From: Chryseobacterium sp. BLS98
GTDB lineage: Bacteria; Bacteroidota; Bacteroidia; Flavobacteriales; Weeksellaceae
DNA length: 64,000 nt
Reading direction: 5' to 3'
Assembly (NCBI RefSeq): GCF_001045445.1
Contig: NZ_LFNF01000002.1
Span: 62,001-126,000 of the forward strand
Below are positions 1-64,000 of the stretch, in pieces (positions within the stretch are counted from its first letter, which is position 1; every line of letters begins with the position of its first letter). The translations under genes and the position numbers were made by a program. The notes below the pieces were generated by a model that did no database searches, had not been told where the DNA came from, and saw only the letters and a program-made list of their open reading frames with translations.

Positions 1-1192
1 GGATGGGCTTATTTTTAGGTGGCTCTGCATCTCCAAAAACCGTTTTTCCGCCAAAGCGAAACGAATTCTGCCTTTCTTCTTCGATAACCTTCTGGATATC
101 AAAATCAGGAGTAAAATCTTTTTCGGTAGCAGCTACAATCTGATGCAGCTTGTTTAAGGTATTCAGCTTATCGGAGTTTCCGAGTTTGGATTTTTCTATT
201 CCTTTCCTGAGAATATTGATGCTTTCATCATAGGTTTTGGTAGGAACCGGGAAAGGGTGTCCGTCCTTACCTCCATGGGCAAATGAAAATCTGGCCGGAT
301 CCGCAAACCTTGAAGGTGCCCCGTGGATCACTTCACTGACTAACGCCAGGGATTGCATAGTCCTCGGACCTACTCCTTCCAGCATTAAGAGATCTTCGAA
401 ATTTTGAGGCTGCTGTTCACGGGTAACATACAGAAGGGCTCCCAGACGTTTCAGATCTACATCTGAAGCCTGTACATCATGGTGGGCAGGAAGAATTAAC
501 CTTGAAAAGTCTTTCATCACATCAATGGAATCGGTATGCGAAATGTCCAGAATTCCTTTCCTGTTTTCTGAGGCATCAGCATCGGTAAGATTAAGGATTT
601 TCCCTCTTGAAATACCATTGATTCCTGTATGAGGCTCTTCTACAAATGATTTTATATTTTCCGAATGCCAGTGATAGCGTCTTGCTGTGCCATCGGACTC
701 GTGCATTCCCTGCTGCACTACACTCCAGCTTCCATTGTCTGCCAAAATAAAATTATGGAGATAAAGCTGGTAACCATCCTGGATGGCTGTATTATCTACT
801 TTTGCGGAAAGTTTGCTGGCTTTTACCAGTTCATGACCGTTGAGGCCTGTTTGATCCGCAATCTGAAGAAGCTCTGAAGGGGTTTCTTTCGAAAATTTTC
901 CTTTTCCTCCACAAATATACAGCCCTAATGATTTTGAATTTGGATTAATGGAACGTTTCAAAGCTCCCATCACTGATGTGGTAATCCCTGAAGAATGCCA
1001 GTCCATGCCCATCACCGCTCCAAAACTCTGAAACCAAAACGGATCTGCCAGTCTTCTGAGAACCTCATCTTTCCCATAATCCATCAGGATGACTTCTATA
1101 ATGGAAAGTCCGAGCGCAGACATCCTTTCGTAAAGCCACGGCGGGACTTTTCCGTAATGTAATGGCAGATCTGCAGTTCCTGAACGTTTCAT
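1..1192 (-). CDS. DUF763 family protein (3' end outside window)
   Basis: The reverse strand reads openly from an ATG at 1192 to the window edge (397 codons, no stop), so the C-terminus is missing. The product begins MKRSGTADLPLHYGKVPPWL, the typical start of DUF763 proteins. Around residues 240-260 it has a helix-hairpin-helix-like stretch (LLMLEGVGPRTMQSLALVSE), which in other families contacts DNA. DUF763 has no established biochemical role; links to DNA or RNA handling are speculation based on that motif. No signal peptide or membrane segment is visible, so it should be cytoplasmic. It is the most upstream gene of a run of reverse-strand genes, and a dispersed repeat lies just behind its start. 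The family call is firm; the function is unknown. Confidence 0.85.
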   Translation of the reverse strand, partial: MKRSGTADLPLHYGKVPPWLYERMSALGLSIIEVILMDYGKDEVLRRLADPFWFQSFGAVMGMDWHSSGITTSVMGALKRSINPNSKSLGLYICGGKGKFSKETPSELLQIADQTGLNGHELVKASKLSAKVDNTAIQDGYQLYLHNFILADNGSWSVVQQGMHESDGTARRYHWHSENIKSFVEEPHTGINGISRGKILNLTDADASENRKGILDISHTDSIDVMKDFSRLILPAHHDVQASDVDLKRLGALLYVTREQQPQNFEDLLMLEGVGPRTMQSLALVSEVIHGAPSRFADPARFSFAHGGKDGHPFPVPTKTYDESINILRKGIEKSKLGNSDKLNTLNKLHQIVAATEKDFTPDFDIQKVIEEERQNSFRFGGKTVFGDAEPPKNKPI

Positions 1193-1280
1193 TCTACAAA
1201 GGTAGTTATCATATTATTATTTTTTGATGATCCGAATCATTAAGTTTTAGCTAAAGCCATAGGGTAATTATTTTTTTAAG

Positions 1281-1308
1281 AACGGCCTAAAACCCGTTCC
1301 TATTGAAT
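1281..1308. repeat. Dispersed intergenic repeat, copy 1
   Basis: A 28-bp intergenic unit with a short inverted core (aacgg...cccgtt) followed by cctattgaat. Two related copies lie at 41214-41241 and 57818-57845, always between genes. It looks like a small REP-like element. Confidence 0.6.
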
Positions 1309-1330
1309 CCATTAAAATCTATTGGTTCAA

Positions 1331-1735
1331 CTAATGAATGGAGAAAAATTCCAGGTCTTTATGCTTCTCTTCATCAAATTCTTCATTGAAAATGATTTTA
1401 TTTCCGAAAGGATCATCTACAGTGAATGATACTGCTCCATAAAATGTTTTCTCCAATCCGGGACGGTTGTATTTATACTTTTTATCCAGCAGCTCTTTAT
1501 GATATTCAGCAATTCCCTGCCCCCAGATAAATACACGGCTGCCGGGAGTCCCATCGCCATGATGTTCGCTTAAATGAAGGAGAATATTTCCTTTTTTCAC
1601 TTCCATATAAACGGGGGTATTTTCTTCGAAATGATGCTCCCACACGATCTCAAAACCGAGCCAGTCTATATAGAATTCCACTGTTTTACTGTAATCAAAA
1701 ATTCTCAATACCGGAATAACCTTTTCTGCTTTCAT
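1331..1735 (-). CDS. VOC-fold (glyoxalase/bleomycin-resistance-like) protein
   Basis: A 134-residue cytoplasmic protein with two beta-alpha-beta-beta-beta halves of the vicinal oxygen chelate fold. It begins with a strand ending PVLRIFDYSKTVEFYIDWLG, and the second half carries VSFTVDDPFGNKIIFNEE, a common VOC ending. Length and organisation match bleomycin-binding or glyoxalase-like members that bind a small ligand or metal. The substrate cannot be read from the sequence, and resistance should not be assumed. The next gene (1772-2119) is a second, different VOC protein on the same strand with a gap of only 36 bp, so they are probably co-transcribed. The start is the ATG at 1735. Confidence 0.8.
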   Translation of the reverse strand: MKAEKVIPVLRIFDYSKTVEFYIDWLGFEIVWEHHFEENTPVYMEVKKGNILLHLSEHHGDGTPGSRVFIWGQGIAEYHKELLDKKYKYNRPGLEKTFYGAVSFTVDDPFGNKIIFNEEFDEEKHKDLEFFSIH

Positions 1736-1771
1736 GGTTAATGGTTTTTATTTCTTATTGCCTATTGCAAA

Positions 1772-2119
1772 CTAAATATGCTGAAGTATATTAATCAGAT
1801 TTCCAAACGGGTCTTTCACAAAAAACCTTCGTACACCCCAATCTTCATTGGTGATTCCGTAAACGATCTCAAAACCTGCAAGCTTCATTTTCTCACAGAG
1901 TTTATCTACATTGTCTACTTCTATTGAAAGTAAAGGAACTTCCGTATTGTTTCCGCCCTGAGCAGCAAAACTGACCTGAACTTTAGCTTCCTGCTCATTT
2001 CCAAAAGTTTTGATCCATCCGTGATCCATCAGGATTTTCATACCTAAAATATCCTGATAAAAAAGATCGGCTTTTGAAAGATCTTCTGTTTTTATATTAG
2101 CGACAATTCTTTTGATCAT
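1772..2119 (-). CDS. VOC-fold protein
   Basis: A 115-residue single-module vicinal oxygen chelate protein. It opens MIKRIVANIKTEDLSKADLF, then has the LGMKILMDHGWIKTF strand pair, and closes with VRRFFVKDPFGNLINILQH, the usual second-half signature (DPFGN). It is short and soluble and probably works as a dimer, as such proteins usually do. It lies directly upstream of the VOC gene at 1331-1735 in the same transcription unit. The two are not close copies, so this is not a recent duplication. The ligand is unknown. The tpx terminator at 2148-2186 separates it from the peroxidase gene behind it. Confidence 0.8.
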   Translation of the reverse strand: MIKRIVANIKTEDLSKADLFYQDILGMKILMDHGWIKTFGNEQEAKVQVSFAAQGGNNTEVPLLSIEVDNVDKLCEKMKLAGFEIVYGITNEDWGVRRFFVKDPFGNLINILQHI

Positions 2120-2147
2120 TATGGAATTATTTAGAAATTCTTAATGC

Positions 2148-2186
2148 CTAAAAAGCCTTGCAAAAACATAGGGTCTGCAAGGCTTT
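2148..2186 (-). terminator. Intrinsic terminator of tpx
   Basis: An 11-bp perfect stem (2152-2162 with 2176-2186) sits just past the tpx stop at 2206, but on the reverse strand it is followed by only a short T run. Confidence 0.7.
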
Positions 2187-2205
2187 CTGCAAAAATTATT
2201 GTTTT

Positions 2206-2706
2206 CTATTTATTCAGGGCATCAATTGCTGCGCTGTAGTCAGGCTCATGGACAATTTCTGAAACCTGTTCTGTGTAAACAACTTTATTGTTCTCGTCCG
2301 TCACAATCACTGCACGGCTTAACAATCCTTTCATTGGAGAATCTGTAATTGTCACTTCATAATCGTCACCAAAGCTGCTTCTGAAATCTGAAAGGGTTTC
2401 TACATTATTTAAACCTTCCGCTGCACAGAATCTTCCCAATGCAAAAGGAAGATCTTTGGAAACATTGATCACTACAGTATTATCTAGTTTCGAAGCTTCT
2501 TCGTTGAATTTTCTTGCAGAAGCGGCACAAATTCCCGTATCAATACTTGGAAAAATATTGAATACTTTCTTTTTACCGTCAAAATCAGAAAGAAGTTTCA
2601 CATTCAGATTGGAATCTACCAATGCAAAATCTCTTACAGTTGTTCCTACTGAGGGGAGAGTTCCTATTGTATTTACCGGATTTCCTTTAAGTGTAATTGC
2701 TGCCAT
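2206..2706 (-). CDS. tpx: Thiol peroxidase (Tpx), cytoplasmic
   Basis: A 166-residue atypical 2-Cys peroxiredoxin that reduces hydroperoxides using thioredoxin. The peroxidatic cysteine is in [16 protein letters not shown] and the resolving cysteine in [12 protein letters not shown], both with normal family context. The C-terminal [19 protein letters not shown] is also typical. The reading frame stays open to 2739, but a TAAATTTG -7 box at 2727-2734 would place the transcription start downstream of that codon. The ATG at 2706 ([12 protein letters not shown]) also matches the usual N-terminus, so it was chosen. No signal peptide is present, unlike the second tpx at 24200-24757. It is a monocistronic gene with its own terminator. 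Confidence 0.93.
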
Positions 2707-2726
2707 AATTTTATTTTTTAGTTTTT

Positions 2727-2734
2727 CAAATTTA
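2727..2734 (-). promoter_or_regulatory. -7 box of tpx
   Basis: TAAATTTG on the reverse strand matches the Bacteroidota TAnnTTTG element. No clear -33 TTG lies at 19 bp, so the call is moderate. It helps to decide the tpx start. Confidence 0.45.
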
Positions 2735-2868
2735 CTCAAAATAGAAGGCTTTACAGATCAATGAAAGGTTAAATAATTCTTAAAGTAAAAATAAAAAAAC
2801 TTATCTGTTGCCAATAATTTACCTGAAACAAATTTTAATTATATTCGCAATCCAAAAAAATAATAACC

Positions 2869-3321
2869 ATGCGAAAAAAAATTACTTTCCTGCTCTTCGG
2901 GGTACCGGTTTTTGGTTTCGCTCAGTCTGTGATCGGCAACATCAATTCCGGGGCAGTTTCTGATACCAATTTCACGCATTCCGTAGGCGAAATCTATGTA
3001 ATCCCTGCCGATCCCAATCAGGCCAACTCAGGGACTATGGGGATGTTCTACCAGTCTGTTCTGCAGGTTCTGGGTGTTAAAGAACTTGAAAAAGACAATG
3101 TCAAGATTTATCCCAACCCTACTACCGATTTTGTTCACATTACTTTAAACTCCAGGACAAAAATTGAAGAGGCTGAAGTGTATGATACTTCGGGAAGACT
3201 TGTTTTAACAATAAAACCGGACAATGGGAAACTGGATCTGCGCAGTCTGAATTCCGGGATTTATATGATCTCATTTAAAAATCCCGACATCAAACCTATT
3301 AAAATCATTAAAAAACCTTAA
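2869..3321 (+). CDS. Small secreted protein with T9SS C-terminal sorting domain
   Basis: A 150-residue protein with an N-terminal signal peptide (MRKKITFLLFGVPVFGFAQ, cleavage near residue 19). A short central region of about 50 residues follows. The C-terminal ~75 residues are a type A sorting domain of the type IX secretion system: VKIYPNPTTDFVHITL, then YDTSGRLVL, then LNSGIYMISFKN. The protein should be exported by Sec, carried over the outer membrane by T9SS and released or anchored after tail cleavage. The cargo part, starting VIGNINSGAVSDTNFTHSVG, is short and carries no recognisable enzyme domain. It precedes the frameshifted gene at 3332 by only 10 bp, so the two form one operon, perhaps of surface or adhesion proteins. 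Confidence 0.85.
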   Translation: MRKKITFLLFGVPVFGFAQSVIGNINSGAVSDTNFTHSVGEIYVIPADPNQANSGTMGMFYQSVLQVLGVKELEKDNVKIYPNPTTDFVHITLNSRTKIEEAEVYDTSGRLVLTIKPDNGKLDLRSLNSGIYMISFKNPDIKPIKIIKKP

Positions 3322-3331
3322 AAACATAAAC

Positions 3332-4440
3332 ATGAAAAAATTTTACGCTACAATAGGATTATTTATCGCTACACTTCTAAGTGCACAGGTTCCACAGGCT
3401 TTCAGCTATCAGACTATTGCTTTTAATACTTCGGGTGCACCCATTGCTAACGGAAATGTTTCTTTAAAAATCAGCATTCTGGAAAACAGTGCTACCGGAA
3501 CTGTTTTGTATACGGAAACTCATAATAAAACCACCAATGCCAAAGGTCTGGTTAATCTTAATATTGGCCAGGGAACCCCTACTACCGGTAATTTTGGCAG
3601 CATTAACTGGGGAACAAAACTAAATTTGTAAAAGTGGAAATGGACCCTCAAGGAGGTTCCAGTTACACCAACGTTGGTGTGAACCAGCTGACGAGTGTTC
3701 CTTATGCACAGGTGAGCAAAACTGTTGTAACCGGTGCTGGTCAGGGAATTACTTTAGTTTCTCCGAATGGCACTAATTACACATTAAACGTAAGTGATTC
3801 CGGAACATTGAATTTACCAGTAAGTTCAGTATCCACCTCCCAACTACCTGCTAACTTGTATATGTACGGAAGTTATAATAATTTCACTGCAACCTCAGCA
3901 GATCTGATGCGAAATGACGGAAGTAAGGTAGGGTATAAATATTTACCTGCGAATTCCCAGATCAAGTTCATTGCTGCGCAGAATGCGAGTGCACAAAACT
4001 ATGGTTCGGACAGCCAGACTAATTTGGTTCCCAACGGAAGTGTTTATAACATTTCTTCCAACGGATTTTACAAGATAGAAATTACGAACTTTATAGGGAA
4101 TCCTGTAAGAACATTTAACTTCAGCCCAGGCATCAGTTTAAATACTACTGGTTCCGGTTCTCCGGTAGTTTCTCCGTTAAGCTACAATCCGGCAACAAGC
4201 AAGTTTTCTTTTAATCTCACTGGTGTAACCTCCTCAAATTTCACAGGATTTACTATCAGTCTTTCTCCGGGAGGATCTACAGGTACTGAAATTCTGGGAG
4301 ATAATCTGAATGATGGAAACCTTGATATCAACGGTACCCCTATGCTGATTCCGAATCTCACTTCAGTTCCAAAAAATTTCAAGATTGAGTTTAACATCAA
4401 TTTTGATGCTACCGGAACTTATACAATTACACAAATATAA
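3332..4440 (+). pseudogene. Secreted protein gene broken by a single frameshift
   Basis: Two adjoining open frames (3332-3631 and 3634-4440) together give one protein of about 369 residues. The first has a signal peptide (MKKFYATIGLFIATLLSAQ) and runs to INWGTKLNL then stop. The second frame reads TKFVKVEMDPQGGSSYTNVG, which is the expected continuation of the WGTNTxF motif of this secreted family. Removal of one base near aacaaaactaaattt (about 3615-3625) explains everything. The second half continues for 268 codons without decay, so the lesion is recent, a sequencing error, or a recoding site. The remaining domain, with YMYGSYNNFTATSADLM, vaguely resembles outer-membrane glycan-binding modules, but I do not assign a function. 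Confidence 0.75.
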
Positions 4441-4444
4441 ACTT

Positions 4445-4467
4445 AAGAGGCCAATGCCTCTTTTTTT
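4445..4467 (+). terminator. Intrinsic terminator after 4440
   Basis: A 7-bp stem (4445-4451 with 4456-4462), loop caat, is followed by a T run just behind the stop of the frameshifted gene. Confidence 0.75.
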
Positions 4468-4480
4468 ATTTTAAAATACC

Positions 4481-4510
4481 TTCATAAAACAATCATATTT
4501 AGTAAATTTG
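4481..4510 (+). promoter_or_regulatory. Promoter of icd
   Basis: TTC, a 19-bp spacer and TAAATTTG (4503-4510) match the Bacteroidota sigma-A pattern TTG-N19-TAnnTTTG except for one base in the -33 element. The icd ATG follows 37 bp downstream. Confidence 0.5.
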
Positions 4511-4534
4511 TGATTCTTAAAAATCAAATAATAA

Positions 4535-6766
<2,232 letters not shown>

Positions 6767-6786
6767 TTCCTGAATTGATACAAATG

Positions 6787-6813
6787 AAAGCTCCTTTTTT
6801 AAGGAGCTTTTTT
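6787..6813 (+). terminator. Intrinsic terminator of icd
   Basis: A 10-bp perfect stem (6787-6796 with 6801-6810) and T run directly behind icd. Confidence 0.85.
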
Positions 6814-6941
6814 ATTTAAATGCTTTTATATATTTCAAAGGTCTTCTGTAGACTCCCAATCGGTCATTTAAGCAATAATTTCCCAGATGTCCTGCAATAT
6901 TCCGTAGGTTAAGTTTCTTCTTTGCCCTTAAAAATTCCATT

Positions 6942-7009
6942 TTCACCGTTTGATTTGTCCGGTTCGCCTACCTTTACATTTCAAAATTTCCTTTAAGCCT
7001 ATACTTTTG
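6942..7009 (+). promoter_or_regulatory. Promoter with conserved upstream element (copy A), P460 operon
   Basis: TTCACC (6942-6947), TTTGTCCGG (6954-6962) and TTCGCC (6963-6968) lie upstream of a -7 box TACTTTTG (7002-7009) with TTC 19 bp before it. The same set recurs at the same spacing before the DUF1223 gene (10433-10500). TTCACC and TTCGCC are direct repeats 21 bp apart, the spacing expected for two LytTR half-sites. Binding by the regulator at 9636-10397 is inferred. Confidence 0.55.
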
Positions 7010-7030
7010 AGCCATAAAAATAATATCGTT

Positions 7031-8011
7031 ATGGACTCATCAAAGAAAAAAAGAACAGCAAAGCCAATAGCCATCATATTTCTGGCGGTTATGGCAATAT
7101 TTGCTGCCTTACAGCTTTTCAACCCACCTCTGGAAGGAAAGCCTGTAGCCAAAAAAATTGAAGCCCCACAGGAAGTGCTTGCCATCCTGGAAAATTCATG
7201 CTTTAACTGCCACTCCAATGAACAGAATTTAAGCTGGTATGATAAGGTGGCTCCTATTTCATGGGCTGTGAACAAAGACGTTAAGAGAGCAAAAGAAGTT
7301 TTAAACTTTTCGGAATGGAATGTTTCTCCGGCCGAGCACCAAGGGAAGATGTATGCCATTTTAAATATGATGCAAAGCGGAAAAATGCCGCTTCATGAGT
7401 ATACTCTGCTCCATCCTTCAGCCAAAATAACCCCAAAAGATATCGAAACGATCAGAAAATACACCCTTTCATTATCCGGCCTCAATACGGTTAAAGAAAA
7501 AAAAGATCCGCATCAAAATATTGAAATCAGCCAGGGTTCTGTTCCATCCAAATTTCCTGTTTCGCCCAACGGCGTAAAGTATACGGATGATTTTAAAAAC
7601 TGGAAAGTGATCAGTATGAGCACCCTTTTCGACCACTCCATCAGGGTTATTTATGGAAATGATATGGCGGTAAAAGCTGTTGAAACGGAAAATTTTCACC
7701 CCTGGCCGGACGGAAGCGTTATTGTAAAATCAGTTTGGAAGCAGGAACAATTGGCAGACGGAGAAGTGAGAGCCAGGGAATTTATCAATGCTCAATTTAT
7801 GGTGAAAGACTCTAAAAAATATACAGATACAGAAGGTTGGGGATTTGCCAAATTTTCAGGAAATGATCTTCATCCTACCGGTAAAACAGCCTCATTTGCA
7901 AAAGAATCATGCATCGCCTGCCATCGGCAGCTGGCTGAAAAAACAGGATATCTGTTTGATGTCCCAATGAAAGTCAATACTGAAAGATTAATTAAAAACC
8001 TTGAGAAATAA
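7031..8011 (+). CDS. Di-haem protein: haem-binding domain plus cytochrome P460
   Basis: A 326-residue periplasmic protein anchored by one N-terminal membrane segment (about residues 12-30). Two c-type haem motifs are visible: CFNCH at 57-61 inside an N-terminal haem-binding domain (EVLAILENSCFNCHSNEQNL, then YDKVAPISWAV), and CIACH at 294-298 near the end of a cytochrome P460 domain. P460 proteins elsewhere oxidise hydroxylamine or detoxify NO-related compounds; here the electron partner is unknown. The frame is open further upstream, but the ATG at 7031 gives a proper membrane anchor and lies 22 bp past the -7 box. It overlaps the next gene by one base (taATG), so they are translated together. 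Confidence 0.85.
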   Translation: MDSSKKKRTAKPIAIIFLAVMAIFAALQLFNPPLEGKPVAKKIEAPQEVLAILENSCFNCHSNEQNLSWYDKVAPISWAVNKDVKRAKEVLNFSEWNVSPAEHQGKMYAILNMMQSGKMPLHEYTLLHPSAKITPKDIETIRKYTLSLSGLNTVKEKKDPHQNIEISQGSVPSKFPVSPNGVKYTDDFKNWKVISMSTLFDHSIRVIYGNDMAVKAVETENFHPWPDGSVIVKSVWKQEQLADGEVRAREFINAQFMVKDSKKYTDTEGWGFAKFSGNDLHPTGKTASFAKESCIACHRQLAEKTGYLFDVPMKVNTERLIKNLEK

Positions 8012-8451
8012 TGAAAAAAGCACTATTCACCACCTTGTCAATCTGCGCTTTGTTTACTGCCTGTAAAATTGATGAACCGGATAAAGATTTAAAGCGTATT
8101 GTTTTTGACCCCGGAGATTTAAAATTTATTTCCACCTCATTAAATACCCAAAAGGAAACTTCATCCGCACTGTATGGCAACCCGCAGGCCCTGGCATCAT
8201 TATCAAGCGGAAAACCTGACCTGGAAAACAATTCTATTATAAAACTGGTTACCTGGAAGTACCATGACAATCCGCAATACACCGGAGGAACGATTACCGG
8301 AGAGTTACTTAGTGTAGAAACACTTCAGGCTGATAATAAGGGGAAAATTTCCTATCAGATCACGAATACATCAGCCACGGCACCTGTGGCATCTGATAAA
8401 GAAGAACGGATACGGTATATCATAAGCTACAAGCCTGTCTTGAGACCTTAA
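8011..8451 (+). CDS. Lipoprotein of unknown function, partner of P460 protein
   Basis: A 146-residue predicted lipoprotein. The signal MKKALFTTLSICALFTAC ends in a lipobox with the acylated cysteine at residue 18, followed by KIDEPDKDL. The mature part is small, polar and without cysteines. It includes SKFISTSLN-like and VTWKYHDNPQYTGGTITGEL stretches but no domain I recognise. Its start overlaps the stop of the haem protein by one base, so the two form a tight operon and probably act in the same periplasmic process. It is followed by a strong terminator that isolates the pair from the histidine kinase gene. Confidence 0.75.
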   Translation: MKKALFTTLSICALFTACKIDEPDKDLKRIVFDPGDLKFISTSLNTQKETSSALYGNPQALASLSSGKPDLENNSIIKLVTWKYHDNPQYTGGTITGELLSVETLQADNKGKISYQITNTSATAPVASDKEERIRYIISYKPVLRP

Positions 8452-8491
8452 AAACTACTGAAGCTGAATTTCTCAGCTTCAGTAGTTTTTG
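8451..8491 (+). terminator. Strong intrinsic terminator of the P460 operon
   Basis: A perfect 17-bp stem (8451-8467 with 8473-8489) ending in a T run, starting in the stop codon of the lipoprotein gene. Confidence 0.9.
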
Positions 8492-8638
8492 TGAATAATC
8501 AATTTTTACCTGTGCAAAGCCAATAGTTAATTTTTCTAAGCGAAAAAAATTCACAGACAAAGCGAATTCACTTTTAAACATTCACCATTATATTTCTAAA
8601 AAAGCATTAATTTCACCTTTTAAAACCTCACTGTTTTC

Positions 8639-9655
8639 ATGCAGCAGCAAAAAATAAAAATTTCACCAGCCATCATCTGGATAAGTTCCTTGTTCCTGGG
8701 AATTTTATCTTCTGTACCCCAGCTGGCCTCCCATGAGTTCAACTGGAAGGAAGCTGTGGTAAATTCAGCAATAACGGCGGCATTTTCCATCATAATGTGG
8801 TATCTCAATATTTATTTCTTAAACCGAAGTGAAGGCAAACGGAGACAGGATATTTCGTATTCAAGGCTGCTGACTGTGCTGGCATTCGGAATGGTGATCA
8901 TGTTCGGGCTCGCCTGGATTCAGCAGCTCATTCTGTCCCATATCAATTTTGGACCTGTGATGCTGATGGTGGAAGTCCGTGGAATCCTGATCAATCTTGT
9001 ATGTTATATGTTTCTGACCCTGCTTCAGAATAACTATGCAGGCCAGCAGATTCAGCTGGAGCTGGAAAAAGTGAAAAGTGACAATCTCGGGGCCCAATAT
9101 GAATTACTGAAACAGCAGGTAAATCCCCATTTTCTTTTCAACAGCCTGAATACTTTAAAATCGATGGCAGAGACCCATGATTCCGAGACGGTAGACTTTA
9201 TCATTAAACTTTCTGACTTTTACAGATTTACACTTGAAAGCAGAAAACTCGACCTTATCACGGTGCAGGAAGAAATGAAAATCATAGAGGCTTATCTTTT
9301 TCTTCAGAAAGCACGTTTTGGCGAAGGAATATCATTTACAAATGAGCTTAAAAATGAAGACCTTAAGACTCTCATCCCTCCTTTTACCCTGCAGCTTCTG
9401 GTAGAAAACTGTATCAAGCACAATATTGTATCCCAAAGCAAGCCACTTCATATCAGAATCTACAGCTCTGAAGACAGAATTGTTATTGAGAATCCTATTC
9501 AGCGGAAAATTGCAGCAGAAGAATCTTTAGGTGTAGGCCTTGATAATATAAAAATGCGTTTCAGCCATCTGCTGGATCAGGAAATAGAAATATATTCAGA
9601 CGAAAAAACTTTTCAAATAAAATTACCTTTGATCCATGAATATCATCATCATTGA
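8639..9655 (+). CDS. LytS-type sensor histidine kinase
   Basis: A 338-residue membrane histidine kinase of the His_kinase (PF06580) class. Four hydrophobic segments lie at about 12-32, 42-62, 77-99 and 108-130. A short coiled linker follows, then the phospho-acceptor motif QVNPHFLFNSLNTLKS with His164. A compact ATPase domain ends the protein (LLVENCIKHN, then GVGLDNIKMRF). There is no extracellular sensor domain of note, so the signal is probably read within the membrane. The last 20 bp overlap the regulator gene at 9636, so both proteins are made together as a two-component pair. The neighbouring redox genes on both sides share a promoter element and are likely targets. Confidence 0.92.
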   Translation: MQQQKIKISPAIIWISSLFLGILSSVPQLASHEFNWKEAVVNSAITAAFSIIMWYLNIYFLNRSEGKRRQDISYSRLLTVLAFGMVIMFGLAWIQQLILSHINFGPVMLMVEVRGILINLVCYMFLTLLQNNYAGQQIQLELEKVKSDNLGAQYELLKQQVNPHFLFNSLNTLKSMAETHDSETVDFIIKLSDFYRFTLESRKLDLITVQEEMKIIEAYLFLQKARFGEGISFTNELKNEDLKTLIPPFTLQLLVENCIKHNIVSQSKPLHIRIYSSEDRIVIENPIQRKIAAEESLGVGLDNIKMRFSHLLDQEIEIYSDEKTFQIKLPLIHEYHHH

Positions 9656-10397
9656 AGACGAGTTTAGGGCGGCAAAATCCCTCCAGAACCTTATTTTAGA
9701 TTTAAAACCAGAATCCAGAATCCTAGGAGTTTATGACAGTATTGAGGCCAGTGTTGAAGCTTTATCTGCCAATATACAGCCGGATCTTATTTTTATGGAT
9801 ATCCAGCTTTCTGACGGGTTGTCGTTTGAAATCTTTAAAGCGGTCGAGATTACATGCCCAGTGATTTTCTGTACTGCTTTTGACCAATATATGCTGGATG
9901 CCTTCAAAAGCAAAGGAGTGGATTATGTACTGAAACCTTTTTCCCGTGAAGATATTTCCGAAGCCCTGAAAAAAGTCGATGAGTTAAAAAAATTCTTCAG
10001 CAAAAATGAATTTCCCGATATTGGATCTCTTTTACAGAAAATAACCCAGCCTGAGGGTAAAAGCAGCTTTCTTGTTTTCAAAAATCAAAAATATACCACG
10101 ATTGCTACCGAAAGTGTTGCCTATTTCTATATCCATAATGAAATTACCCATCTGGTTACATTTGATAAGGAGCAGTTCCAGCTCTCGCAGTCCCTCGGGC
10201 AGGTCGCTGAGCAGGTTTCCGGGAAGCAGTTTTTCAGGATTAACCGCCAGTATCTGGTTAATTTCAAAGCAATCAAAGAAATGGAACATTATTTTCAGCG
10301 TAAAATTCTGGTAAAACTGGTGACTGAAACTCCTGAAAAGCTCCTGATCAACAAAGAAAAAACGCATAGTTTCTTTACCTGGCTGGAAGACCGTTAA
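9636..10397 (+). CDS. LytTR-family response regulator
   Basis: A 253-residue regulator. The N-terminal receiver domain has the acidic pair EDE near residue 7, the phosphorylated Asp55 in LIFMDIQLSDG, and the lysine in DYVLKPFS. The C-terminal LytTR DNA-binding domain spans about residues 145-250 and contains QFFRINRQYLVNFKAIKEME. LytTR proteins bind pairs of ~9-bp direct repeats on one face of the helix. It overlaps the kinase gene by 20 bp. Candidate operators are the repeated elements at 6942-6968 and 10433-10459 before the flanking redox genes. Phosphorylation by the adjacent kinase is established for the family and inferred here. Confidence 0.92.
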   Translation: MNIIIIEDEFRAAKSLQNLILDLKPESRILGVYDSIEASVEALSANIQPDLIFMDIQLSDGLSFEIFKAVEITCPVIFCTAFDQYMLDAFKSKGVDYVLKPFSREDISEALKKVDELKKFFSKNEFPDIGSLLQKITQPEGKSSFLVFKNQKYTTIATESVAYFYIHNEITHLVTFDKEQFQLSQSLGQVAEQVSGKQFFRINRQYLVNFKAIKEMEHYFQRKILVKLVTETPEKLLINKEKTHSFFTWLEDR

Positions 10398-10432
10398 GGT
10401 TAATGTATTTTTTAAGCCTGTATGTTTCCGGG

Positions 10433-10500
10433 TTCGCCTTGCTTTTTGTCCGGCTGACCCTTTTTTATATTCTTTTGCCTTTAAAATGAATCTACTTTTG
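10433..10500 (+). promoter_or_regulatory. Promoter with conserved upstream element (copy B), DUF1223 gene
   Basis: TTCGCC (10433-10438), TTTGTCCGG (10445-10453), CTGACC (10454-10459) and the -7 box TACTTTTG (10493-10500) repeat the layout found before the P460 operon with exactly the same internal distances (offset 3491 throughout). The -33 region is weak, as expected for an activated promoter. Confidence 0.55.
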
Positions 10501-10517
10501 AATCAAATTTAAAAGTT

Positions 10518-11294
10518 ATGATTCTAAAAAATCTATTTACCGTAAGTGCTTTTACCACTTTGATGTTTGCTGCTTCTGCATTTATACACAAAGAGGAGAT
10601 GAAGAAAGCGGAGCCAGCTTTTCCTTCTGAAAACCATGGATTTGCCGTTATGGAACTTTTCACTTCCGAAGGCTGTTCAAGCTGTCCACCTGCTGATGAG
10701 CTGATGGGACAGATCGGAAAAGAATACCAGAACCGGCCGGTTTATATTCTTTCATACCACGTAGACTACTGGAACCGCATGGGATGGAAAGACAGGTTCA
10801 GCAGCGCAGAAAATTCCCAACGCCAGCAATTGTACAGCCGCCTTCTTCAGTCGCAGACTTACACTCCGCAGCTCGTTGTGAATGGAAAGGAAGAATTTGT
10901 GGGTTCTGATAGGAATTCAATAGAAAATGCATTACAAAATGTATTGTCTGATGCTAAAAACAGCTCCATAAGTCTTTCAGCAAACATTTCACACAAAACT
11001 ATTGATGTAAGTTATAAAACTGCTAAAACTGATCCTCAAAACAAATTACTCATCAGCCTGATTGAAAAGAAATCATCAACCCAGGTGGGAGGAGGTGAAA
11101 ATGAAGGCCATCACCTTCAGCATTGGCAGATTGTCCATCAGCAAAATTTGGTCTCACTTAAAGACAACCCGGAAGGGTCAACGAATTTTAAACTTCCTGA
11201 GAATTTCTCTCCCAGCAACTGGGAAGTCATCGGGTTTGTTCAGAATCTGAAAACAGGAAAAATTTCAGGGGTTTCGAAAACAGCAATTCAATAA
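10518..11294 (+). CDS. DUF1223 thioredoxin-fold secreted protein
   Basis: A 258-residue protein with an N-terminal hydrophobic segment (about residues 4-22) that should act as a signal or anchor. The DUF1223 core begins GFAVMELFTSEGCSSCPPAD, with a CxxC pair at Cys53 and Cys56 in a thioredoxin-like context. YHVDYWNRMGWKDRFSS follows and then TYTPQLVVNGKEEFVGSD, both family signatures. The fold and motif suggest a periplasmic thiol or redox role, but the reaction is not known. Its promoter carries the same upstream element as the P460 operon, placing it in the presumed regulon of the LytS/LytTR pair just upstream. Length is normal for the family. Confidence 0.88.
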   Translation: MILKNLFTVSAFTTLMFAASAFIHKEEMKKAEPAFPSENHGFAVMELFTSEGCSSCPPADELMGQIGKEYQNRPVYILSYHVDYWNRMGWKDRFSSAENSQRQQLYSRLLQSQTYTPQLVVNGKEEFVGSDRNSIENALQNVLSDAKNSSISLSANISHKTIDVSYKTAKTDPQNKLLISLIEKKSSTQVGGGENEGHHLQHWQIVHQQNLVSLKDNPEGSTNFKLPENFSPSNWEVIGFVQNLKTGKISGVSKTAIQ

Positions 11295-11443
11295 ATCCTG
11301 CTGGAAAATTCAGGACTTAAGTTTTTACAATTCAAAAATACTTTTTATAGCACTAGAATTCAATTTTTTATAAAATGAATGCCTTAGTATTTCTAAACAC
11401 GATTATTCAACAAACAACAACAAAATTTTAAAATAATAAAACA

Positions 11444-11836
11444 ATGAAAACAAAAACAACAAAAATCATCTACTGGTCAGGAGCAATTTTTATGTCATTA
11501 TGGTTTGGAGCAAGCGGCTTTTTTGAGCTTACCAAAAATCCTGTGGTTTGGGACATCACACGACAGCTTGGTTATCCGCCTCATTTTATTTATATCCTTG
11601 GTGTATTCAAACTGTCCGGAGTCCTGGTGCTTCTCCTGCCCAACCGTTTACTAAGACTAAAAGAATGGGTATTTGCCGGAATGTTTTTCGATATAATCTT
11701 TGCTTTCTTTTCCAAAATTGCAGTGCTTGGGTCTGCAGCCACTATTGATGCGGTAGTTGCCTTCATCGTACTTTCTGTAACCTATATCATGTTCAGAAAG
11801 CTGTATTCTCCTGACCTTATTTTTGGAGAAGCGTAG
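11444..11836 (+). CDS. DoxX family membrane protein
   Basis: A 130-residue inner-membrane protein with four hydrophobic helices (about 8-28, 48-66, 74-94 and 98-118). The sequence FGASGFFELTKNPVVWDIT and LGVFKLSGVLVLLLP match DoxX/DoxX-like proteins of Bacteroidota. DoxX members are small tetraspanning proteins linked in other bacteria to quinone or thiol redox balance, but most, including this one, are untested. The gap of 149 bp from the DUF1223 gene contains a weak hairpin (about 11296-11320). It may be in the same unit or have its own promoter. The copied upstream element of the flanking redox genes was not seen here. Confidence 0.82.
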   Translation: MKTKTTKIIYWSGAIFMSLWFGASGFFELTKNPVVWDITRQLGYPPHFIYILGVFKLSGVLVLLLPNRLLRLKEWVFAGMFFDIIFAFFSKIAVLGSAATIDAVVAFIVLSVTYIMFRKLYSPDLIFGEA

Positions 11837-12139
11837 CAGGAGCCGGCTTTGAGATGCTTACTTGAAGGTTAGAAATTCCGAATCTCTTACATGCCCTGCT
11901 TCCAATTCAGTAAAAATGTGACCACATTTGCAGAGAAAAATTCAGACGATCAGTTTTGATCAACTGATCATAATAAAAATTCTATTTATGTTTCCCCCAA
12001 TCAGGTAATATTACTTTTTCATTTTCTACGGGTATATTCCTTTGGTTGGGGATTTCAATCAACAAATCCTCCCGGAAATGGGAGGATTTATCATTAAAAC
12101 TATGTCGTAGAAAATTTAAGTTGAATCCGTTAGTGAATA
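11837..12139. other. Gene-free interval between DoxX and MBL genes
   Basis: It holds two hairpins: an 8-bp stem made of gatcagtt and aactgatc (about 11949-11970) and a 10-bp stem at 12064-12089. Neither is followed by a clear T run. Forward and reverse genes converge here. I see no convincing small gene. Confidence 0.5.
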
Positions 12140-13132
12140 TTAGTTCATAAAAATCTCCGGAATCCATTCAAAAGCCGCATCCTTTTTCTTGGTAAAGCCA
12201 AGGCCCGGCCACGGAAGATGATATGCAAAAGCCTTGGTTCTGGTATCTGCCAGCTGATTAAGTAATTTCTTACGGGATTCCGCAGCAATATCCAGATCTG
12301 TATCTCCTGAAAATCCCCATTCAGGGTGTGGGAAAAGAATAATATCAGAGTGGATCAGGTCTGCAATATACATCAGCTTCTCAGTGCCTGAAGAAATCAT
12401 CATGACCGTAAGGCCGGGTGTATGTCCCGGAGCCAGCTGAAAACTGAAATGTTCAAACAAAGGCTTTTTAAAATCATAAAATTTCAGCTTTGGACGGATG
12501 GTTTTCAGAATATTCTGAACAGGCGGAATGATCTGGTTAAGGAATTCCGGCTGATTCTTTAAAAAACTGTTTTTAAAATCTTTAATGGATGCCTGCAGCC
12601 AGAAATCATATTCAATTTTGGAGATATGGAAATCTGCATTGGGAAAAACCAGATTATTCTGTTTATCTACTATCCCGCCAATGTGATCGGGATGAGCATG
12701 GGAAATAAAAACATCTGTAATATCTTTTGGAGAAAATCCGGCTTTCTGTAAGCTTTTCAGGATAAATCCTGTTCTTTCATCTGCAAAGATCCCCATCCCG
12801 GCATCCAGTAAAATAAGCCTGTCTTTTGTTTTGACGAGCATTAGGTTCATCGCCATGTCTATAGAGTCGTCGGAACGGAAATTATCCCTTAAAATTGTTT
12901 TTAACAGGGAAATATCTGCTCTTGGGGCAAATGTATCGACGCTTTTCTCGTGAATGTATCCGTCCGTAAGAATGAAAAGTTCCAGCTCACCAAATTTTAT
13001 CTTTTTAAATGCCGAAAGATCTTCCTCAGTATTGGGCGGAAGTATTTTGGCACCTGCAAAAACATCAGAAAAAGGGACAAAGCTTAATGCTCCGGCCATC
13101 AGTCCACTTTTTAAAAGTTCTCTTCTGTTCAT
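12140..13132 (-). CDS. Exported metallo-beta-lactamase-fold hydrolase
   Basis: A 330-residue MBL-fold enzyme. The N-terminus MNRRELLKSGLMAGALSFVP has a twin-arginine-like signal (RRELLK followed by a hydrophobic stretch), so folded export is likely. The metal-binding motif HAHPDH (in VFISHAHPDHIGG) is intact, with a later histidine in LAPGHTPGLTVMM and an aspartate in MYIADLIHSD, giving a two-zinc site. General layout resembles methyl-parathion-hydrolase or lactonase-type members; the substrate cannot be stated. The ATG at 13132 was preferred to a TTG two codons upstream. A terminator separates it from the reductase gene upstream, so it is transcribed alone. Confidence 0.85.
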   Translation of the reverse strand: MNRRELLKSGLMAGALSFVPFSDVFAGAKILPPNTEEDLSAFKKIKFGELELFILTDGYIHEKSVDTFAPRADISLLKTILRDNFRSDDSIDMAMNLMLVKTKDRLILLDAGMGIFADERTGFILKSLQKAGFSPKDITDVFISHAHPDHIGGIVDKQNNLVFPNADFHISKIEYDFWLQASIKDFKNSFLKNQPEFLNQIIPPVQNILKTIRPKLKFYDFKKPLFEHFSFQLAPGHTPGLTVMMISSGTEKLMYIADLIHSDIILFPHPEWGFSGDTDLDIAAESRKKLLNQLADTRTKAFAYHLPWPGLGFTKKKDAAFEWIPEIFMN

Positions 13133-13149
13133 AATCAAATGTGTATGTT

Positions 13150-13188
13150 TAAAAACACAGACTCCTGGATGTTATTCAGGAGTCTGTA
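13150..13188 (-). terminator. Intrinsic terminator of the aldo/keto reductase gene
   Basis: An 11-bp perfect stem (13157-13167 with 13177-13187) followed on the reverse strand by a T run. It lies between the stop at 13199 and the next start. Confidence 0.8.
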
Positions 13189-13198
13189 GGTATATTTT

Positions 13199-14200
13199 TT
13201 AGTTATTCACCAATTTCATCGAGCCTTCTGTATATCTTTCGCCTACGTTAGGATATTTTTTCAAAAGTGCATCAATTGTTTCTAAATCTGACGGTGAAAG
13301 ATCGATATTCACTGCTTCAATATTCTCCTGAAGATATTTGATGCGTTTAGTTCCCGGAATCGGAATAATATCTCCTCCCTGGTTCAAAACCCAGGCTAAA
13401 GCCAGCTGGGTTCCTTTTATCCCTTTGGACGCTGCAAATTCATTGATTTCTCTTGCAAGATTTTTGTTGTTTTCAAGATATTCTGCCTGATATCGCGGCA
13501 AGGTTTTTCTAAAATCCTCATCGCCGAAATTCTGTACTTCATTGATGTTGGCAAAAAGTCCTCTCGCCAGAGGAGAATAAGGAACTAATGTGATACCCAA
13601 TTCCCTGATGGTAGGGAGTATTTCTTTTTCTATGTCTTTAGTAAGGATAGAATATTCTGACTGCAGTGCTGTAATCGGATGAATTTTATTTGCTTTTCTG
13701 ATAGATTCTGCGGATGCCTCTGACAAACCAAGGTATTTCACTTTCCCTTCTTTAACGAGTTCTGCCATTGCGCCTACCGTTTCTTCCACCGGAACATTTG
13801 GATCTACCCTATGGGCATAATAAAGATCAATGGTATCGATTTTAAGTCTCTGAAGACTTAAATCCACTGCCTGCCTGATCCATTCCGGTGAACCGTCAAA
13901 ATAAGTTCCGGGAGCTCCGCTGTGGCTTGGTTTCCCATCTTTAAACCTGAATCCGAATTTGGTAGCAATAAAGATCTTATCGCGGTTCGGAACCAGAACT
14001 TTTGAGATTAATTTCTCGTTCTCTCCGGCAGCATACATATCTGCGGTATCCCAGAAGTTTATTCCTAAATCTAATGCTTTATGCAAAGTATTGATGCTTT
14101 CCTGCTCATCTGCCGGGCCATAGGCAAAGCTCATCCCCATACATCCCAAACCTATTGCTGATAACTGCTCTCCTGTGTTTCCTAATTTTCTGAATTTCAT
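13199..14200 (-). CDS. Aldo/keto reductase
   Basis: A 333-residue NADPH-dependent aldo/keto reductase with the (beta/alpha)8 barrel features. These are [19 protein letters not shown], the catalytic Asp/Tyr region [14 protein letters not shown], the lysine in IATKFGF, and the histidine in [10 protein letters not shown]. The cofactor end is [16 protein letters not shown]. It is most like the AKR13-type bacterial enzymes that reduce assorted aldehydes and ketones. The natural substrate is unknown. The AraC-type regulator gene just upstream (14289-15191) faces the same way, a common arrangement where the regulator controls the reductase. The product is cytoplasmic. Confidence 0.92.
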
Positions 14201-14288
14201 AATTGCTGTGATTTTAAATTTGATAAGACAAAATTAGAACAAGAATCGGGTGAACAGAATATAGAATTCAAACTAAGAATTATAAAAT

Positions 14289-15191
14289 TCAAACAACTGT
14301 TGTTCTGACTTCATTGGGAGCCAATCCGGTTTGTTTTTTAAAGAAATTGGTAAAATAGGCAGGTTCTTCAAATCCCAATCCATAGGCAATCTCGGAAATA
14401 TTCCAGTCTGTATGTTTAAGCAAAGCATTGGCCTCCTGAATGATCCTGGAAGCAATCTGCTGGCTTGTCGTTTTCCCGGTCATTTCTTTAACTGCACGGT
14501 TTAAAGAATTGACATGGATAGAAAGATTCTGCGCATAGTCATTGGGTGTTTTCAGTTTGAGAAATGCTTCGGGGCTGTCAATCGGAAATTGCCTCTCCAA
14601 CAGCTCCATAAACAGTGATGCTACCCGGTGAGAAGCATTCTGATAAGGCTCAAAGCTTTCTGCAGGCTGCATTTTCATGGTTTCATGAATCATAAGATGA
14701 AGGCAGGCCCGAAGCATATCGTATTTGTGCATATATTCTGTCTGAATTTCGGTCATCATTTTGGTGAAAAGACCGGAAATGATGGCTTGCTGATCTTCGT
14801 CAACAAAGAAAACGGGGGTTCCTCCTATTTTAAAAAGCTTCGAATCCATGAGGTTTCCAATACGTGTCCCATTCTGCAGAAACTGGTCTGTAAACAGACA
14901 GAACCAGCCTTTTTGATCCTCGTCATCTGCTTCCCAGGAGTAAGGAACCACAGGATTGGAAAATAAAAGTGCCGGGCGGTCTACATGAATCCATTTGTCT
15001 GCGTAATGAAGCTTTCCTTTTCCTATGATGAGCGAAATTTTATAATAGTCTCTCCTGCTGTAAGGTGATACTAATGAGCAGCTGTCGCGCGAAAAGACAT
15101 TAAAATGTCCTATTCCAGACACTGCGACATCTATCTTTTCCTTAGGAGCATACCGTAAATAAAATTCTTTTATTGTTTCTTTAGATTCCAT
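14289..15191 (-). CDS. AraC family transcriptional regulator
   Basis: A 300-residue regulator. The N-terminal part resembles a cupin-like sensory domain (FNVFSRDSCSLVSPYSRRDY, then YADKWIHVDRPALLFSNPVV). The C-terminal ~100 residues hold two helix-turn-helix units, with LLKHTDWNISEIAYGLGFEEPAYFTNFFKKQTG matching the AraC signature when read in segments. It probably binds a small effector and activates the adjacent aldo/keto reductase gene, 88 bp downstream on the same strand. No membrane part is present. The effector is unknown. The assignment to the family is firm; target and ligand are inferred from position only. Confidence 0.92.
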   Translation of the reverse strand: MESKETIKEFYLRYAPKEKIDVAVSGIGHFNVFSRDSCSLVSPYSRRDYYKISLIIGKGKLHYADKWIHVDRPALLFSNPVVPYSWEADDEDQKGWFCLFTDQFLQNGTRIGNLMDSKLFKIGGTPVFFVDEDQQAIISGLFTKMMTEIQTEYMHKYDMLRACLHLMIHETMKMQPAESFEPYQNASHRVASLFMELLERQFPIDSPEAFLKLKTPNDYAQNLSIHVNSLNRAVKEMTGKTTSQQIASRIIQEANALLKHTDWNISEIAYGLGFEEPAYFTNFFKKQTGLAPNEVRTTVV

Positions 15192-15241
15192 AGTACTAAG
15201 TTATAAAATTCAAACAAATAAATAGATATTTCCGATCCACA

Positions 15242-15270
15242 AAACAAAAACAGCCGGCAAATGCCGGCCA
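15242..15270 (-). terminator. Intrinsic terminator of the 15301-15744 gene
   Basis: A GC-rich stem (15253-15259 with 15262-15268) is followed on the reverse strand by a T run. Confidence 0.75.
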
Positions 15271-15300
15271 TTTAGATTGAATATAGTTGATATTGGAGAC

Positions 15301-15744
15301 TTAATGATGTTTCCCATGTTTCTCATGTTCCTTCTGTTCCTTTTTATATTCCTTTCTGTACTCTTTGTATTGTTTGGAATTATATTTTTTGTAATTGTTT
15401 TTATTACGGTTATAAACAGCTACCGGGTTTTGACCTTTATAGTATTTATTTTTAAACTTGGCATATTTTTCTCTTCCAAGAATTCTTTCAATCTCATAGT
15501 AACGGTCTTCCCTCCAACGGTCGGGATTGCTTACGTATACCCTGTTCCATGAATCGTAGTCACGATACCTGTCGTTTAAAGAATTCAGCTGATTGGTTTG
15601 TGTCGCAGAAAGCAAAAGATCTGCAGCTACTGTCTGCCAGTTGATATCCGCTATACTTCTTCTGTAGTCATTATAATAATCCGATTGTGCATAAGTGAGG
15701 CCAAATGTGCCTGCAAGCATTAATGCGATTAATAATTTTTTCAT
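15301..15744 (-). CDS. Secreted basic protein of unknown function
   Basis: A 147-residue exported protein with signal peptide MKKLLIALMLAGTFGLTYAQ. The mature part has two pieces. The first, about 75 residues, is rich in Tyr, Asp and Arg (DINWQTVAADLLLSATQTNQ, then DRWREDRYYEIERILGREKY) and resembles small periplasmic helical stress proteins. The tail from about residue 100 is highly basic, with Lys, Tyr, Asn and His (KKNYKKYNSK-like, ending KHGKHH). The His-rich end could bind metal, but that is speculation. It is monocistronic with a terminator, and has a 431-bp gene-free region upstream. I do not recognise the family beyond frequent occurrence of such proteins in flavobacteria. Confidence 0.7.
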   Translation of the reverse strand: MKKLLIALMLAGTFGLTYAQSDYYNDYRRSIADINWQTVAADLLLSATQTNQLNSLNDRYRDYDSWNRVYVSNPDRWREDRYYEIERILGREKYAKFKNKYYKGQNPVAVYNRNKNNYKKYNSKQYKEYRKEYKKEQKEHEKHGKHH

Positions 15745-16175
15745 CTTTTAGCTTGTTTTAAAGTTAAACTGCTTTAGGATAGTCAATTAAAATGCCAAGT
15801 CCTTTTTTTACATTCCCAATGTTTGTTAAATAAAATATAACTCATTGAAAATCTGAACTAAATAATACACTTAATTTTCTTTCCCGATACGAAAATTATC
15901 TTTTCAGAATTATATAATACGATAAATTATTACTTAATTTTTATCAATAAAAATGTCTTAATTTCCATGCATTATTTCACTATATCACCTTGCTTTAAGG
16001 CTGAAAAGAGCTTAAAATTTGTTAAGTTCCGGAAAAAGCTCTGTTTTGTATTATTTTAATTTGTAATTTTAAAAGAAGAATTTCAAATCCGGACGGATTA
16101 TAATGTTGCCAGATTAGTAAATACTTTACAATTGAAATGAAGCAAGTCATTTAACCCAACCAAATCTTAATTATT
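15745..16175. other. Gene-free divergent intergenic region
   Basis: A very AT-rich 431-bp stretch between divergent genes, long enough for two promoters and upstream control. I found no good -33/-7 pair, no small gene and no clear repeat in it. Confidence 0.5.
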
Positions 16176-16463
16176 ATGGAAAATATAAAGTTTGAAATAT
16201 CACCATATCAAGATGAACTGCAGCTGTTAATTGATGGAGAAAAAGCTGGATATATGTCAATAAAGATAGACGGCAGGCTGCTGATTGTTTATTACACCAA
16301 AATCAACGAAGAACGTGAAGGCCACGGATATGCCAAAATGCTTCTGGACGAACTGGTCCGTTATTCTGAGGAGAAAGATCTTCTGGTAGACCCTGAATGT
16401 GATTTTGTGCGCCAGCAGTTTGAAAATCATCCTGCAAGATATAAAGACATCTGGCATGCCTGA
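16176..16463 (+). CDS. Small GNAT-like N-acetyltransferase
   Basis: A 95-residue protein with the compact GNAT fold of the YidJ/Gcn5-related single-domain class. The acetyl-CoA region is recognisable as EEREGHGYAKMLLDELVRYS (motif A: an R/Q-x-x-G-x-A-like loop). The end DFVRQQFENHPARYKDIW is very common in this subfamily. Such small proteins acetylate unknown targets. The start ATG at 16176 follows an AT-rich leader. The gene converges on the MBL-fold gene at 16465, with only one base between their stop codons and no separating hairpin, so their transcripts must overlap. Confidence 0.85.
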   Translation: MENIKFEISPYQDELQLLIDGEKAGYMSIKIDGRLLIVYYTKINEEREGHGYAKMLLDELVRYSEEKDLLVDPECDFVRQQFENHPARYKDIWHA

Positions 16464-16464
16464 G

Positions 16465-17559
16465 TTATTCTTCCCACCATTCCCTGAATTGATGGTGTTT
16501 GCTGTTCATATCTAAAACTTCCCCAATCATCGGGGTAAGTATATGAAGCCCTTTTTCTTTTGCTAAGCCTGTTATTTTCTGAAGCGGCTCATTCCATGGA
16601 TGAAGTGCCAGTGCAAATTTTGAGGAATGTACAGGAATAATATTTTCTGCCTTAAGGTCAAGAGCGGCTTGAATTACATCTTCGGGAAGCGCATGGATAT
16701 ATCGCCAGGCCTCATCATATTGTCCGTTCTCCAGAACAGCATAGTCAAAAGGCCCGAATTCACGGCCTATTGCTTCGAAATGGGAATCATAGCCGCTGTC
16801 ACCACCCAGAAATATCTTTTTTGTAGGAGTTTCCAAAACATATGATGTCCAAAGCGTATTGTTCTGCTTTATCTTTCTTCCTGAAAAATGTCTTGCCGGC
16901 GTAAAGGTAAGTTTCAGATTATTTTTCAAAAGAACCTGGGCTCCCCATTCTTCTTCAATTAAACTTTCCTCACGGTAGCCCCATCTTTCCAGATGAGCCC
17001 CGACACCTAAAGGTACTATTGCCATTCCTGTCCGATCTTTGATCGACTTTACAGTGGGATAATCCAGATGGTCAAAATGGTCATGGGTAATCACAAGATA
17101 ATCCAGATCGGGGATATCTTCCGGCTTAAATATATCCGAGCCTTTAAAAGCTTTGTTAAAATACTTAAACGGGGAACCATATTCACTCAGTACAGGATCT
17201 ACAAGAAAAGAAATGCCATCCGTCTGCAGGTAATAGGATGAATGTCCCAGCCAGATAAAAACGTCCTGATCTTTCCGGATTTTTTTTAAATCTGTATGAA
17301 TAGAAGGAATAGATTTCAGGGGTTTTAGAAGGGGATGTTTTTTTCCGAGGATAAAATCATAAGTAACTTTTATGGTACTATATCCTTCTGCTACAGGCGG
17401 AGTATGGCTGATGTTTTGGAATTTCCCGTTTCTGTAAAGTTTTGATCTTCTGATACGTTCCAGTCGTCTGCCTTCAGGTTTTGTCCCGAAAGCAGGCATA
17501 TTCATCACTATAAGGTAAACCGCTATCAGAATTCCGGTTAGTAAAATCAAATACATCAT
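16465..17559 (-). CDS. Membrane-anchored MBL-fold hydrolase (NAPE-PLD-like)
   Basis: A 364-residue enzyme with one N-terminal membrane segment (about residues 2-20), so the catalytic part likely lies in the periplasm. The zinc motif HDHFDH is clear in LVITHDHFDHLDYPTVK. Other ligands are in FTPARHFSGRK and LGGDSGYDSHFEAIG. WLGHSSYYLQTDGISFLVDP is the classic opening of the N-acyl-phosphatidylethanolamine phospholipase D-like group (also called UlaG-like). A lipid-like substrate is plausible but unproven. The first ATG in frame is at 17559; a TTG further upstream is less likely. The stop lies one base from that of the converging GNAT gene. Confidence 0.85.
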   Translation of the reverse strand: MMYLILLTGILIAVYLIVMNMPAFGTKPEGRRLERIRRSKLYRNGKFQNISHTPPVAEGYSTIKVTYDFILGKKHPLLKPLKSIPSIHTDLKKIRKDQDVFIWLGHSSYYLQTDGISFLVDPVLSEYGSPFKYFNKAFKGSDIFKPEDIPDLDYLVITHDHFDHLDYPTVKSIKDRTGMAIVPLGVGAHLERWGYREESLIEEEWGAQVLLKNNLKLTFTPARHFSGRKIKQNNTLWTSYVLETPTKKIFLGGDSGYDSHFEAIGREFGPFDYAVLENGQYDEAWRYIHALPEDVIQAALDLKAENIIPVHSSKFALALHPWNEPLQKITGLAKEKGLHILTPMIGEVLDMNSKHHQFREWWEE

Positions 17560-17696
17560 CTGCAAAAGAGGCAAAGGTATTTACTTTTGGTTTAACCTAA
17601 AAATTGAAGTATTTTTTTAACTTAATTTATAAAGGTTTTTGAATAATTTATTATTTATTTGAGTCAGAATTATGTTAACTTTTTTAACTTAGCCGA

Positions 17697-19250
17697 TTGA
17701 AAAAAATTCAAAACACGTTGAAAAATTATTCGATCATACTGCTGGCTGCAGCACTTTCTTCATGCTCATCTGTCAGAAGACATAATGAGCGGAGTACTGC
17801 ATGCATTGGTACTGAAGAACTTAAAGAAGATATAGATTACGCCTATCTAAAGCTTCAGAAAATGCATCCGCAGCTTTATTGGTATATCTCTAAAAAAGAC
17901 CTTGACTATAAATTTGACAGTCTTAAACAAACCATCGACCAACCGCTAACCCCGCTCCAGTTTTATTTTAAACTCCAGCCTGTAGTTGCAGACATCCGTG
18001 AGGGACATCTTGCATTGAGAATCCCCAGAAAAAAATTTTCCAAGAAGGAAATCAAATCTTTGGAACACAAAAAGGGAATGTTCAGCCGTTTCGAATATTA
18101 TATAAAAGACAATCATCTGTTTATCGTTCAAAACAAAGATTCTATAAATGATATAAAACCTGGGACTGAAGTAGTATCAATCAACCATATTCCTGTATCC
18201 GAATATATAAAGAAATACCGCGCCCTGATCAGCAGTGACGGGTATAATAACACCTTTCAGCCTTATTTTTTAAAGGATGTTTTTTTTAACTTTTATACGG
18301 CAGAAAATGGTTTTGCAGACAAAGCCTATCTGGAAACTCTTTACAACGGCAAAAAACAAGTATATATTCTCCACCGGGAATCTAAATCCAAAACTGACCT
18401 GGAAAAAGATAAAGAACAGGAAAAACGAACTCCGGAAAAGAAAGTCAATGATTATGTAGCCTTTACTGATTCTTATAACCGAAATTTTAAATTTCTGGAT
18501 AAAGACAGTACCACAGCTTATTTAAAGATCCAAAGCTTTTCAAGCGATTATTCGGACCGGTTTTATAAAGAAACATTCGAAAAAATAAAAAACGCAGGTT
18601 CCAGTTATTTAATTATAGATGTCCGCAACAATTATGGCGGATCTCTACACGAGATCAATAACCTGTACTCTTATCTTGCCCCGGAACCTTATATACTGAT
18701 AAAGCCTTCACAGCTTACCTCAAGGATTACTCCGCTTAAAACCAACTATTTCAGGAAAAGCTCTCCTTTTCAGTATGCTTTTAAAAGCCTTGCCTATCCC
18801 ACGTATGTATTTGCACAAACTTTCAGCACTTATAAAAAGGACGGAAAAGTATACTACAAAATGAAAGCAGCCAAACCTACAAAACCTAAAAAGGATGCTT
18901 TCCAGGGTAAAGTATTTGTACTGATCAACGGTGGAAGCTTTTCTGCCTCCTCAATTATCACCGCAAAACTGAAATATGACAAAAGAGCGATTCTGGTAGG
19001 CGAAGAAACGGGAGGCGCCAATGACGGAACTGTAGCCGGGTTTTATTCTTACCAGAAACTTCCTCACTCAAGGATCAATTTCCCGATAGGACTATTGCTG
19101 GTACAACCCAACATTGATTTTCAAAATACAAAAAGAGGTGTTTCTCCGGATGTCACCATTAAAGAAAGTATGCAGGACATTATTAATAAAAAGGATCCGC
19201 AACTGGAATGGGTGAAACAAGAAATCGCCAGGGAAAAACAAAACAGATAG
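17697..19250 (+). CDS. S41 family peptidase, lipoprotein
   Basis: A 517-residue predicted lipoprotein protease. The signal ends in LAAALSSC, giving the lipidated cysteine near residue 23. A helical N-terminal region (to ~130) precedes a PDZ-like part. The S41 catalytic domain follows, with YLIIDVRNNYGGSLHEINN and the nucleophile region GKVFVLINGGSFSASSIITA (Ser in SFSAS), then VGEETGGANDG and RGVSPDV. No ATG starts this frame; the likely start is the TTG at 17697, giving MKKIQNTLKN, a normal lipoprotein start. The protein is probably anchored in the periplasm or outer membrane. Its target proteins are unknown. It is monocistronic with a strong terminator. Confidence 0.88.
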   Translation: MKKIQNTLKNYSIILLAAALSSCSSVRRHNERSTACIGTEELKEDIDYAYLKLQKMHPQLYWYISKKDLDYKFDSLKQTIDQPLTPLQFYFKLQPVVADIREGHLALRIPRKKFSKKEIKSLEHKKGMFSRFEYYIKDNHLFIVQNKDSINDIKPGTEVVSINHIPVSEYIKKYRALISSDGYNNTFQPYFLKDVFFNFYTAENGFADKAYLETLYNGKKQVYILHRESKSKTDLEKDKEQEKRTPEKKVNDYVAFTDSYNRNFKFLDKDSTTAYLKIQSFSSDYSDRFYKETFEKIKNAGSSYLIIDVRNNYGGSLHEINNLYSYLAPEPYILIKPSQLTSRITPLKTNYFRKSSPFQYAFKSLAYPTYVFAQTFSTYKKDGKVYYKMKAAKPTKPKKDAFQGKVFVLINGGSFSASSIITAKLKYDKRAILVGEETGGANDGTVAGFYSYQKLPHSRINFPIGLLLVQPNIDFQNTKRGVSPDVTIKESMQDIINKKDPQLEWVKQEIAREKQNR

Positions 19251-19258
19251 TTTATATA

Positions 19259-19292
19259 GTTTCGGCGGGCTTTCAGCCCGCCGAAACCTTTT
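19259..19292. terminator. Strong hairpin between convergent genes
   Basis: A perfect 13-bp GC-rich stem (19259-19271 with 19275-19287) followed by a T run. It sits between the stop at 19250 and the stop of the reverse gene at 19293 and mainly serves the forward gene. Confidence 0.85.
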
Positions 19293-19883
19293 TCACCTTT
19301 TTAGCTCTTTTAAAAGCTCTTCAATATGCACAATATATCTTCCGTAATAACGGTAAAACCAGAATTTCCCGGATATAAAGAGTGCAAAAAGCCCAATGAT
19401 GACCGAGCTTATCAGAATCACGGCAATTTTCATTTCGCTCATTGGCTGTGGCCACGGTATGAATTCTATTACAATGATCATTTCGCAGACAATAAAAGGT
19501 ACAAAACTCAGATAATAGGATAAGTAATACTGTTTGTTAAGATTGACCTGCATAACCAGATCCTTTAAAGAATCATAGGTTTTTAGCATAGGATTGCTGA
19601 TATCGTTGTAAAGCCTGAAAAACTTACTGAAAAAGAAGATCGTAACAACAAGCATTGATGCTACAAGAACAGTGATGTAGAACTGAAGCTTAAAGGGTCT
19701 GCAGAAAGCACATACTATAAATGAGAAAATAAAAACTCCAATCACAAACCAAAATTCCATACGCATATTTTTACGTATCTTTTCCAGCGGAAGGTTGATC
19801 TTATTTCTCTGTTCAATACTTATTTCGGGGGTTTTCTGGAAAACATCCTCATTCCATACATTTTTTAATTCATCTATATTCAT
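19293..19883 (-). CDS. Membrane partner of ECF sigma factor (module 1)
   Basis: A 196-residue integral membrane protein with four hydrophobic segments (about 44-62, 68-92, 120-142 and 150-175). The N-terminal cytoplasmic part reads MNIDELKNVWNEDVF and then PEISIEQRNKINLP. The same layout, LW/VW followed by PEIS and an NMRMEFW-type segment, recurs in the longer protein at 20902-21717. Both are encoded right behind an ECF sigma gene, so they most likely act as anti-sigma or signal-sensing partners. No zinc-binding ZAS motif (HxxxCxxC) is present, so any inhibition would differ from classical anti-sigma factors. The gap to the sigma gene is 17 bp. Confidence 0.7.
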   Translation of the reverse strand: MNIDELKNVWNEDVFQKTPEISIEQRNKINLPLEKIRKNMRMEFWFVIGVFIFSFIVCAFCRPFKLQFYITVLVASMLVVTIFFFSKFFRLYNDISNPMLKTYDSLKDLVMQVNLNKQYYLSYYLSFVPFIVCEMIIVIEFIPWPQPMSEMKIAVILISSVIIGLFALFISGKFWFYRYYGRYIVHIEELLKELKR

Positions 19884-19900
19884 TGGTACTGATTTAAAAA

Positions 19901-20395
19901 TTATGATTTGTTTAAAATATCTTTCAGTTTATTTTTAGCGCGGTTCATTCTTACCCTTGCATTGCCTTCGGAAATTCCCATCTGCTCTGCAATTTCTTTT
20001 CCCGAAAAATCTTCCAGATAATAAAAAATAAAAGCTTTATCGATGGAATTTAACTGCCGGATTGCCTCATACATCTGAGCCAGTTTCTCTTCCTTCCCAT
20101 AATCATAATCGTCCTGCATAATTTTATATCCTGAGAAATCCTCATTAGAAATAAAGCTTCTTTTTTTCTCTGATTTCAGAAAAATAATAGCGGTATTGAG
20201 TGCAATTCTGTACAGCCAGGTAGAAAATTCACTCTGCCCCCTGAAATGGGGATATGCTTTCCAGAGCTGGTAAGTGATTTCCTGAAAAAGATCATCGCGG
20301 TCGTCTTTTTCGGACATATACATTTTAGAAATCTTGAAAATGATTCCTTTATGTTTCTCAATTTTGTCTAAAAATTCCTGCTCTGGTAAGTTCAT
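19901..20395 (-). CDS. ECF RNA polymerase sigma factor (module 1)
   Basis: A 164-residue extracytoplasmic function sigma factor. Region 2 contains DRDDLFQEITYQLWKAYPHF and TWLYRIALNTAI, which bind the -10 region and core polymerase. Region 4 contains DFSGKEIAEQMGISEGNARV, the helix-turn-helix reading the -35 element. It is followed by the membrane protein gene at 19293-19883. Sequence is very similar to the second sigma factor at 21708-22238 (same MDYKxxIFKISKMYM-type opening, same DFSGKEIA motif), showing that the whole module was duplicated. The regulon is unknown. Confidence 0.93.
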   Translation of the reverse strand: MNLPEQEFLDKIEKHKGIIFKISKMYMSEKDDRDDLFQEITYQLWKAYPHFRGQSEFSTWLYRIALNTAIIFLKSEKKRSFISNEDFSGYKIMQDDYDYGKEEKLAQMYEAIRQLNSIDKAFIFYYLEDFSGKEIAEQMGISEGNARVRMNRAKNKLKDILNKS

Positions 20396-20514
20396 GGTTT
20401 CGGGCTCTATAGAGTTAGTTTTAAATGTAAAAAATTGTTACAGATATTTTTATAAAATAAAACTTCTGCCGGACTCCTGATTTTTATTTAAAATTTGATC
20501 GACTACAGATGCAT

Positions 20515-20557
20515 TAAAAAACCCAACAGAAATTTCCTGTCGGGTTGGTTGTGTGTT
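20515..20557. terminator. Orphan hairpin with flanking T runs
   Basis: A 10-bp stem with one mismatch (20520-20529 with 20537-20546), with A tract on the left and T tract on the right. It works as a terminator shape in either direction, but no coding gene ends here. Confidence 0.5.
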
Positions 20558-20853
20558 TTTTTAAGCTCTACTCCACATCTGTCTATGAAACAGACTTTTT
20601 GTAACGAAATAATTTCTAATTAATAATTACTTACGAAGTATTTTTACTAAAATTGAACAGTCAGTTTAGATTGGCAATCACAAAATAGGAGCCAACATTT
20701 TTCTGCTTATAATAGTTAGTAGGATAAAAATGAAAATGTTACACTTTTTTAAGAAAAAATTACATTAAAAAATAAATTTTGATTCTCTTATTTTATTCAG
20801 GGCTCATAAAAATCTATTATTCAAGGCATTTACTGCAACAATCTATAGATAAT

Positions 20854-20882
20854 AAAAAACCTGACAATTGCTTGCCAGGTTC
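20854..20882 (-). terminator. Intrinsic terminator of sigma module 2
   Basis: A 9-bp stem with one mismatch (20858-20866 with 20873-20881) and a T run on the reverse strand, downstream of the 20902-21717 gene. Confidence 0.7.
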
Positions 20883-20901
20883 TGGTTTATGTTTTTAGTC
20901 T

Positions 20902-21717
20902 TTAATTCAGATCATTTAAAGCTTTTTGAAGAGAATAAATATCAATAAAGTGCAGTTTCACACCAATGACTATGAAAAGGACAAGGACAATTGTTAAAAA
21001 TGTAATAATAAAGATATATACCGAAACAAACCACAGGACGGTGTTCAGAATATTCCCCTTAAGCCCGAACTTTTTGATAAAAAATTTCTGGGAACGTTCA
21101 AACCATGAATTTCCCCGTATTTTCTTGGGTCCTAATTCTACTCCATTCAGTTCATCCACCAGACGTACCACATCTTCTATGTACCTGCCGTACATATAAT
21201 ATATCCAATATTTTATAATAAACCACACCAGCATCAGCGTAATCAAGAAACTCACCCCGAAAATAGCGAGGTTATATTTTATCTCAAAATGGAAATTGAT
21301 CTGGATAAGGGATAGCAGAAAAGCAAGAGGAATATAAGAGATATAGTAGGAAATATAGATTTCTTTTGATATTAAAAGCTGCGTTTTCAGGTTAAACAGA
21401 TCATAATTGGTATTAATCCCGCTTTTGCATAATATTTTGTAAAGTTTGAGAAAACGGGAATAGAAGTAGATGATAAAAGCCAGTGTCAGAGCAACTACAA
21501 AACCTGATATAATAATGATATTTGTATCCCTCGCAGCAAAGGGAAATCCTATAAGAAGCATAGGCAGGGTGACGAGCATCAGCCAGAATTCCGTTTGCAT
21601 ATTGAGCTTCAGCATCTGCATGGGAGAATGAATTTCCCCTTGCTTTTCCAAAGAAATCTCAGGCAGATCCTGCCTGTTATCCTTATCCCAAAGTTCTTTA
21701 AAATTTTCTAACTCCAT
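20902..21717 (-). CDS. Membrane partner of ECF sigma factor (module 2)
   Basis: A 271-residue membrane protein related to the one at 19293-19883. It shares the cytoplasmic opening (MELENFKELWDKDNRQDLPE, then ISLEKQGEIHSPM and LNMQTEFW) and the four central hydrophobic segments. It has an extra C-terminal part (about residues 195-271) with a further membrane segment near 228-252. The start overlaps the end of the sigma gene at 21708 by 10 bp, so the two are translationally coupled. The role is probably control of that sigma factor, as inferred from position and duplication. There is no ZAS motif. The signal it senses is unknown. Confidence 0.7.
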   Translation of the reverse strand: MELENFKELWDKDNRQDLPEISLEKQGEIHSPMQMLKLNMQTEFWLMLVTLPMLLIGFPFAARDTNIIIISGFVVALTLAFIIYFYSRFLKLYKILCKSGINTNYDLFNLKTQLLISKEIYISYYISYIPLAFLLSLIQINFHFEIKYNLAIFGVSFLITLMLVWFIIKYWIYYMYGRYIEDVVRLVDELNGVELGPKKIRGNSWFERSQKFFIKKFGLKGNILNTVLWFVSVYIFIITFLTIVLVLFIVIGVKLHFIDIYSLQKALNDLN

Positions 21718-22238
21718 TTGTTTTGTTTTAAATCCGATTTGTTCTTTTGCTTTTCGATAATTTCCTTCAGTTTTGCTTTAGCCCTGTTCAGTTTTACGCG
21801 CGCATTTACTTCAGTTATACCCAACTGGCTGGCTATTTCTTTACCTGAAAAATCTTCCAAAAAGAAAAAAATCAGTGCTTTGTCTATAGGGCTGAGCTGA
21901 TGGATAGCTTCATACATTAACTTCATATTTCTGTCATCCGCATCATTATAGGACTCCTGCGGAACAACAAGATTCTCTATGCCCTGATTTTGTATAAAAC
22001 TACGTTTTTTTTCGCTACGGAGAAATACGATGGCTGTATTAAGTGCAGTTCTGTAGAGCCATGTTGAGAAGTCGCTTCTTCTTTGGAAATCGCCGTATGA
22101 TTTCCAGGCCTGATAAATGATCTCCTGATAGAGATCATTCTGATCATCCCGATCGTCCATATACATTTTAGAGATCTTGAAGATAACACCTTTATGCTTC
22201 TCTATTTTCTCTAAAAATTCCTTTTCCATTAAAGACAT
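21708..22238 (-). CDS. ECF RNA polymerase sigma factor (module 2)
   Basis: A 176-residue ECF sigma factor and close paralogue of the product of 19901-20395. Region 2 reads DRDDQNDLYQEIIYQAWKSY and TWLYRTALNTAIVFLRSEKK; region 4 reads LEDFSGKEIASQLGITEVNA. Compared with the first copy it has a basic C-terminal tail (KQKNKSDLKQNKWS). The membrane-partner gene overlaps its 3' end by 10 bp. The ATG at 22238 was taken; a second ATG three codons later is also possible. High similarity with retained function-critical segments suggests the two copies may recognise overlapping promoters. Confidence 0.93.
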   Translation of the reverse strand: MSLMEKEFLEKIEKHKGVIFKISKMYMDDRDDQNDLYQEIIYQAWKSYGDFQRRSDFSTWLYRTALNTAIVFLRSEKKRSFIQNQGIENLVVPQESYNDADDRNMKLMYEAIHQLSPIDKALIFFFLEDFSGKEIASQLGITEVNARVKLNRAKAKLKEIIEKQKNKSDLKQNKWS

Positions 22239-22329
22239 TCTACAAACTCTATTCGTAAAGAAACATTATTAATAAAATACCACTTTTTTGATATAAAAAC
22301 TAAAAACTTCACGGCTGAAAATACAAAAT

Positions 22330-22356
22330 CCTCAAAAAATAAAGAAATTTATTGAG
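22330..22356 (-). terminator. Probable terminator of gapN
   Basis: An interrupted stem (aatcctcaa with ttgaggatt) with a T-rich flank on the reverse strand, located 40-65 bp beyond the gapN stop. Confidence 0.5.
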
Positions 22357-22393
22357 GATTATTATTTTATGTTAAATAGAGTTTAAAAAAGGC

Positions 22394-24022
22394 CTAGAAA
22401 ATATAATCTGTACTTAAGAAATTAGAGTCATGTTCCCGGACGATTGTATTTAATAATTTCTTATTGGCATCCGTCAGTTTCGCGGCTACCAAAGACCTGA
22501 TCGAGAATGAGCGAAGCGCATCAAATACAGAAAGAGTACCCTCTGCACTGTCTTTTCTGCCGGTAAAAGGAAATACATCCGGACCCCGCTGTGCCTGACA
22601 ATTGATGTTCACACGGCTCACAAGATTCACAAACGGATCAATCAGCCTGGAAACTTCCTGCGGATCTTCACTGAAAATACTTACCTGCATCCCATGTGAA
22701 GCATTTACCTGATAATCAATAGGCTCCTCAATATCTTCAAACGGAACTACCGGAATTACCGGCCCGAACTGCTCTTCATGATACAGTTTCATGTCGCTGT
22801 TTACAGGATAAACCACTGCAGGAAATACAAAAGACTCTTCCGTGAATCCTCCGTTTTCATTTAATACTTTCGCTCCTTTGGCTAAAGCATCCTCAATGCA
22901 TTCCTTCAGGTAAGGCGGCTTATTTACTTCCGGAAGCGGGGTCACTTTTACATCTTTTTCCCACGGCAGACCCGCTTTCATTGCTGAAACGGCTGCGCTT
23001 AGTTTTTCAGTAAACTCTTCTGCAATCTCTTTTTGAACGAAGATAAGCTTCAGTGCCGTACATCGTTGCCCGTTAAAGAATAAAGCTCCCAGAATACATT
23101 CACTTACCGCAACATTCAGGTCGGCATTTTTTGTTACAATTGCAGCATTCTTGGCATCAAGACTGAGGATGGCACGTAAACGGTTTACTTTAGGGTGCAG
23201 TTTCTTCAACCCATTGGCCACTTTGCTGGACCCGATAAAGGCCAGAACATTCACTTTTCCGCTTTCCATAATCGGAGTGATGATTTCTGAACCTTTTCCA
23301 TAAAGGGTATTTACAGTTCCTTTCGGGAAGGCTTCTTTAAAGCCATTCAGTAGCGGATAATGAGCCAGAACGCCATGTTTTGGGAGTTTGAACAAAATGG
23401 TATTTCCCATAATCAGGGCGGGAATAAGCGTAGTGAAGATTTCATTTAAAGGATAATTAAATGGCCCCATACTCAGAACAACGCCCAGCGGAGCCCTCCT
23501 GATCTGTGCAATGGTCCCTTCCGCCTGCTGGAAACGGGAAGATTCCCTGTCGAGGTCCTTTAGGGCATCAATTGTCTGATTGATGTAATCTACAGTTCTA
23601 TCGAATTCTTTGGTAGAATCTGCCAGGGTTTTCCCAATCTCCCACATCAGCAGTTTAATCACAAGATCGCGCTGCTCAATCATCAGATAAACAAACTTCT
23701 GCATACACTGAATGCGCCCTTCTACAGACATTGTTGGCCATTCTCCAAGGCCGTTATCATAAGCTTTCACACAAGCTTCAAGAACATCCATTGCTTCCTT
23801 CGGGCCTATATTGGGAATACTCCCCAGAAGTTTTCTTTCCAGACCATTTTCTGTAGGGATACAAACGGGCGAATAGATATTCTGAACCTCCCCTTTCCAT
23901 TCTACAAGCTCACCATTCAGAAGATAAACATTCTGATGGATTTCGGGAACTTTATATTCTTCGGGAATTTCGTTTTCGCTTTTAAAAATATTCTGAAATA
24001 ACGCTTTGTTGACTGAATCCAT
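22394..24022 (-). CDS. gapN: NADP-dependent glyceraldehyde-3-phosphate dehydrogenase (non-phosphorylating)
   Basis: A 542-residue aldehyde dehydrogenase of the GapN-like group. It oxidises glyceraldehyde 3-phosphate directly to 3-phosphoglycerate and makes NADPH, bypassing phosphoglycerate kinase. Visible features are MGPFNYPLNEIFTTLIPALI (Rossmann and active-site loop), IGSSKVANGLKKLHPKVNR, the catalytic Cys in LGALFFNGQRCTALKLIFV, and EEQFGPVIPVVPFEDIEEP. INCQAQRGPDVFPFTGRKDS is typical for the GapN branch. Length is slightly above the usual 475-500 because of an N-terminal extension of ~50 residues and a C-terminal tail. A broader aldehyde specificity cannot be excluded. It is cytoplasmic and monocistronic. 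Confidence 0.85.
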   Translation of the reverse strand: MDSVNKALFQNIFKSENEIPEEYKVPEIHQNVYLLNGELVEWKGEVQNIYSPVCIPTENGLERKLLGSIPNIGPKEAMDVLEACVKAYDNGLGEWPTMSVEGRIQCMQKFVYLMIEQRDLVIKLLMWEIGKTLADSTKEFDRTVDYINQTIDALKDLDRESSRFQQAEGTIAQIRRAPLGVVLSMGPFNYPLNEIFTTLIPALIMGNTILFKLPKHGVLAHYPLLNGFKEAFPKGTVNTLYGKGSEIITPIMESGKVNVLAFIGSSKVANGLKKLHPKVNRLRAILSLDAKNAAIVTKNADLNVAVSECILGALFFNGQRCTALKLIFVQKEIAEEFTEKLSAAVSAMKAGLPWEKDVKVTPLPEVNKPPYLKECIEDALAKGAKVLNENGGFTEESFVFPAVVYPVNSDMKLYHEEQFGPVIPVVPFEDIEEPIDYQVNASHGMQVSIFSEDPQEVSRLIDPFVNLVSRVNINCQAQRGPDVFPFTGRKDSAEGTLSVFDALRSFSIRSLVAAKLTDANKKLLNTIVREHDSNFLSTDYIF

Positions 24023-24199
24023 AAATTTTTATTTTTTGATAATTTGAATGTAAATTTTACCTTTTACAGAATAAAGGTAGAGGTTACAGCCGGTAAAAAA
24101 AATAGCTAACTGATAGATTTGTTCTATTTAATGGCTGTTTGAATTAAAATTAACAAACCGCTTCTAAAAAAAGAATAATTTTGTTTAAAAATAAAATTC

Positions 24200-24757
24200 A
24201 TGGTATCAAGATTAATTTTCAGTGCTGTATTCCTTTTCTCAGTATTCAGTTTCGCCCAGAATACTGTTCTGATGGGAGGAAAGCCTGTGCACACGCATTC
24301 CAAATTACCTGCAGTGAATAAACCTGCACCCAAGTTTACCCTTACGGACGTCACGATGAAAGACCAGACTCTGGATTCTTACAAAGGGAAATACGTTATC
24401 CTTAATATTTTCCCAAGTGTAGATACAGGGGTTTGTTCGGCATCTGTGCACCATTTCAATGAAGATGCGGGTAATATTCCGAATACAGTGGTTCTTTGTA
24501 TTTCCAAAGATCTTCCTTTTGCCCAGAAAAGGTTCTGCGGTGCGGAAGGAATCAAGAATGTGGTGATGCTTTCGGATTTCCGTTCAGATTTCGGGAAGAC
24601 GTATGGTGTGGAAATTACAGATTCTGTAATGAAAGGACTTTTGAGCAGAGCTGTTGTGGTGATTGATCCTTCAGGAAAAATCATTTATGAAGAGCAGGTT
24701 GCAGATATTTCGCACGAACCGAATTATGAAGCAGCCATTGCAGCAGTGAAAAAGTAG
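24200..24757 (+). CDS. Thiol peroxidase (Tpx) with signal peptide
   Basis: A 185-residue second Tpx. It starts with a signal peptide (MVSRLIFSAVFLFSVFSFAQ) followed by a short linker, so it should act outside the cytoplasm, unlike the gene at 2206-2706. Both catalytic cysteines are kept: PSVDTGVCSASVHHF and PFAQKRFCGAEG. The SRAVVVIDPSGKIIYEEQV end is also typical. Canonical Tpx takes electrons from cytoplasmic thioredoxin, so an exported version needs a periplasmic donor; DUF1223 or other thioredoxin-like proteins are possible but unproven. A TAATTTTG box at 24176-24183 precedes it. A perfect 20-bp hairpin lies 21 bp past its stop. Confidence 0.9.
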   Translation: MVSRLIFSAVFLFSVFSFAQNTVLMGGKPVHTHSKLPAVNKPAPKFTLTDVTMKDQTLDSYKGKYVILNIFPSVDTGVCSASVHHFNEDAGNIPNTVVLCISKDLPFAQKRFCGAEGIKNVVMLSDFRSDFGKTYGVEITDSVMKGLLSRAVVVIDPSGKIIYEEQVADISHEPNYEAAIAAVKK

Positions 24758-24778
24758 GCTTTTGGTTTATATCAATTT

Positions 24779-24822
24779 AATATTCGGGTTCGGCGATCTT
24801 CGATCGCCGAACCCGAATATTA
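24779..24822. terminator. Perfect 20-bp bidirectional terminator hairpin
   Basis: Stem 24779-24798 with 24802-24821, loop ttc, entirely paired. It separates convergent genes and overlaps the stop codon of the reverse gene at 24820. There is no long T run, but stability is very high. Confidence 0.75.
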
Positions 24823-25545
24823 TTTCTTCACTTTCCATTTCCTTTTCGCAGTCACTATGATCACTCCGTTTTGAGCTTTAGAGCCATACATTGATGTGGC
24901 AGCGGCATCTTTCAGAATCCTCATGGTTTTTATGGCATTGGGATCTGCTTCCTGCAAATCTTTTAAACTGATTATTTTCCCGTTCATGACTACCAAAGGT
25001 TTCTGATCTTCCCTCAAACTGGAGTTTGCTCCTCCGATTCTTATCGGCTGATTATATGCTGGCATTGGGTTAGTTACTACTCCCTGAAGTTTTGGAAACA
25101 TTTCTTCCGACTTATTTTCTTTGGCATTCGCTAGGAGGTTTTGTTGTACCACAACAGGCGCTCCCGCCACTATCTGCTGCTGTTTTTGCTTTGGTTTCAC
25201 CGCGTAAAGCACGACTTCTAATTGTTCTGCTTTTAAAGTATCGTGGGCCACATTTTGTTGCGCGTTTACAGCAACAAATCCGCTGGTAGTAAGAATAAAA
25301 CCTACTGCAAACTTCACAAGAACTGAATTGAGGGACGAATACTGCAGGTTCCTGTTCAGCTGAGATTCATAAAAGTTTCCGCAGATATCTTCTGACGAAC
25401 GGGAAAAGACATTGATAATTTCCTCGTCGGAAGCTACTGTAAAATCTCTCACTGTTTTGGAACAAACAGAACAGAATCTTCCTTTTTCTTCCGGGGTCAT
25501 GATTTCCCAGTTTTCGTGACATGGTTGGGGTATGGTAATTTTCAT
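24820..25545 (-). CDS. Orphan TonB-plug-like protein with N-terminal Cys motif
   Basis: A 241-residue protein in three parts. Residues 1-40 read MKITIPQPCHENWEIM, then RFCSVCSKTVRDF, a possible zinc knuckle (C9, C25, C28). Residues ~75-95 form a membrane segment. The C-terminal ~65 residues (LVVMNGKIISLKDLQEADPN, then AIKTMRILKDAAATSMYGSK and NGVIIVTAK) match the last part of SusC/TonB receptor plug domains, but no barrel follows. Similar short proteins are annotated as TonB plug-domain proteins in Chryseobacterium. How it works is not known; it may sit in the envelope as a signalling or docking factor. It is a single gene with a shared terminator. Confidence 0.72.
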   Translation of the reverse strand: MKITIPQPCHENWEIMTPEEKGRFCSVCSKTVRDFTVASDEEIINVFSRSSEDICGNFYESQLNRNLQYSSLNSVLVKFAVGFILTTSGFVAVNAQQNVAHDTLKAEQLEVVLYAVKPKQKQQQIVAGAPVVVQQNLLANAKENKSEEMFPKLQGVVTNPMPAYNQPIRIGGANSSLREDQKPLVVMNGKIISLKDLQEADPNAIKTMRILKDAAATSMYGSKAQNGVIIVTAKRKWKVKK

Positions 25546-25611
25546 AAGGATCTTTTATAATAAAGATGCTTTGTTTTGAATAAAGGTTGGAAGCTTTTTA
25601 ATTACAGTCTC

Positions 25612-25627
25612 TTTTTTTATATTTGAT
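25612..25627 (+). promoter_or_regulatory. Promoter core, copy 1 of 3
   Basis: TTTTTTTATATTTGAT, containing the -7 box TATATTTG (25618-25625). Identical 16-mers precede the genes at 26596 and 27222. No -33 TTG at 19 bp. It shows that the TTG at 25623 cannot be the start of the following gene. Confidence 0.55.
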
Positions 25628-25643
25628 AGACGGATTAACACCA

Positions 25644-26045
25644 ATGATAATGACAAAAAAATTTGAAGATATTGATTTGAAAATTGAGAAACTGGTTTTT
25701 CTTCTCAACGCAGAAGAAGGCAATCCGGGAATATACGAACTAACATGGGAGTTAGGTAGTTTCGATCTGGCCATTGAAGACAAGTATAAGATTGCCAGAA
25801 TTATCTTAACTGAAATTTTACAAGAAGATCTGGTAATTCTAGAAAAATACAAAGATTTGACATTGAATGAGAGAGTTGAAATAATCAACAAGAAAGAAAT
25901 AGATAACCTACTCAATAACCCTGTTTCTTGGTATCCATGCAATGAAATACTATCAATAAGTTTGACGGATAAAGGCATCGAATATTTAAATATAGAAATG
26001 CCAAAATATAGAGACAGAATTAGTGAGCGACTTGATAATAGATAG
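25644..26045 (+). CDS. Small acidic protein of unknown function
   Basis: A 133-residue soluble protein opening MIMTKKFEDIDLKIEKLVFL and rich in helices with many Glu, Lys and Leu residues (LTWELGSFDLAIEDKYKIAR). It has no signal peptide, cysteine motif or domain that I recognise. One Trp-Tyr patch, NPVSWYPCNEILSIS, may be its most conserved part. The start was set at the ATG at 25644, because a TTG upstream lies inside the -7 box. A second ATG two codons downstream is equally possible. It is the first of three unrelated accessory genes sharing an identical promoter core, which suggests common control. A function as an immunity-like or regulatory protein is only speculation. Confidence 0.6.
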   Translation: MIMTKKFEDIDLKIEKLVFLLNAEEGNPGIYELTWELGSFDLAIEDKYKIARIILTEILQEDLVILEKYKDLTLNERVEIINKKEIDNLLNNPVSWYPCNEILSISLTDKGIEYLNIEMPKYRDRISERLDNR

Positions 26046-26085
26046 AATTTCATGCTGGCGGCATGCACAAGATTCTAATCCATTG

Positions 26086-26260
26086 TTTTTAACGCAAAGT
26101 TTCAATTTCTAAACTGTAGATTTTAAGGTTGCAAAGAAGGAATCAATCTACGATTGATTGATGAAGCGCACGTTTGTCTCCACACCTTCATCAGTGGCGA
26201 AGCCTCCCTTTGCATCCCTTAAAATAATAAGCTGCCATTATAAAAACTTTGCGTTAAAAA
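26086..26260. repeat. 175-bp fold-back (MITE-like) element
   Basis: Perfect 17-bp inverted repeats at 26086-26102 and 26244-26260 bound the segment. Inside lie weaker inverted arms (tttaaggttgcaaag with ctttgcatcccttaaa) and an 8-bp hairpin. There is no coding sequence inside. No target-site duplication was identified. Confidence 0.6.
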
Positions 26261-26560
26261 AACACCATCTCATTCCCACCGTCTACCATGAAACAAAAAA
26301 ACAGCATTATCCAAGGCTAATAAAAAGCCCCACCCCTATTTTTTTTGTTACCCCCGAAATAAATCTCCGAAGCTCTGCATAAGTTTCCCACAACTTGCAG
26401 AAGACTTCCGCAGATCTCCGGAAGTCATAAACAATATTGTTTGTAACCATCGGAGAAGTCGGAGGTTTGTTTTGATAGTGTTTTAGAGTTCCGGAGGGGT
26501 TGGGAGGTTGTAAACAGGATGTTTGGAGATTATGGTTTCCCGTAAGTGTGAGTAATTTTA

Positions 26561-26576
26561 TTTTTTTATATTTGAT
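26561..26576 (+). promoter_or_regulatory. Promoter core, copy 2 of 3
   Basis: TTTTTTTATATTTGAT with -7 box TATATTTG at 26567-26574, 22 bp before the ATG at 26596. Identical to the cores at 25612 and 27167. Confidence 0.55.
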
Positions 26577-26595
26577 TTGATAAAATATTATATAT

Positions 26596-27078
26596 ATGGG
26601 AAAATTTTTAGGAATTGATGGAAAATACCATGAAGAAGGAAGTTTTTTAGGAGTTGATGGCAAATATCATCCTGCAGGTTCATTTCTTGGAAGTGATGGT
26701 AAATATCATTCCGGAAAATCGACAATAGGGGTTGACGGAAAATATCATGGAAAAGGAAGTTTTTTAGGAGTTGATGGAAAATACCATCCTGCAGGTTCAT
26801 TTCTTGGAAGTGATGGTAAATATCATCCTCAAGGAGCATTTTTAGGTGCAGATGGAAAATATCATCCACAAGGATGTTTTTTGGGTGCAGATGGGAAATA
26901 TCATTATGAAGGGTCATTTTTAGGAAGTGATGGACGTTATCATCTACCCGAAAGTTTTCTTGGAAGCGACGGAAAGTATCATCCAAAGGGAAGTTTTCTA
27001 GGAGTTAATGGCAGATATGAAGAGCCTATAGGGTTAGCAAAAAAAGAAAAAGAAAATCAAGGAAATGTCATATGTTAA
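26596..27078 (+). CDS. Protein made of eleven 13-residue repeats (FLGxDGKYH)
   Basis: A 160-residue protein. After the initial Met it consists of exactly eleven 13-residue units with consensus GSFLGxDGKYHPx, for example GSFLGVDGKYHPA twice. Position 6 varies among V, S, A and I, and positions 12-13 are the most variable. A 16-residue charged tail (IGLAKKEKENQGNVIC) ends in cysteine. There is no signal peptide, so it is likely cytoplasmic unless exported another way. The repeats suggest a regular beta-strand or solenoid structure, as in MORN-like or WG-like proteins, but the unit is not one I recognise. It shares its promoter core with its two neighbours. The function is unknown; copy number may vary between strains. 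Confidence 0.75.
   Translation: MGKFLGIDGKYHEEGSFLGVDGKYHPAGSFLGSDGKYHSGKSTIGVDGKYHGKGSFLGVDGKYHPAGSFLGSDGKYHPQGAFLGADGKYHPQGCFLGADGKYHYEGSFLGSDGRYHLPESFLGSDGKYHPKGSFLGVNGRYEEPIGLAKKEKENQGNVIC
26599..27027 (+). repeat. Eleven in-frame 39-bp repeats
   Basis: 429 bp equals 11 x 39 bp without gaps, starting directly after the initiator codon. Units 2 and 5 encode the same 13 residues. The last unit is diverged (FLGVNGRYEEP). Confidence 0.85.
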
Positions 27079-27117
27079 TTGATTTAATTATTAAATAATT
27101 CATCAATAAAACTCTTT

Positions 27118-27145
27118 AAAACCTGTCTCGCGGCAGGTTTTCTCA
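27118..27145 (+). terminator. Intrinsic terminator after the repeat-protein gene
   Basis: Stem aaaacctg with caggtttt (27118-27141) and a short T run. It closely resembles the terminator at 28101-28125. Confidence 0.7.
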
Positions 27146-27166
27146 TATTCATAAAATACAGATCAA

Positions 27167-27182
27167 TTTTTTTATATTTGAT
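27167..27182 (+). promoter_or_regulatory. Promoter core, copy 3 of 3
   Basis: TTTTTTTATATTTGAT with -7 box TATATTTG at 27173-27180, 42 bp before the ATG at 27222. Identical to copies 1 and 2. Confidence 0.55.
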
Positions 27183-27221
27183 TGACAATTCTGACAGGAT
27201 CACAAAAAACATATAACTGAT

Positions 27222-28016
27222 ATGAATGATAGAATAAAGAAAATTGAAAATAATGTACAGGATAAAAATTCTGTTGCATGGAAAAAAATCTGTGATTACA
27301 TTGATCAGGTTGCCGAAGATGGAAGAGAAGAATTTTCTCCAGCAGAAGAACTTGGATATGAGCTATTTTCTCAAATTCATACTCTTCCGGAAACGATTTC
27401 AAAACTAAAGAAAGTAAAAAAGGTATGGCTGTATGGGAGTCAACTTAAACGCATTCCTCCTGAAATAGGACAAATGGAATCGCTGGAATACTTTGATCCT
27501 TATACTTCTTATAGCTTACATTGGTTTCCTTATGAAATTACTAAATGTAAAAATTTAAAAGACAGCCGTGTGAGTACAAGAGCGATTTACGGCAATTTTA
27601 AAAACAGGATGGGTTTTCCTGATTTAGCAAACAATCCCATTCGTTACTCAGGCGAAACAATAAAATGCAGCGTTTGCAATAAAATGATGAGCTATGAACA
27701 GACAAACCAATTGTGGATTTCACTTCCGGTTGGTACGGATGTATTACCATTATTAGTGAATGTGTGCTCTGAAAAATGTAAAGATACATTACCCAAACCG
27801 CCGAAAAATTATATTAATCATGCACATAAAGGAGGTTCAACATTAAAACAACCATCTGATGAAGATGAAAAGTTTGAGTTACAAATGAAAAACTATGAAA
27901 ATAAGCATACTAATTCTACAACTCCGCATGAAAAACAAATCCTGACAAAAGAAACGGATCCCGATAGTGAACCGCCAAAACTAATAAAATTCATCAGAAA
28001 ATTATGGGACAGATAA
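27222..28016 (+). CDS. LRR-like protein with possible zinc ribbon
   Basis: A 264-residue soluble protein with three parts. Residues ~1-45 are helical and charged. Residues ~50-110 hold short leucine-rich repeats (LPETISKLKKVKKVWLYGSQ, then LKRIPPEIGQMESLEYF and WFPYEITKCKNLK). Residues ~145-200 contain paired cysteines, CSVC and CSEKC, spaced like a zinc ribbon. The tail is polar and disordered (PHEKQILTKETDPDSEPP), ending KLWDR. LRR modules bind partner proteins, so a scaffold, effector-immunity or regulatory role is plausible, but I cannot assign one. It is the third gene sharing the TTTTTTTATATTTGAT promoter core and ends at a bidirectional terminator. Confidence 0.7.
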   Translation: MNDRIKKIENNVQDKNSVAWKKICDYIDQVAEDGREEFSPAEELGYELFSQIHTLPETISKLKKVKKVWLYGSQLKRIPPEIGQMESLEYFDPYTSYSLHWFPYEITKCKNLKDSRVSTRAIYGNFKNRMGFPDLANNPIRYSGETIKCSVCNKMMSYEQTNQLWISLPVGTDVLPLLVNVCSEKCKDTLPKPPKNYINHAHKGGSTLKQPSDEDEKFELQMKNYENKHTNSTTPHEKQILTKETDPDSEPPKLIKFIRKLWDR

Positions 28017-28100
28017 GCCATGATGATAAGATTTTGCAGATTAAGTGAGCAAACACAAAAAATATAAAGCATGGATTATAAATCTGTATCATAAAAAGAC

Positions 28101-28125
28101 AAAACCTGCCTCACGGCAGGTTTTT
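28101..28125. terminator. Bidirectional terminator, LRR gene and hutU
   Basis: Stem aaaacctgcc with ggcaggtttt (28101-28110 with 28115-28124), with A/T runs on both sides, between the forward stop at 28016 and reverse hutU. Confidence 0.8.
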
Positions 28126-28141
28126 CTATATCTAAAAAATT

Positions 28142-30127
28142 TTAAAATAAACTCTCATCCACAAAATTCGGAAGCGTTACTTTCAGATTGGGTTCTACTT
28201 CCATAGCTCTTTTAATGGCAAAAACAGCGCCCTCGTTTCTGGCCCAGCTCCTTCTGGAGATTCCGTTGTTTACGTCCCAGAAAAGCATAGATTTCAGTCT
28301 TCTGTCTGCTTCTGAGCTACCATCAAGCAGCATCCCGAAACCACCGTTAATGACTTCGCCCCAGCCTACTCCGCCACCGTTATGGATAGATACCCATGTA
28401 GCCCCGCGGAAGCTGTCGCCAATCACATTGTGGATCGCCATATCTGCGGTAAATCTTGAACCGTCATAGATATTGGAAGTCTCCCTGTAAGGCGAATCCG
28501 TCCCGGAAACATCATGATGGTCCCTTCCGAGAACTACAGGCCCAATCTCTCCGTTCTTTATAGCATTGTTGAATGCTTCGGCAATTTTCATTCTTCCCTC
28601 TGCATCCGCATACAGGATTCTCGCCTGCGAACCTACGACAAGTTTGTTTTCCTGAGCTCCTTTGATCCACTGGATATTGTCTTTCATCTGCTGCTGGATC
28701 TCTTCCGGAGAGTTTTTCACCATCTCCTCCAAAACAGCACATGCAATATCATCCGTTTTCTGCAGGTCTTCCGGATTTCCGCTGGTACATACCCAACGGA
28801 ACGGCCCGAAACCGTAATCGAAGCACATAGGCCCCATAATATCCTGAACATAGCTCGGGTATTTGAACTCTCTTCCAAGGCTTGGATTTTCTGCCATTAC
28901 ATCTGCTCCCGCTCTTGAAGCTTCCAGCAAAAAGGCGTTTCCGTAATCGAAGAAATATGTTCCTTTCTGCGTATGCTTATTGATGGCCGCTGCGTGTCTT
29001 CTCAACGTTTCCTGAACTTTTTCTTTGAATAATTCAGGTTCCTCAGCCATCATCCTGTTGGATTCCTCGAAAGTTTGTCCAACCGGATAGTATCCTCCCG
29101 CCCATGGATTATGAAGGGATGTCTGGTCCGATCCTATATCGATCTTTAAATTCTTTTCGTCAAATTTTTCCCAAACCTCAACAATATTTCCAAGGTAAGC
29201 CAGAGAAACGGTTTCTTTATTTTCTTGGGCAGTTTTTACCCTTTCTACCAATTCATCAAGGTTTTCATGAATTTCATTTACCCATTTCTGCTCGTGGCGG
29301 ATCTTCGTGATCTTAGGATTCACTTCTGCACAAACAGTAACGCAACCTGCTATATTTCCTGCTTTTGGTTGTGCACCGCTCATTCCGCCCAATCCGGAAG
29401 TCACAAAAAGACCTCCCTTTGGTTCCTTTTTTATTTTCCTGAAAGCATTGAGAACCGTGATCGTTGTCCCGTGAACAATTCCCTGAGGGCCAATATACAT
29501 ATAACTTCCCGCTGTCATCTGCCCATACTGGGTAACACCCAAAGCATTGAATTTCTCCCAGTCATCCGGCTTGGAATAATTGGGAATCATCATTCCGTTC
29601 GTTACCACCACTCTCGGCGCATCTTTATGCGAAGGGAAAAGCCCCATCGGATGTCCGGAATACATGGTAAGGGTTTGTTCATCCGTCATTTCAGACAGGT
29701 ACTTCATCGTGAGTAGATACTGAGCCCAGTTTGAAAACACAGCCCCATTCCCTCCATACGTAATAAGCTCATGAGGATGCTGTGCCACAGCATAATCCAG
29801 GTTATTCTGGATCATCAGCATAATGGCTTTAGCCTGTTCGGATTTTCCCGGATACTCAGAAATTGGCCTGGCCTTCATCTCGTAATCCGGACGGAAACGG
29901 TACATATAAATCCTACCGTATTTCTCCAGCTCTTCCTTGAATTCAGGCAATAATTCTGCATGAAACTTAGGATCGAAATAACGCAAAGCATTTTTCAGAG
30001 CAAGCTTTTTCTCTTCCTCTCCTAAAATTTCTTTGCGCTTCGGCGCATGGTTGATATTGGTTTCGTAAGGTTTAGGCTGCGGCAGCTGATCAGGAATCCC
30101 CTGCTGTATCTGTTCTTGAAATGTCAT
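28142..30127 (-). CDS. hutU: Urocanate hydratase
   Basis: A 661-residue urocanase, EC 4.2.1.49, converting urocanate to imidazolonepropionate in histidine degradation with tightly bound NAD+. Recognisable segments are TYGGNGAVFSNWAQYLLTMK (NAD-contact region), TAGSYMYIGPQGIVHGTTIT, GLGGMSGAQPKAGNIAGCV (nucleotide loop), DQTSLHNPWAGGYYPVGQTF, MCFDYGFGPFRWVCTSG with the active-site cysteine, and VGWGEVINGGFGM. Length is somewhat above the ~555 residues of the Pseudomonas enzyme, with an N-terminal extension of about 60 residues as is usual for Bacteroidota. No other hut gene is in the window, so the pathway is split. The protein is cytoplasmic. Confidence 0.95.
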   Translation of the reverse strand: MTFQEQIQQGIPDQLPQPKPYETNINHAPKRKEILGEEEKKLALKNALRYFDPKFHAELLPEFKEELEKYGRIYMYRFRPDYEMKARPISEYPGKSEQAKAIMLMIQNNLDYAVAQHPHELITYGGNGAVFSNWAQYLLTMKYLSEMTDEQTLTMYSGHPMGLFPSHKDAPRVVVTNGMMIPNYSKPDDWEKFNALGVTQYGQMTAGSYMYIGPQGIVHGTTITVLNAFRKIKKEPKGGLFVTSGLGGMSGAQPKAGNIAGCVTVCAEVNPKITKIRHEQKWVNEIHENLDELVERVKTAQENKETVSLAYLGNIVEVWEKFDEKNLKIDIGSDQTSLHNPWAGGYYPVGQTFEESNRMMAEEPELFKEKVQETLRRHAAAINKHTQKGTYFFDYGNAFLLEASRAGADVMAENPSLGREFKYPSYVQDIMGPMCFDYGFGPFRWVCTSGNPEDLQKTDDIACAVLEEMVKNSPEEIQQQMKDNIQWIKGAQENKLVVGSQARILYADAEGRMKIAEAFNNAIKNGEIGPVVLGRDHHDVSGTDSPYRETSNIYDGSRFTADMAIHNVIGDSFRGATWVSIHNGGGVGWGEVINGGFGMLLDGSSEADRRLKSMLFWDVNNGISRRSWARNEGAVFAIKRAMEVEPNLKVTLPNFVDESLF

Positions 30128-30330
30128 ATTGCTATTGAGTTCAATGTTTAGAGTAAATGTTTGAAGTTTTAAAGATATTCAAATTAGAAAATATAGGCAA
30201 GTAAAAGGTGGAAAGGACGAAATGGAGGAAAAGCAAAAGATAAAATGGGTTGATGAGGCAGATTGCTTACAGATGATTTGCAGAGTATCAATGCGGTTGA
30301 AACCTTATTTATAATGTGGAGAAAGGTTTC

Positions 30331-30385
30331 CCCTCCTCCGGAGGGGTGGATTCCGGAATTCAGGGAATTCCGGAAGACGGGGTGG
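30331..30385. repeat. Left palindrome cluster flanking the DUF559 gene
   Basis: Three elements in a row: CCCCTCCTCCGGAGGGG-like palindrome (30331-30346), an 11-bp hairpin ttccggaattc with gaattccggaa (30351-30375), and gaagacggggtgg (30373-30385). The last is inverted at 30816-30828. The DUF559 stop codon lies within the hairpin. Confidence 0.65.
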
Positions 30386-30797
30386 TCCCGAAATGCTCAA
30401 TAATAAAATACTCCAGATCCTTCATCACAACACCCATATTCTTCCTTACATCAAAATCAGTAATTCTGAAGATAACAAGTCCCAGCGACTCAAGATATTC
30501 TTGCCGGATTCCGTCATATACCATCTTTTCATCATGACTTGAACCATCAATTTCAATAATCAATCCCAAAGTTTTTACATAAAAATCTACAATATAGTTT
30601 CCGATAATTCTCTGCCGGTCAAAATCTATATTGTGGAAGGTTCTGGCCCTTACCTTTTTCCAGAAAAGAACTTCACCCATAATGCCTGCCTTACGTTTTT
30701 CTTTTAGTAGGACTTTTAAGTGTGGATTATAAGGTATATTTTCTACGAAGTTCCTATGGATGGGAACCCCGTTGATATGGGTTAGTATTTCTTTCAT
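30360..30797 (-). CDS. DUF559 endonuclease-like protein
   Basis: A 145-residue protein with the DUF559 fold, related to very-short-patch-repair and type II restriction-like nucleases. The PD-(D/E)xK-like core is visible as FDRQRIIGNYIVDFYVKTLG followed by LIIEIDGSSHDEKMVYDG, with Asp and Glu ligands. The C-terminal residues FGTTPSSGIP are encoded by the flanking inverted repeat itself, and the stop sits in a hairpin. The whole gene is framed by 13-bp inverted repeats (30373-30385 and 30816-30828) and GC-rich palindromes. This layout is unlike the neighbours and suggests a mobile or selfish unit. The biochemical activity and target are untested; no methyltransferase is next to it. Confidence 0.82.
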   Translation of the reverse strand: MKEILTHINGVPIHRNFVENIPYNPHLKVLLKEKRKAGIMGEVLFWKKVRARTFHNIDFDRQRIIGNYIVDFYVKTLGLIIEIDGSSHDEKMVYDGIRQEYLESLGLVIFRITDFDVRKNMGVVMKDLEYFIIEHFGTTPSSGIP

Positions 30798-30815
30798 TTG
30801 TTTTGTGTTTTTTAA

Positions 30816-30863
30816 CCACCCCGTCTTCTCCTTTCAGTCGAATCCCCTCCTCCGGAGGAGGGG
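30816..30863. repeat. Right palindrome cluster flanking the DUF559 gene
   Basis: ccaccccgtcttc (30816-30828), inverted copy of 30373-30385, followed by a perfect 20-bp palindrome (30844-30863) sharing its first 15 bases with the left palindrome. Confidence 0.65.
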
Positions 30864-30902
30864 AATGATATTCTGCAGAAAACCGGTGTTTTCCAAAAAT
30901 AA

Positions 30903-30932
30903 AAAAACCTCACTGAAAATCAGTAAGGTTAC
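30903..30932 (-). terminator. Intrinsic terminator of the acidic-protein gene
   Basis: An 11-bp stem with one mismatch (30906-30916 with 30920-30930) and a T run on the reverse strand. Confidence 0.7.
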
Positions 30933-30950
30933 TTTATTATCTATTGAAAT

Positions 30951-31241
30951 CTACGTCAGGACATCGTCATTTTCTTCTTCGTGGTCATCATCGTTATCGC
31001 TGAGGCTCCAATAATTGTTTTCTTCATCCTCAGATCCAACTTCCTCCATATCATCATCTTCTTCTGTTCCGGGGATATCGAGGCCTTTGTCTATTTTATC
31101 ATCATCCTCTTCGTTTAATATCGGATTTCCATCGCCATCAAGCGGAATATGAGGTTCCTGGTTAAATATATCTTCATTGGGATTATAATCCATTTCTTCT
31201 AACTTTCTGTTCTGTTCATTGGTATTGTTTTCTGGTGTCAT
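30951..31241 (-). CDS. Small highly acidic protein
   Basis: A 96-residue protein dominated by Asp and Glu (more than a third of residues), with runs such as EEDDDKIDKGLDIPGTEEDD and SEDEENNYWSLSDNDDDHEE. There is no signal peptide, cysteine or hydrophobic segment, so it is soluble and likely disordered. It belongs to a type of low-complexity acidic proteins seen in flavobacteria without a known role; binding of cations or basic proteins is a guess. It is preceded by the dehydrogenase gene 52 bp upstream on the same strand and followed by a terminator, so the two could form one transcription unit. Confidence 0.65.
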   Translation of the reverse strand: MTPENNTNEQNRKLEEMDYNPNEDIFNQEPHIPLDGDGNPILNEEDDDKIDKGLDIPGTEEDDDMEEVGSEDEENNYWSLSDNDDDHEEENDDVLT

Positions 31242-31293
31242 GATATTTTATATTTAGGGTTAATCTGTATGGAACAAAAATAATTCCAAGCTG

Positions 31294-32277
31294 CTACGAA
31301 TTCTCAGAATATACTTCCGGATTGGCACAATAAGGTATTTTCTCTCCTTTAGAGAAGGCTATAATATTTTCTGCGGCCATCTTTGCCATTCCTGTTCGGG
31401 CTTCCATGGTTGCTGAACCGATATGAGGCAATACACAAACGTTGGAAAGTTCCAAAAGCGGGCTTTCTTTAGACATTGGTTCAGGATGGGTAACATCCAG
31501 GCCTGCTCCCCAGATTTGTTTTGAAATCAGTGCTTCATACAGGTCTTTTTCGTTTTGGAAACCACCTCTGGCTGTATTAATGAAGATGGCATTATTTTTC
31601 ATTTTCTCAAAAACAGGACCGTTGAAAAGATCTTTCTGCTCAGGGGTAAAATTGGCATGAATACTTAAGATATCCGATTGCTCAATAAGTTCTTCAAAAG
31701 AAACATAATTAGCATTTAACGTTTTCTCAGCTTCCTCATTTGGATGGCGGTTGTGATAGATAATATTCATGTCAAAAGCTGCCCGGGATTTTTTAGCCAT
31801 TTCAAATCCGATCCGTCCCAGACCTAGTATTCCCAAGGTTTTTCCATACAGTTCCTGTCCTAAGGCATGCATTGGATCAAAATCGCCCCAGTTGCCCTCT
31901 TTTACTTTCTGAAAATTATAGCTTGCTCTTCTTGCCACGGACTGCATCAGTAGGAATGCAACATCAGAAGTGGCTTTACTGAGCACATCCGGCGTATTTC
32001 CTACCGGAATATGTCTGCGGTTAGCTTCTTTAATATCCACATGGTCAAAACCTACGGAATATAAAGCAATTGTTTTTATGTTGGGACACTGATCAAAAAA
32101 ATCTTTATCGTATTTAAATTCTCCACCTACACTTAGGATGGCATCATGATTCTGGCAGTAGATCAGCCATTCTTCATGGGAAAGGTTTTCATGTTCCGGA
32201 ATAAAAACTTCAAGTCCCGCTTCTTTCAGCCTATTAATTCCTGCTTCCGGAATTCTTCTGTTTACAAATACTTTCAT
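31294..32277 (-). CDS. D-2-hydroxyacid dehydrogenase (NAD(P)-dependent)
   Basis: A 327-residue enzyme of the D-isomer 2-hydroxyacid dehydrogenase family, which interconverts 2-oxoacids and D-2-hydroxyacids. The cofactor loop is LGILGLGRIGFEMAKKSRAA. The catalytic residues are the Arg in FINTARGGFQNE, the Glu in VTHPEPMSKESPL and the His in LPHIGSAT. It is closest in style to the glyoxylate/hydroxypyruvate reductase (GhrB) branch. The frame extends 15 codons upstream, but the ATG at 32277 (MKVFVNRRIPEAGI) matches the family's beginning and was chosen. A terminator for the upstream gene lies at 32312-32341. Confidence 0.9.
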   Translation of the reverse strand: MKVFVNRRIPEAGINRLKEAGLEVFIPEHENLSHEEWLIYCQNHDAILSVGGEFKYDKDFFDQCPNIKTIALYSVGFDHVDIKEANRRHIPVGNTPDVLSKATSDVAFLLMQSVARRASYNFQKVKEGNWGDFDPMHALGQELYGKTLGILGLGRIGFEMAKKSRAAFDMNIIYHNRHPNEEAEKTLNANYVSFEELIEQSDILSIHANFTPEQKDLFNGPVFEKMKNNAIFINTARGGFQNEKDLYEALISKQIWGAGLDVTHPEPMSKESPLLELSNVCVLPHIGSATMEARTGMAKMAAENIIAFSKGEKIPYCANPEVYSENS

Positions 32278-32311
32278 GATCTGTTTGATTTCGTGTTTTA
32301 AATTTTCAAAT

Positions 32312-32341
32312 AAAAACCTCACTCCTTTTAAAAGTGAGGTT
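32312..32341 (-). terminator. Intrinsic terminator of the 32363-32626 gene
   Basis: A 9-bp perfect stem (32315-32323 with 32333-32341) with a T run on the reverse strand. Confidence 0.75.
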
Positions 32342-32362
32342 CTCTAACTTAAGTATTAAAAA

Positions 32363-32626
32363 TTATTGATCTTTTTCCGAATGGTCCTGGCTGTTGTCCC
32401 ATGCTTCTGAAGCCATTTCCTGAATTTCTTCCCATACCTCTTTTGCCGACTTCTGGGCATGAGCCATAAAGCCATGTTTGGTAGGTTCCTGATTCTTAGT
32501 TTTCATATCATTCATATAATCCTTTACCTGCTGGGAATAGCTTTCAGTATGATATCCCGGATTATTATGCAGATTTTTCTGAATATTACTAAAATCGTGT
32601 GATGATTTAAATCTATTCGTATCCAT
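32363..32626 (-). CDS. Small hydrophilic protein of unknown function
   Basis: An 87-residue cytoplasmic protein starting MDTNRFKSSHDFSNIQKNLH, rich in polar residues (His, Gln, Asn, Lys and Glu). The C-terminal half is probably helical: AQKSAKEVWEEIQEMASEAW. There is no cysteine, signal or membrane segment. Such small, helical, hydrophilic proteins are often stress-linked, but I recognise no named family. It has its own terminator and a 308-bp gene-free region upstream that contains a fold-back element. Confidence 0.6.
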   Translation of the reverse strand: MDTNRFKSSHDFSNIQKNLHNNPGYHTESYSQQVKDYMNDMKTKNQEPTKHGFMAHAQKSAKEVWEEIQEMASEAWDNSQDHSEKDQ

Positions 32627-32934
32627 AATAATAAAAATTTAAGTGATTAGGTCTTAAATTGAATTCAATTATTATTCCGAAGCGGTCTTAATTTTTATTA
32701 AAATAAAAAAATCAACTTTTAAATTTTTAAGAGTTGTTGCACTTATGATGAGATAAAAATTAACCATTAAGATTCTTTTAAGTTGTTAAGAATATTAAGT
32801 TTTTAGCTTCGCTTATAAAAGCCGTTTGATTTTTCTTAATAATCTTATCTTCTTTACTAATCTTAATGGTTAAAAGTATACTATAAAATCTGTGCGAGAA
32901 TAGATTTGTAGTTTTATCGCTGGAAAAATATCCG
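32627..32934. other. Gene-free interval containing a fold-back element
   Basis: 308 bp between two reverse genes. Its centre is occupied by the 114-bp fold-back element at 32760-32873. I see no credible gene. Confidence 0.55.
32760..32873. repeat. 114-bp fold-back (MITE-like) element
   Basis: Perfect 15-bp inverted repeats ttaaccattaagatt (32760-32774) and aatcttaatggttaa (32859-32873), with AT-rich imperfectly pairing interior. It is unrelated in sequence to the element at 26086-26260. Confidence 0.6.
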
Positions 32935-33588
32935 TTAGTGATTGGTATCTCCCAGCATCGGAACAAATTTGTAAGCCCCGAACTCTTCTTTTTCGAACTG
33001 GGTAGGAGTTGTTTTTGTAAACCTATATAAAATCTGCTCATCGGTAGGCCCCAGAGGAATTACCATTTTTCCGCCTACATTTAGCTGTTTCAGTAATTCT
33101 GTAGGCAGTACAGAAGCTCCACAGGTAACAATAATCTTATCAAAAGGCGCAAAAGTCGGAAGTCCGGCAAAACCATCTCCGAAGCTCTGAAATTTAGGGT
33201 TTAAATGCAGTTCACGAAATTTCTTTTTGGAAAAATCAAAAAGGTCTTTCTGTCTTTCTACGGTATAAACCAATGCTTTCATAGCCAACAGAACTGCCGT
33301 CTGATACCCACATCCAGTTCCGATTTCCAGTACTTTTTCTCCCGGTTTTACCTGTAGCAGCTCAGACTGTTCTGCTACTGTTGAAGGATGGGAAATAGTC
33401 TGGTGTGATAAGATAGGGAATGCCCGGTCTTCATAGGCAAAATCCTCAAAAATACTTTCAATAAAAAGGTGTCTCGGAACTTCACTCATTGCCGAAAGTA
33501 CATTTTCATCTGAGATTCCTATATTACGTCTTAAATATTCGACCAGGATCTTTCTTTTCCCTTTATGTACAAACGAATCATGCATCAT
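32935..33588 (-). CDS. pcm: Protein-L-isoaspartate O-methyltransferase
   Basis: A 217-residue SAM-dependent methyltransferase (EC 2.1.1.77) that starts repair of damaged isoaspartyl sites in proteins. Motif I of the Rossmann core is EKVLEIGTGCGYQTAVLLAM. The family-specific region is EDRAFPILSHQTISHPSTVA (with the HQTISHP substrate loop), and FDKIIVTCGASVLPTELLKQ follows. Length is typical. Two ATGs lie in tandem at the start; the outer one (33588) was used. It is cytoplasmic and divergently placed from the oxidoreductase gene at 33724, with 135 bp between them for both promoters. Confidence 0.93.
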   Translation of the reverse strand: MMHDSFVHKGKRKILVEYLRRNIGISDENVLSAMSEVPRHLFIESIFEDFAYEDRAFPILSHQTISHPSTVAEQSELLQVKPGEKVLEIGTGCGYQTAVLLAMKALVYTVERQKDLFDFSKKKFRELHLNPKFQSFGDGFAGLPTFAPFDKIIVTCGASVLPTELLKQLNVGGKMVIPLGPTDEQILYRFTKTTPTQFEKEEFGAYKFVPMLGDTNH

Positions 33589-33723
33589 TAGTAAGAAGTA
33601 GTTATTAGGTTGTGATAGTAGTTCCTACAAAAGTAAAAAAACTATTCATACCGATCAACCTAAAATAGACAACGTATTTCCTAATACCTAAAATTCTTAT
33701 CTTTACAAAAATTAAAAAAATCT

Positions 33724-34686
33724 ATGTTAAAAGCAGGTTTGGTAGGTGCCGGACATCTGGGAAAGATTCATTTACGACTTCTTAATCAGTCAGATAAGTA
33801 CGAACTGGTAGGTTTCCACGATAAAGATACCGAAAACGGGAAAAAAATAGAAGCCGAATTCGGATATAAATATTTTGAAAATTTTGATGAACTTCTTGAG
33901 CAGATCGACATGCTGGATATTGTGACACCCACAGTTTACCATTACGATTATGCATTAAAAGCTATTGAAAAAGGACTTCATTTTTTCATTGAAAAGCCGG
34001 TCACCCAAACGCTTGAACAGGCAGAAGAAATTCTTCACAAATGTCAGGAAAATGGAATAAAGGCACAGGTTGGGCATGTTGAAAGGTACAACCCTGCTTT
34101 TATTGCCACTAAAGAATACATTAAGAACCCCATGTTTATTGAGATCCACAGACTGGCAGAGTTCAATCCGAGAGGAACGGATGTTTCTGTGGTACTGGAT
34201 CTGATGATTCATGATCTGGATATTTTATTAAGCATGGCAAAATCTAAGGTTAAAACCATTCATGCAAGCGGTGTATGTGTGGTAAGTAAAACCCCGGATA
34301 TTGCCAATGCCAGAATTGAGTTTGAAAACGGATGTGTGGCGAATCTTACCACTTCCAGAATCTCGATGAAAGCCATGAGAAAGAGCCGTTTTTTCCAGAA
34401 GGATGCCTATATTTCTGTAGATTTCCTCGAGAAAAAGGCAGAAGTGATCCGAATGAAAGACGCACCTGAAAATCCTACTCCTTTCGACATGATCATAGAA
34501 AATGCCGACGGGGAAAAGAACCAGATTTTATTTGAATATCCGGATATCCAGCCTAACAATGCAATCCTTGATGAATTAAATTCTTTTGCGGATGCCATCA
34601 CTGACGGTAAAAACGTAGAAGTTTCCCTGGAAGACGGAACAGAAGCTTTGAAAGTTGCACTGGAAATTGTAAAGCTGATTTCTTAA
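33724..34686 (+). CDS. Gfo/Idh/MocA family oxidoreductase
   Basis: A 320-residue NAD(P)-dependent oxidoreductase. The N-terminal Rossmann domain opens with GLVGAGHLGKIHLRLLNQS, and FIEKPVTQTLEQAEEIL contains the EKP motif with the catalytic lysine. The C-terminal alpha/beta domain includes VGHVERYNPAF and VVLDLMIHDLDILLSMAKS with His/Asp residues near the substrate. Members act on sugars, inositol or related cyclic molecules; LPS or nucleotide-sugar routes are plausible, but the substrate is not evident. It is cytoplasmic and single, ending at a terminator. Confidence 0.88.
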   Translation: MLKAGLVGAGHLGKIHLRLLNQSDKYELVGFHDKDTENGKKIEAEFGYKYFENFDELLEQIDMLDIVTPTVYHYDYALKAIEKGLHFFIEKPVTQTLEQAEEILHKCQENGIKAQVGHVERYNPAFIATKEYIKNPMFIEIHRLAEFNPRGTDVSVVLDLMIHDLDILLSMAKSKVKTIHASGVCVVSKTPDIANARIEFENGCVANLTTSRISMKAMRKSRFFQKDAYISVDFLEKKAEVIRMKDAPENPTPFDMIIENADGEKNQILFEYPDIQPNNAILDELNSFADAITDGKNVEVSLEDGTEALKVALEIVKLIS

Positions 34687-34711
34687 AAAACTATCATACA
34701 TTATCAATACA

Positions 34712-34740
34712 GGCTGTCGTAACAATGACAGTCTTTTTTT
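34712..34740 (+). terminator. Intrinsic terminator of the 33724-34686 gene
   Basis: A 9-bp stem with two G-T pairs (34712-34720 with 34725-34733) followed by seven T residues. Confidence 0.75.
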
Positions 34741-34930
34741 ATTAAGCCTAATGCAGTTTTTTTACTTTTAATATTTTAATACAAAGAATCAGCACCACTT
34801 TTCTTATAGTTTAAGAATAATTAATTTTCATTATATAATTTTAATATTTTCTGGATTTTTTAAATATATTTGTCCTTCTTAATATCATAATTCTTTAATT
34901 CTTTCCAATAATATAAATAAATAACTTCCT

Positions 34931-36661
34931 ATGAAAAAAGCCATCCTGTTATCCGCGTTTTTATTGTCTCAATTTGGGACATCACAATTATTGAAAACTG
35001 AAGGTCAGAAAATTGTTAATGATAAAGGTGAAAATATTCAGCTGAGAGGTTTAGGCCTCGGAGGATGGATGCTTCAGGAAGGATATATGCTGAAAACGGC
35101 AGATTTTGCTGGTCCTCAGTATAAAATTAAAGAAAAAATCAGTGAACTGATTGGTGAAGACGGAATGAAAGAGTTCTATAAAGCCTATCTTAAAAATGGC
35201 ATTACCAGAGAGGATATAGATTTTCTTGCAAAATCCGGGTTTAATTCCGTAAGGCTGCCGATGCATTATAATCTGTACACTCTGCCTATCGAAAAAGAAC
35301 CAGTAAAAGGGGAAAACACATGGCTGGAAGAGGGTTTTAAAATGACGGATGATCTTCTGAAATGGTGTGCGGCAAATAAAATGTATCTGATCCTGGATCT
35401 TCATGCGGCACCCGGCGGACAGGGAAATGACGTTAATATTTCAGATAATGATAAATCCAAACCATCACTGTGGGAAAGCATTGAAAATCAGAAAAAGACG
35501 ATTGCCTTATGGAAGAAGCTTGCTGAGCGATATAAAGATGAACCGTGGATCGGCGGTTATGACCTGATCAATGAACCCAATATCAACTTCACCGGAAAAA
35601 ATCCAAATGGCACCGATGAAATGTCGAATGCACCGCTATGGAAACTACAGAAAGATATTACTGCTGCCATCCGTGAGACGGATAAAAAGCATATTATATT
35701 TATTGAAGGAAACGGTTGGGGAAATAATTACAACGGACTGATCCCGCTTTGGGATAAAAATTTGGCATTCAGCTTTCATAAATACTGGAATTATAACAAT
35801 GATGAAACCATCCAGTCTATTCTCGACCTCAGAAAGAAGCACAATATCCCAATCTGGCTCGGGGAAACCGGAGAAAATTCGAACGTATGGTTTACAGAGC
35901 TTATCCAGCTTCTCGATAAACATAACATTGGCTATGCATTCTGGCCGATGAAAAAAATAGATAATATTGCAGGAATAACCAATGTAAAGATTACTCCTGA
36001 ATATGAAAAACTCCTGAATTACTGGAAAAACGGCGGCGAAAAACCCTCTAAAGACTATGCAACAAAAGCGCTGATGCAGATCGCTGAGAATTACAAATTC
36101 AATAATGTTGAAATCAAAAATGATGTTATAGATGCCATGTTCAGACAGGTAACCGATGACACTACAAAACCATTCAAAAATCATCAGGCTCCGGGAATGA
36201 TATTTGCTTCAGACTATGATTTGGGAAGAATGGCTTCAGCCTATCTTGACAAAGATTTTATTAACCTTTGGGTAAGTGATCCGGAGAAAAGATCCGAATG
36301 GAATTCCGGACAGCAGATGAGAAATGACGGTGTGGATATTTACCTGTGTCACGACAAAATCACCAACAAATATTACGTAGGAAAAACGGAAACAGGCGAA
36401 TGGCTCCAGTATACCATTGAAACAAAATCAGACAAAAACTATTCATTCAATATCAGATATTCTAGCAATACCGCCTCGAGTATTAAACTGGAAGATGTTT
36501 CAGGAAGAGTATTGGCAACCGTTTCACTTCTTTCTACCGGAGGAACCGAAAACTGGAAAACGGTTTCAGGTAAAAATATCTCTCTGAAGAAAGGAACAAA
36601 TAAAATCAGGCTTGTTTTTGAAACTGGCAATCCCAACATCAATTATTTTGAGATACAGTAA
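34931..36661 (+). CDS. Glycoside hydrolase family 5 enzyme with C-terminal CBM-like domain
   Basis: A 576-residue secreted glycosidase. A signal peptide (MKKAILLSAFLLSQFGTSQ) is followed by a GH5 barrel to about residue 370. The acid/base is Glu215 in YDLINEPN and the nucleophile Glu312 in WLGETGEN; LRGLGLGGWMLQEGYML opens the barrel. GH5 enzymes of this branch act on beta-glucans. The region from ~430 to 576 (GEWLQYTIETKSDKNYSFNI, then YSSNTASSIKLED) resembles a CBM6/35-type carbohydrate-binding module. No T9SS tail is seen, so it may be periplasmic or surface-exposed by another route. It is upstream of the beta-lactamase with a terminator between them. Confidence 0.88.
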   Translation: MKKAILLSAFLLSQFGTSQLLKTEGQKIVNDKGENIQLRGLGLGGWMLQEGYMLKTADFAGPQYKIKEKISELIGEDGMKEFYKAYLKNGITREDIDFLAKSGFNSVRLPMHYNLYTLPIEKEPVKGENTWLEEGFKMTDDLLKWCAANKMYLILDLHAAPGGQGNDVNISDNDKSKPSLWESIENQKKTIALWKKLAERYKDEPWIGGYDLINEPNINFTGKNPNGTDEMSNAPLWKLQKDITAAIRETDKKHIIFIEGNGWGNNYNGLIPLWDKNLAFSFHKYWNYNNDETIQSILDLRKKHNIPIWLGETGENSNVWFTELIQLLDKHNIGYAFWPMKKIDNIAGITNVKITPEYEKLLNYWKNGGEKPSKDYATKALMQIAENYKFNNVEIKNDVIDAMFRQVTDDTTKPFKNHQAPGMIFASDYDLGRMASAYLDKDFINLWVSDPEKRSEWNSGQQMRNDGVDIYLCHDKITNKYYVGKTETGEWLQYTIETKSDKNYSFNIRYSSNTASSIKLEDVSGRVLATVSLLSTGGTENWKTVSGKNISLKKGTNKIRLVFETGNPNINYFEIQ

Positions 36662-36680
36662 TAATTATCTTAAATTGCAG

Positions 36681-36711
36681 CTCCCTTTTAGTCTTTAAAA
36701 GGGAGTTTTTT
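36681..36711 (+). terminator. Intrinsic terminator of the GH5 gene
   Basis: A 10-bp perfect stem (36681-36690 with 36696-36705) with a T run. Confidence 0.85.
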
Positions 36712-36723
36712 AATGGATACATT

Positions 36724-37602
36724 ATGAAAAAAATAGGAATTTTCTTTCTGCTGATTTCTTCACTGGCAGCAGCTCAGAAATCAGCTTTGGAACAAAAAAT
36801 AAATTCTATTACAGAAGATAAAAAAGCTACGGTAGGAATTTCTGTTCTGGGTTTTGAAAATAATTTCAGGTTAAGCAAAAATGGAGATAAGCCGCTTCCT
36901 ACTTTAAGTGTTTTTAAATTTCATATTGCCTGTGCTGTTCTGGACCTTGTAGATCAAGGAAAACTTTCACTGGAGCAAAAGCTTTTTTTCAAAAAAGAGG
37001 ATATGCTGGAAAATACATGGTCTCCAATTCGGGAGAAATATCCCGAAGCCAGTGTTTCTCTTTCATTGGGCGAAGTATTGGATTACACGGTTGCATTAAG
37101 TGACAACAATGGGTGTGACCTTCTGCTGAAGCTTATCGGAGGAACACAGACAGTTCAGAAGTTTATGGATTCAAAAGGGGTAAAAGGTTTCCAGATCAAA
37201 CGTAATGAAGATGATATGCATAAAAACTGGAAGACCCAATATGACAATTTCAGTACTGCCAATTCAGCGGTACAGGTTCTGAAAAAGTTCTATGACGGAA
37301 AACTGCTTTCCAAAAAATCTACCGATTATCTGATGCAGATTATGCTAGGAACTAAAACAGGGACGAATAAAATTGTCGAACAGCTGCCTAAAAACACTCC
37401 TGTAGCCCATAAAACGGGTGCTTCCGGAAAGTATGATAACGGCCTTACTGTAGCCGAAAATGATATGGGAATTGTCACACTTCCTGATGGGAAACATTAC
37501 GCAATTGCCATATTTGTAAACAATTCTATTGAAACAGATGAAGTGAACTGCAGAATAGTTTCCGATATTTCCAAGGCAGTCTGGGATGATTTTAATAAGT
37601 AA
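36724..37602 (+). CDS. bla: Class A beta-lactamase, subclass A2
   Basis: A 292-residue periplasmic serine beta-lactamase with signal peptide MKKIGIFFLLISSLAAAQ. The active-site motifs are S62-V-F-K65 (SxxK), S126-D-N128 (SDN), Glu162 in the omega loop (NEDDMHKN) and K230-T-G232. The omega loop has EDDMH, where His replaces the usual Asn at the end of ExxxN; this is seen in PER-like subclass A2 enzymes, including the intrinsic CIA/CGA types of Chryseobacterium. Such enzymes often hydrolyse extended-spectrum cephalosporins, but that is not measurable here. There is no nearby ampR-like regulator and no mobile sequence, so it appears to be a native chromosomal gene. Confidence 0.92.
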   Translation: MKKIGIFFLLISSLAAAQKSALEQKINSITEDKKATVGISVLGFENNFRLSKNGDKPLPTLSVFKFHIACAVLDLVDQGKLSLEQKLFFKKEDMLENTWSPIREKYPEASVSLSLGEVLDYTVALSDNNGCDLLLKLIGGTQTVQKFMDSKGVKGFQIKRNEDDMHKNWKTQYDNFSTANSAVQVLKKFYDGKLLSKKSTDYLMQIMLGTKTGTNKIVEQLPKNTPVAHKTGASGKYDNGLTVAENDMGIVTLPDGKHYAIAIFVNNSIETDEVNCRIVSDISKAVWDDFNK

Positions 37603-37665
37603 AATATTAAGCTTATTTTTAAAGCTGAAAACCGCCGATATTTTTGTTCTTAACCCGGAAAAACT

Positions 37666-38082
37666 ATGAATATGAAAAAAATAGTATTAGCAACCTTCTT
37701 TTTGTGTTCTGCCTTCTTTTTTTCACAAAAAAACATGAGCTATGTACGCATAAGCTATGGTAGCATCTGCTGTGGAACACCCTCCACAAAACCTGTGATG
37801 GATTATCTGAAAAAGTTTGAGAAAAGCAATCAGCTGAAAGCTTTTGAAATCCTGGAACAAAGTGGCCTGGGAAGAGAAGGTGAATTTACTTTATACATCG
37901 GAACAGACAAACTGGGTAAAAAACAGAAAATGACTTTCAGAAAAGGTCTTCAGTCTGTTATTACCTTACAAAACAAAAATAGAAAACAGGACCGTGACGG
38001 TACAGTGGATTACGATCCGGAAGTGACTGTTTATAAGTCTGATCTAACAGGTATTAAAAATTTAACTATCTATAAAAAATAA
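37666..38082 (+). CDS. Small exported protein of unknown function
   Basis: A 138-residue exported protein with signal MNMKKIVLATFFLCSAFFFS; a second ATG two codons in (37672) is an equally good start. The mature protein contains ISYGSICCGTPSTKPVMDYL, with a vicinal Cys-Cys pair, then a basic region (IGTDKLGKKQKMTFRKGLQS) and a short KNLTIYKK end. I do not recognise the family. The adjoining cysteines could form a disulfide or bind a metal. It ends 10 bp before the 3-hydroxyacyl-CoA dehydrogenase gene, so the two may share a transcript even though their roles look unrelated. Confidence 0.62.
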   Translation: MNMKKIVLATFFLCSAFFFSQKNMSYVRISYGSICCGTPSTKPVMDYLKKFEKSNQLKAFEILEQSGLGREGEFTLYIGTDKLGKKQKMTFRKGLQSVITLQNKNRKQDRDGTVDYDPEVTVYKSDLTGIKNLTIYKK

Positions 38083-38092
38083 AAGAAAAAAA

Positions 38093-38986
38093 ATGATCAA
38101 AAACATTGTAGTTATTGGAGCTGGAACCATGGGAAATGGTATTGCGCATACTTTTGCACAAAGCGGATTCAAAGTAAATCTGGTAGATGTATCTCAGGAT
38201 GCGCTGGACAGAGGATTGAAAACAATTACAACTAACCTTGACAGAATAATTGCAAAGGGAAACCTTACAGAAGAACAAAAAGCCGAAACTTTAGGAAACA
38301 TCACCACGTTTACAGAGCTTAAAGATGCTGCAGGAAGCGCAGACCTTATTGTTGAAGCGGCTACAGAAAATCAGGATCTAAAAGTGAAAATCTTCGGACA
38401 AATGGACGAACTGGCTCCTGCCAGCTGTATTCTCGCTACAAACACTTCCTCTATTTCTATTACAAAAATTGCAGCCGCTACCAAAAGAGCTGATAAAGTG
38501 ATCGGAATGCATTTCATGAATCCTGTACCTATCATGAAGCTGGTAGAAATCATCAAAGGATACTCTACTTCTAAAGAGACTTTCGACGCTATCTATGAGA
38601 TGAGCAAAACATTAGGCAAAGTTCCTGTGGAAGTAAATGACTATCCAGGTTTCGTGGCCAACAGAATCCTTATGCCAATGATTAACGAGTCCATTGAAAC
38701 ACTTTACAACGGAGTGGCTGGTGTAGAGGAAATCGACACGGTAATGAAGCTTGGAATGGCACACCCGATGGGTCCTCTTCAACTAGCAGATTTTATCGGT
38801 CTTGATATTTGTCTTGCCATCCTGAATGTAATGTATGATGGCTTCAAAAATCCTAAATATGCCCCGAATCCACTTCTTGTCAACATGGTAATGGCCGGAA
38901 AACTGGGCGTGAAGTCAGGGGAAGGATTCTATGATTATTCTGAAAGCAAAAAAGCTGAAAAAGTTTCAAAAATGTTTTTGAAATAA
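38093..38986 (+). CDS. 3-hydroxybutyryl-CoA (3-hydroxyacyl-CoA) dehydrogenase
   Basis: A 297-residue cytoplasmic NAD(P)-dependent enzyme that interconverts 3-hydroxyacyl-CoA and 3-oxoacyl-CoA. The nucleotide loop is IGAGTMGNGIAHTFAQSGFK. The family signature FMNPVPIMKLVEIIKG follows, with the catalytic His in GMHFMNPV, and later VPVEVNDYPGFVANRILMPM. Length is that of the single-function enzymes (hbd/paaH type) rather than the large fadB fusion. No other fatty-acid or butyrate genes are adjacent. The membrane-protein gene begins six bases downstream and may be co-transcribed. Confidence 0.93.
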   Translation: MIKNIVVIGAGTMGNGIAHTFAQSGFKVNLVDVSQDALDRGLKTITTNLDRIIAKGNLTEEQKAETLGNITTFTELKDAAGSADLIVEAATENQDLKVKIFGQMDELAPASCILATNTSSISITKIAAATKRADKVIGMHFMNPVPIMKLVEIIKGYSTSKETFDAIYEMSKTLGKVPVEVNDYPGFVANRILMPMINESIETLYNGVAGVEEIDTVMKLGMAHPMGPLQLADFIGLDICLAILNVMYDGFKNPKYAPNPLLVNMVMAGKLGVKSGEGFYDYSESKKAEKVSKMFLK

Positions 38987-38991
38987 TTTGA

Positions 38992-40308
38992 ATGAAATTT
39001 AGAGAGAAAAATATCCAAATAGCAATGGTCATCATCACAGTTATGATGACCATTCTACGTTTTATATTTAATGAAAAAGGAAGGATAAACCCAGATTCTA
39101 TAAGGTTTATGAGGTTTGCCCATGTTTTGCCTGTGATAGATAATACAACAACTCCAGTTGGATATCCTGCCAGTATCAAATTATTTACCCTTTTCGGGTT
39201 TGATGAATTTTGGGGAAGTAAAGCTCTTGGAATTACAGCCTACCTTTTTATCATTTTTTTTTGCTGGAAAAAAGATTTCTACAAACGTGAGGCTATCGCA
39301 GTACTAGGTTTATTCAGTTTTGTATCGCTGTTCGCCTATACTATGAGCGAGGCTCTTATTATCCCTTTTGTATTTCTGTTTCTGTATATCGCCTTGCAGA
39401 TTATTACAGGAAAACTTGAAAAAGGAAAAGCTGTTTTTTATCTTTCTCTTTCGTTAATTGCCCTTTATAATATAAGATACAGTGCATTATTTTTTATTGG
39501 AGGAACCGGTCTCTATGGCTTGTTATTTTTCAGAAAAAAATATTCGCCAGTATTTATTATTTCCGGTATTATAGGTCTGGCCTTTGTAGTGGCATATAAG
39601 TTTTTATTTATTGATTATTTTAATAAAAACTACATCAATCAGGCGTTATCGATAGGGCTCCATTCAACTTCTAAACTTTTAATAGAACTTATCCGGGGAT
39701 TATCCACCTCATTCAATCCATTTATTCATATTGCAAATCCTGGGGGAGGTTTCATCAATTACATTATCTATGGTATTGGTGGACTCAATATTTTTCTAAT
39801 GATCTATCTTTTGGTAAAAAACAAACTCTCCGAAACTGAGTATTTTTTTATTGTAATCAGTATTTCCGGCATTGTATGTTCTTTTTTTATTCAGTATTTT
39901 TATTCAGTAATTTCTATTGATTACAGAATAATAGGTCCTTTCATCATTCCGGTGTGGCTGGTTTATTTTAACAGATTATTCCGACTTTTCAATTTTAAAA
40001 CATATCTTATAACAGTACTAAGCATATTATCTGGATTGGCTTTTACCTGGCTTTCTAAGGGAAACTATCTCGAAAACAGGAAAAAGGTTTCACACTTTTT
40101 ACAAAGTGAAAATCTGGATAAGGTTCCCATACAGTTTTTTGTTTTGAAAGAAGAAAATTTAGATAAAATACAGATTGCTGAACTTTTAAGTACAGTAAAT
40201 CCTAATATAACTATAACTTTTAAGCCTGAAGATACGCTCCGCAAAACCACCCTTACTACATATAAAGTTTTGCAAAAAATTAAAATCGACAAGAACAGAT
40301 ATCAATAA
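38992..40308 (+). CDS. Polytopic membrane protein, glycosyltransferase-like
   Basis: A 438-residue inner-membrane protein with about ten to twelve hydrophobic helices. The first extracytoplasmic loop (PDSIRFMRFAHVLPVIDNTT, then PVGYPASIKLF) resembles the first loops of GT-C glycosyltransferases (GT39/PMT or ArnT-like), which use a polyprenyl-phosphate sugar. In these enzymes an Asp in this loop is catalytic. The C-terminal ~80 residues are soluble and outside the last helix. A role in adding sugars to lipids or proteins is suggested, but not proven. The ATG at 38992 is 5 bp after the dehydrogenase stop, suggesting translational coupling. Confidence 0.65.
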   Translation: MKFREKNIQIAMVIITVMMTILRFIFNEKGRINPDSIRFMRFAHVLPVIDNTTTPVGYPASIKLFTLFGFDEFWGSKALGITAYLFIIFFCWKKDFYKREAIAVLGLFSFVSLFAYTMSEALIIPFVFLFLYIALQIITGKLEKGKAVFYLSLSLIALYNIRYSALFFIGGTGLYGLLFFRKKYSPVFIISGIIGLAFVVAYKFLFIDYFNKNYINQALSIGLHSTSKLLIELIRGLSTSFNPFIHIANPGGGFINYIIYGIGGLNIFLMIYLLVKNKLSETEYFFIVISISGIVCSFFIQYFYSVISIDYRIIGPFIIPVWLVYFNRLFRLFNFKTYLITVLSILSGLAFTWLSKGNYLENRKKVSHFLQSENLDKVPIQFFVLKEENLDKIQIAELLSTVNPNITITFKPEDTLRKTTLTTYKVLQKIKIDKNRYQ

Positions 40309-40346
40309 TTTTATTTATCTTTGATTAAAGTTAAAATATTAAAAAA

Positions 40347-40586
40347 ATGAAATTACCAAAGTTTTTATTAGCAGACAATTCGGAATTTCCTGAAGATTTA
40401 TTCGTCGTTCATACAGAATATCCAAGATTCATCTTAAATGTAGAGGAAGAAGAAGTTGAATGGTTAGATGATTTGGAAGGAGACGATGAGGAAACTATGG
40501 CAGACGAGGCTACAAAAGTGGTAGAAGCTGCATTTAAATGGTGCGATGAAGAGTTGGCTAAGTACGACGAAGAAGAGGAAGAATAA
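40347..40586 (+). CDS. Small acidic protein conserved in flavobacteria
   Basis: A 79-residue cytoplasmic protein with MKLPKFLLADNSEFPEDLFV, VHTEYPRFILNVEEEEVEWL and an acidic Glu/Asp tail (EEEEE end). I have the impression of frequent occurrence in Bacteroidota, but it has no known function. A -7 box TATCTTTG (40316-40323) lies 23 bp upstream of the ATG, so it has its own promoter. It ends at a bidirectional terminator shared with the converging META-domain gene. Confidence 0.7.
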   Translation: MKLPKFLLADNSEFPEDLFVVHTEYPRFILNVEEEEVEWLDDLEGDDEETMADEATKVVEAAFKWCDEELAKYDEEEEE

Positions 40587-40602
40587 TAACTACCTAAACA
40601 TA

Positions 40603-40633
40603 AAAAAAGGAACTCAACCGAGTTCCTTTTTAT
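40603..40633. terminator. Bidirectional terminator
   Basis: A 10-bp perfect stem (40606-40615 with 40620-40629) with A and T tracts on either side, between convergent stops at 40586 and 40635. Confidence 0.85.
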
Positions 40634-40634
40634 T

Positions 40635-41045
40635 TTATTCAGCCTTATTGAATTTCAACAGCAGTAAATTGTCTTTGTAAAGTTCCAGCGTAGTTCCTGA
40701 AACCACATATTTATTAGCTTTTCCTACCATATCCATAAAATTCTGCTCAACGCTCATATTGTTGCACATCATTTTTGTAGATCCCATTTGTCCGGCAGAA
40801 AAATCGCCTGTAGAAGGGTCTATTTTAGCTGTTCCGAAATAGTTGTTGCATCCTCCGTTTCCATTGATCTTTTCACCTTCGATATTAAGGGTAGGAACTT
40901 TTCCTTTCACATTATCTGCCAAAGTCCATTTTGTATTGGCCAGTGAAGGCTGGGACTTTCCCACTTTAGAGGCAGAAGCACTCGTCATTGTACCACACGA
41001 CGCCAGAATAGCAGCCGCACCTATACTTAAAAAAAGATTTTTCAT
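40635..41045 (-). CDS. META-domain lipoprotein
   Basis: A 136-residue predicted lipoprotein. The signal MKNLFLSIGAAAILASC ends in a lipobox (acylated Cys17). The rest is a META domain (HslJ-like): NTKWTLADNVKGKVPTLNIE, GNGGCNNYFGTAKIDPSTGD, then MGSTKMMCNNMSVEQNFMD and LELYKDNLLLLKF. The paired cysteines in GGCNNYFG and MMCNNM probably form a disulfide. META proteins in other bacteria affect resistance to novobiocin or heat, but their mechanism is unclear. It is monocistronic. Confidence 0.88.
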   Translation of the reverse strand: MKNLFLSIGAAAILASCGTMTSASASKVGKSQPSLANTKWTLADNVKGKVPTLNIEGEKINGNGGCNNYFGTAKIDPSTGDFSAGQMGSTKMMCNNMSVEQNFMDMVGKANKYVVSGTTLELYKDNLLLLKFNKAE

Positions 41046-41213
41046 TTTTTTCTTTTTGATTTACTCAAATTTAAGGAAATTATATTATTTAAACGGTTTG
41101 TGGAAGATTTTATTACTTTTTTAAGAATACTAATTACTGAATTTTTTATTGATCATAAATATTAAGGTTATTTTTATTTTTTGGCCAAAGCCGGGGATTT
41201 GGGATCATTTGAA

Positions 41214-41241
41214 AGCGGACTAAAGCCCGCTCCTATTCAAT
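41214..41241. repeat. Dispersed intergenic repeat, copy 2
   Basis: agcggactaaagcccgct followed by cctattcaat, related to copies at 1281-1308 and 57818-57845. The inverted core changes in both arms together, keeping the pairing. Confidence 0.6.
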
Positions 41242-41351
41242 TTTACTTGAAAATATTTTTATTTTCCCTCAGATTACACAGATTTTTCTATGCCGGAAAT
41301 TTTGGATAATGAATTGTAATGATGTAGAATCTTCAGAATCTGGAAGTAAAA

Positions 41352-41378
41352 CAAAAAACGGACTAAAAAGTCCGTTTC
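41352..41378 (-). terminator. Intrinsic terminator of pheT
   Basis: A 9-bp perfect stem (41356-41364 with 41369-41377) with a T run on the reverse strand. Confidence 0.8.
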
Positions 41379-41400
41379 TGTGATATATTGTCTTTAAGAT

Positions 41401-43803
41401 TTAAGATCTCAATTCTGCATTATATTCTTTCTGGAATGCTTTAATCAGGGAATCCATTACTTCAGAAATTTCTTTTTCTTCTAATGTCTTCTCTTCGTTC
41501 AGAAGCTCAAAGCTCATCGCGTAGGATTTTTTACCTTCCGGAAGATTTTTTCCTTCATATACATCGAACAGGTTGATATTCCTGATAAAAGGAGATTTAT
41601 TCTTTTTCGCCGTCTGATACAGATCCTGGTAATTGATATTCTTATCAATCAATAAGGCAAGGTCTCTTCTGATTTTATTGAATTTAGGAATATCTTTAAA
41701 CGTAAGCACCGTCTCAGAACGCAATTTCTGAGCCAGTTCCAGTTCGATTTCAGCATAGAAACACTCCTGATCAATGTCAAAATCCTTTAATAGAACCGGA
41801 GCTACTTTCCCGATTCTCACTAAAGTTTTACCACCTGCTTCATAAGCTAGTGCATCAGAGAATCTCTCATCTGTCAAAGCAACTTCTTTATAGTCCACTC
41901 CAAGCCTTTCCAATAAAACTTTTACATAAGCTTTAAGGTTATAGAAGCTTACTGCAGATTTAGGCTGTAGCCAGTTTTCAGCAACATCTCTTCCTGTAAC
42001 AAGAATGGCAAGTTGTTTTCTCTCTTCGTATTTCTCTTTTTTATGGTAAATTTTTCCGAATTCGAAGAATTTGATATCCTGGTTCTTCCGGTTGATATTG
42101 TAGACTGCATTCTGAAGAAGTCCTTCCAATAGGGATTTTCTCATGAAAGCAAGATCTCCGCTTAATGGATTGAGTAATTTTACAGCATCAGTTTCGTCCT
42201 TTACGAAAGTAAGTGAATTGTTCATCGCTTCATTGAAGCCAAGGCTCTGCAATGTTCTTGCCCAGTTATTTTCAAGTTCATCCTGATCGTTAGCACTTAA
42301 TTTTACTGGTGTAAAAGATATTTTCTGCGGAGCATCAATCTTATTGTACCCATAAATTCTCAGGATTTCTTCAATAACATCAATTTCTCTGGTTACATCA
42401 GCTCTGTAAGCAGGTACAGAGATTTCAAGTCCGTTCTGTATTTCATTTAAAACCTGGATCTCAAGAGATTTTAAGATTTCCTTTACTTTTTCTCTGTGAA
42501 TTTTTGTTCCCAGAATCTGTTCGATTCTTGAAAACCTGATGATTACGTAATTATCCTCAATTTTCTTTGGATATTCTTCCAACAGATCTCCTACCAGTTT
42601 ACCACCTGCAATCTCCTGGATCATTTTGATGGCATGGGTAATGGCTGTTCTGGTCATATTAGGATCCACTCCTCTTTCGAACCTGAAGGATGCATCTGTA
42701 TTTAAACCGTGATATTTAGCACCTTTTCTTACCGCTACCGGATTGAAATAGGCACTTTCAAGGAAAATAGTTTTTGTTTCATCAGAAACTCCTGAATTGG
42801 CACCACCGAAAACCCCCGCAATACACATCGGGTTATCTTTTCCGTCTTTAATCATCACTTCAGAACCGTTCAAAGTTCTTTCTACACCGTCCAAAGTTGT
42901 GAACTTTGTTCCTTCTTTTACGGTTCCTACCTTCACTTTACTGTCGGTAATCTTATCTGCATCAAAGGCATGAAGAGGCTGTCCGTATCCGTGAAGAATA
43001 TAATTGGTAATATCTACAATATTGTTGATTGGACTTAAACCGATTGCTTTTAATCTTGCTTTTAACCATGCCGGAGATTCGGCTATTTTCACGTCTTCAA
43101 TAACAGCTCCGATGTATCTTGGGCACAGTTCTGCATTTTCCACTTCCAGCGTGAAATTATGTGAGCCTTCACCGTTCACCGTTTCAGAAGATACTTTCTC
43201 AAATGTTGATTTCTGTTGGTTGGTTGAGAGGAAAGCATGAAGATCTCTGGCAACGCCGTAATGGGACATGGCATCCGTTCTGTTGGGAGTTAAGCCAATT
43301 TCGATTACTTCATCGTTAGTCAATTCAAAATAGTCAGCAAAATTCTTTCCTACTTCATATTTGGTTTCATCCAAAACCATAATTCCGCCGTGATCTTCAC
43401 TAAGGCCAAGTTCATCTTCTGCACAGATCATTCCCTGGGAAACCTCGCTTCTGATCTTTGCTTCCTTGATCTCAAAGAAGTTTCCGGTTTTGTCATAAAT
43501 TTTAGTTCCAACAACAGCTACAGGAACAATCTGACCGGCTTCAACGTTGGGAGCTCCGCAAACTATATTTAATATTTTACCATTCCCTACATCAACTGTT
43601 GTTTTCTTTAATTTGTCTGCATTCGGATGTTTTTCGCAGGTCAATACTTTTCCTACGACAATACCTTCCAGGCTTCCTCTTACACTTTCAAATTTTTCTA
43701 TCCCCTCTACTTCAAGACCAATATCTGTAAGGAATTCTCCGATCCTTTCCGTTTTCAGTTCCGTTTTGATAAAGTCTTTAAGCCAGTTGTTTGATATTTT
43801 CAT
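41401..43803 (-). CDS. pheT: Phenylalanine-tRNA ligase, beta subunit
   Basis: An 800-residue beta subunit of PheRS (EC 6.1.1.20), which with PheS attaches Phe to tRNA-Phe. Domains in order are an N-terminal lobe (MKISNNWLKDFIKTELKTER), a tRNA-binding EMAP-II/OB domain at about 40-150 (GKVLTCEKHPNADKLKKTTV), the B3/B4 editing region from ~210, B5 around 400-470, and the C-terminal FDX-ACB anticodon-binding domain from ~707 (FNKIRRDLALLIDKNINYQD). Length is normal. The alpha subunit gene is not in the window, so the two are separated, as is common in flavobacteria. It is a single gene with its own terminator. Confidence 0.97.
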   Translation of the reverse strand: MKISNNWLKDFIKTELKTERIGEFLTDIGLEVEGIEKFESVRGSLEGIVVGKVLTCEKHPNADKLKKTTVDVGNGKILNIVCGAPNVEAGQIVPVAVVGTKIYDKTGNFFEIKEAKIRSEVSQGMICAEDELGLSEDHGGIMVLDETKYEVGKNFADYFELTNDEVIEIGLTPNRTDAMSHYGVARDLHAFLSTNQQKSTFEKVSSETVNGEGSHNFTLEVENAELCPRYIGAVIEDVKIAESPAWLKARLKAIGLSPINNIVDITNYILHGYGQPLHAFDADKITDSKVKVGTVKEGTKFTTLDGVERTLNGSEVMIKDGKDNPMCIAGVFGGANSGVSDETKTIFLESAYFNPVAVRKGAKYHGLNTDASFRFERGVDPNMTRTAITHAIKMIQEIAGGKLVGDLLEEYPKKIEDNYVIIRFSRIEQILGTKIHREKVKEILKSLEIQVLNEIQNGLEISVPAYRADVTREIDVIEEILRIYGYNKIDAPQKISFTPVKLSANDQDELENNWARTLQSLGFNEAMNNSLTFVKDETDAVKLLNPLSGDLAFMRKSLLEGLLQNAVYNINRKNQDIKFFEFGKIYHKKEKYEERKQLAILVTGRDVAENWLQPKSAVSFYNLKAYVKVLLERLGVDYKEVALTDERFSDALAYEAGGKTLVRIGKVAPVLLKDFDIDQECFYAEIELELAQKLRSETVLTFKDIPKFNKIRRDLALLIDKNINYQDLYQTAKKNKSPFIRNINLFDVYEGKNLPEGKKSYAMSFELLNEEKTLEEKEISEVMDSLIKAFQKEYNAELRS

Positions 43804-44103
43804 TTGCTATATTTTGAAAAAAAAATTATTGAATTTCCGTATCGGTTTTCCTGTACGGTTTTTTCCCGTACAAATGTCGTGTTTTTTTAAGAAATAGAGA
43901 AATTTAGGGAGGATTTTAAAACAAATAGTTTCTTATCTGTTTCCTATCTATTTTGATGTATTTTTTATATGAGAACAGGCAAACATGTTGTATTATTTTC
44001 AGAGTTTCAAGGAATGATCAAAAAAATTTCAAAAATCCTCATATCTCATAAAATAAAAAAGAGACCGAAAATTCAGTCTCTTACAGTTTATGTATTTTAA
44101 ATA
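43804..44103. other. Intergenic region between pheT and dnaN
   Basis: 300 bp. It includes the dnaN terminator and, near the pheT start, a palindromic stretch (tgtacgg with ccgtaca, about 43839-43864) that could be a control site for pheT. A short open frame at 43969-44100 runs across the terminator and was rejected. Confidence 0.45.
44054..44083 (-). terminator. Intrinsic terminator of dnaN
   Basis: A 7-bp stem (44059-44065 with 44076-44082), extended by partial pairs, with a T run on the reverse strand. Confidence 0.7.
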
Positions 44104-45234
44104 TTACAATCCGATTACCGGCATTGATAACATTAAGATATTTTCACTTTCTTCAAGACCATCAAGAGGTTCAATGATTCCCGGTCTGTTAGGTTGAGAC
44201 ATCTTCATGGTGATATCGTCAGATCCAAGAATAGTAAGCATTTCAGTTAAGAACTTAGAGCTGAAACCGATATTAATGTCTTCTCCGTTATAGTCACAAG
44301 GGATCTGCATATCCGCTTTGTTGGCATATTCCGTATCTTCTGCATGGAGGTGAAGAATATTGGCAGACAGCTTGAATCTAACCTGATTGGTAGATTTATT
44401 AGACATGATGGACGCTCTTTTGATTGCTCCTAAAAGAAGGTTTCTGTTGATCGTAAGTACATTTGGATTTTCTTTCGGAATTACAGCCGTATAGTTCGGG
44501 TATTTTCCGTCTATCAGTCTACAGATCCAGATATGTTTTCCAAAAGTAAATTTGGCCATATTCTCATTGAAGTCTATGGTAACATCTTCGTTGGAGCTTG
44601 CCAGAATATTTTTGAAGATATTCAAAGGCTTTTTAGGCATAATGAATTCCATTGGTTCGGCATTCATCAGGTCTGTCCTTTTATATACAACCAGTCTGTG
44701 GGAATCGGTAGAAACAAAATTGGTTTCATTTTCCCCGAACTGGAACAATACTCCTGTCATTACCGGACGAAGAGAATCGTTGCTGGTAGCAAAAAGAGTA
44801 TTCGTCAATGCTTCAGATAAAACTCCGGCAGGCATTGTTACGCTTTGAGACGCATCAAATTCCGGCAGCTCAGGATAATCATCGGCATTATCCAATGCTA
44901 CAGCGAAATTGTCTTTTTCATCTAAAATTTCAAGCTGGCTTCCGGTTCCTTCTGCGTTATCCTTTACAACAAAGGTTAAAGGCTGTTCACCATACGTCTT
45001 GATAAAATCCTGAAAAATTTTAGCAGGAACGGCAAATTTACCCGAATCATCAGACTTTACTTCCAGAGAAGTAACAAGAGTAGTCTCGCCATCAGATGCT
45101 GTAATGGTAACGTTATTTCCGTCTAATTCAAAAAGATAGTTTTCTAAAATCGGTCTCGACTGAGAACTTGATATTACGCCACTTACAGTTTGCAATGCTT
45201 TCTGCAGTTCACCACTTGAAATAATAAATTTCAT
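44104..45234 (-). CDS. dnaN: DNA polymerase III sliding clamp, beta subunit
   Basis: A 376-residue processivity clamp made of three similar domains (about 1-120, 130-245 and 250-375) that dimerises into a ring around DNA. The start MKFIISSGELQKALQTVSGV is typical, as are RPILENYLFELDGNNVTITA, the central LVVYKRTDLMNAEPMEFIMP and the C-terminal LMLSMPVIGL-type end near the partner-binding pocket. It is full length. There is no dnaA or recF next to it, as usual in Bacteroidota. A -7 box TATATTTG lies at 45256-45263 on the reverse strand. Confidence 0.97.
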   Translation of the reverse strand: MKFIISSGELQKALQTVSGVISSSQSRPILENYLFELDGNNVTITASDGETTLVTSLEVKSDDSGKFAVPAKIFQDFIKTYGEQPLTFVVKDNAEGTGSQLEILDEKDNFAVALDNADDYPELPEFDASQSVTMPAGVLSEALTNTLFATSNDSLRPVMTGVLFQFGENETNFVSTDSHRLVVYKRTDLMNAEPMEFIMPKKPLNIFKNILASSNEDVTIDFNENMAKFTFGKHIWICRLIDGKYPNYTAVIPKENPNVLTINRNLLLGAIKRASIMSNKSTNQVRFKLSANILHLHAEDTEYANKADMQIPCDYNGEDINIGFSSKFLTEMLTILGSDDITMKMSQPNRPGIIEPLDGLEESENILMLSMPVIGL

Positions 45235-45489
45235 AGATTTAAAAATAAGTTTCTACAAATATAATAAATAGAAACTATAATGAAAAAAATAATCTTAAGG
45301 AGTTTTGAACAAATATCGTTAAGCTGTTTTCAGGCTTGATTTAATACCTGAATTTCCTTCTGATTATTAATTTCTGAATTAAAATCCGATCCCTAGTTTT
45401 TCATTTTCGGGTGAATTCAATATAGAAAAACAGTTCCAGAATATCCCGATTCATCAAAATACAAATCCTATCTTTGCTAAAAATGAGCT

Positions 45490-45846
45490 ATGCAAAAACC
45501 GCCTATTCACAAAAGTTTCTTAAACGCTTTCCGTGGTATTTTGCTGATGCTGAAAACGGAGAGAAATTTTCAGATTGAGGTTGCTGCTTTTTTAATCAAT
45601 ATCATCCTCATTTTCTATTTCAAGCTTTCGGCAGCTGATACTGTGCTCGTTCTTCTGGCTTCAGCAGGTGTTTTAAGTGCTGAAATTTTCAATACTGGGA
45701 TCGAAAGGATATGTGATGTCATCCAGCCTGATTTTGACAAAAGAATTGGCTTTATTAAGGATATTTCCGCAGGAGCGGTTCTTCTCATGACAATAGCTTC
45801 AGTTATTACCGGAGTTATTGTTTACTGGAAGTATATTTTCCAATAA
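45490..45846 (+). CDS. Diacylglycerol kinase-family protein
   Basis: A 118-residue inner-membrane kinase of the DgkA/undecaprenol-kinase family, with three helices (about 30-48, 52-72 and 92-115). The signature SAEIFNTGIERICDVIQPDF contains the catalytic Glu and the Asp that bind Mg-ATP. NAFRGILLMLKTERNFQIEV forms the surface helix. In this lineage it may phosphorylate undecaprenol (recycling lipid carrier) rather than diacylglycerol; that choice cannot be made from sequence alone. It ends at a bidirectional terminator next to a converging peptide gene. Confidence 0.88.
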   Translation: MQKPPIHKSFLNAFRGILLMLKTERNFQIEVAAFLINIILIFYFKLSAADTVLVLLASAGVLSAEIFNTGIERICDVIQPDFDKRIGFIKDISAGAVLLMTIASVITGVIVYWKYIFQ

Positions 45847-45874
45847 AAAAGCACTCCCGGAGGAGTGCTTTTAC
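45845..45874. terminator. Bidirectional terminator
   Basis: An 11-bp perfect stem (45847-45857 with 45862-45872), starting at the stop of the kinase gene and ending just before the stop of the reverse peptide gene. Confidence 0.8.
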
Positions 45875-45875
45875 T

Positions 45876-46058
45876 TTAAGAACAGTATTTATCCCAAGAC
45901 TCTGAGGTCATACAGCCATCAAATTTTGCACAATATGATATATATGGAGGATTGCTGCAATATCCGTTTTCATCTGTTGGATAAATTATCAAGGACGGGC
46001 CTATTCCACCTTTTACGTTTTTCAGTTCCTGTCTTTTTAGTCTTTTTAGATTTTTCAT
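45876..46058 (-). CDS. Double-glycine-leader peptide with four Cys (peptide 1)
   Basis: A 60-residue precursor. The ATG at 46058 gives the leader MKNLKRLKRQELKNVKGG, with charged and hydrophobic residues spaced as in bacteriocin/ComC-type leaders ending in GG. After cleavage the core is 42 residues, begins IGPSLIIYPTDENGYC and has four cysteines. The leader type is normally cut and exported by peptidase-containing ABC transporters, none of which is in this window. Two related precursors lie at 53093-53242 and 53333-53473. It is likely a secreted bacteriocin-like or signalling peptide; the activity is unknown. Confidence 0.75.
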   Translation of the reverse strand: MKNLKRLKRQELKNVKGGIGPSLIIYPTDENGYCSNPPYISYCAKFDGCMTSESWDKYCS

Positions 46059-46126
46059 AATGCTTATTGTATTTGTAGGCATAAATCTAAAAAATAAAAT
46101 TAATATTTCACTACAATAAGATAAAT

Positions 46127-46459
46127 TTACTTTCCAACATAAATAAACCCGGCTTTCCCTGACTTGAAAACCGTTTCAATCCTTTTATAATCGTCCACTT
46201 CGTATTCATCAGCCTGTAAAATTTCCTGATCTGTAACTTCAAAAAGGATTCCCTCTATCTCATCTTTGGTATTTCCTGTAAACTCTAAAATTGGATGGTA
46301 TTGCTGGTTGCTTTTGCGTAAGACTTCAGGATCTGTAATCTCTACCCTGCCCAATTTATACCCTGTAAGAATATCTTTCTCACCATTCAGAATCCGGCCG
46401 AATGTTTCAATCTGAACCTTTTCTTTCTGCAAGGTTCCGTAGGAAAACAAATAAGCCAT
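46127..46459 (-). CDS. AIG2/gamma-glutamylcyclotransferase-like protein
   Basis: A 110-residue protein of the GGCT-like fold. The opening YLFSYGTLQKEKVQIETFGR contains the YGTL loop that binds the gamma-glutamyl group, and the acidic residue that acts in catalysis is in EVTDQEILQADEYEVDDY. It may cleave gamma-glutamyl compounds to 5-oxoproline, but many members have unknown substrates. Its start overlaps the stop of the SGNH hydrolase gene by one base (TAATG on the reverse strand), making it the last gene of the purL-barstar-SGNH chain. Confidence 0.82.
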   Translation of the reverse strand: MAYLFSYGTLQKEKVQIETFGRILNGEKDILTGYKLGRVEITDPEVLRKSNQQYHPILEFTGNTKDEIEGILFEVTDQEILQADEYEVDDYKRIETVFKSGKAGFIYVGK

Positions 46460-47085
46460 TACAAATATTTTTCTATGATTGGGATTGCCGTTTCAGCCAT
46501 TATTCCGTAGCCTTTTTCGTTGGGATGTACGCCATCATCAGAAAGCAGGATCTCTTTATCTTCTAAAACAGACGTATAAAAATCAACATAATGCAGTGAG
46601 TTTTCAGCAGCAGCATCTTTAAGAATCTGATTATAAATAAGGATTTCTTCACCAGTTCTTAATTTTCCCGCTGCGCTTTCTATCCCGTCTACTTTTTGAG
46701 AAACAGGAAGAATATTGACCAGATAAATGTCTTGGGCATATTGTTTTGCGTGACGAACAGCTTCATTGATGTTACTCCTGAACTGATCGGGATTTACCAT
46801 ATGAATTCCGTTTTTTTTGGCGAGATCATTGGCCCCGTAACCTATAAAAACAATATTTCCCTCCGCCGAATTTCTGGCTGCCAGTTCATAAGGCATTCTT
46901 TTCAGCAGACCTTCTGTCGTTTCGCCACCGATTCCAAGATTAAAAAGGATCAGCTCATTCTTTCCTTCATGAAACTGCTGTAAAGCATATCTTTTAAGAA
47001 TATCTACCCATCCACCGAATACTCCGTCATATTCTCCATAAGTGATGCTGTCTCCGAAGAACAGCCCATACATCATTTTTTCCAT
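46459..47085 (-). CDS. SGNH/GDSL hydrolase
   Basis: A 208-residue hydrolase with the SGNH fold. Block I is YGLFFGDSITYGE with the nucleophile Ser in GDS, block II has a Gly (LGIGGETTEGLLKR), block III is GYGANDLAKKNG with Asn, and block V is LSDDGVHPNEKGYG with the Asp-x-x-His pair. The product has no signal peptide. Substrates in the family range from lipids to acetylated sugars; which one is unknown. The ATG at 47085 was preferred to a TTG eleven codons upstream. It lies between the barstar-like gene and the AIG2-like gene in one transcription unit. Confidence 0.85.
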   Translation of the reverse strand: MEKMMYGLFFGDSITYGEYDGVFGGWVDILKRYALQQFHEGKNELILFNLGIGGETTEGLLKRMPYELAARNSAEGNIVFIGYGANDLAKKNGIHMVNPDQFRSNINEAVRHAKQYAQDIYLVNILPVSQKVDGIESAAGKLRTGEEILIYNQILKDAAAENSLHYVDFYTSVLEDKEILLSDDGVHPNEKGYGIMAETAIPIIEKYL

Positions 47086-47130
47086 TAAATAATTGTGTTG
47101 CTTGTTTACTGTACTCAATCAGCATTAAAA

Positions 47131-47547
47131 TCAATCCAAAATTAGTACAATATTTTTATGCGATTCTATAATTTCAACTAAAATTCCGAATAAGGTCTGG
47201 CCTTTTCCTGAAATCAGTTCATCCAGTTTTTGCTGTATCAATTGGATATTGAACGGTTTTCCCTGCCGGATCTTATTTTCGTAAAAATCACAGGTGGCTT
47301 CAAAACCGAGATCTTTTTCTGATTTTTGGGATTCTTTCCAGACAATTTCTAATTCTTCCCCGTTCTCAAATACTCCGAAACCTCCGTACAGAATATCATC
47401 GAATCCATCCAGGGTTCCTATTTTCCAATCCGTATCTTTCATTAAAACAGAGGAAACCTCTTCATAAAATCCTGCCAGATTTGAAAAGTGACCGCCATTA
47501 ATGACGGTCACTTTTCTGTTATTTTTATTTGAAGTATTCCACTCCAT
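47131..47547 (-). CDS. Barstar-like ribonuclease inhibitor
   Basis: A 138-residue protein of the barstar family. The motif NLAGFYEEVSSVLMKDTDWK followed by LDGFDDILYGGFG is diagnostic; barstar binds and blocks barnase-type RNases. The N-terminus has a short extension before the first strand (VTVINGGHF). There is no barnase-like toxin beside it. The start overlaps the end of purL by 23 bp and no other start fits, so it is translated from the purL message. Orphan barstars are frequent; they may inhibit imported nuclease toxins or have another partner. It is cytoplasmic. Confidence 0.85.
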   Translation of the reverse strand: MEWNTSNKNNRKVTVINGGHFSNLAGFYEEVSSVLMKDTDWKIGTLDGFDDILYGGFGVFENGEELEIVWKESQKSEKDLGFEATCDFYENKIRQGKPFNIQLIQQKLDELISGKGQTLFGILVEIIESHKNIVLILD

Positions 47548-50500
47548 TTTTGAATATATTGTGGTAATTCGCGGTCGGTATGTTTTTCATGAGACCTTCT
47601 GCAAAACGTTCAGGGTGTCCCATTCTTCCGTAAATCTTTCCGCAAGGGCTGGTAACTCCTTCAATCCCAAATAATGAATTATTTGGGTTGAATGGCATAC
47701 CATGGGCAATGTTTCCGTCAAGATCAATATATTGGGTGGCAATCTGTCCGTTTTCGTAAAGCTTTTTAATTTCTTCTTCGGAAGCCATGAAACGGCCTTC
47801 ACCGTGAGAAATCGGAATCGTGAATACCTGGTCTTTCATTCCTTTTAACCAAGGTGACTCATCATTCACAACTTTTACATTCACCATCTGGGAAATATGT
47901 CTTCTGATCGCATTGTGAGCAAGTGTCGGAGAGTTTTCATCCAGATCCTTAATTCTTCCGTAAGGTAACAGACCGGATTTAACCAAAGCCTGAAAACCGT
48001 TACAGATCCCTATGATCATTCCATCTCTGTCCAGCAATTCGTGAACAGCATTTCTCATCTTTTCGTTTTTCAGAACGTTGACAATGAATTTTGCAGAACC
48101 ATCCGGTTCGTCACCTGCCGAGAAACCTCCTGAGAAAGCAAGGATCTGAGAAGTTCTGATCTCTTCCACCCATGCATCGATGCTTTCATCCAACAACTGG
48201 TGGCTGATGTTTTTCAATGGAAGACTGCTCACCACTGCCCCTTCTTTTGCAAATGCATTTAAAGTGTCATATTCGCAGTTAGTTCCGGGGAATACCGGAG
48301 CAAATACTTTCGGCTGAGCGATTCCGTGTTTTTTAATAATGATATTTCTTGGGTTGATTGAGTTGAACTGCTCATCTATCTCAACCGTAAGCCTTTCTTT
48401 TTCTTTAGTAGGGAAAAGGTTTTCAAAGGTTCCGGTGTAAGCTGATTCAAGATCCGAAATTGGAGATTCAAGATTATTTATTTTTAAAATTTTTGAATCT
48501 TTTACTTCACCGATTTGCTGAAGAGAAATATTGCTAAGCTCTTCTTTTGATTCAATAATTAAGCTGCCGATATTTTTGGACAGTAAAGCATTCTCATCAA
48601 TAGTTATATCTGCACCCAATCTGTTTCCAAAGCTCATTTTTGCCAAAGCTACAGCTGCACCGCCTTCTTTGATGGTTTTCACAGAAACAATTTTTCCGGT
48701 TTTGATATTTTCAAAAATAAATTCGAAAATTCCTTTTAAGCTTTCATAATCCGGAAGCCCGCTTTCCTTAGGAATATGGTTGAAGAAATACAGCTTGTTT
48801 CCGGCCTGCTTAAATTCAGGGGAAATAACATTTTTCTTTTCACCGTTTGCACAGGCAAAGGAAATTAAGGTAGGCGGAACATTCAGATCCTGGTAAGTAC
48901 CACTCATGGAATCTTTCCCTCCGATGGCCGCAAGGCCAAGATTGATCTGTGCATCATAAGCCCCCAAAAGTGAAGCTAAAGGTTTACCCCATTTTTCAGG
49001 ATTCTGTCCCAGTTTTTCGAAATACTCCTGGAAGCTTAGCCTGATATTTTTATAATCACCACCCATGGCAGCAATTTTAGCAACGCTTTCAACCACTGCA
49101 TAAGAAGCTCCCAACATTGAGTTCTGCTTTGAAATTCCAGCATCAAATCCCCAGCTTGCAAATGAAACGGTTTCAATATCTTTTGCTCCTAAAATCGGCA
49201 GGGTCTGAACACTTCCTTCCATCAGCGTCTGCTGGTATTTTCCTCCAAGAGGCATCGCAACAGTAGTTCCTCCTACAGAAGAGTCGAACATTTCCAGCAA
49301 TCCTTTTTGGGAAGCTACATTTTTGTCGCTTAATATTTTAATGAAGTTTTCTTTTGTAAAAGGAACTTTTTCTTCTTTTACTTCTTCAAGGTGGGTAATT
49401 TTTACTTCCTGGCTTTTAGAACAGCCGTTTGTATCTAAAAATGCCCTTGAAAGATCTACGATTTTATCGCCTTTCCAAAACATCTGCATTCTGCCTGAAT
49501 CTGTAACTTTTGCCACTTCTACAGCGACAATGTTTTCATCTTCACAGAACTTGATAAACTTTTCTTTGTCTTTCGGATCAACCACCACAGCCATTCTTTC
49601 CTGAGACTCTGAAATAGCAAGCTCTGTTCCGTTTAATCCTTCATACTTTAGCGGTAAAACGTCAAGGTTTACTTCTAAGGAATCGGCAATTTCACCAATG
49701 GCTACAGAAACACCTCCTGCTCCGAAGTCATTTGATTTCTTGATCAGTTTTGTTACTTCAGGGTTTCTGAAGAGTCTCTGGATTTTACGTTCTTCAACGG
49801 CATTTCCTTTCTGAACTTCAGAGCTCATGGTGTGGATGGAAGTCTCATCCTGCTCTTTTGAACTTCCGCTGGCTCCGCCTACTCCGTCACGGCCTGTTGC
49901 ACCTCCCAAAATGATAATTGAATCACCGTTTTCAGGCTTTTCACGTCTTACCCAGTCTACAGGTACTGCTCCGGTAACAAAACCGACTTCCATTCTCTTG
50001 GCTTTATAGCCTTCATCATAGATTTCAGAAACCATTGTAGTCGCCAGACCGATCTGGTTTCCGTAAGAAGAATATCCGTTTGCCGCCTGTTTGGTGATGG
50101 TTTTCTGAGGTAACTTCCCCGGTAAGGTTTTATCAACCGGTTCCAGAACATCTGCAGCTCCTGTCAGCCTCATGGCCTGGAAAACAAAAGAACGTCCGGA
50201 CAATGGATCTCTGATAGCGCCTCCCAAGCATGTTGAAGCACCTCCGAAAGGTTCAATTTCCGTCGGGTGATTATGGGTTTCATTTTTGAATAATAAATAC
50301 CACGGTTCTTTTTTACCGTCGTATTCAGCTTCGATTTGAATAGTACAGGCATTGATTTCGTCTGAAACCACGAGGTTTTCCAGATTGCCTGTTTTATGGA
50401 AATATCTTCCGCATACTGTTGCCAGATCCATTAGGGAAATAGGTTTCAGTTCACGCCCTAAGAATTTTCTTTTTTCGATATAGTCATTGAAAATGGTTTC

Positions 50501-51220
50501 CAATGTATGTTTGAAAGCTCCTTCAAACTCAATATTTGAAAGCTGTGTTTCAAAGGTGGTGTGACGGCAGTGATCACTCCAGTACGTGTCTAAAACTTTA
50601 AGTTCTGTTTCAGTTGGATTTCTCTGTTCAGTTTTAAAATATTCCTGAATAAATTTTAAATCGTCCAGACCTAATGCAAAACCATGATTATTAAAGAATT
50701 CTTCAAGCTGAGCATCATCAAAATTGATAAAATTTTCGTGAATTAAAACTTTTGATGGTGTTTCTTCCGCAGGAATGTTCAAAATTGACAAATCTTTTTC
50801 CTGGGATTCTACTTTATTGATTAAAAGATCTTTGATTTTTGCAAGATCAGACTCAGAAATTCCTTCAAATTCGATCAGTTTTCCGCTTCTTACTTTTGAT
50901 TTTTCATTTTCTGTAAGTAAAGCAATACACTGTTGGGCAGAATCTGCGCGTTGGTCGTATTGCCCCGGCAAAAACTCCATTGCGAAAAAAATTCCTTCCG
51001 CAGGATTTTCTGTGTGCAAAATATCTGTAACAGGATCTACGAAAGTGCTGTTGACTACTTTTTCGAATTCCCCGTCATTCAACCCGAAAATATCGTAAAC
51101 GTTATACACCTTTACATTTTGGATTGACGGAACGACCGCTTTTACTTCATCAAAAATTTTTGGACTTTCCACATCGAAAATTCCTCTTTTTTCTACGAAA
51201 ATTCTTTTGTTTTGAGACAT
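47525..51220 (-). CDS. purL: Phosphoribosylformylglycinamidine synthase, large single-chain form
   Basis: A 1231-residue FGAM synthase (EC 6.3.5.3), the fourth step of purine synthesis. The order is an N-terminal PurS-like domain, a linker, two AIR-synthase-like halves (ETHNHPTEIEPFGGASTCLG near residue 315 with the ATP/substrate site, and AIGGKDSMSGTYQDLNVPP later), and a class I glutaminase domain at the C-terminus. There the nucleophile Cys is in GICNGFQALVKSGLLP, with His/Glu from SHGEGRFMAS and GHPERFAEG. Length is as in the proteobacterial type. The 3' end overlaps the barstar-like gene by 23 bp. Confidence 0.97.
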   Translation of the reverse strand: MSQNKRIFVEKRGIFDVESPKIFDEVKAVVPSIQNVKVYNVYDIFGLNDGEFEKVVNSTFVDPVTDILHTENPAEGIFFAMEFLPGQYDQRADSAQQCIALLTENEKSKVRSGKLIEFEGISESDLAKIKDLLINKVESQEKDLSILNIPAEETPSKVLIHENFINFDDAQLEEFFNNHGFALGLDDLKFIQEYFKTEQRNPTETELKVLDTYWSDHCRHTTFETQLSNIEFEGAFKHTLETIFNDYIEKRKFLGRELKPISLMDLATVCGRYFHKTGNLENLVVSDEINACTIQIEAEYDGKKEPWYLLFKNETHNHPTEIEPFGGASTCLGGAIRDPLSGRSFVFQAMRLTGAADVLEPVDKTLPGKLPQKTITKQAANGYSSYGNQIGLATTMVSEIYDEGYKAKRMEVGFVTGAVPVDWVRREKPENGDSIIILGGATGRDGVGGASGSSKEQDETSIHTMSSEVQKGNAVEERKIQRLFRNPEVTKLIKKSNDFGAGGVSVAIGEIADSLEVNLDVLPLKYEGLNGTELAISESQERMAVVVDPKDKEKFIKFCEDENIVAVEVAKVTDSGRMQMFWKGDKIVDLSRAFLDTNGCSKSQEVKITHLEEVKEEKVPFTKENFIKILSDKNVASQKGLLEMFDSSVGGTTVAMPLGGKYQQTLMEGSVQTLPILGAKDIETVSFASWGFDAGISKQNSMLGASYAVVESVAKIAAMGGDYKNIRLSFQEYFEKLGQNPEKWGKPLASLLGAYDAQINLGLAAIGGKDSMSGTYQDLNVPPTLISFACANGEKKNVISPEFKQAGNKLYFFNHIPKESGLPDYESLKGIFEFIFENIKTGKIVSVKTIKEGGAAVALAKMSFGNRLGADITIDENALLSKNIGSLIIESKEELSNISLQQIGEVKDSKILKINNLESPISDLESAYTGTFENLFPTKEKERLTVEIDEQFNSINPRNIIIKKHGIAQPKVFAPVFPGTNCEYDTLNAFAKEGAVVSSLPLKNISHQLLDESIDAWVEEIRTSQILAFSGGFSAGDEPDGSAKFIVNVLKNEKMRNAVHELLDRDGMIIGICNGFQALVKSGLLPYGRIKDLDENSPTLAHNAIRRHISQMVNVKVVNDESPWLKGMKDQVFTIPISHGEGRFMASEEEIKKLYENGQIATQYIDLDGNIAHGMPFNPNNSLFGIEGVTSPCGKIYGRMGHPERFAEGLMKNIPTANYHNIFKNGVEYFK

Positions 51221-51389
51221 TAGATGTCAGTTTTTTAATATTAGATTTATTTTCTTTTTACTTTTCAGAACCGATATATGATTCTTTATACTTTACAGCT
51301 TCAGCGTCAGTTTTTTATCCGAAGTCCCATCCGCATTAGAAGCTCTTTGGGGAGCTGAAATCCAAGTCGAATTATTGAACGTGTTAAAA

Positions 51390-51420
51390 TAAAATATGCA
51401 GCCCAAAAGGACTGCATATG
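51390..51420 (-). terminator. Intrinsic terminator of purB
   Basis: An 8-bp outer stem (51394-51401 with 51412-51419) with internal pairs and a T-rich flank on the reverse strand. Confidence 0.65.
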
Positions 51421-51422
51421 CT

Positions 51423-52850
51423 TTATACTTTAAGATCAGCCTCCAATCCTATCAGGTCTTTATTCTGATCCAGAATCGGCTGGACTTCATTCGCTATGAA
51501 TTCCTCTGTCTGGATCGGTGCAAAACCAATAAAGTTTTTAGGATCTAAAACTTCTTTTAATTTTGATTTATCAAGTTTTAAAGAATCGTCATTTAGGATT
51601 CTTTCAATAAGATCGTTTTCTTTACCTTCTTCTTTCACTTTCTTGGAAGCTTCCATGGAATGAACCCTGATCACTTCGTGAATTTCCTGACGGTCACCAC
51701 CTGCTTTCACTTCTTCCATGATGATATATTCTGTCGCCATGAAAGGAAGTTCTTCCATAATATGTTTGTTGATCCTGTTCGGATAAACAACGATTCCGTT
51801 CATGATATTGTTCCAGATCAAAAGGATAGCATCAACCGCAAGGAACGCTTGAGGAATTGTCAGCCTTTTATTGGCAGAATCGTCCAGTGTTCTTTCAAAC
51901 CATTGGGTAGAAGCCACCATTGCAGAACTTGTGGTAAGAGACATTACATATTTTGCCAAAGCCCCAATTCTTTCACTTCTCATCGGATTACGCTTATAAG
52001 CCATTGCGGATGAACCGATCTGGTTTTTCTCGAATGGCTCTTCAATTTCCTTAAGGTTTTGAAGAAGACGTAAATCGTTGGTGAATTTATGAGCAGACTG
52101 GGCAATATTTCCTAATAATGCTACTACTTTAGCATCAATTTTTCTGTCATAAGTCTGACCCGAAACTCCAAAAACTTTTTCGAAACCGAATCTTTTTGAA
52201 AGCTCTTTATCTAAGTGTTTTACTTTGGTATAATCACCATTGAAAAGCTCCAGGAAGCTTGCTGCTGTTCCGGTAGTTCCTTTTACCCCTCTGAAACGAA
52301 GTGTTTCCAGGAAGAAATCCAGTTCTTCGATGTCAAGGACCAAACTCTGTAACCAAAGTGTTGCTCTTTTACCAACTGTAGTTAGCTGAGCAGGCTGGAA
52401 ATGGGTGAATCCTAAGGTAGGAAGGTCTTTATACTGAATAGCAAAGTCAGCTAAGTTTTTCATCACGTTAACCAACTTTTTCTTTAAGATTAAAAGTCCG
52501 TCACGGATTTGAATAAGGTCTGTATTATCTCCTACAAAAGCCGAAGTCGCTCCCAAATGGATAATTCCTTTTGCTGAAGGCGCCACATCACCATAGGTAT
52601 GAACGTGAGCCATTACATCATGACGGAATTTCTTTTCGTATTCTGCTGCCTTATCGTAGTCGATATTTTCGGCATTGGCTTTCAGTTCGGCAATCTGCTC
52701 GTCTGTGATTTCAAGACCTAAGTCTTTTTCTATTTCAGCAAGGGCAATCCAAAGCTTTCTCCAGGTACGGAATTTGTTGTTATGCGAGAAGTTAAACAAC
52801 ATTTCTTCACTGGAATAGCGCTCTTCCAATGGATTTTTGTAGGAATTCAT
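51423..52850 (-). CDS. purB: Adenylosuccinate lyase
   Basis: A 475-residue homotetrameric lyase (EC 4.3.2.2) that removes fumarate from SAICAR and adenylosuccinate in purine synthesis. The fumarase-superfamily signature is GSSAMAYKRNPMRSERIGAL, carrying the flexible active-site loop and its Ser. The His-containing region TYGDVAPSAKGIIHLGATSA binds substrate, and DLPTLGFTHFQPAQLTTVGK is another conserved block. It is full length and cytoplasmic. A terminator separates it from purL (downstream, same strand), so the two purine genes are near each other but transcribed separately. A -7 box TATTTTTG lies at 52875-52882 (reverse). Confidence 0.96.
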   Translation of the reverse strand: MNSYKNPLEERYSSEEMLFNFSHNNKFRTWRKLWIALAEIEKDLGLEITDEQIAELKANAENIDYDKAAEYEKKFRHDVMAHVHTYGDVAPSAKGIIHLGATSAFVGDNTDLIQIRDGLLILKKKLVNVMKNLADFAIQYKDLPTLGFTHFQPAQLTTVGKRATLWLQSLVLDIEELDFFLETLRFRGVKGTTGTAASFLELFNGDYTKVKHLDKELSKRFGFEKVFGVSGQTYDRKIDAKVVALLGNIAQSAHKFTNDLRLLQNLKEIEEPFEKNQIGSSAMAYKRNPMRSERIGALAKYVMSLTTSSAMVASTQWFERTLDDSANKRLTIPQAFLAVDAILLIWNNIMNGIVVYPNRINKHIMEELPFMATEYIIMEEVKAGGDRQEIHEVIRVHSMEASKKVKEEGKENDLIERILNDDSLKLDKSKLKEVLDPKNFIGFAPIQTEEFIANEVQPILDQNKDLIGLEADLKV

Positions 52851-53092
52851 TCTTTCTTTTACTTTTTAGATGTACAAAAATAAGGATTTTCGGTGAGAGA
52901 TGAAAATTGTGAATGTCCTTTTCAATTTTGGTTCAGACGGATGATATATTTTATATTTTTAAAGATTAAAATCTGCTTTTGGATGGATTATTTTAAGACG
53001 GGGAATTATTTTTTCAACAGTAAGTGATATTATATTGATTTATTTTCTAATTTAGTAAAACATCAAATAAACAATCTAAAACAAAACTTATT

Positions 53093-53242
53093 ATGAAAAA
53101 TCTGAAAAAGTTATCAAAATCCAGTTTAAAAATGATTTCAGGAGGATGGGTTCCACAACCGGGACAAAGCTGTCCTGCCGGAACGTGCCAGTATTCTGAG
53201 AACGGACCATGCAGAATTTACGATGCTAATAAATGCTACTAA
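53093..53242 (+). CDS. Double-glycine-leader peptide with four Cys (peptide 2)
   Basis: A 49-residue precursor. The leader is MKNLKKLSKSSLKMISGG, close in pattern to peptides 1 and 3. The 31-residue core begins WVPQPGQSCPAGTC and has four cysteines; the last two residues are CY. The reading frame was found by eye and fits a known leader type. It is the only forward gene here; it converges on peptide 3 with a perfect 15-bp hairpin between them. Export and cleavage by a peptidase-containing ABC transporter are expected for the leader, but no such gene is in the window. The function may be bacteriocin-like or signalling. Confidence 0.72.
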   Translation: MKNLKKLSKSSLKMISGGWVPQPGQSCPAGTCQYSENGPCRIYDANKCY

Positions 53243-53274
53243 AAAAAGCCTGATCAATTCAGACCTTTCTCTAT

Positions 53275-53306
53275 AAATATAGCCGATCAAATGATCGGCT
53301 ATATTT
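53275..53306. terminator. Bidirectional terminator between peptide genes
   Basis: A perfect 15-bp stem (53275-53289 with 53292-53306), loop aa, between the convergent stops of peptides 2 and 3. Confidence 0.8.
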
Positions 53307-53332
53307 ATTTAAAACAGTAAAAGATCAGTATA

Positions 53333-53473
53333 TTACAGAGCCAGTCCGCATTCTGATCCTACAGGAATACATTTTTTAACAAATGAACACCAGAAATATC
53401 CTGGCAGACACATAGGGATGCCTCCCTGAACTGTTTTCAATTCTCGTTTTGTCAATTTTTTCAGATTTTTCAT
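53333..53473 (-). CDS. Double-glycine-leader peptide with four Cys (peptide 3)
   Basis: A 46-residue precursor with leader MKNLKKLTKRELKTVQGG, nearly the same as that of peptide 1 (a TKRELK/KRQELK variant). The 28-residue core starts IPMCLPGYFWC and contains four cysteines. It is 47 bp behind the secreted-paralogue gene at 53521-53925, with no terminator seen between them, so the two may be co-transcribed. The core differs completely from those of peptides 1 and 2 apart from Cys number, which suggests selection on core sequence with a conserved leader. Processing by a GG-specific peptidase is inferred from the leader. Confidence 0.72.
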   Translation of the reverse strand: MKNLKKLTKRELKTVQGGIPMCLPGYFWCSFVKKCIPVGSECGLAL

Positions 53474-53520
53474 ACTATTTAATTTTTTGGTTTTTCCTAC
53501 TGTAAGCTTTCGAAATGATT

Positions 53521-53925
53521 TTATGAGTGATAAATCACAACATCATCTTTTTTAATCTGATAACCTGTTTTTTTATAGGGAACCAACACATAGGTTTCCT
53601 TAATGTAGCTTCCACTTTTCCACATTTTGTTTTTTCCTTCTCTGACTAGGATAATGCTTTTTGCATTTCCATCCGGAATGAAAATTTCTGCTCTTTTCAT
53701 GTCTTTACTAAAAATAACAGCCGTCATTGAAGTATAACTTTTGTCTGAGTTCACTTCCTTTAGTTTAATTTTCTGTTCGAAAACCCTTACACAATCGTTT
53801 TTGATTTGCGAATATGTATAGCCTGCTGAGCTTCTGCATCCATGAACATCTTTATCACCTCCTTTTTGTTGGGTAAAGGCTAAAGAGCTGAGAAACATTG
53901 CGCCCAATAAAATAGTTTTTCTCAT
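53521..53925 (-). CDS. Secreted protein with GGDxDxHGC motif (paralogue 1)
   Basis: A 134-residue exported protein with signal MRKTILLGAMFLSSLAFTQ. The mature part begins with a conserved block KGGDKDVHGCRSSAGYTYSQ followed by IKNDCVRVFEQKIKL; two cysteines probably form a disulfide. The rest is beta-rich (TAVIFSKDMKRAEIFIPDGN) and ends with VLVPYKKTGYQIKKDDVVIY. About six in ten residues match the protein from 54147-54533, so they are tandem duplicates. The domain is not one I can name, though it occurs in flavobacteria. It lies immediately upstream of peptide 3. Confidence 0.72.
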   Translation of the reverse strand: MRKTILLGAMFLSSLAFTQQKGGDKDVHGCRSSAGYTYSQIKNDCVRVFEQKIKLKEVNSDKSYTSMTAVIFSKDMKRAEIFIPDGNAKSIILVREGKNKMWKSGSYIKETYVLVPYKKTGYQIKKDDVVIYHS

Positions 53926-54099
53926 ATTTTAAATATTAATGGTTTGAGTTTTGAGACAAGGTATTAGTTCATCTAATATATAAAAAACTCCTCATTCGGG
54001 AGCCTTTTAAATATACTATTTTAATTCTGTGGTTTCTCTTCGCGACAAATTTTAATCATATTTTAGAATTTATAACCTTTATACTTTACTGTTAAAACA

Positions 54100-54127
54100 A
54101 ATAGACCGCCTTAACAGGCGGTCTATT
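54100..54127. terminator. Intrinsic terminator of paralogue 2
   Basis: An 11-bp perfect stem (54100-54110 with 54117-54127), loop ttaaca, just beyond the stop at 54147 on the reverse strand; only a weak T run follows. Confidence 0.7.
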
Positions 54128-54146
54128 CTATTTATAAAATCCAGAT

Positions 54147-54533
54147 TTACTGGTAAATCACAATATTGTCTTTCTTAAGCTGATATCCGTCTTTCTTGAA
54201 AGGAACTAAAACATAGTCATCTTTCTTCCAGATTTTACCTTTTCCTGCTCTTGTAAGGACCAGGCTCTCTCCATCCGTATCCGGAATAAAAACTTCAGCT
54301 TTTTTCATATCCTTACTGAAAATAACAGCAGCCATTGAAGTAGAGCTGCCTTTAGGAGCCACTTCTGTCAATTTAATCTTCTGCTCAAAAACTCTTACAC
54401 AATCTTTTTTAATTTGAGAGTAAGTATACCCCGCCGAACCTATGCATCCATGCGCATCTCTATCTCCGCCCACTGTTTGTGCGAACAGGAAAGACCCCAT
54501 GAATACTGCGCCAAGTAAAATCGTTTTTTTCAT
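54147..54533 (-). CDS. Secreted protein with GGDxDxHGC motif (paralogue 2)
   Basis: A 128-residue exported protein with signal MKKTILLGAVFMGSFLFAQ. It repeats the layout of the protein at 53521-53925: VGGDRDAHGCIGSAGYTYSQ then IKKDCVRVFEQKIKL, a strand-rich middle (AAVIFSKDMKKAEVFIPDTD) and a basic C-terminus (VLVPFKKDGYQLKKDNIVIY). The D-x-H-G-C-x-x-S-A-G-Y-T-Y block is nearly identical in both and is probably the active or binding region. Function unknown. It is a separate transcription unit from the first copy, because a hairpin at 54100-54127 follows it. Confidence 0.72.
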   Translation of the reverse strand: MKKTILLGAVFMGSFLFAQTVGGDRDAHGCIGSAGYTYSQIKKDCVRVFEQKIKLTEVAPKGSSTSMAAVIFSKDMKKAEVFIPDTDGESLVLTRAGKGKIWKKDDYVLVPFKKDGYQLKKDNIVIYQ

Positions 54534-54585
54534 AATTATTATATTAAAGCTACCACTGTGCCATTAAAAATCATGCCAAAGGTGG

Positions 54586-54612
54586 AAAAAAGCCACTCAA
54601 AGAGTGGCTTTG
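54586..54612 (-). terminator. Intrinsic terminator of bglX
   Basis: A 10-bp perfect stem (54589-54598 with 54602-54611) with a T run on the reverse strand, marking the end of the glucan operon. Confidence 0.85.
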
Positions 54613-54619
54613 GTTATTA

Positions 54620-56947
54620 TTATTTAGTCCAATTGATCTTTGAGTGTTTAACCTCATCAGAATTGGTTCCTACCATGATATCAAAGTCTCCCGGTTCCCA
54701 GTCGAATTTCAATTCTCCATTGTAGAATTTCAAGCTTTCCGGTGTAATGTCGAAGGTTACTTTTTTAGATTCTCCTTTTTTCAGGAATACTTTCTGGAAT
54801 CCTTTCAGTTCTTTTACCGGTCTGGTAATGCTTCCTACCATATCCCTGATGTACAGCTGTACCACTTCAGCTCCATCATAGTTTCCGGAATTGGTAACGG
54901 TTACTGAAGCCTGAATGGTCTGATTTCCTTTCGGATTGGAATTTGAAACAGACAAGTCAGAATAGGTGAATTTAGAATAACTCAAACCATAACCGAACGG
55001 ATACAAAGGTGTATTACATTCATCCATATAATTGGAACGGAATCTTTCGTATACACATTTATCCACTTTATCCTGACTTAGAGGGCGGCCTGTATTTTTT
55101 GCGTTATAATAGATCGGAACCTGTCCTAAGCTTCTTGGGAAGGTCATCGGAAGTTTTCCTGAAGGGTTTACTTTCCCGAACAGAACGTCCGAAATAGCAT
55201 TTCCAGCTTCTGAACCGGCAAACCATGCGTTCAGGATAGCATCAGGTACATCTTTTACATTAGTCAGAGCCAGCGGGCGGCCAGTGTAAAGAACCATAGC
55301 GATTGGCTTTCCAGTTTTTTTCAGTTCATTTAACAAATCAACCTGAGACTGAGGAATGGTAATTTCTGTTCTTGAAGAGGATTCGCCGCTCATTTCTGCA
55401 GATTCTCCAATTGCCAGAACGATAACGTCGGCTTTATTGGCTATATCAACTGCTTCTTTCAGCAATTCTTCTTTAGAACGATTATCCCGGTCTGTTTTTT
55501 TACCATGAGCCGCATAAATATCTTCTAATTTGGCATCATAATCTATGTTTGCTCCTTTTGCTGAAAGGAATTTCACTTCTTTTCCATAATTAGCCTGAAG
55601 TCCCTGCATTAGTGAAACTGAAGCAGCGTGTTTTGTGGCAACGCTCCATGTTCCGGCCATATTCAGGGAGTTGTTCACCAGTGGACCGATCACCGCAACT
55701 GTACCAGATTTTTTCAATGGCAACACCTGGTTTTCGTTTTTTAATAAAACCATGGACTGGGCTGCTGCACTTCTTGCTATGTTACGGTTTTCCATATTGT
55801 AAACCTCTTTCGCAGCCAGTTTTGCATCTCCGTAGCGGTAAGGGTCATCGAATAATCCAAGGTCATATTTTGCTTCCAGGATTCTTCTTGTCGCCATATC
55901 GATCTCAGACTGTGTAACTTTTCCTTCGTCCAGGGATTTTTTAAGAGTGGTTAAAAATCCTTCCCCTACCATATCCATATCGACTCCGGCTTTCAGAGCT
56001 AAAGCGGATACCTGCTGAAGGTCACCCATTCCGTGTTCCGTCATTTCGTTGATTCCTGTATAATCGGTCACAACGAAGCCTTTGAAGTTCCACAATTTTC
56101 TCAATACATCGGTCTGAAGCCATTTATTTCCGGTTGCCGGAACTCCATCCACTTCATTAAAAGAGGCCATTACAGAGGCTACTCCTGCATCTACAGCCGC
56201 TTTATAAGGTGGAAAATATTCATTGAACATTCTCACGTGGCTCATATCTACCGTATTGTAATCACGACCGGCTTCACCAGCTCCATAGAGTGCAAAATGC
56301 TTTACGCAGGCTAAAATGGTATTAGCAGCAGAAAGGTCTTTTCCCTGATAGCCATACACCATATTTTTAGAAACTTCACTTCCTAAGTAAGGGTCTTCCC
56401 CGGAACCTTCTGAAACTCTTCCCCATCTTGGTTCGCGGGAAATATCCACCATTGGCGAGAAGGTCCAGTTGATCCCATCTGATGAAGCTTCTTTTGCCGC
56501 TACTCTTGCAGACTGCTGTACAAGGTTCATATCCCAGGAAGCAGCAAGACCCAACGGAATCGGGAAAGTGGTTTCGTAACCGTGAATGACGTCCATTCCG
56601 AAAATCAAAGGAATCTTCAGACGGCTTTTTTCTACGGCCACTTTCTGAACTGCTTTAATTTTTTCGGCTCCTTTTATATTGAATAATCCTCCTACTAATC
56701 CCTGTTCCACCTTTTTACCAATGTCTGAGCTCTGAGCCTGCCCTGTAGTAAAATCTCCGGAAGTCGGCAGGTTGAGCTGGCCAATCTTTTCATCCAAGGT
56801 CATTTTAGACAAAAGATTTTCTACGAAAGCTTTTTTCTTCGCCTGATACTGAGCGGTCTGATAAGACTGAACCGGCTTGGTTACCATTTCCTGTGCAGAA
56901 AACACGGGAGAAAGGGCCAGGGTTGCCATTACAATTAACTTTTTCAT
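54620..56947 (-). CDS. bglX: Periplasmic GH3 beta-glucosidase
   Basis: A 775-residue exported enzyme with signal MKKLIVMATLALSPVFSAQ. The GH3 barrel contains GMDVIHGYETTFPIPLGLAA and CVKHFALYGAGEAGRDYNTV, with the nucleophile Asp295 in FKGFVVTDYTGINEM. The second alpha/beta sandwich domain (from ~390) supplies the acid/base, and a fibronectin III-like domain closes the protein (about 690-775). It releases glucose from beta-linked oligosaccharides in the periplasm. With the neighbouring GH144-like gene it would finish breakdown of beta-1,2-glucan; other beta-glucans are possible. It is the last gene of the locus. Confidence 0.93.
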   Translation of the reverse strand: MKKLIVMATLALSPVFSAQEMVTKPVQSYQTAQYQAKKKAFVENLLSKMTLDEKIGQLNLPTSGDFTTGQAQSSDIGKKVEQGLVGGLFNIKGAEKIKAVQKVAVEKSRLKIPLIFGMDVIHGYETTFPIPLGLAASWDMNLVQQSARVAAKEASSDGINWTFSPMVDISREPRWGRVSEGSGEDPYLGSEVSKNMVYGYQGKDLSAANTILACVKHFALYGAGEAGRDYNTVDMSHVRMFNEYFPPYKAAVDAGVASVMASFNEVDGVPATGNKWLQTDVLRKLWNFKGFVVTDYTGINEMTEHGMGDLQQVSALALKAGVDMDMVGEGFLTTLKKSLDEGKVTQSEIDMATRRILEAKYDLGLFDDPYRYGDAKLAAKEVYNMENRNIARSAAAQSMVLLKNENQVLPLKKSGTVAVIGPLVNNSLNMAGTWSVATKHAASVSLMQGLQANYGKEVKFLSAKGANIDYDAKLEDIYAAHGKKTDRDNRSKEELLKEAVDIANKADVIVLAIGESAEMSGESSSRTEITIPQSQVDLLNELKKTGKPIAMVLYTGRPLALTNVKDVPDAILNAWFAGSEAGNAISDVLFGKVNPSGKLPMTFPRSLGQVPIYYNAKNTGRPLSQDKVDKCVYERFRSNYMDECNTPLYPFGYGLSYSKFTYSDLSVSNSNPKGNQTIQASVTVTNSGNYDGAEVVQLYIRDMVGSITRPVKELKGFQKVFLKKGESKKVTFDITPESLKFYNGELKFDWEPGDFDIMVGTNSDEVKHSKINWTK

Positions 56948-57059
56948 AAATCTATCTTCTTAAATTATAGTTCTAATTTTATTTTGCTTGTTTTATAAGG
57001 GGTTCTAATTTTTTTACAATTTATGTTTTATAGGATTAATGTCTCTTTTCCGGAGCCAT

Positions 57060-57767
57060 TTAATTTTCTTTTTTCTTAGACAGCATCCATTCATACAGTT
57101 TAGGATCAGAATAAGTTGAATCCCAGGAGTTATGGTTATCATTCGGGAAAATAACCAGTTCTGCTGAAGGATTTACCGGATGTAATCTCTGGTAGAAATT
57201 AAAGGCATTTTCAGGGAGTACAATATCATCCATTCCACCGTGAAAAATTTTCATATTGAGATCTTTAAACCGGTTGATATTCGCATACATGATCATGTCC
57301 GTAGGAGCACACACAGGAACTACCGCCGCAAACATTTCAGGATGTTCCATGGCAAGTTGCAATGTTCCCCAGCCTCCCAGCGAAAGTCCTGTGAGATAAA
57401 TCCTGGAAGCATCAATTTTATATTTTTGCTGAATCTCTTTGATCAGATTATAAACCGTTACCGTATCCCACCATGAATCTGCAGGACACTGAGGTGCCAA
57501 AATAGCTACCGGCTCCTTGATCAGATTTTTGTAGGTAAACGGACTGTGAACCTTAACTGCATCAAGATTATTGCCTCTTTCTCCTGAACCGTGAAGAAAT
57601 ACGATTAAAGGCACATTTCCTTTTACTTTCTGAGGATAATCGAGAATGTAGGATATTTTTTCGGTCCTTTTGATTTCTTTGTTTAATTCTGCTTTTATTT
57701 CCTGTGCATTAACCTGTAATGAGAACGGCAAGAGTAAAAGCGGGAGGTGTTTTAATTTTACTTTCAT
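57060..57767 (-). CDS. Exported alpha/beta-hydrolase (esterase-like)
   Basis: A 235-residue protein with signal MKVKLKHLPLLLLPFSLQVN. The alpha/beta-hydrolase core has FLHGSGERGNNLDAV (oxyanion region), the nucleophile Ser in YLTGLSLGGWGTLQLAM (GLSLGG), Asp in GGMDDIVLP and His in FPNDNHNSWDSTY. It belongs to the prolyl-oligopeptidase/phospholipase-like group found in polysaccharide loci, where such enzymes usually remove acyl groups from glycans. The position between the GH144-like and GH3 genes of the same strand supports that role, but the substrate is not shown. Confidence 0.82.
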   Translation of the reverse strand: MKVKLKHLPLLLLPFSLQVNAQEIKAELNKEIKRTEKISYILDYPQKVKGNVPLIVFLHGSGERGNNLDAVKVHSPFTYKNLIKEPVAILAPQCPADSWWDTVTVYNLIKEIQQKYKIDASRIYLTGLSLGGWGTLQLAMEHPEMFAAVVPVCAPTDMIMYANINRFKDLNMKIFHGGMDDIVLPENAFNFYQRLHPVNPSAELVIFPNDNHNSWDSTYSDPKLYEWMLSKKKEN

Positions 57768-57817
57768 ATTATTGTTTAGGTTTTGGCTGAAACCGTTTTG
57801 GTATTTGTTTTTATTTA

Positions 57818-57845
57818 AACGGGCTAACGCCCATTCCTATTGAAT
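57818..57845. repeat. Dispersed intergenic repeat, copy 3
   Basis: aacgggctaacgcccatt followed by cctattgaat, inside the glucan operon between the esterase and GH144-like genes. Related to 1281-1308 and 41214-41241. Confidence 0.6.
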
Positions 57846-57882
57846 TAAAATTCAGTGAGATAAAGATAACGTTAAGATTTGA

Positions 57883-59274
57883 TTATTTGATATTGTATTT
57901 GCCAGATTTAAAACTCAATTTCTTAAGTCCCTGCTGAATTTCAGGAGCATTCATAAATAGTTTCCAAAGGAATCCTGTTCTGTAGTTTTCAATCATTGGG
58001 GCTATTGTCCCCTGATCTATCGCTAAATATCTTGGAGTAAACCAGTTGTCATAGTTAACCGAAGTAGCATCGTAAGGCCCTGCAGATCCAATGAATTCAG
58101 GTTTTTGTGTATAGAGAAATCTAAGGAAGTCCATAGATTCTTTTGGGGTGTAAGGGAAGCTGCTCAATGCGGCAGTAGGTGTGATAACTCCATTGTCATT
58201 GGTTGGCATGTGGGCAGTGTAACCTGTACTTCCGTCTTCATTTCTTGTGTAGCCAGCTGTTAATCCCCAGTAATTGGGTCCGTAGCCTTTCCATTGTTTT
58301 GGATTTTCGACACAGTATTTATAGTCGATAAGGACTTGATTTTTGTTTAAATCAAAATAATTTTTAACTAATTTATCGGAAAGTCCGGTAGGATCCAGAC
58401 CGATGTAGGAATATTGTGACCAGAAAAGCGGCCCGCCATATTCTTCGGCATAATTGTGTTTTACGTAGAGAGGAAGTCCGTATTTTGTTTTGTTTGTAAG
58501 ATAGGTTCCGTTTCTCGTCCAGCCTTTGTAATAGGTTTCTGCATCAATAGGGTGTGTCGGCGATGAAGCAGCTAAAATATAGGTAATCAGACATTCGTTA
58601 TAACCTTCCAGCGGAAAATTCATCTCCCACTGATACTCCGGTGACCAGTGCCAGTACAGAACTTTTTCGCCTCCTTTAGTATACCAGTTCCACTGAATTC
58701 CTTTCCAGAGCTCATCACATTTTGCAGCAAGGGCTTTTTCTTCAGCATTTCCATTTTTAAAGTATTCCCGTACCATTAAAATTCCGGAGGTAAGAAATGC
58801 AGTTTCCACAAGATCTCCCCCATTATCCTTTTTGCCAAAAGGAACAGTTTTTCCTGTTTCTCCGTTAATCCAGTGTGACCAGGCACCTTTATGACGATCT
58901 GCTTTGGCAAGAAAGTCCATCATATGGGTCAGTCTTTTTACAGCTTCCTGTCTCGGAATAAATCCTCTTTCCACCCCTACCAGCAGGGTTGCCAATCCGA
59001 ACCCTGAGCCCCCGATTGTTACGACATGCTTGTCATTATCAGGGTAAATATTGTCTTCGTGATACCGCTCTCTTCCCAGCATCGATTTGGGTTCAGCATA
59101 ATCCCAGAAATATTTTAATGCATCTTTCTGTACCCTGTCCATTAGCTGCTCATCAGTAATATTACTTTTCACAACTTGTTTCTGAACAGTTTCCTGTTTT
59201 GAAGTTTGAGAGTTTTTGCAGGAGTATGCAAAGAATAAAGATGTTATGGCAATTGATAATACGGTCCTTTTCAT
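57883..59274 (-). CDS. GH144-like endo-glucanase (glucoamylase-domain lipoprotein)
   Basis: A 463-residue predicted lipoprotein (lipobox FFAYSC, acylated Cys19) with an alpha/alpha barrel of the glycoamylase-like type (PF10091). LMDRVQKDALKYFWDYAEPK opens it, GGSGFGLATLLVGVERGFIP and RHKGAWSHWINGETGKTVPF follow, and the end has FIGSAGPYDATSVNYDNWFT and YLAIDQGTIAPMIENYRTGF. This protein class contains endo-beta-1,2-glucanases (GH144). The neighbouring GH3 gene fits a beta-1,2-glucan route. The anchor places it in the periplasm or on the outer membrane. Family assignment is firm; the exact linkage cut is inferred. Confidence 0.85.
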   Translation of the reverse strand: MKRTVLSIAITSLFFAYSCKNSQTSKQETVQKQVVKSNITDEQLMDRVQKDALKYFWDYAEPKSMLGRERYHEDNIYPDNDKHVVTIGGSGFGLATLLVGVERGFIPRQEAVKRLTHMMDFLAKADRHKGAWSHWINGETGKTVPFGKKDNGGDLVETAFLTSGILMVREYFKNGNAEEKALAAKCDELWKGIQWNWYTKGGEKVLYWHWSPEYQWEMNFPLEGYNECLITYILAASSPTHPIDAETYYKGWTRNGTYLTNKTKYGLPLYVKHNYAEEYGGPLFWSQYSYIGLDPTGLSDKLVKNYFDLNKNQVLIDYKYCVENPKQWKGYGPNYWGLTAGYTRNEDGSTGYTAHMPTNDNGVITPTAALSSFPYTPKESMDFLRFLYTQKPEFIGSAGPYDATSVNYDNWFTPRYLAIDQGTIAPMIENYRTGFLWKLFMNAPEIQQGLKKLSFKSGKYNIK

Positions 59275-59302
59275 GAAATCTTTTTTACCTTGTTTATACT
59301 AA

Positions 59303-59332
59303 AAGAAGAGGAGAACTTTCATTCTCCTCTAA
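59303..59332 (-). terminator. Hairpin between susD and the enzyme genes
   Basis: A 9-bp perfect stem (59307-59315 with 59322-59330) in the 74-bp gap behind susD. The T run is weak, so it may act as a partial attenuator or RNA processing site that lowers enzyme expression relative to SusCD. Confidence 0.55.
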
Positions 59333-59348
59333 AGTTTATCGGTTGATT

Positions 59349-60764
59349 TTAATAGCCCGGGTTTTGTGTCAAAACTCCATTGCTTTGTCCTATTTCTAAA
59401 AAAGGAATCGGGAAAAGCTCATTCTTTCCAGCCTTGAATCCGTAAGGAGCCAATACTGTGGCAGCCTGTCCTGTTCTTACAAGGTCTACAAAACGATCGC
59501 CTTCCATAGCAAGCTCAACTCTTCGTTCGTGCCAGATAGCTGTTCTTAATGCCCCCTGAGAAGATGCTGTAGTGTTTGGCAACATAGCTCTTGTTCTTAC
59601 TTTATTAAGATTTATGATAGCCGTTGCTGTATTCCCAAGTTCATTAGCAGCTTCTGCATTGATTAATAAAACTTCGGCAAATCGCAAAATTCTGATATTC
59701 TGAACCGATCCGTCATCACAAGCTGTATTCTGCTGGCTTTTAGGAACATAAGCTTTTTGATTATAAGTGTTAACGGAGGTTGGGTTTGCCTTGATAAGAT
59801 CTCCTTCCGGTGTAACTTCTCCGTTTCTCAGAATGGTTAATTCTTTACGAATATCCCCAGGTTCGAATGCATCTTCTAAGGATTGTGAAGGCGTAAAAAA
59901 GCCCCAGCCGAACTGATCTTTTGCTCCCTGCACCTGTGAATACTGACTTCCTTTATACTGTGATGTACAAGCACAATCAACTTCAAAAACCGATTCTGTA
60001 CCGAACTCTCCTGCCACTCTGAACAAATGGTTGAAATCGGGATCCAATGCGTACCCCATGGCAATCACCTGATTGGAAGTATCATAAGCTTTCTGCCAAT
60101 CTTTTTTATACAGATAAACTTTTGATAGCATTCCTAAGGCAGCACCTTTGGTTGCTCTACCTAAATTTGCAGCATCATAAGACTGTGGTAAAACCTGTGA
60201 AGCTGCCGTTAAATCAGAAATAATAAAGTTATACACTTCATCTGTTGAATTTCTGGGAATATTATAGTTTTGCTGAAGACCGTCAAAAATAGGAACGCCT
60301 CCATATATTCTTACTAAGTTAAAGTAGAAATAGGCACGTAGAAATCTGGCTTCAGCCAAGAGTCTATCCTTTAGAGTAGTATTCATTTCAATAGCCGGAA
60401 CTTTCGAAATGACCTGGTTACAACGGGCAATTGCCTGCCACTGTCCAGCCCAGTATCCTTTAACCCCATCATCACTCGCTGTAAAAGTAAACTGGTCGTA
60501 AGCGTTAATAAAAGAAGCATCGCCTGGGTTTGAACCTTTCAGTACATCATCTGCCGGTACTCCGAAAAGATACTGATATGGAAATGCCGAATTTTCCCAA
60601 CTTCTTAAAAAATTATAAATTGCATTGGTAGCCTGTATGGCATCACTTTCTGTTTTAAAGAATTCTGAAGCATCTGTTCTTCCTTCAACAGGTATATCTA
60701 GATAATCACTTTTACAGCTTAAAACTGCAGAAAGCATGAATATGGAAAATACTATTTTTTTCAT
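59349..60764 (-). CDS. RagB/SusD family glycan-binding lipoprotein
   Basis: A 471-residue SusD-type protein. The signal MKKIVFSIFMLSAVLSC ends in a lipobox (Cys17), followed by KSDYLDIPVEGRTDASEFFK, the standard SusD opening. The TPR-like helical core includes FLRAYFYFNLVRIYGGVPIF and LRFAEVLLINAEAANELGNT, and the end WHERRVELAMEGDRFVDLVR is typical. It sits on the outer membrane as the lid of the SusC pore and binds the sugar. It begins 12 bp after the susC stop. It starts with the usual pair and defines the locus as a polysaccharide utilisation locus. The sugar is inferred from the enzymes. Confidence 0.95.
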   Translation of the reverse strand: MKKIVFSIFMLSAVLSCKSDYLDIPVEGRTDASEFFKTESDAIQATNAIYNFLRSWENSAFPYQYLFGVPADDVLKGSNPGDASFINAYDQFTFTASDDGVKGYWAGQWQAIARCNQVISKVPAIEMNTTLKDRLLAEARFLRAYFYFNLVRIYGGVPIFDGLQQNYNIPRNSTDEVYNFIISDLTAASQVLPQSYDAANLGRATKGAALGMLSKVYLYKKDWQKAYDTSNQVIAMGYALDPDFNHLFRVAGEFGTESVFEVDCACTSQYKGSQYSQVQGAKDQFGWGFFTPSQSLEDAFEPGDIRKELTILRNGEVTPEGDLIKANPTSVNTYNQKAYVPKSQQNTACDDGSVQNIRILRFAEVLLINAEAANELGNTATAIINLNKVRTRAMLPNTTASSQGALRTAIWHERRVELAMEGDRFVDLVRTGQAATVLAPYGFKAGKNELFPIPFLEIGQSNGVLTQNPGY

Positions 60765-60776
60765 GATAAAATTAAA

Positions 60777-63605
60777 TTAAAAAGTTACATTTACTCCCAC
60801 CGTATAGATGGCAGATATTGGATAAATGTTATTATCAATACCCATCTGAACTCTATCCGTATTTAAAATCTCAGGTGAGAAACCATGATATTTGAAGCTC
60901 GTCCACGGGTTCTGAGCACTTGCATAAAAACGTAACTTCTGGATTGCTGTACCTAAAACACTTTTTGGAATATTATATCCTATCTGAATATTTCTGATTC
61001 TGAAAAAGCTTCCGTTTTCTACATAAAAACTGCTCGGAACAATAACTCCCTGGTCATTGGTAGTCATAGCATATGTATTTGAAGTACCTTCTCCGTGCCA
61101 TCTGTTATTATAGAAATCTAAGTCCCAGCTTTCGTTTCCGAATCTCTGCTCTCTGTTGTAGTTATAAATTTTATTACCGGATACTCCCTGGAAGTCCATT
61201 GCTACATCAAAATCATAGATATTGACATTAAATCCAAATCCATAAGTGAATTTGGGTATCGGGCTACCTAAGAACGTTTTATCATTGGCATCGATGACAC
61301 CGTTTCCGTCTCTGTCTTCAAACATAAAACCTCCAACGGTTTTCTTCACTGATGAATAAGTAGGAGCAGCATCTACCTGTGCCTGATTCTGGAATACTCC
61401 CACAACATTATAGCCATAGTATGAGCCTACGGCCTGCCCTTTCTCAAGTCTTATGATAGGATTACCAAATAAACTTACTCCAGGCTGGTTGTATGAATCT
61501 GCATATACACTTGTAATTTTATTATCAAGAGTGGTAATATTACCAAAAACGCTGAACTTGATATGGTCATTTACTCTGGCATCATAACTAACAGAACCTT
61601 CAAATCCTTTATTATTGAAAGAATATGCATTGGTTACATAATTATTAGCATTACTTGCTCCAGATGTTGTAGGCTGGTTGATACCGTAAACTACATCTTT
61701 AGAATCTTTGTCAAAATAAGTAGCTTCGATTTTTAATTTATTATTAAGCAAAGCCATTTCAAGACCTAAATCACGACCTGTAGTAGTTTCCCAGGTAATA
61801 GTTGGATCTACAATTCGAGTAACTGTTTGTGCCGGATTTCCAATCCCACCAAAATAAGCTCCACCTGAAAGAATACTAGTAAGATTATCATAATCTCTGG
61901 AAACTTCCGGGTTGCCTAGTTTACCCCAGCTTGCTCTTAATTTCAATAAATTAAACACATTCTGATTGCTCATGAATCCTTCTTTTGAGATCACCCAACC
62001 TATGCTTACTGCCGGGAATACTTTATATCTGTCATCAGAAGAGAAACCTGTTGCTCCATCTCTACGTACCGAAGCATTTAAGAGATATTTACCTGCATAA
62101 TCATAATTAAGTCTTCCAAATGTCGATTCTATCCTTTTTTTGTAAGGAGTAACCGCGCGAGGATCATCTGGTGCACTTATGGTAGTTGCATAAATTTCAT
62201 TTCCTTTAGAAATATCAAGACTACTATCATCCCCATTAAATACAATATCTCTGGCTTCCAGATAATTTTCACGATAATAATTTTGAGTACGTGAAAAACC
62301 GGCAAGTAATTCAATATTATGCTGGCCCAGTTTTTTCTTCCAGGATAATGTGTTATCCCATACATAATCTCTGTTTCTGGAGTCTCTTGTTACCAAAAGA
62401 GATCTGTTTGGCAAAGGAATATAGGTTGCTGTAGGGGTAAATTCATACTTGCTGGTATTGGTATTATCAGAAGTATAGCTAACTCTTAATGTAAAGTCTT
62501 TAAGGAATTTATATTCAGCCCAAATGTTATTCAGCATACGCTGCTGCCTGGTTTTTGAACGGAATAAATCGAGCATTGCTCTTGGGTTCGTTACACTTAC
62601 TAAGGTAATGTAATCATAATTATTAGTAGTTGGATCAATCGGATAGAATACCGGCGGAGCATTATAAGCAGTCAATAATGGATTATTTGCATTATTGTTA
62701 TGAATATCTGCCCAGGTAAAATTATCCCCGATGGTTAAATTATCCGTGATCTTATAGGAAAGGTTAATTCTTGTATTTAATCTTCCAAAATCATTTCCTG
62801 AGTTTATACCACGTCCCGCTTCTAAAGTTCCTTCATCTTTCAAATAACCTAAACTTAAGAAATAATTCAATTTGCCCAGATTACCCGAAGCAGAAATATC
62901 GGATGAGCTGATAATTGCCGGTGATAGAACTTCATTGAACCAGTTCGTATCCGCTGGAAATTGAGACCTTGATATAAATTTTGTAGGATCTGTTACTCCT
63001 TCATTACGAAGCTTTTCATTATATAACTCAACATACTGGTCACCATTAACCATTTTCGGAACGTTGGTTACCTTTTTCACTCCAAGATAAGAGTTGAAAT
63101 TAAAGGTTGGTTTTTTACCTTTACCTGTTTTTGTTTTAATGATAACTGCTCCATTGGATGCCTTGGCCCCGAAGATGGCTAAACTGGACGGATCCTTCAG
63201 GATACTCATGGATTCTATGTCCTGTGGATTCAGGAAGGAAATATCATCTGTGATCATTCCGTCCACAATAAATACTGTTTTCCCGGTTATGGATCCAATA
63301 CCTCGGATATCTACTCTTGGTGATGCTCCAGGTGCTCCGGAATTAAGAATCTGAACACCGGATACTTTACCTTGGATAGAACTGATAGGGTTTGAATTAG
63401 GTCTGTCTGATATGTCCTTGGCGCTAATTGTAGCAATACTTCCGGTCACATTCTCTTTTTTCTGAGATCCATATCCTATCAGAACTACTTCCTCAATTTT
63501 CTGTTCTTTCGGAACAGTGTCTTTCGGTGTAGTCTGCGCATTGACGTTCATACCGAAGTATAAAACTGCAATGAGACATGAATACTTTAAATCACGTTGT
63601 TTCAT
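60777..63605 (-). CDS. SusC/RagA family TonB-linked outer-membrane transporter
   Basis: A 942-residue TonB-dependent transporter with signal peptide (residues 1-24, ending NVNAQ). A short linker and plug follow: KIEEVVLIGYGSQKKENVTG then SIQGKVSGVQILNSGAPGAS and SMSILKDPSSLAIFGAKAS. The 22-strand barrel runs to the C-terminus (SAIYTVGVNVTF, ending in Phe). The N-terminal carboxypeptidase-like (DUF4480) domain found in many SusC proteins is absent; the mature chain begins almost directly with the plug. It imports oligosaccharides with energy from TonB. There is no sensor (hybrid two-component or SusR) or FecI/FecR pair next to it. Confidence 0.95.
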   Translation of the reverse strand: MKQRDLKYSCLIAVLYFGMNVNAQTTPKDTVPKEQKIEEVVLIGYGSQKKENVTGSIATISAKDISDRPNSNPISSIQGKVSGVQILNSGAPGASPRVDIRGIGSITGKTVFIVDGMITDDISFLNPQDIESMSILKDPSSLAIFGAKASNGAVIIKTKTGKGKKPTFNFNSYLGVKKVTNVPKMVNGDQYVELYNEKLRNEGVTDPTKFISRSQFPADTNWFNEVLSPAIISSSDISASGNLGKLNYFLSLGYLKDEGTLEAGRGINSGNDFGRLNTRINLSYKITDNLTIGDNFTWADIHNNNANNPLLTAYNAPPVFYPIDPTTNNYDYITLVSVTNPRAMLDLFRSKTRQQRMLNNIWAEYKFLKDFTLRVSYTSDNTNTSKYEFTPTATYIPLPNRSLLVTRDSRNRDYVWDNTLSWKKKLGQHNIELLAGFSRTQNYYRENYLEARDIVFNGDDSSLDISKGNEIYATTISAPDDPRAVTPYKKRIESTFGRLNYDYAGKYLLNASVRRDGATGFSSDDRYKVFPAVSIGWVISKEGFMSNQNVFNLLKLRASWGKLGNPEVSRDYDNLTSILSGGAYFGGIGNPAQTVTRIVDPTITWETTTGRDLGLEMALLNNKLKIEATYFDKDSKDVVYGINQPTTSGASNANNYVTNAYSFNNKGFEGSVSYDARVNDHIKFSVFGNITTLDNKITSVYADSYNQPGVSLFGNPIIRLEKGQAVGSYYGYNVVGVFQNQAQVDAAPTYSSVKKTVGGFMFEDRDGNGVIDANDKTFLGSPIPKFTYGFGFNVNIYDFDVAMDFQGVSGNKIYNYNREQRFGNESWDLDFYNNRWHGEGTSNTYAMTTNDQGVIVPSSFYVENGSFFRIRNIQIGYNIPKSVLGTAIQKLRFYASAQNPWTSFKYHGFSPEILNTDRVQMGIDNNIYPISAIYTVGVNVTF

Positions 63606-63949
63606 ATAGTTTCAATTTTATTCGTACAATCTAATTTTATAATGCCTTTAGTGGAGTTATTTAAAATCTCAAAAAAAGACATTAGGTAAAAATAGAAAAA
63701 AAATCGAACAATGTTAAGATATCATAAAAATTTAAAAAAACTAAATAAATATTAAATAAAAAACTGAATAATACAATTTCAGGTAATTAAATTATATTAT
63801 AAATATTAATTTATGATAAAATATCCAATCCATCACCCTGCTCTTTTTGCAAAAAAATCACCAAATAGGCATGGAGAATTTAATATTTTGTTAATACAGT
63901 TATAGTATTTACCTTTGGCTCAATATTTGAGAAATTAAGAAAAAGATCA
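63606..63949. other. Divergent intergenic region upstream of susC
   Basis: 344 very AT-rich bp between the reverse susC start and the forward gene at 63950. It carries the canonical forward promoter at 63888-63917. No regulator gene or operator-like repeat was seen for susC. Confidence 0.5.
63888..63917 (+). promoter_or_regulatory. Canonical Bacteroidota promoter
   Basis: TTG (63888-63890), 19-bp spacer, TACCTTTG (63910-63917), an exact match to TTG-N19-TAnnTTTG, 32 bp before the ATG at 63950. Confidence 0.75.
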
Positions 63950-64000
63950 ATGAAAAAATACATTATAGCAGCAGCATTATTAATTGGAACCGGTACATTT
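63950..64000 (+). CDS. Start of an exported protein (3' end outside window)
   Basis: Only the first 17 codons are present, MKKYIIAAALLIGTGTF, which look like the beginning of a signal peptide. The perfect promoter upstream (63888-63917) supports a real gene. Identity cannot be given. Confidence 0.6.
   Translation, partial: MKKYIIAAALLIGTGTF

Follow-up and report, generated by a model that had tools for sequence, protein, structure and literature searches.

A direct-repeat element at two promoters flanking a histidine kinase/LytTR pair of Chryseobacterium sp. BLS98, a candidate operator in Bacteroidota

The window analysed in this study, a stretch of 64,000 nucleotides from Chryseobacterium sp. 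BLS98, carries the genes of a membrane histidine kinase (HK) and a LytTR response regulator (RR) between two promoters that share one element. Which factor acts on these promoters, and which genes are joined by it? A description of this regulon was not found in an open-library literature search, and among the matches listed, none defined an operator for any Bacteroidota LytTR regulator. Based on comparison across genomes, we consider it very probable that the HK-switched LytTR regulator binds 9-12-9 repeats and activates the promoters of the P460-lipoprotein operon and the DUF1223 gene. The features of the locus are listed in Table 1.

Table 1. Features of the locus, with positions in the window
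Position	Strand	Feature	Basis
6938..6967	+	P460 operon operator: CATTTTCAC 6938-6946 and CCGGTTCGC 6959-6967, 12-bp spacer with TTTG 6954-6957	direct reading; 57/57 syntenic loci
6978..6982	+	ATTTC, -33-like, P460 promoter, 10 bp 3' of second repeat	column information; -33 role inferred
7002..7010	+	TACTTTTGA, -7 box of P460 promoter	direct reading
7031..8011	+	di-haem protein: Haem_bd (PF14376) and cytochrome P460 (PF16694), two CxxCH; start ATG	domain search, alignment
8011..8451	+	lipoprotein, P460/cytochrome c'-beta-like predicted fold, no CxxCH	fold prediction
8450..8490	+	terminator-like hairpin, perfect 18-bp arms, end of P460-lipoprotein unit	sequence reading
8639..9655	+	membrane histidine kinase (PF06580)	Pfam
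9636..10397	+	response regulator, receiver and LytTR (PF00072, PF04397); proposed operator-binding protein	Pfam, orthologue comparison
10429..10458	+	DUF1223 gene operator: CGGGTTCGC 10429-10437, 12-bp spacer with TTTG 10445-10448, CCGGCTGAC 10450-10458	direct reading; 57/57 syntenic loci
10469..10477	+	ATTCTTTTG, -33-like, DUF1223 promoter	column information; role inferred
10493..10501	+	TACTTTTGA, -7 box of DUF1223 promoter	direct reading
10518..11294	+	DUF1223 protein, thioredoxin fold, CSSC conserved	domain search, alignment
11444..11836	+	DoxX_2 membrane protein	domain search

Elements and genes of the locus

On the P460 side, direct reading gave TTCACC (6942-6947), TTTGTCCGG (6954-6962), TTCGCC (6963-6968) and TACTTTTGA (7002-7010). 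The DUF1223 side reads TTCGCC (10433-10438), TTTGTCCGG (10445-10453), CTGACC (10454-10459) and TACTTTTGA (10493-10501). The initial annotation had described the same offset for every element, 48 bp from TTTGTCCGG to the -7 box, and outer hexamers 21 bp apart. The offset was 3491 throughout, and both spacings were read directly at both promoters. The element and its spacing are real, but the drawing as hexamers was corrected to 9-mers 12 bp apart. The distance from the operator end to the -33-like element is 10 bp, and the operator overlaps neither -33 nor -7. The motif TAnnTTTG is described as the sigma-A -7 box of Flavobacterium psychrophilum in the available part of PMC9723704.

In M. capsulatus P460, Lys78 is the lysine that cross-links to haem. 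The P460 domain here matched 6hiu with E 1.3e-30, its lysine falls at chain position 78 of that M. capsulatus protein in the alignment, and the lysine and both CxxCH motifs were kept in 60/60 loci. The features of the P460 family, CxxCH and the aligned lysine, are present, and a haem cross-link is predicted. A 5TMR-LYT sensor region is a feature of LytS-type kinases. For the kinase, Pfam returned only His_kinase PF06580 at E <= 0.001 and no 5TMR-LYT region; therefore, the name LytS given by the initial annotation is loose, whereas its LytTR regulator was confirmed by PF00072 (E 1.3e-11) and PF04397 (E 1.8e-15). The thioredoxin fold of DUF1223 appears in the accessible text of PMC3091736, one of two papers in the library searched that contain the word DUF1223. 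No Rfam match above the gathering score was obtained for an RNA element in window positions 5000-12500.

Conservation and distribution of the element

A 34-bp profile was built for the window genome from the sites of other genomes only, with the window excluded. In the 4.4-Mb genome, both window sites were the top two matches (E 8.8e-6 and 1.6e-5), and the next match had E 0.47. The genome-wide search with this profile yielded only two significant sites in 4.4 Mb, both in the window. Because an independently built profile ranked both sites at the top of the genome, the shared element is not due to chance. With this profile, no significant operator was found upstream of the DoxX_2 gene in the window genome. 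DoxX_2 homologues carry one at loci of Flavobacterium, Pedobacter, Filimonas and Mucilaginibacter. Autoregulation through this element was rejected, with no significant operator ahead of the HK/RR genes genome-wide (only two sites had E < 0.4). A terminator-like hairpin precedes the pair as well, so HK and RR are unlikely to control their own genes by way of this element.

With one mismatch allowed, TTTGTC lies 48 bp ahead of the -7 box at both promoters in 57/57 syntenic loci, a count that represents a single lineage, with L092-L095 excluded as divergent. It was exact at 53/57 P460 promoters and 56/57 DUF1223 promoters, and the remaining five had one mismatch; the full TTTGTCCGG was exact at 30/57 and 47/57, respectively. 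Both sites are thus kept upstream of the orthologues at these loci. In the footprint of the syntenic loci, columns 24-29 of the P460 promoter averaged 1.60 bits vs 0.35 in columns 33-46, and the flank 5' of the two sites showed fair conservation as well, at 0.96 and 0.81 bits. The spacer TTTG was the best-conserved part of the operator, above the repeats. This footprint was made without G117, G070, G030, G131 and G056 (regulator-positive at 80% or above; the copy in G056 is partial); strong sites were found in all five by the genus profile scan.

Of 148 genomes from the genus, 63 carry the regulator and 85 do not; strong sites, at E <= 1e-5, were found in 62/63 of the former and 0/85 of the latter. 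The genus profile was built partly from the 63 regulator-positive genomes that it scanned, so we placed the weight on the absence in the 85 regulator-negative genomes; profiles R1 and R3 likewise include sites from many of the genomes searched with them. The regulator, P460 and DUF1223 were present in one identical set of 63 genomes, and the regulator and its targets are therefore inseparable in the genus. Stricter filters were used in these scans, with only 47 or 32 candidates scored per genome, so weak sites may be missed. Five weak matches in regulator-negative genomes were examined (in G061, G102, G116, G132 and G135, with E from 4.3e-4 to 0.003); all overlap an open reading frame, and we attributed them to chance. 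In G045, G051 and G147, sites of similar score adjoin LytTR pairs other than this one, and we classed these sites as variants and not as the element itself. LytTR regulators are numerous, with many matches per genus genome searched.

Outside the syntenic loci, the element was found at 29/44 loci of regulator orthologues with 49-68% identity (Flavobacterium, Pedobacter and others), and 15/44 had no site at the threshold used. The 29 loci hold 55 sites, mostly at exactly +48 (36 with T[AG]nnTTTG there). In the same scan, LytTR regulators with less than 45% identity had the element at 0/26 loci. It was also absent from 14/14 P460-paralogue loci that have no regulator of this group next to them, and from P460 paralogues adjoining RRs of 43-44% identity. 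Whole-genome searches revealed two unlinked strong sites ahead of the same gene families; in four orthologue-bearing genomes, the best whole-genome E values (0.0099-0.08) were no better than those of controls (0.004-0.08). Loci L146 and L147, beside regulators of 35-37% identity, scored 20.8 and 18.4 with the same matrix, so the element also occurs with other regulators. In a second LytTR clade, a variant of the operator lies immediately 3' of the RR gene, with the spacing unchanged; the regulator tree was read from leaf order alone. Across the phylum, the element stands ahead of several gene families unrelated to one another, and the set recurring 3' of it includes DUF1223, DoxX, P460, cupin, OsmC, alpha/beta hydrolases and epoxide hydrolase. 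The putative regulon thus extends beyond the small one of the initial annotation.

Candidate regulation and rival explanations

We believe that the membrane histidine kinase would switch the LytTR response regulator (9636-10397). The regulator would sit on a single face of the DNA at both 9-bp direct repeats, which have 12 bp between them and lie just 5' of the -33 region, and would activate two sigma-A promoters, one for the P460-lipoprotein operon and one for the DUF1223 gene. The orthologous pair in other Bacteroidota may control an overlapping envelope and detoxification gene set. Control of both promoters by the pair, as first suggested, is supported by comparison (62/63 vs 0/85 genomes; 29/44 vs 0/26 loci). 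Direct binding and activation are predicted from the sequences, and the signal would be of a redox or electrophile kind. A role in nitrosative or thiol stress is plausible, given the conserved P460 lysine, the two conserved CxxCH motifs and the thioredoxin-fold DUF1223, and the gene set marked by the switch would probably serve stress defence.

A transcription factor encoded elsewhere might bind the element, with the LytTR pair a mere genomic neighbour. The candidate role of LytTR comes from comparison, the spacer TTTG is better conserved than the repeats, and the site fell below threshold at 15 of the 44 distant RR loci. However, the element follows RR orthologues across families, all 85 RR-negative genus genomes lack it at E <= 1e-5, and another LytTR clade has a variant of its own next to its RR gene, so we regard such a factor as quite unlikely. 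Far less credible still is that the promoter likeness is a frozen duplication retained by descent and not through a common regulator. The two window promoters are identical at 40/76 positions in one ungapped alignment of 76-bp stretches, yet columns 33-46 have diverged at them (0.35 and 0.82 bits) with the elements retained, and unrelated gene families across the phylum carry the element upstream.

The regulator might also bind and repress, which we consider unlikely. The sequence does not reveal the sign of regulation, and AgrA represses bsaA from a site downstream of the bsaA promoter (available part of PMC4227749). The operator here, however, stops 10 bp 5' of the -33-like element, clear of -33 and -7, and HdrR (PMC6193735) and AgrA at P2/P3 (PMC4227749) activate from upstream repeats, as described in the accessible portions of these papers. 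Activation by the LytTR regulator is thus the reading that we prefer.

Known systems and biological meaning

In the accessible part of PMC6193735, LytTR operators are described as 9-bp repeats with a gap of mostly 12 bp and a bias for 10 bp to -35. Both sites here have a pair of 9-bp direct repeats, separated by about 12 bp and placed 5' of the promoter. This putative operator agrees in layout with those published, as a predicted switch of a known kind. The HdrRM/BrsRM systems of Streptococcus mutans have in common with it the LytTR domain and the 9-bp repeats, mostly 12 bp apart and often 10 bp before -35; they consist of an autoregulated LytTR protein and a membrane inhibitor, whereas an HK/receiver-LytTR pair is present here (PMC6193735, in part). 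An operator before the regulator's own operon, the LRS-type feature, was not found, with no significant site before HK/RR genome-wide. The conserved spacer TTTG is absent from the LytTR repeat description in the available text of PMC6193735.

The sigma-A promoter here is of the TAnnTTTG kind, unlike the AgrA system. The Agr targets belong to quorum sensing. AgrA of Staphylococcus aureus is likewise a two-component LytTR regulator, and its dimer sits on a pair of direct repeats ahead of promoters (PMC4227749, accessible part). The P460 domain, the position-78 lysine and CxxCH are shared with cytochrome P460/cytochrome c'-beta of Methylococcus and Nitrosomonas; unlike in these, the P460 domain here shares its chain with another haem-binding domain, and the next gene encodes a lipoprotein that lacks CxxCH and has a predicted P460-like fold.

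When F. johnsoniae coevolved with Burkholderia, a neighbouring HK/LytTR pair was mutated in 5/5 replicates, three times in the HK and twice in the LytTR gene, according to the available part of PMC10197871. We treated it, tentatively, as another pair and not as the present orthologue, with two of three reference bases mismatching in CI04, which is a different strain. In the CI04 orthologue, LytTR nt 46 is C vs G and HK nt 496 is T vs G, and nt 44 agrees.

The constant distance between the operator and the unusual TAnnTTTG promoter allows predictions that can be tested directly, also in F. johnsoniae. The little-characterised DUF1223, DoxX_2 and haem-less P460-like lipoprotein would be joined into one response, and the operator-bearing promoter offers a reporter for identifying the signal. 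We lean slightly towards the view that several separate Bacteroidota HK/LytTR families share one operator code (9-12-9 direct repeats whose spacer holds a conserved TTT, 48 bp ahead of a sigma-A -7 box), and that the present family may govern a phylum-wide envelope and electrophile/nitrosative-stress regulon. The targets of many orphan LytTR systems could then be deduced from sequence.

Layout of the element and of the locus

The sequence elements and the identical spacing reported for the P460 and DUF1223 promoters in the initial annotation were read directly from the sequence and were correct to the base. The site was redrawn as two 9-mers with a 12-bp gap; 10 bp on lies a -33-like ATTTC/ATTCTTTTG, and the -7 box is 48 bp from the TTTG of the gap (+48). 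PMC6193735 describes LytTR operators as 9-bp repeats, with a gap of mostly 12 bp and a bias to 10 bp before the -35 element, and the window sites share this layout. For Flavobacterium psychrophilum, PMC9723704 gives TAnnTTTG as the sigma-A -7 box. A 34-bp profile (R2) was built without the window, using sites from other genomes only. Across the whole genome, the two best R2 matches were the sites in the window, at E 8.8e-6 and 1.6e-5, and the next match was at 0.47.

Features of the locus (window positions unless a contig is named)
Feature	Position	Remark
Window	C2:62001-126000	4.4-Mb genome of a Chryseobacterium-like bacterium
P460/Haem_bd di-haem protein gene		
P460-like lipoprotein gene	8011-8451	adjoins the di-haem P460 gene across syntenic loci
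Hairpin	8450-8490	18-bp perfect arms; end of P460-lipoprotein unit
Leader of the histidine kinase gene	8595-8638	TTAATTTcACCtttTAAAA; one single TTTCACC
Histidine kinase gene		PF06580
Receiver-LytTR regulator gene	9636-10397	
DUF1223 gene		
DoxX_2 gene		

Because the hairpin closes the P460-lipoprotein unit, the kinase/regulator pair is probably transcribed separately. The kinase gene has its own leader, conserved-looking among the orthologues viewed, which is probably its promoter. Among the best 80 of 207 loci in a scan of genome contigs, the closest regulator from a named organism was that of Chryseobacterium herbae (94% identical).

Conservation within the genus

The regulator, counted as present at 80% identity or more (56% in G042), occurred in 63 of 148 genus genomes: 61 full-length copies, a partial one in G056, and the G042 copy. 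P460 (at least 55%) and DUF1223 were present in the same 63 genomes. Across the cassette loci of 56 genomes and the window, the gene order P460-lipoprotein-kinase-regulator-DUF1223 was maintained. The expected conservation in related genomes was found, with both sites at 48 bp in 57/57 loci and at most one mismatch in TTTGTC. Element columns carried 1.1-2.0 bits, and columns 33-46 only 0.35 (P460) and 0.82 (DUF1223). The upstream flanks carried 0.96 and 0.81 bits, respectively; conservation therefore extends beyond the element. The P460 match had an internal stop in G111 (C1:376309-377271) and was split over two separate frames in G293 (C1:2680419-2681383), the remaining cassette genes being present in both.

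R1, a 76-bp profile from 48 sites, matched at E <= 1e-5 in 62 of the 63 regulator-positive genomes, the exception being G042 (6e-4). All 48 sites came from regulator-positive genomes, so these positives are partly by construction, and the real test is absence in the 85 regulator-negative genomes. None of the 85 had a match at E <= 1e-5 (best, 4.3e-4). In seven regulator-positive genomes, R1 also matched sites of a third kind, at E 5.8e-8 to 4.4e-4, of which the weakest did not rise above background. Such a site precedes an alpha/beta hydrolase gene in G075, G144, G043, G139, and G046, with an OsmC gene behind the hydrolase in the first three, and lies immediately upstream of the OsmC gene in G115 and G131. 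G046 has an additional weak site before an epoxide-hydrolase-like gene. Pfam was applied to the G075 pair; the remaining names are by sequence likeness. In L150 (G147), an operator-like site separates a divergent kinase/LytTR pair from a gene for ketoacyl-ACP synthase III.

Distribution of the element among LytTR regulators

Elsewhere in the family, two genomes from a different genus have the cassette with both sites (L203, L204). For a wider scan, 80 regulator loci from genome contigs (the best 80 of 207) were searched with a 34-bp matrix from all 114 sites at threshold 12. All 10 Chryseobacterium loci among them were positive, with 20 sites, every one at +48. With regulators at 49-68% identity, 29 of 44 loci were positive (55 sites); LytTR regulators below 45% identity had sites in 0 of 26 loci. 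T[AG]nnTTTG stood at +48 for 36 of the 55 distant sites (22/44 loci), at +47 for one, at +49 for one, and elsewhere for 3. As the -7 box was not part of the matrix, its fixed position is an independent check. Reading the 44 distant loci backwards gave 3 sites. The 15 site-negative distant loci belonged to Mucilaginibacter (6), Chitinophaga (3), Dyadobacter (2), and Pedobacter, Filimonas, Paraflavitalea, and Xanthocytophaga (one each).

P460 paralogues without an adjacent regulator of this group had no site (14 loci: L168-L173, L176-L182, L208); several of these loci lie near a weakly matching regulator (26-33%). Paralogues beside 50%-identity regulators retained a weakened element, such as TTTGTCCGATTGATC, and those beside 43-44%-identity regulators had none. 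In a separate LytTR clade (regulators at 35-38% identity), repeats of the TTTCACC...TTTAGCAGGTTCACC type, with TACATTTG at +48, lie immediately 3' of the regulator gene. This variant operator was found in L146-L149, located via a profile, and in L186, L189, L195, and L202, among 20 regulator loci picked irrespective of sites; L201, also of the 20, has it too but fails the strict pattern. Another of the 20, L192, has a related site after the regulator gene. It also has a second element (L192:317) with TACTTTTG at +48. Behind the variant site of L146 are a DUF4890-like gene (just below the Pfam cut-off) and a hydrolase-like gene. L146 and L147 scored 20.8 and 18.4 with the matrix; the two operator kinds therefore overlap. 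By leaf order, the regulator tree places the sites in the orthologue clade and the second LytTR group. G070 and G016 carry both operator kinds, each next to its own regulator. The paralogue, two-clade, and tree comparison is the best evidence that the element would be read by a LytTR protein. In two further LytTR loci (L183:641, L185:5224), the kinase match is preceded, at about 1.2 kb, by a TTTGTCCGTTTCCGC-type element with the TACATTTG box at +48.

Content of the proposed regulon and predicted protein functions

A slightly looser rule yielded 58 sites over 30 distant loci. Eight families account for the genes behind 55 of these sites: alpha/beta hydrolase (17), DoxX_2 (12), cupin (12), DUF1223 (5), P460 (4), OsmC (2), epoxide hydrolase (2), and another alpha/beta-hydrolase-like protein (1). 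Families were sorted by short shared peptides, with Pfam on examples of the first seven. CAnnTTTG replaces TAnnTTTG at +48 in 12/12 DoxX sites. A phylum-wide profile (R3), run over 25 whole genomes, gave 23 matches at E <= 1e-5, 21 at the regulator locus, many of these being profile members. The other two, neither in the profile, lie on other contigs: in Sphingobacterium prati upstream of an epoxide hydrolase-like gene (E 4.7e-8) and in Pedobacter steynii upstream of a cupin-like gene (E 1.8e-7), both genes being named by sequence likeness. The best E was 0.004-0.08 in four genomes whose scanned locus has a LytTR regulator below 45% identity; these genomes may carry an orthologue elsewhere. 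The whole-genome best in the orthologue-bearing G315, G319, G320, and G322 was no better.

The P460 domain matched Methylococcus capsulatus cytochrome P460 (6hiu; E 1.3e-30). Both CxxCH motifs and the lysine at chain position 78, presumably the haem cross-link residue, were retained in 60/60 loci. Among known structures, the lipoprotein model (mean pLDDT 78) matched those of P460/cytochrome c'-beta, with a Foldseek E of 9.2e-5, and Z 9.9 at rmsd 3.6 over 106 residues. CxxCH is absent from the window lipoprotein, which could act as a partner or sense a ligand. The DUF1223 protein matched 2axo (E 8.9e-30), a thioredoxin fold according to PMC3091736, and its CxxC was retained in 58/58. Searches of an open-access library turned up no description of this operator or regulon. 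The gene set, which includes OsmC, DoxX, cupin, and epoxide hydrolase, suggests a role in envelope redox, electrophile, or NO/hydroxylamine stress.
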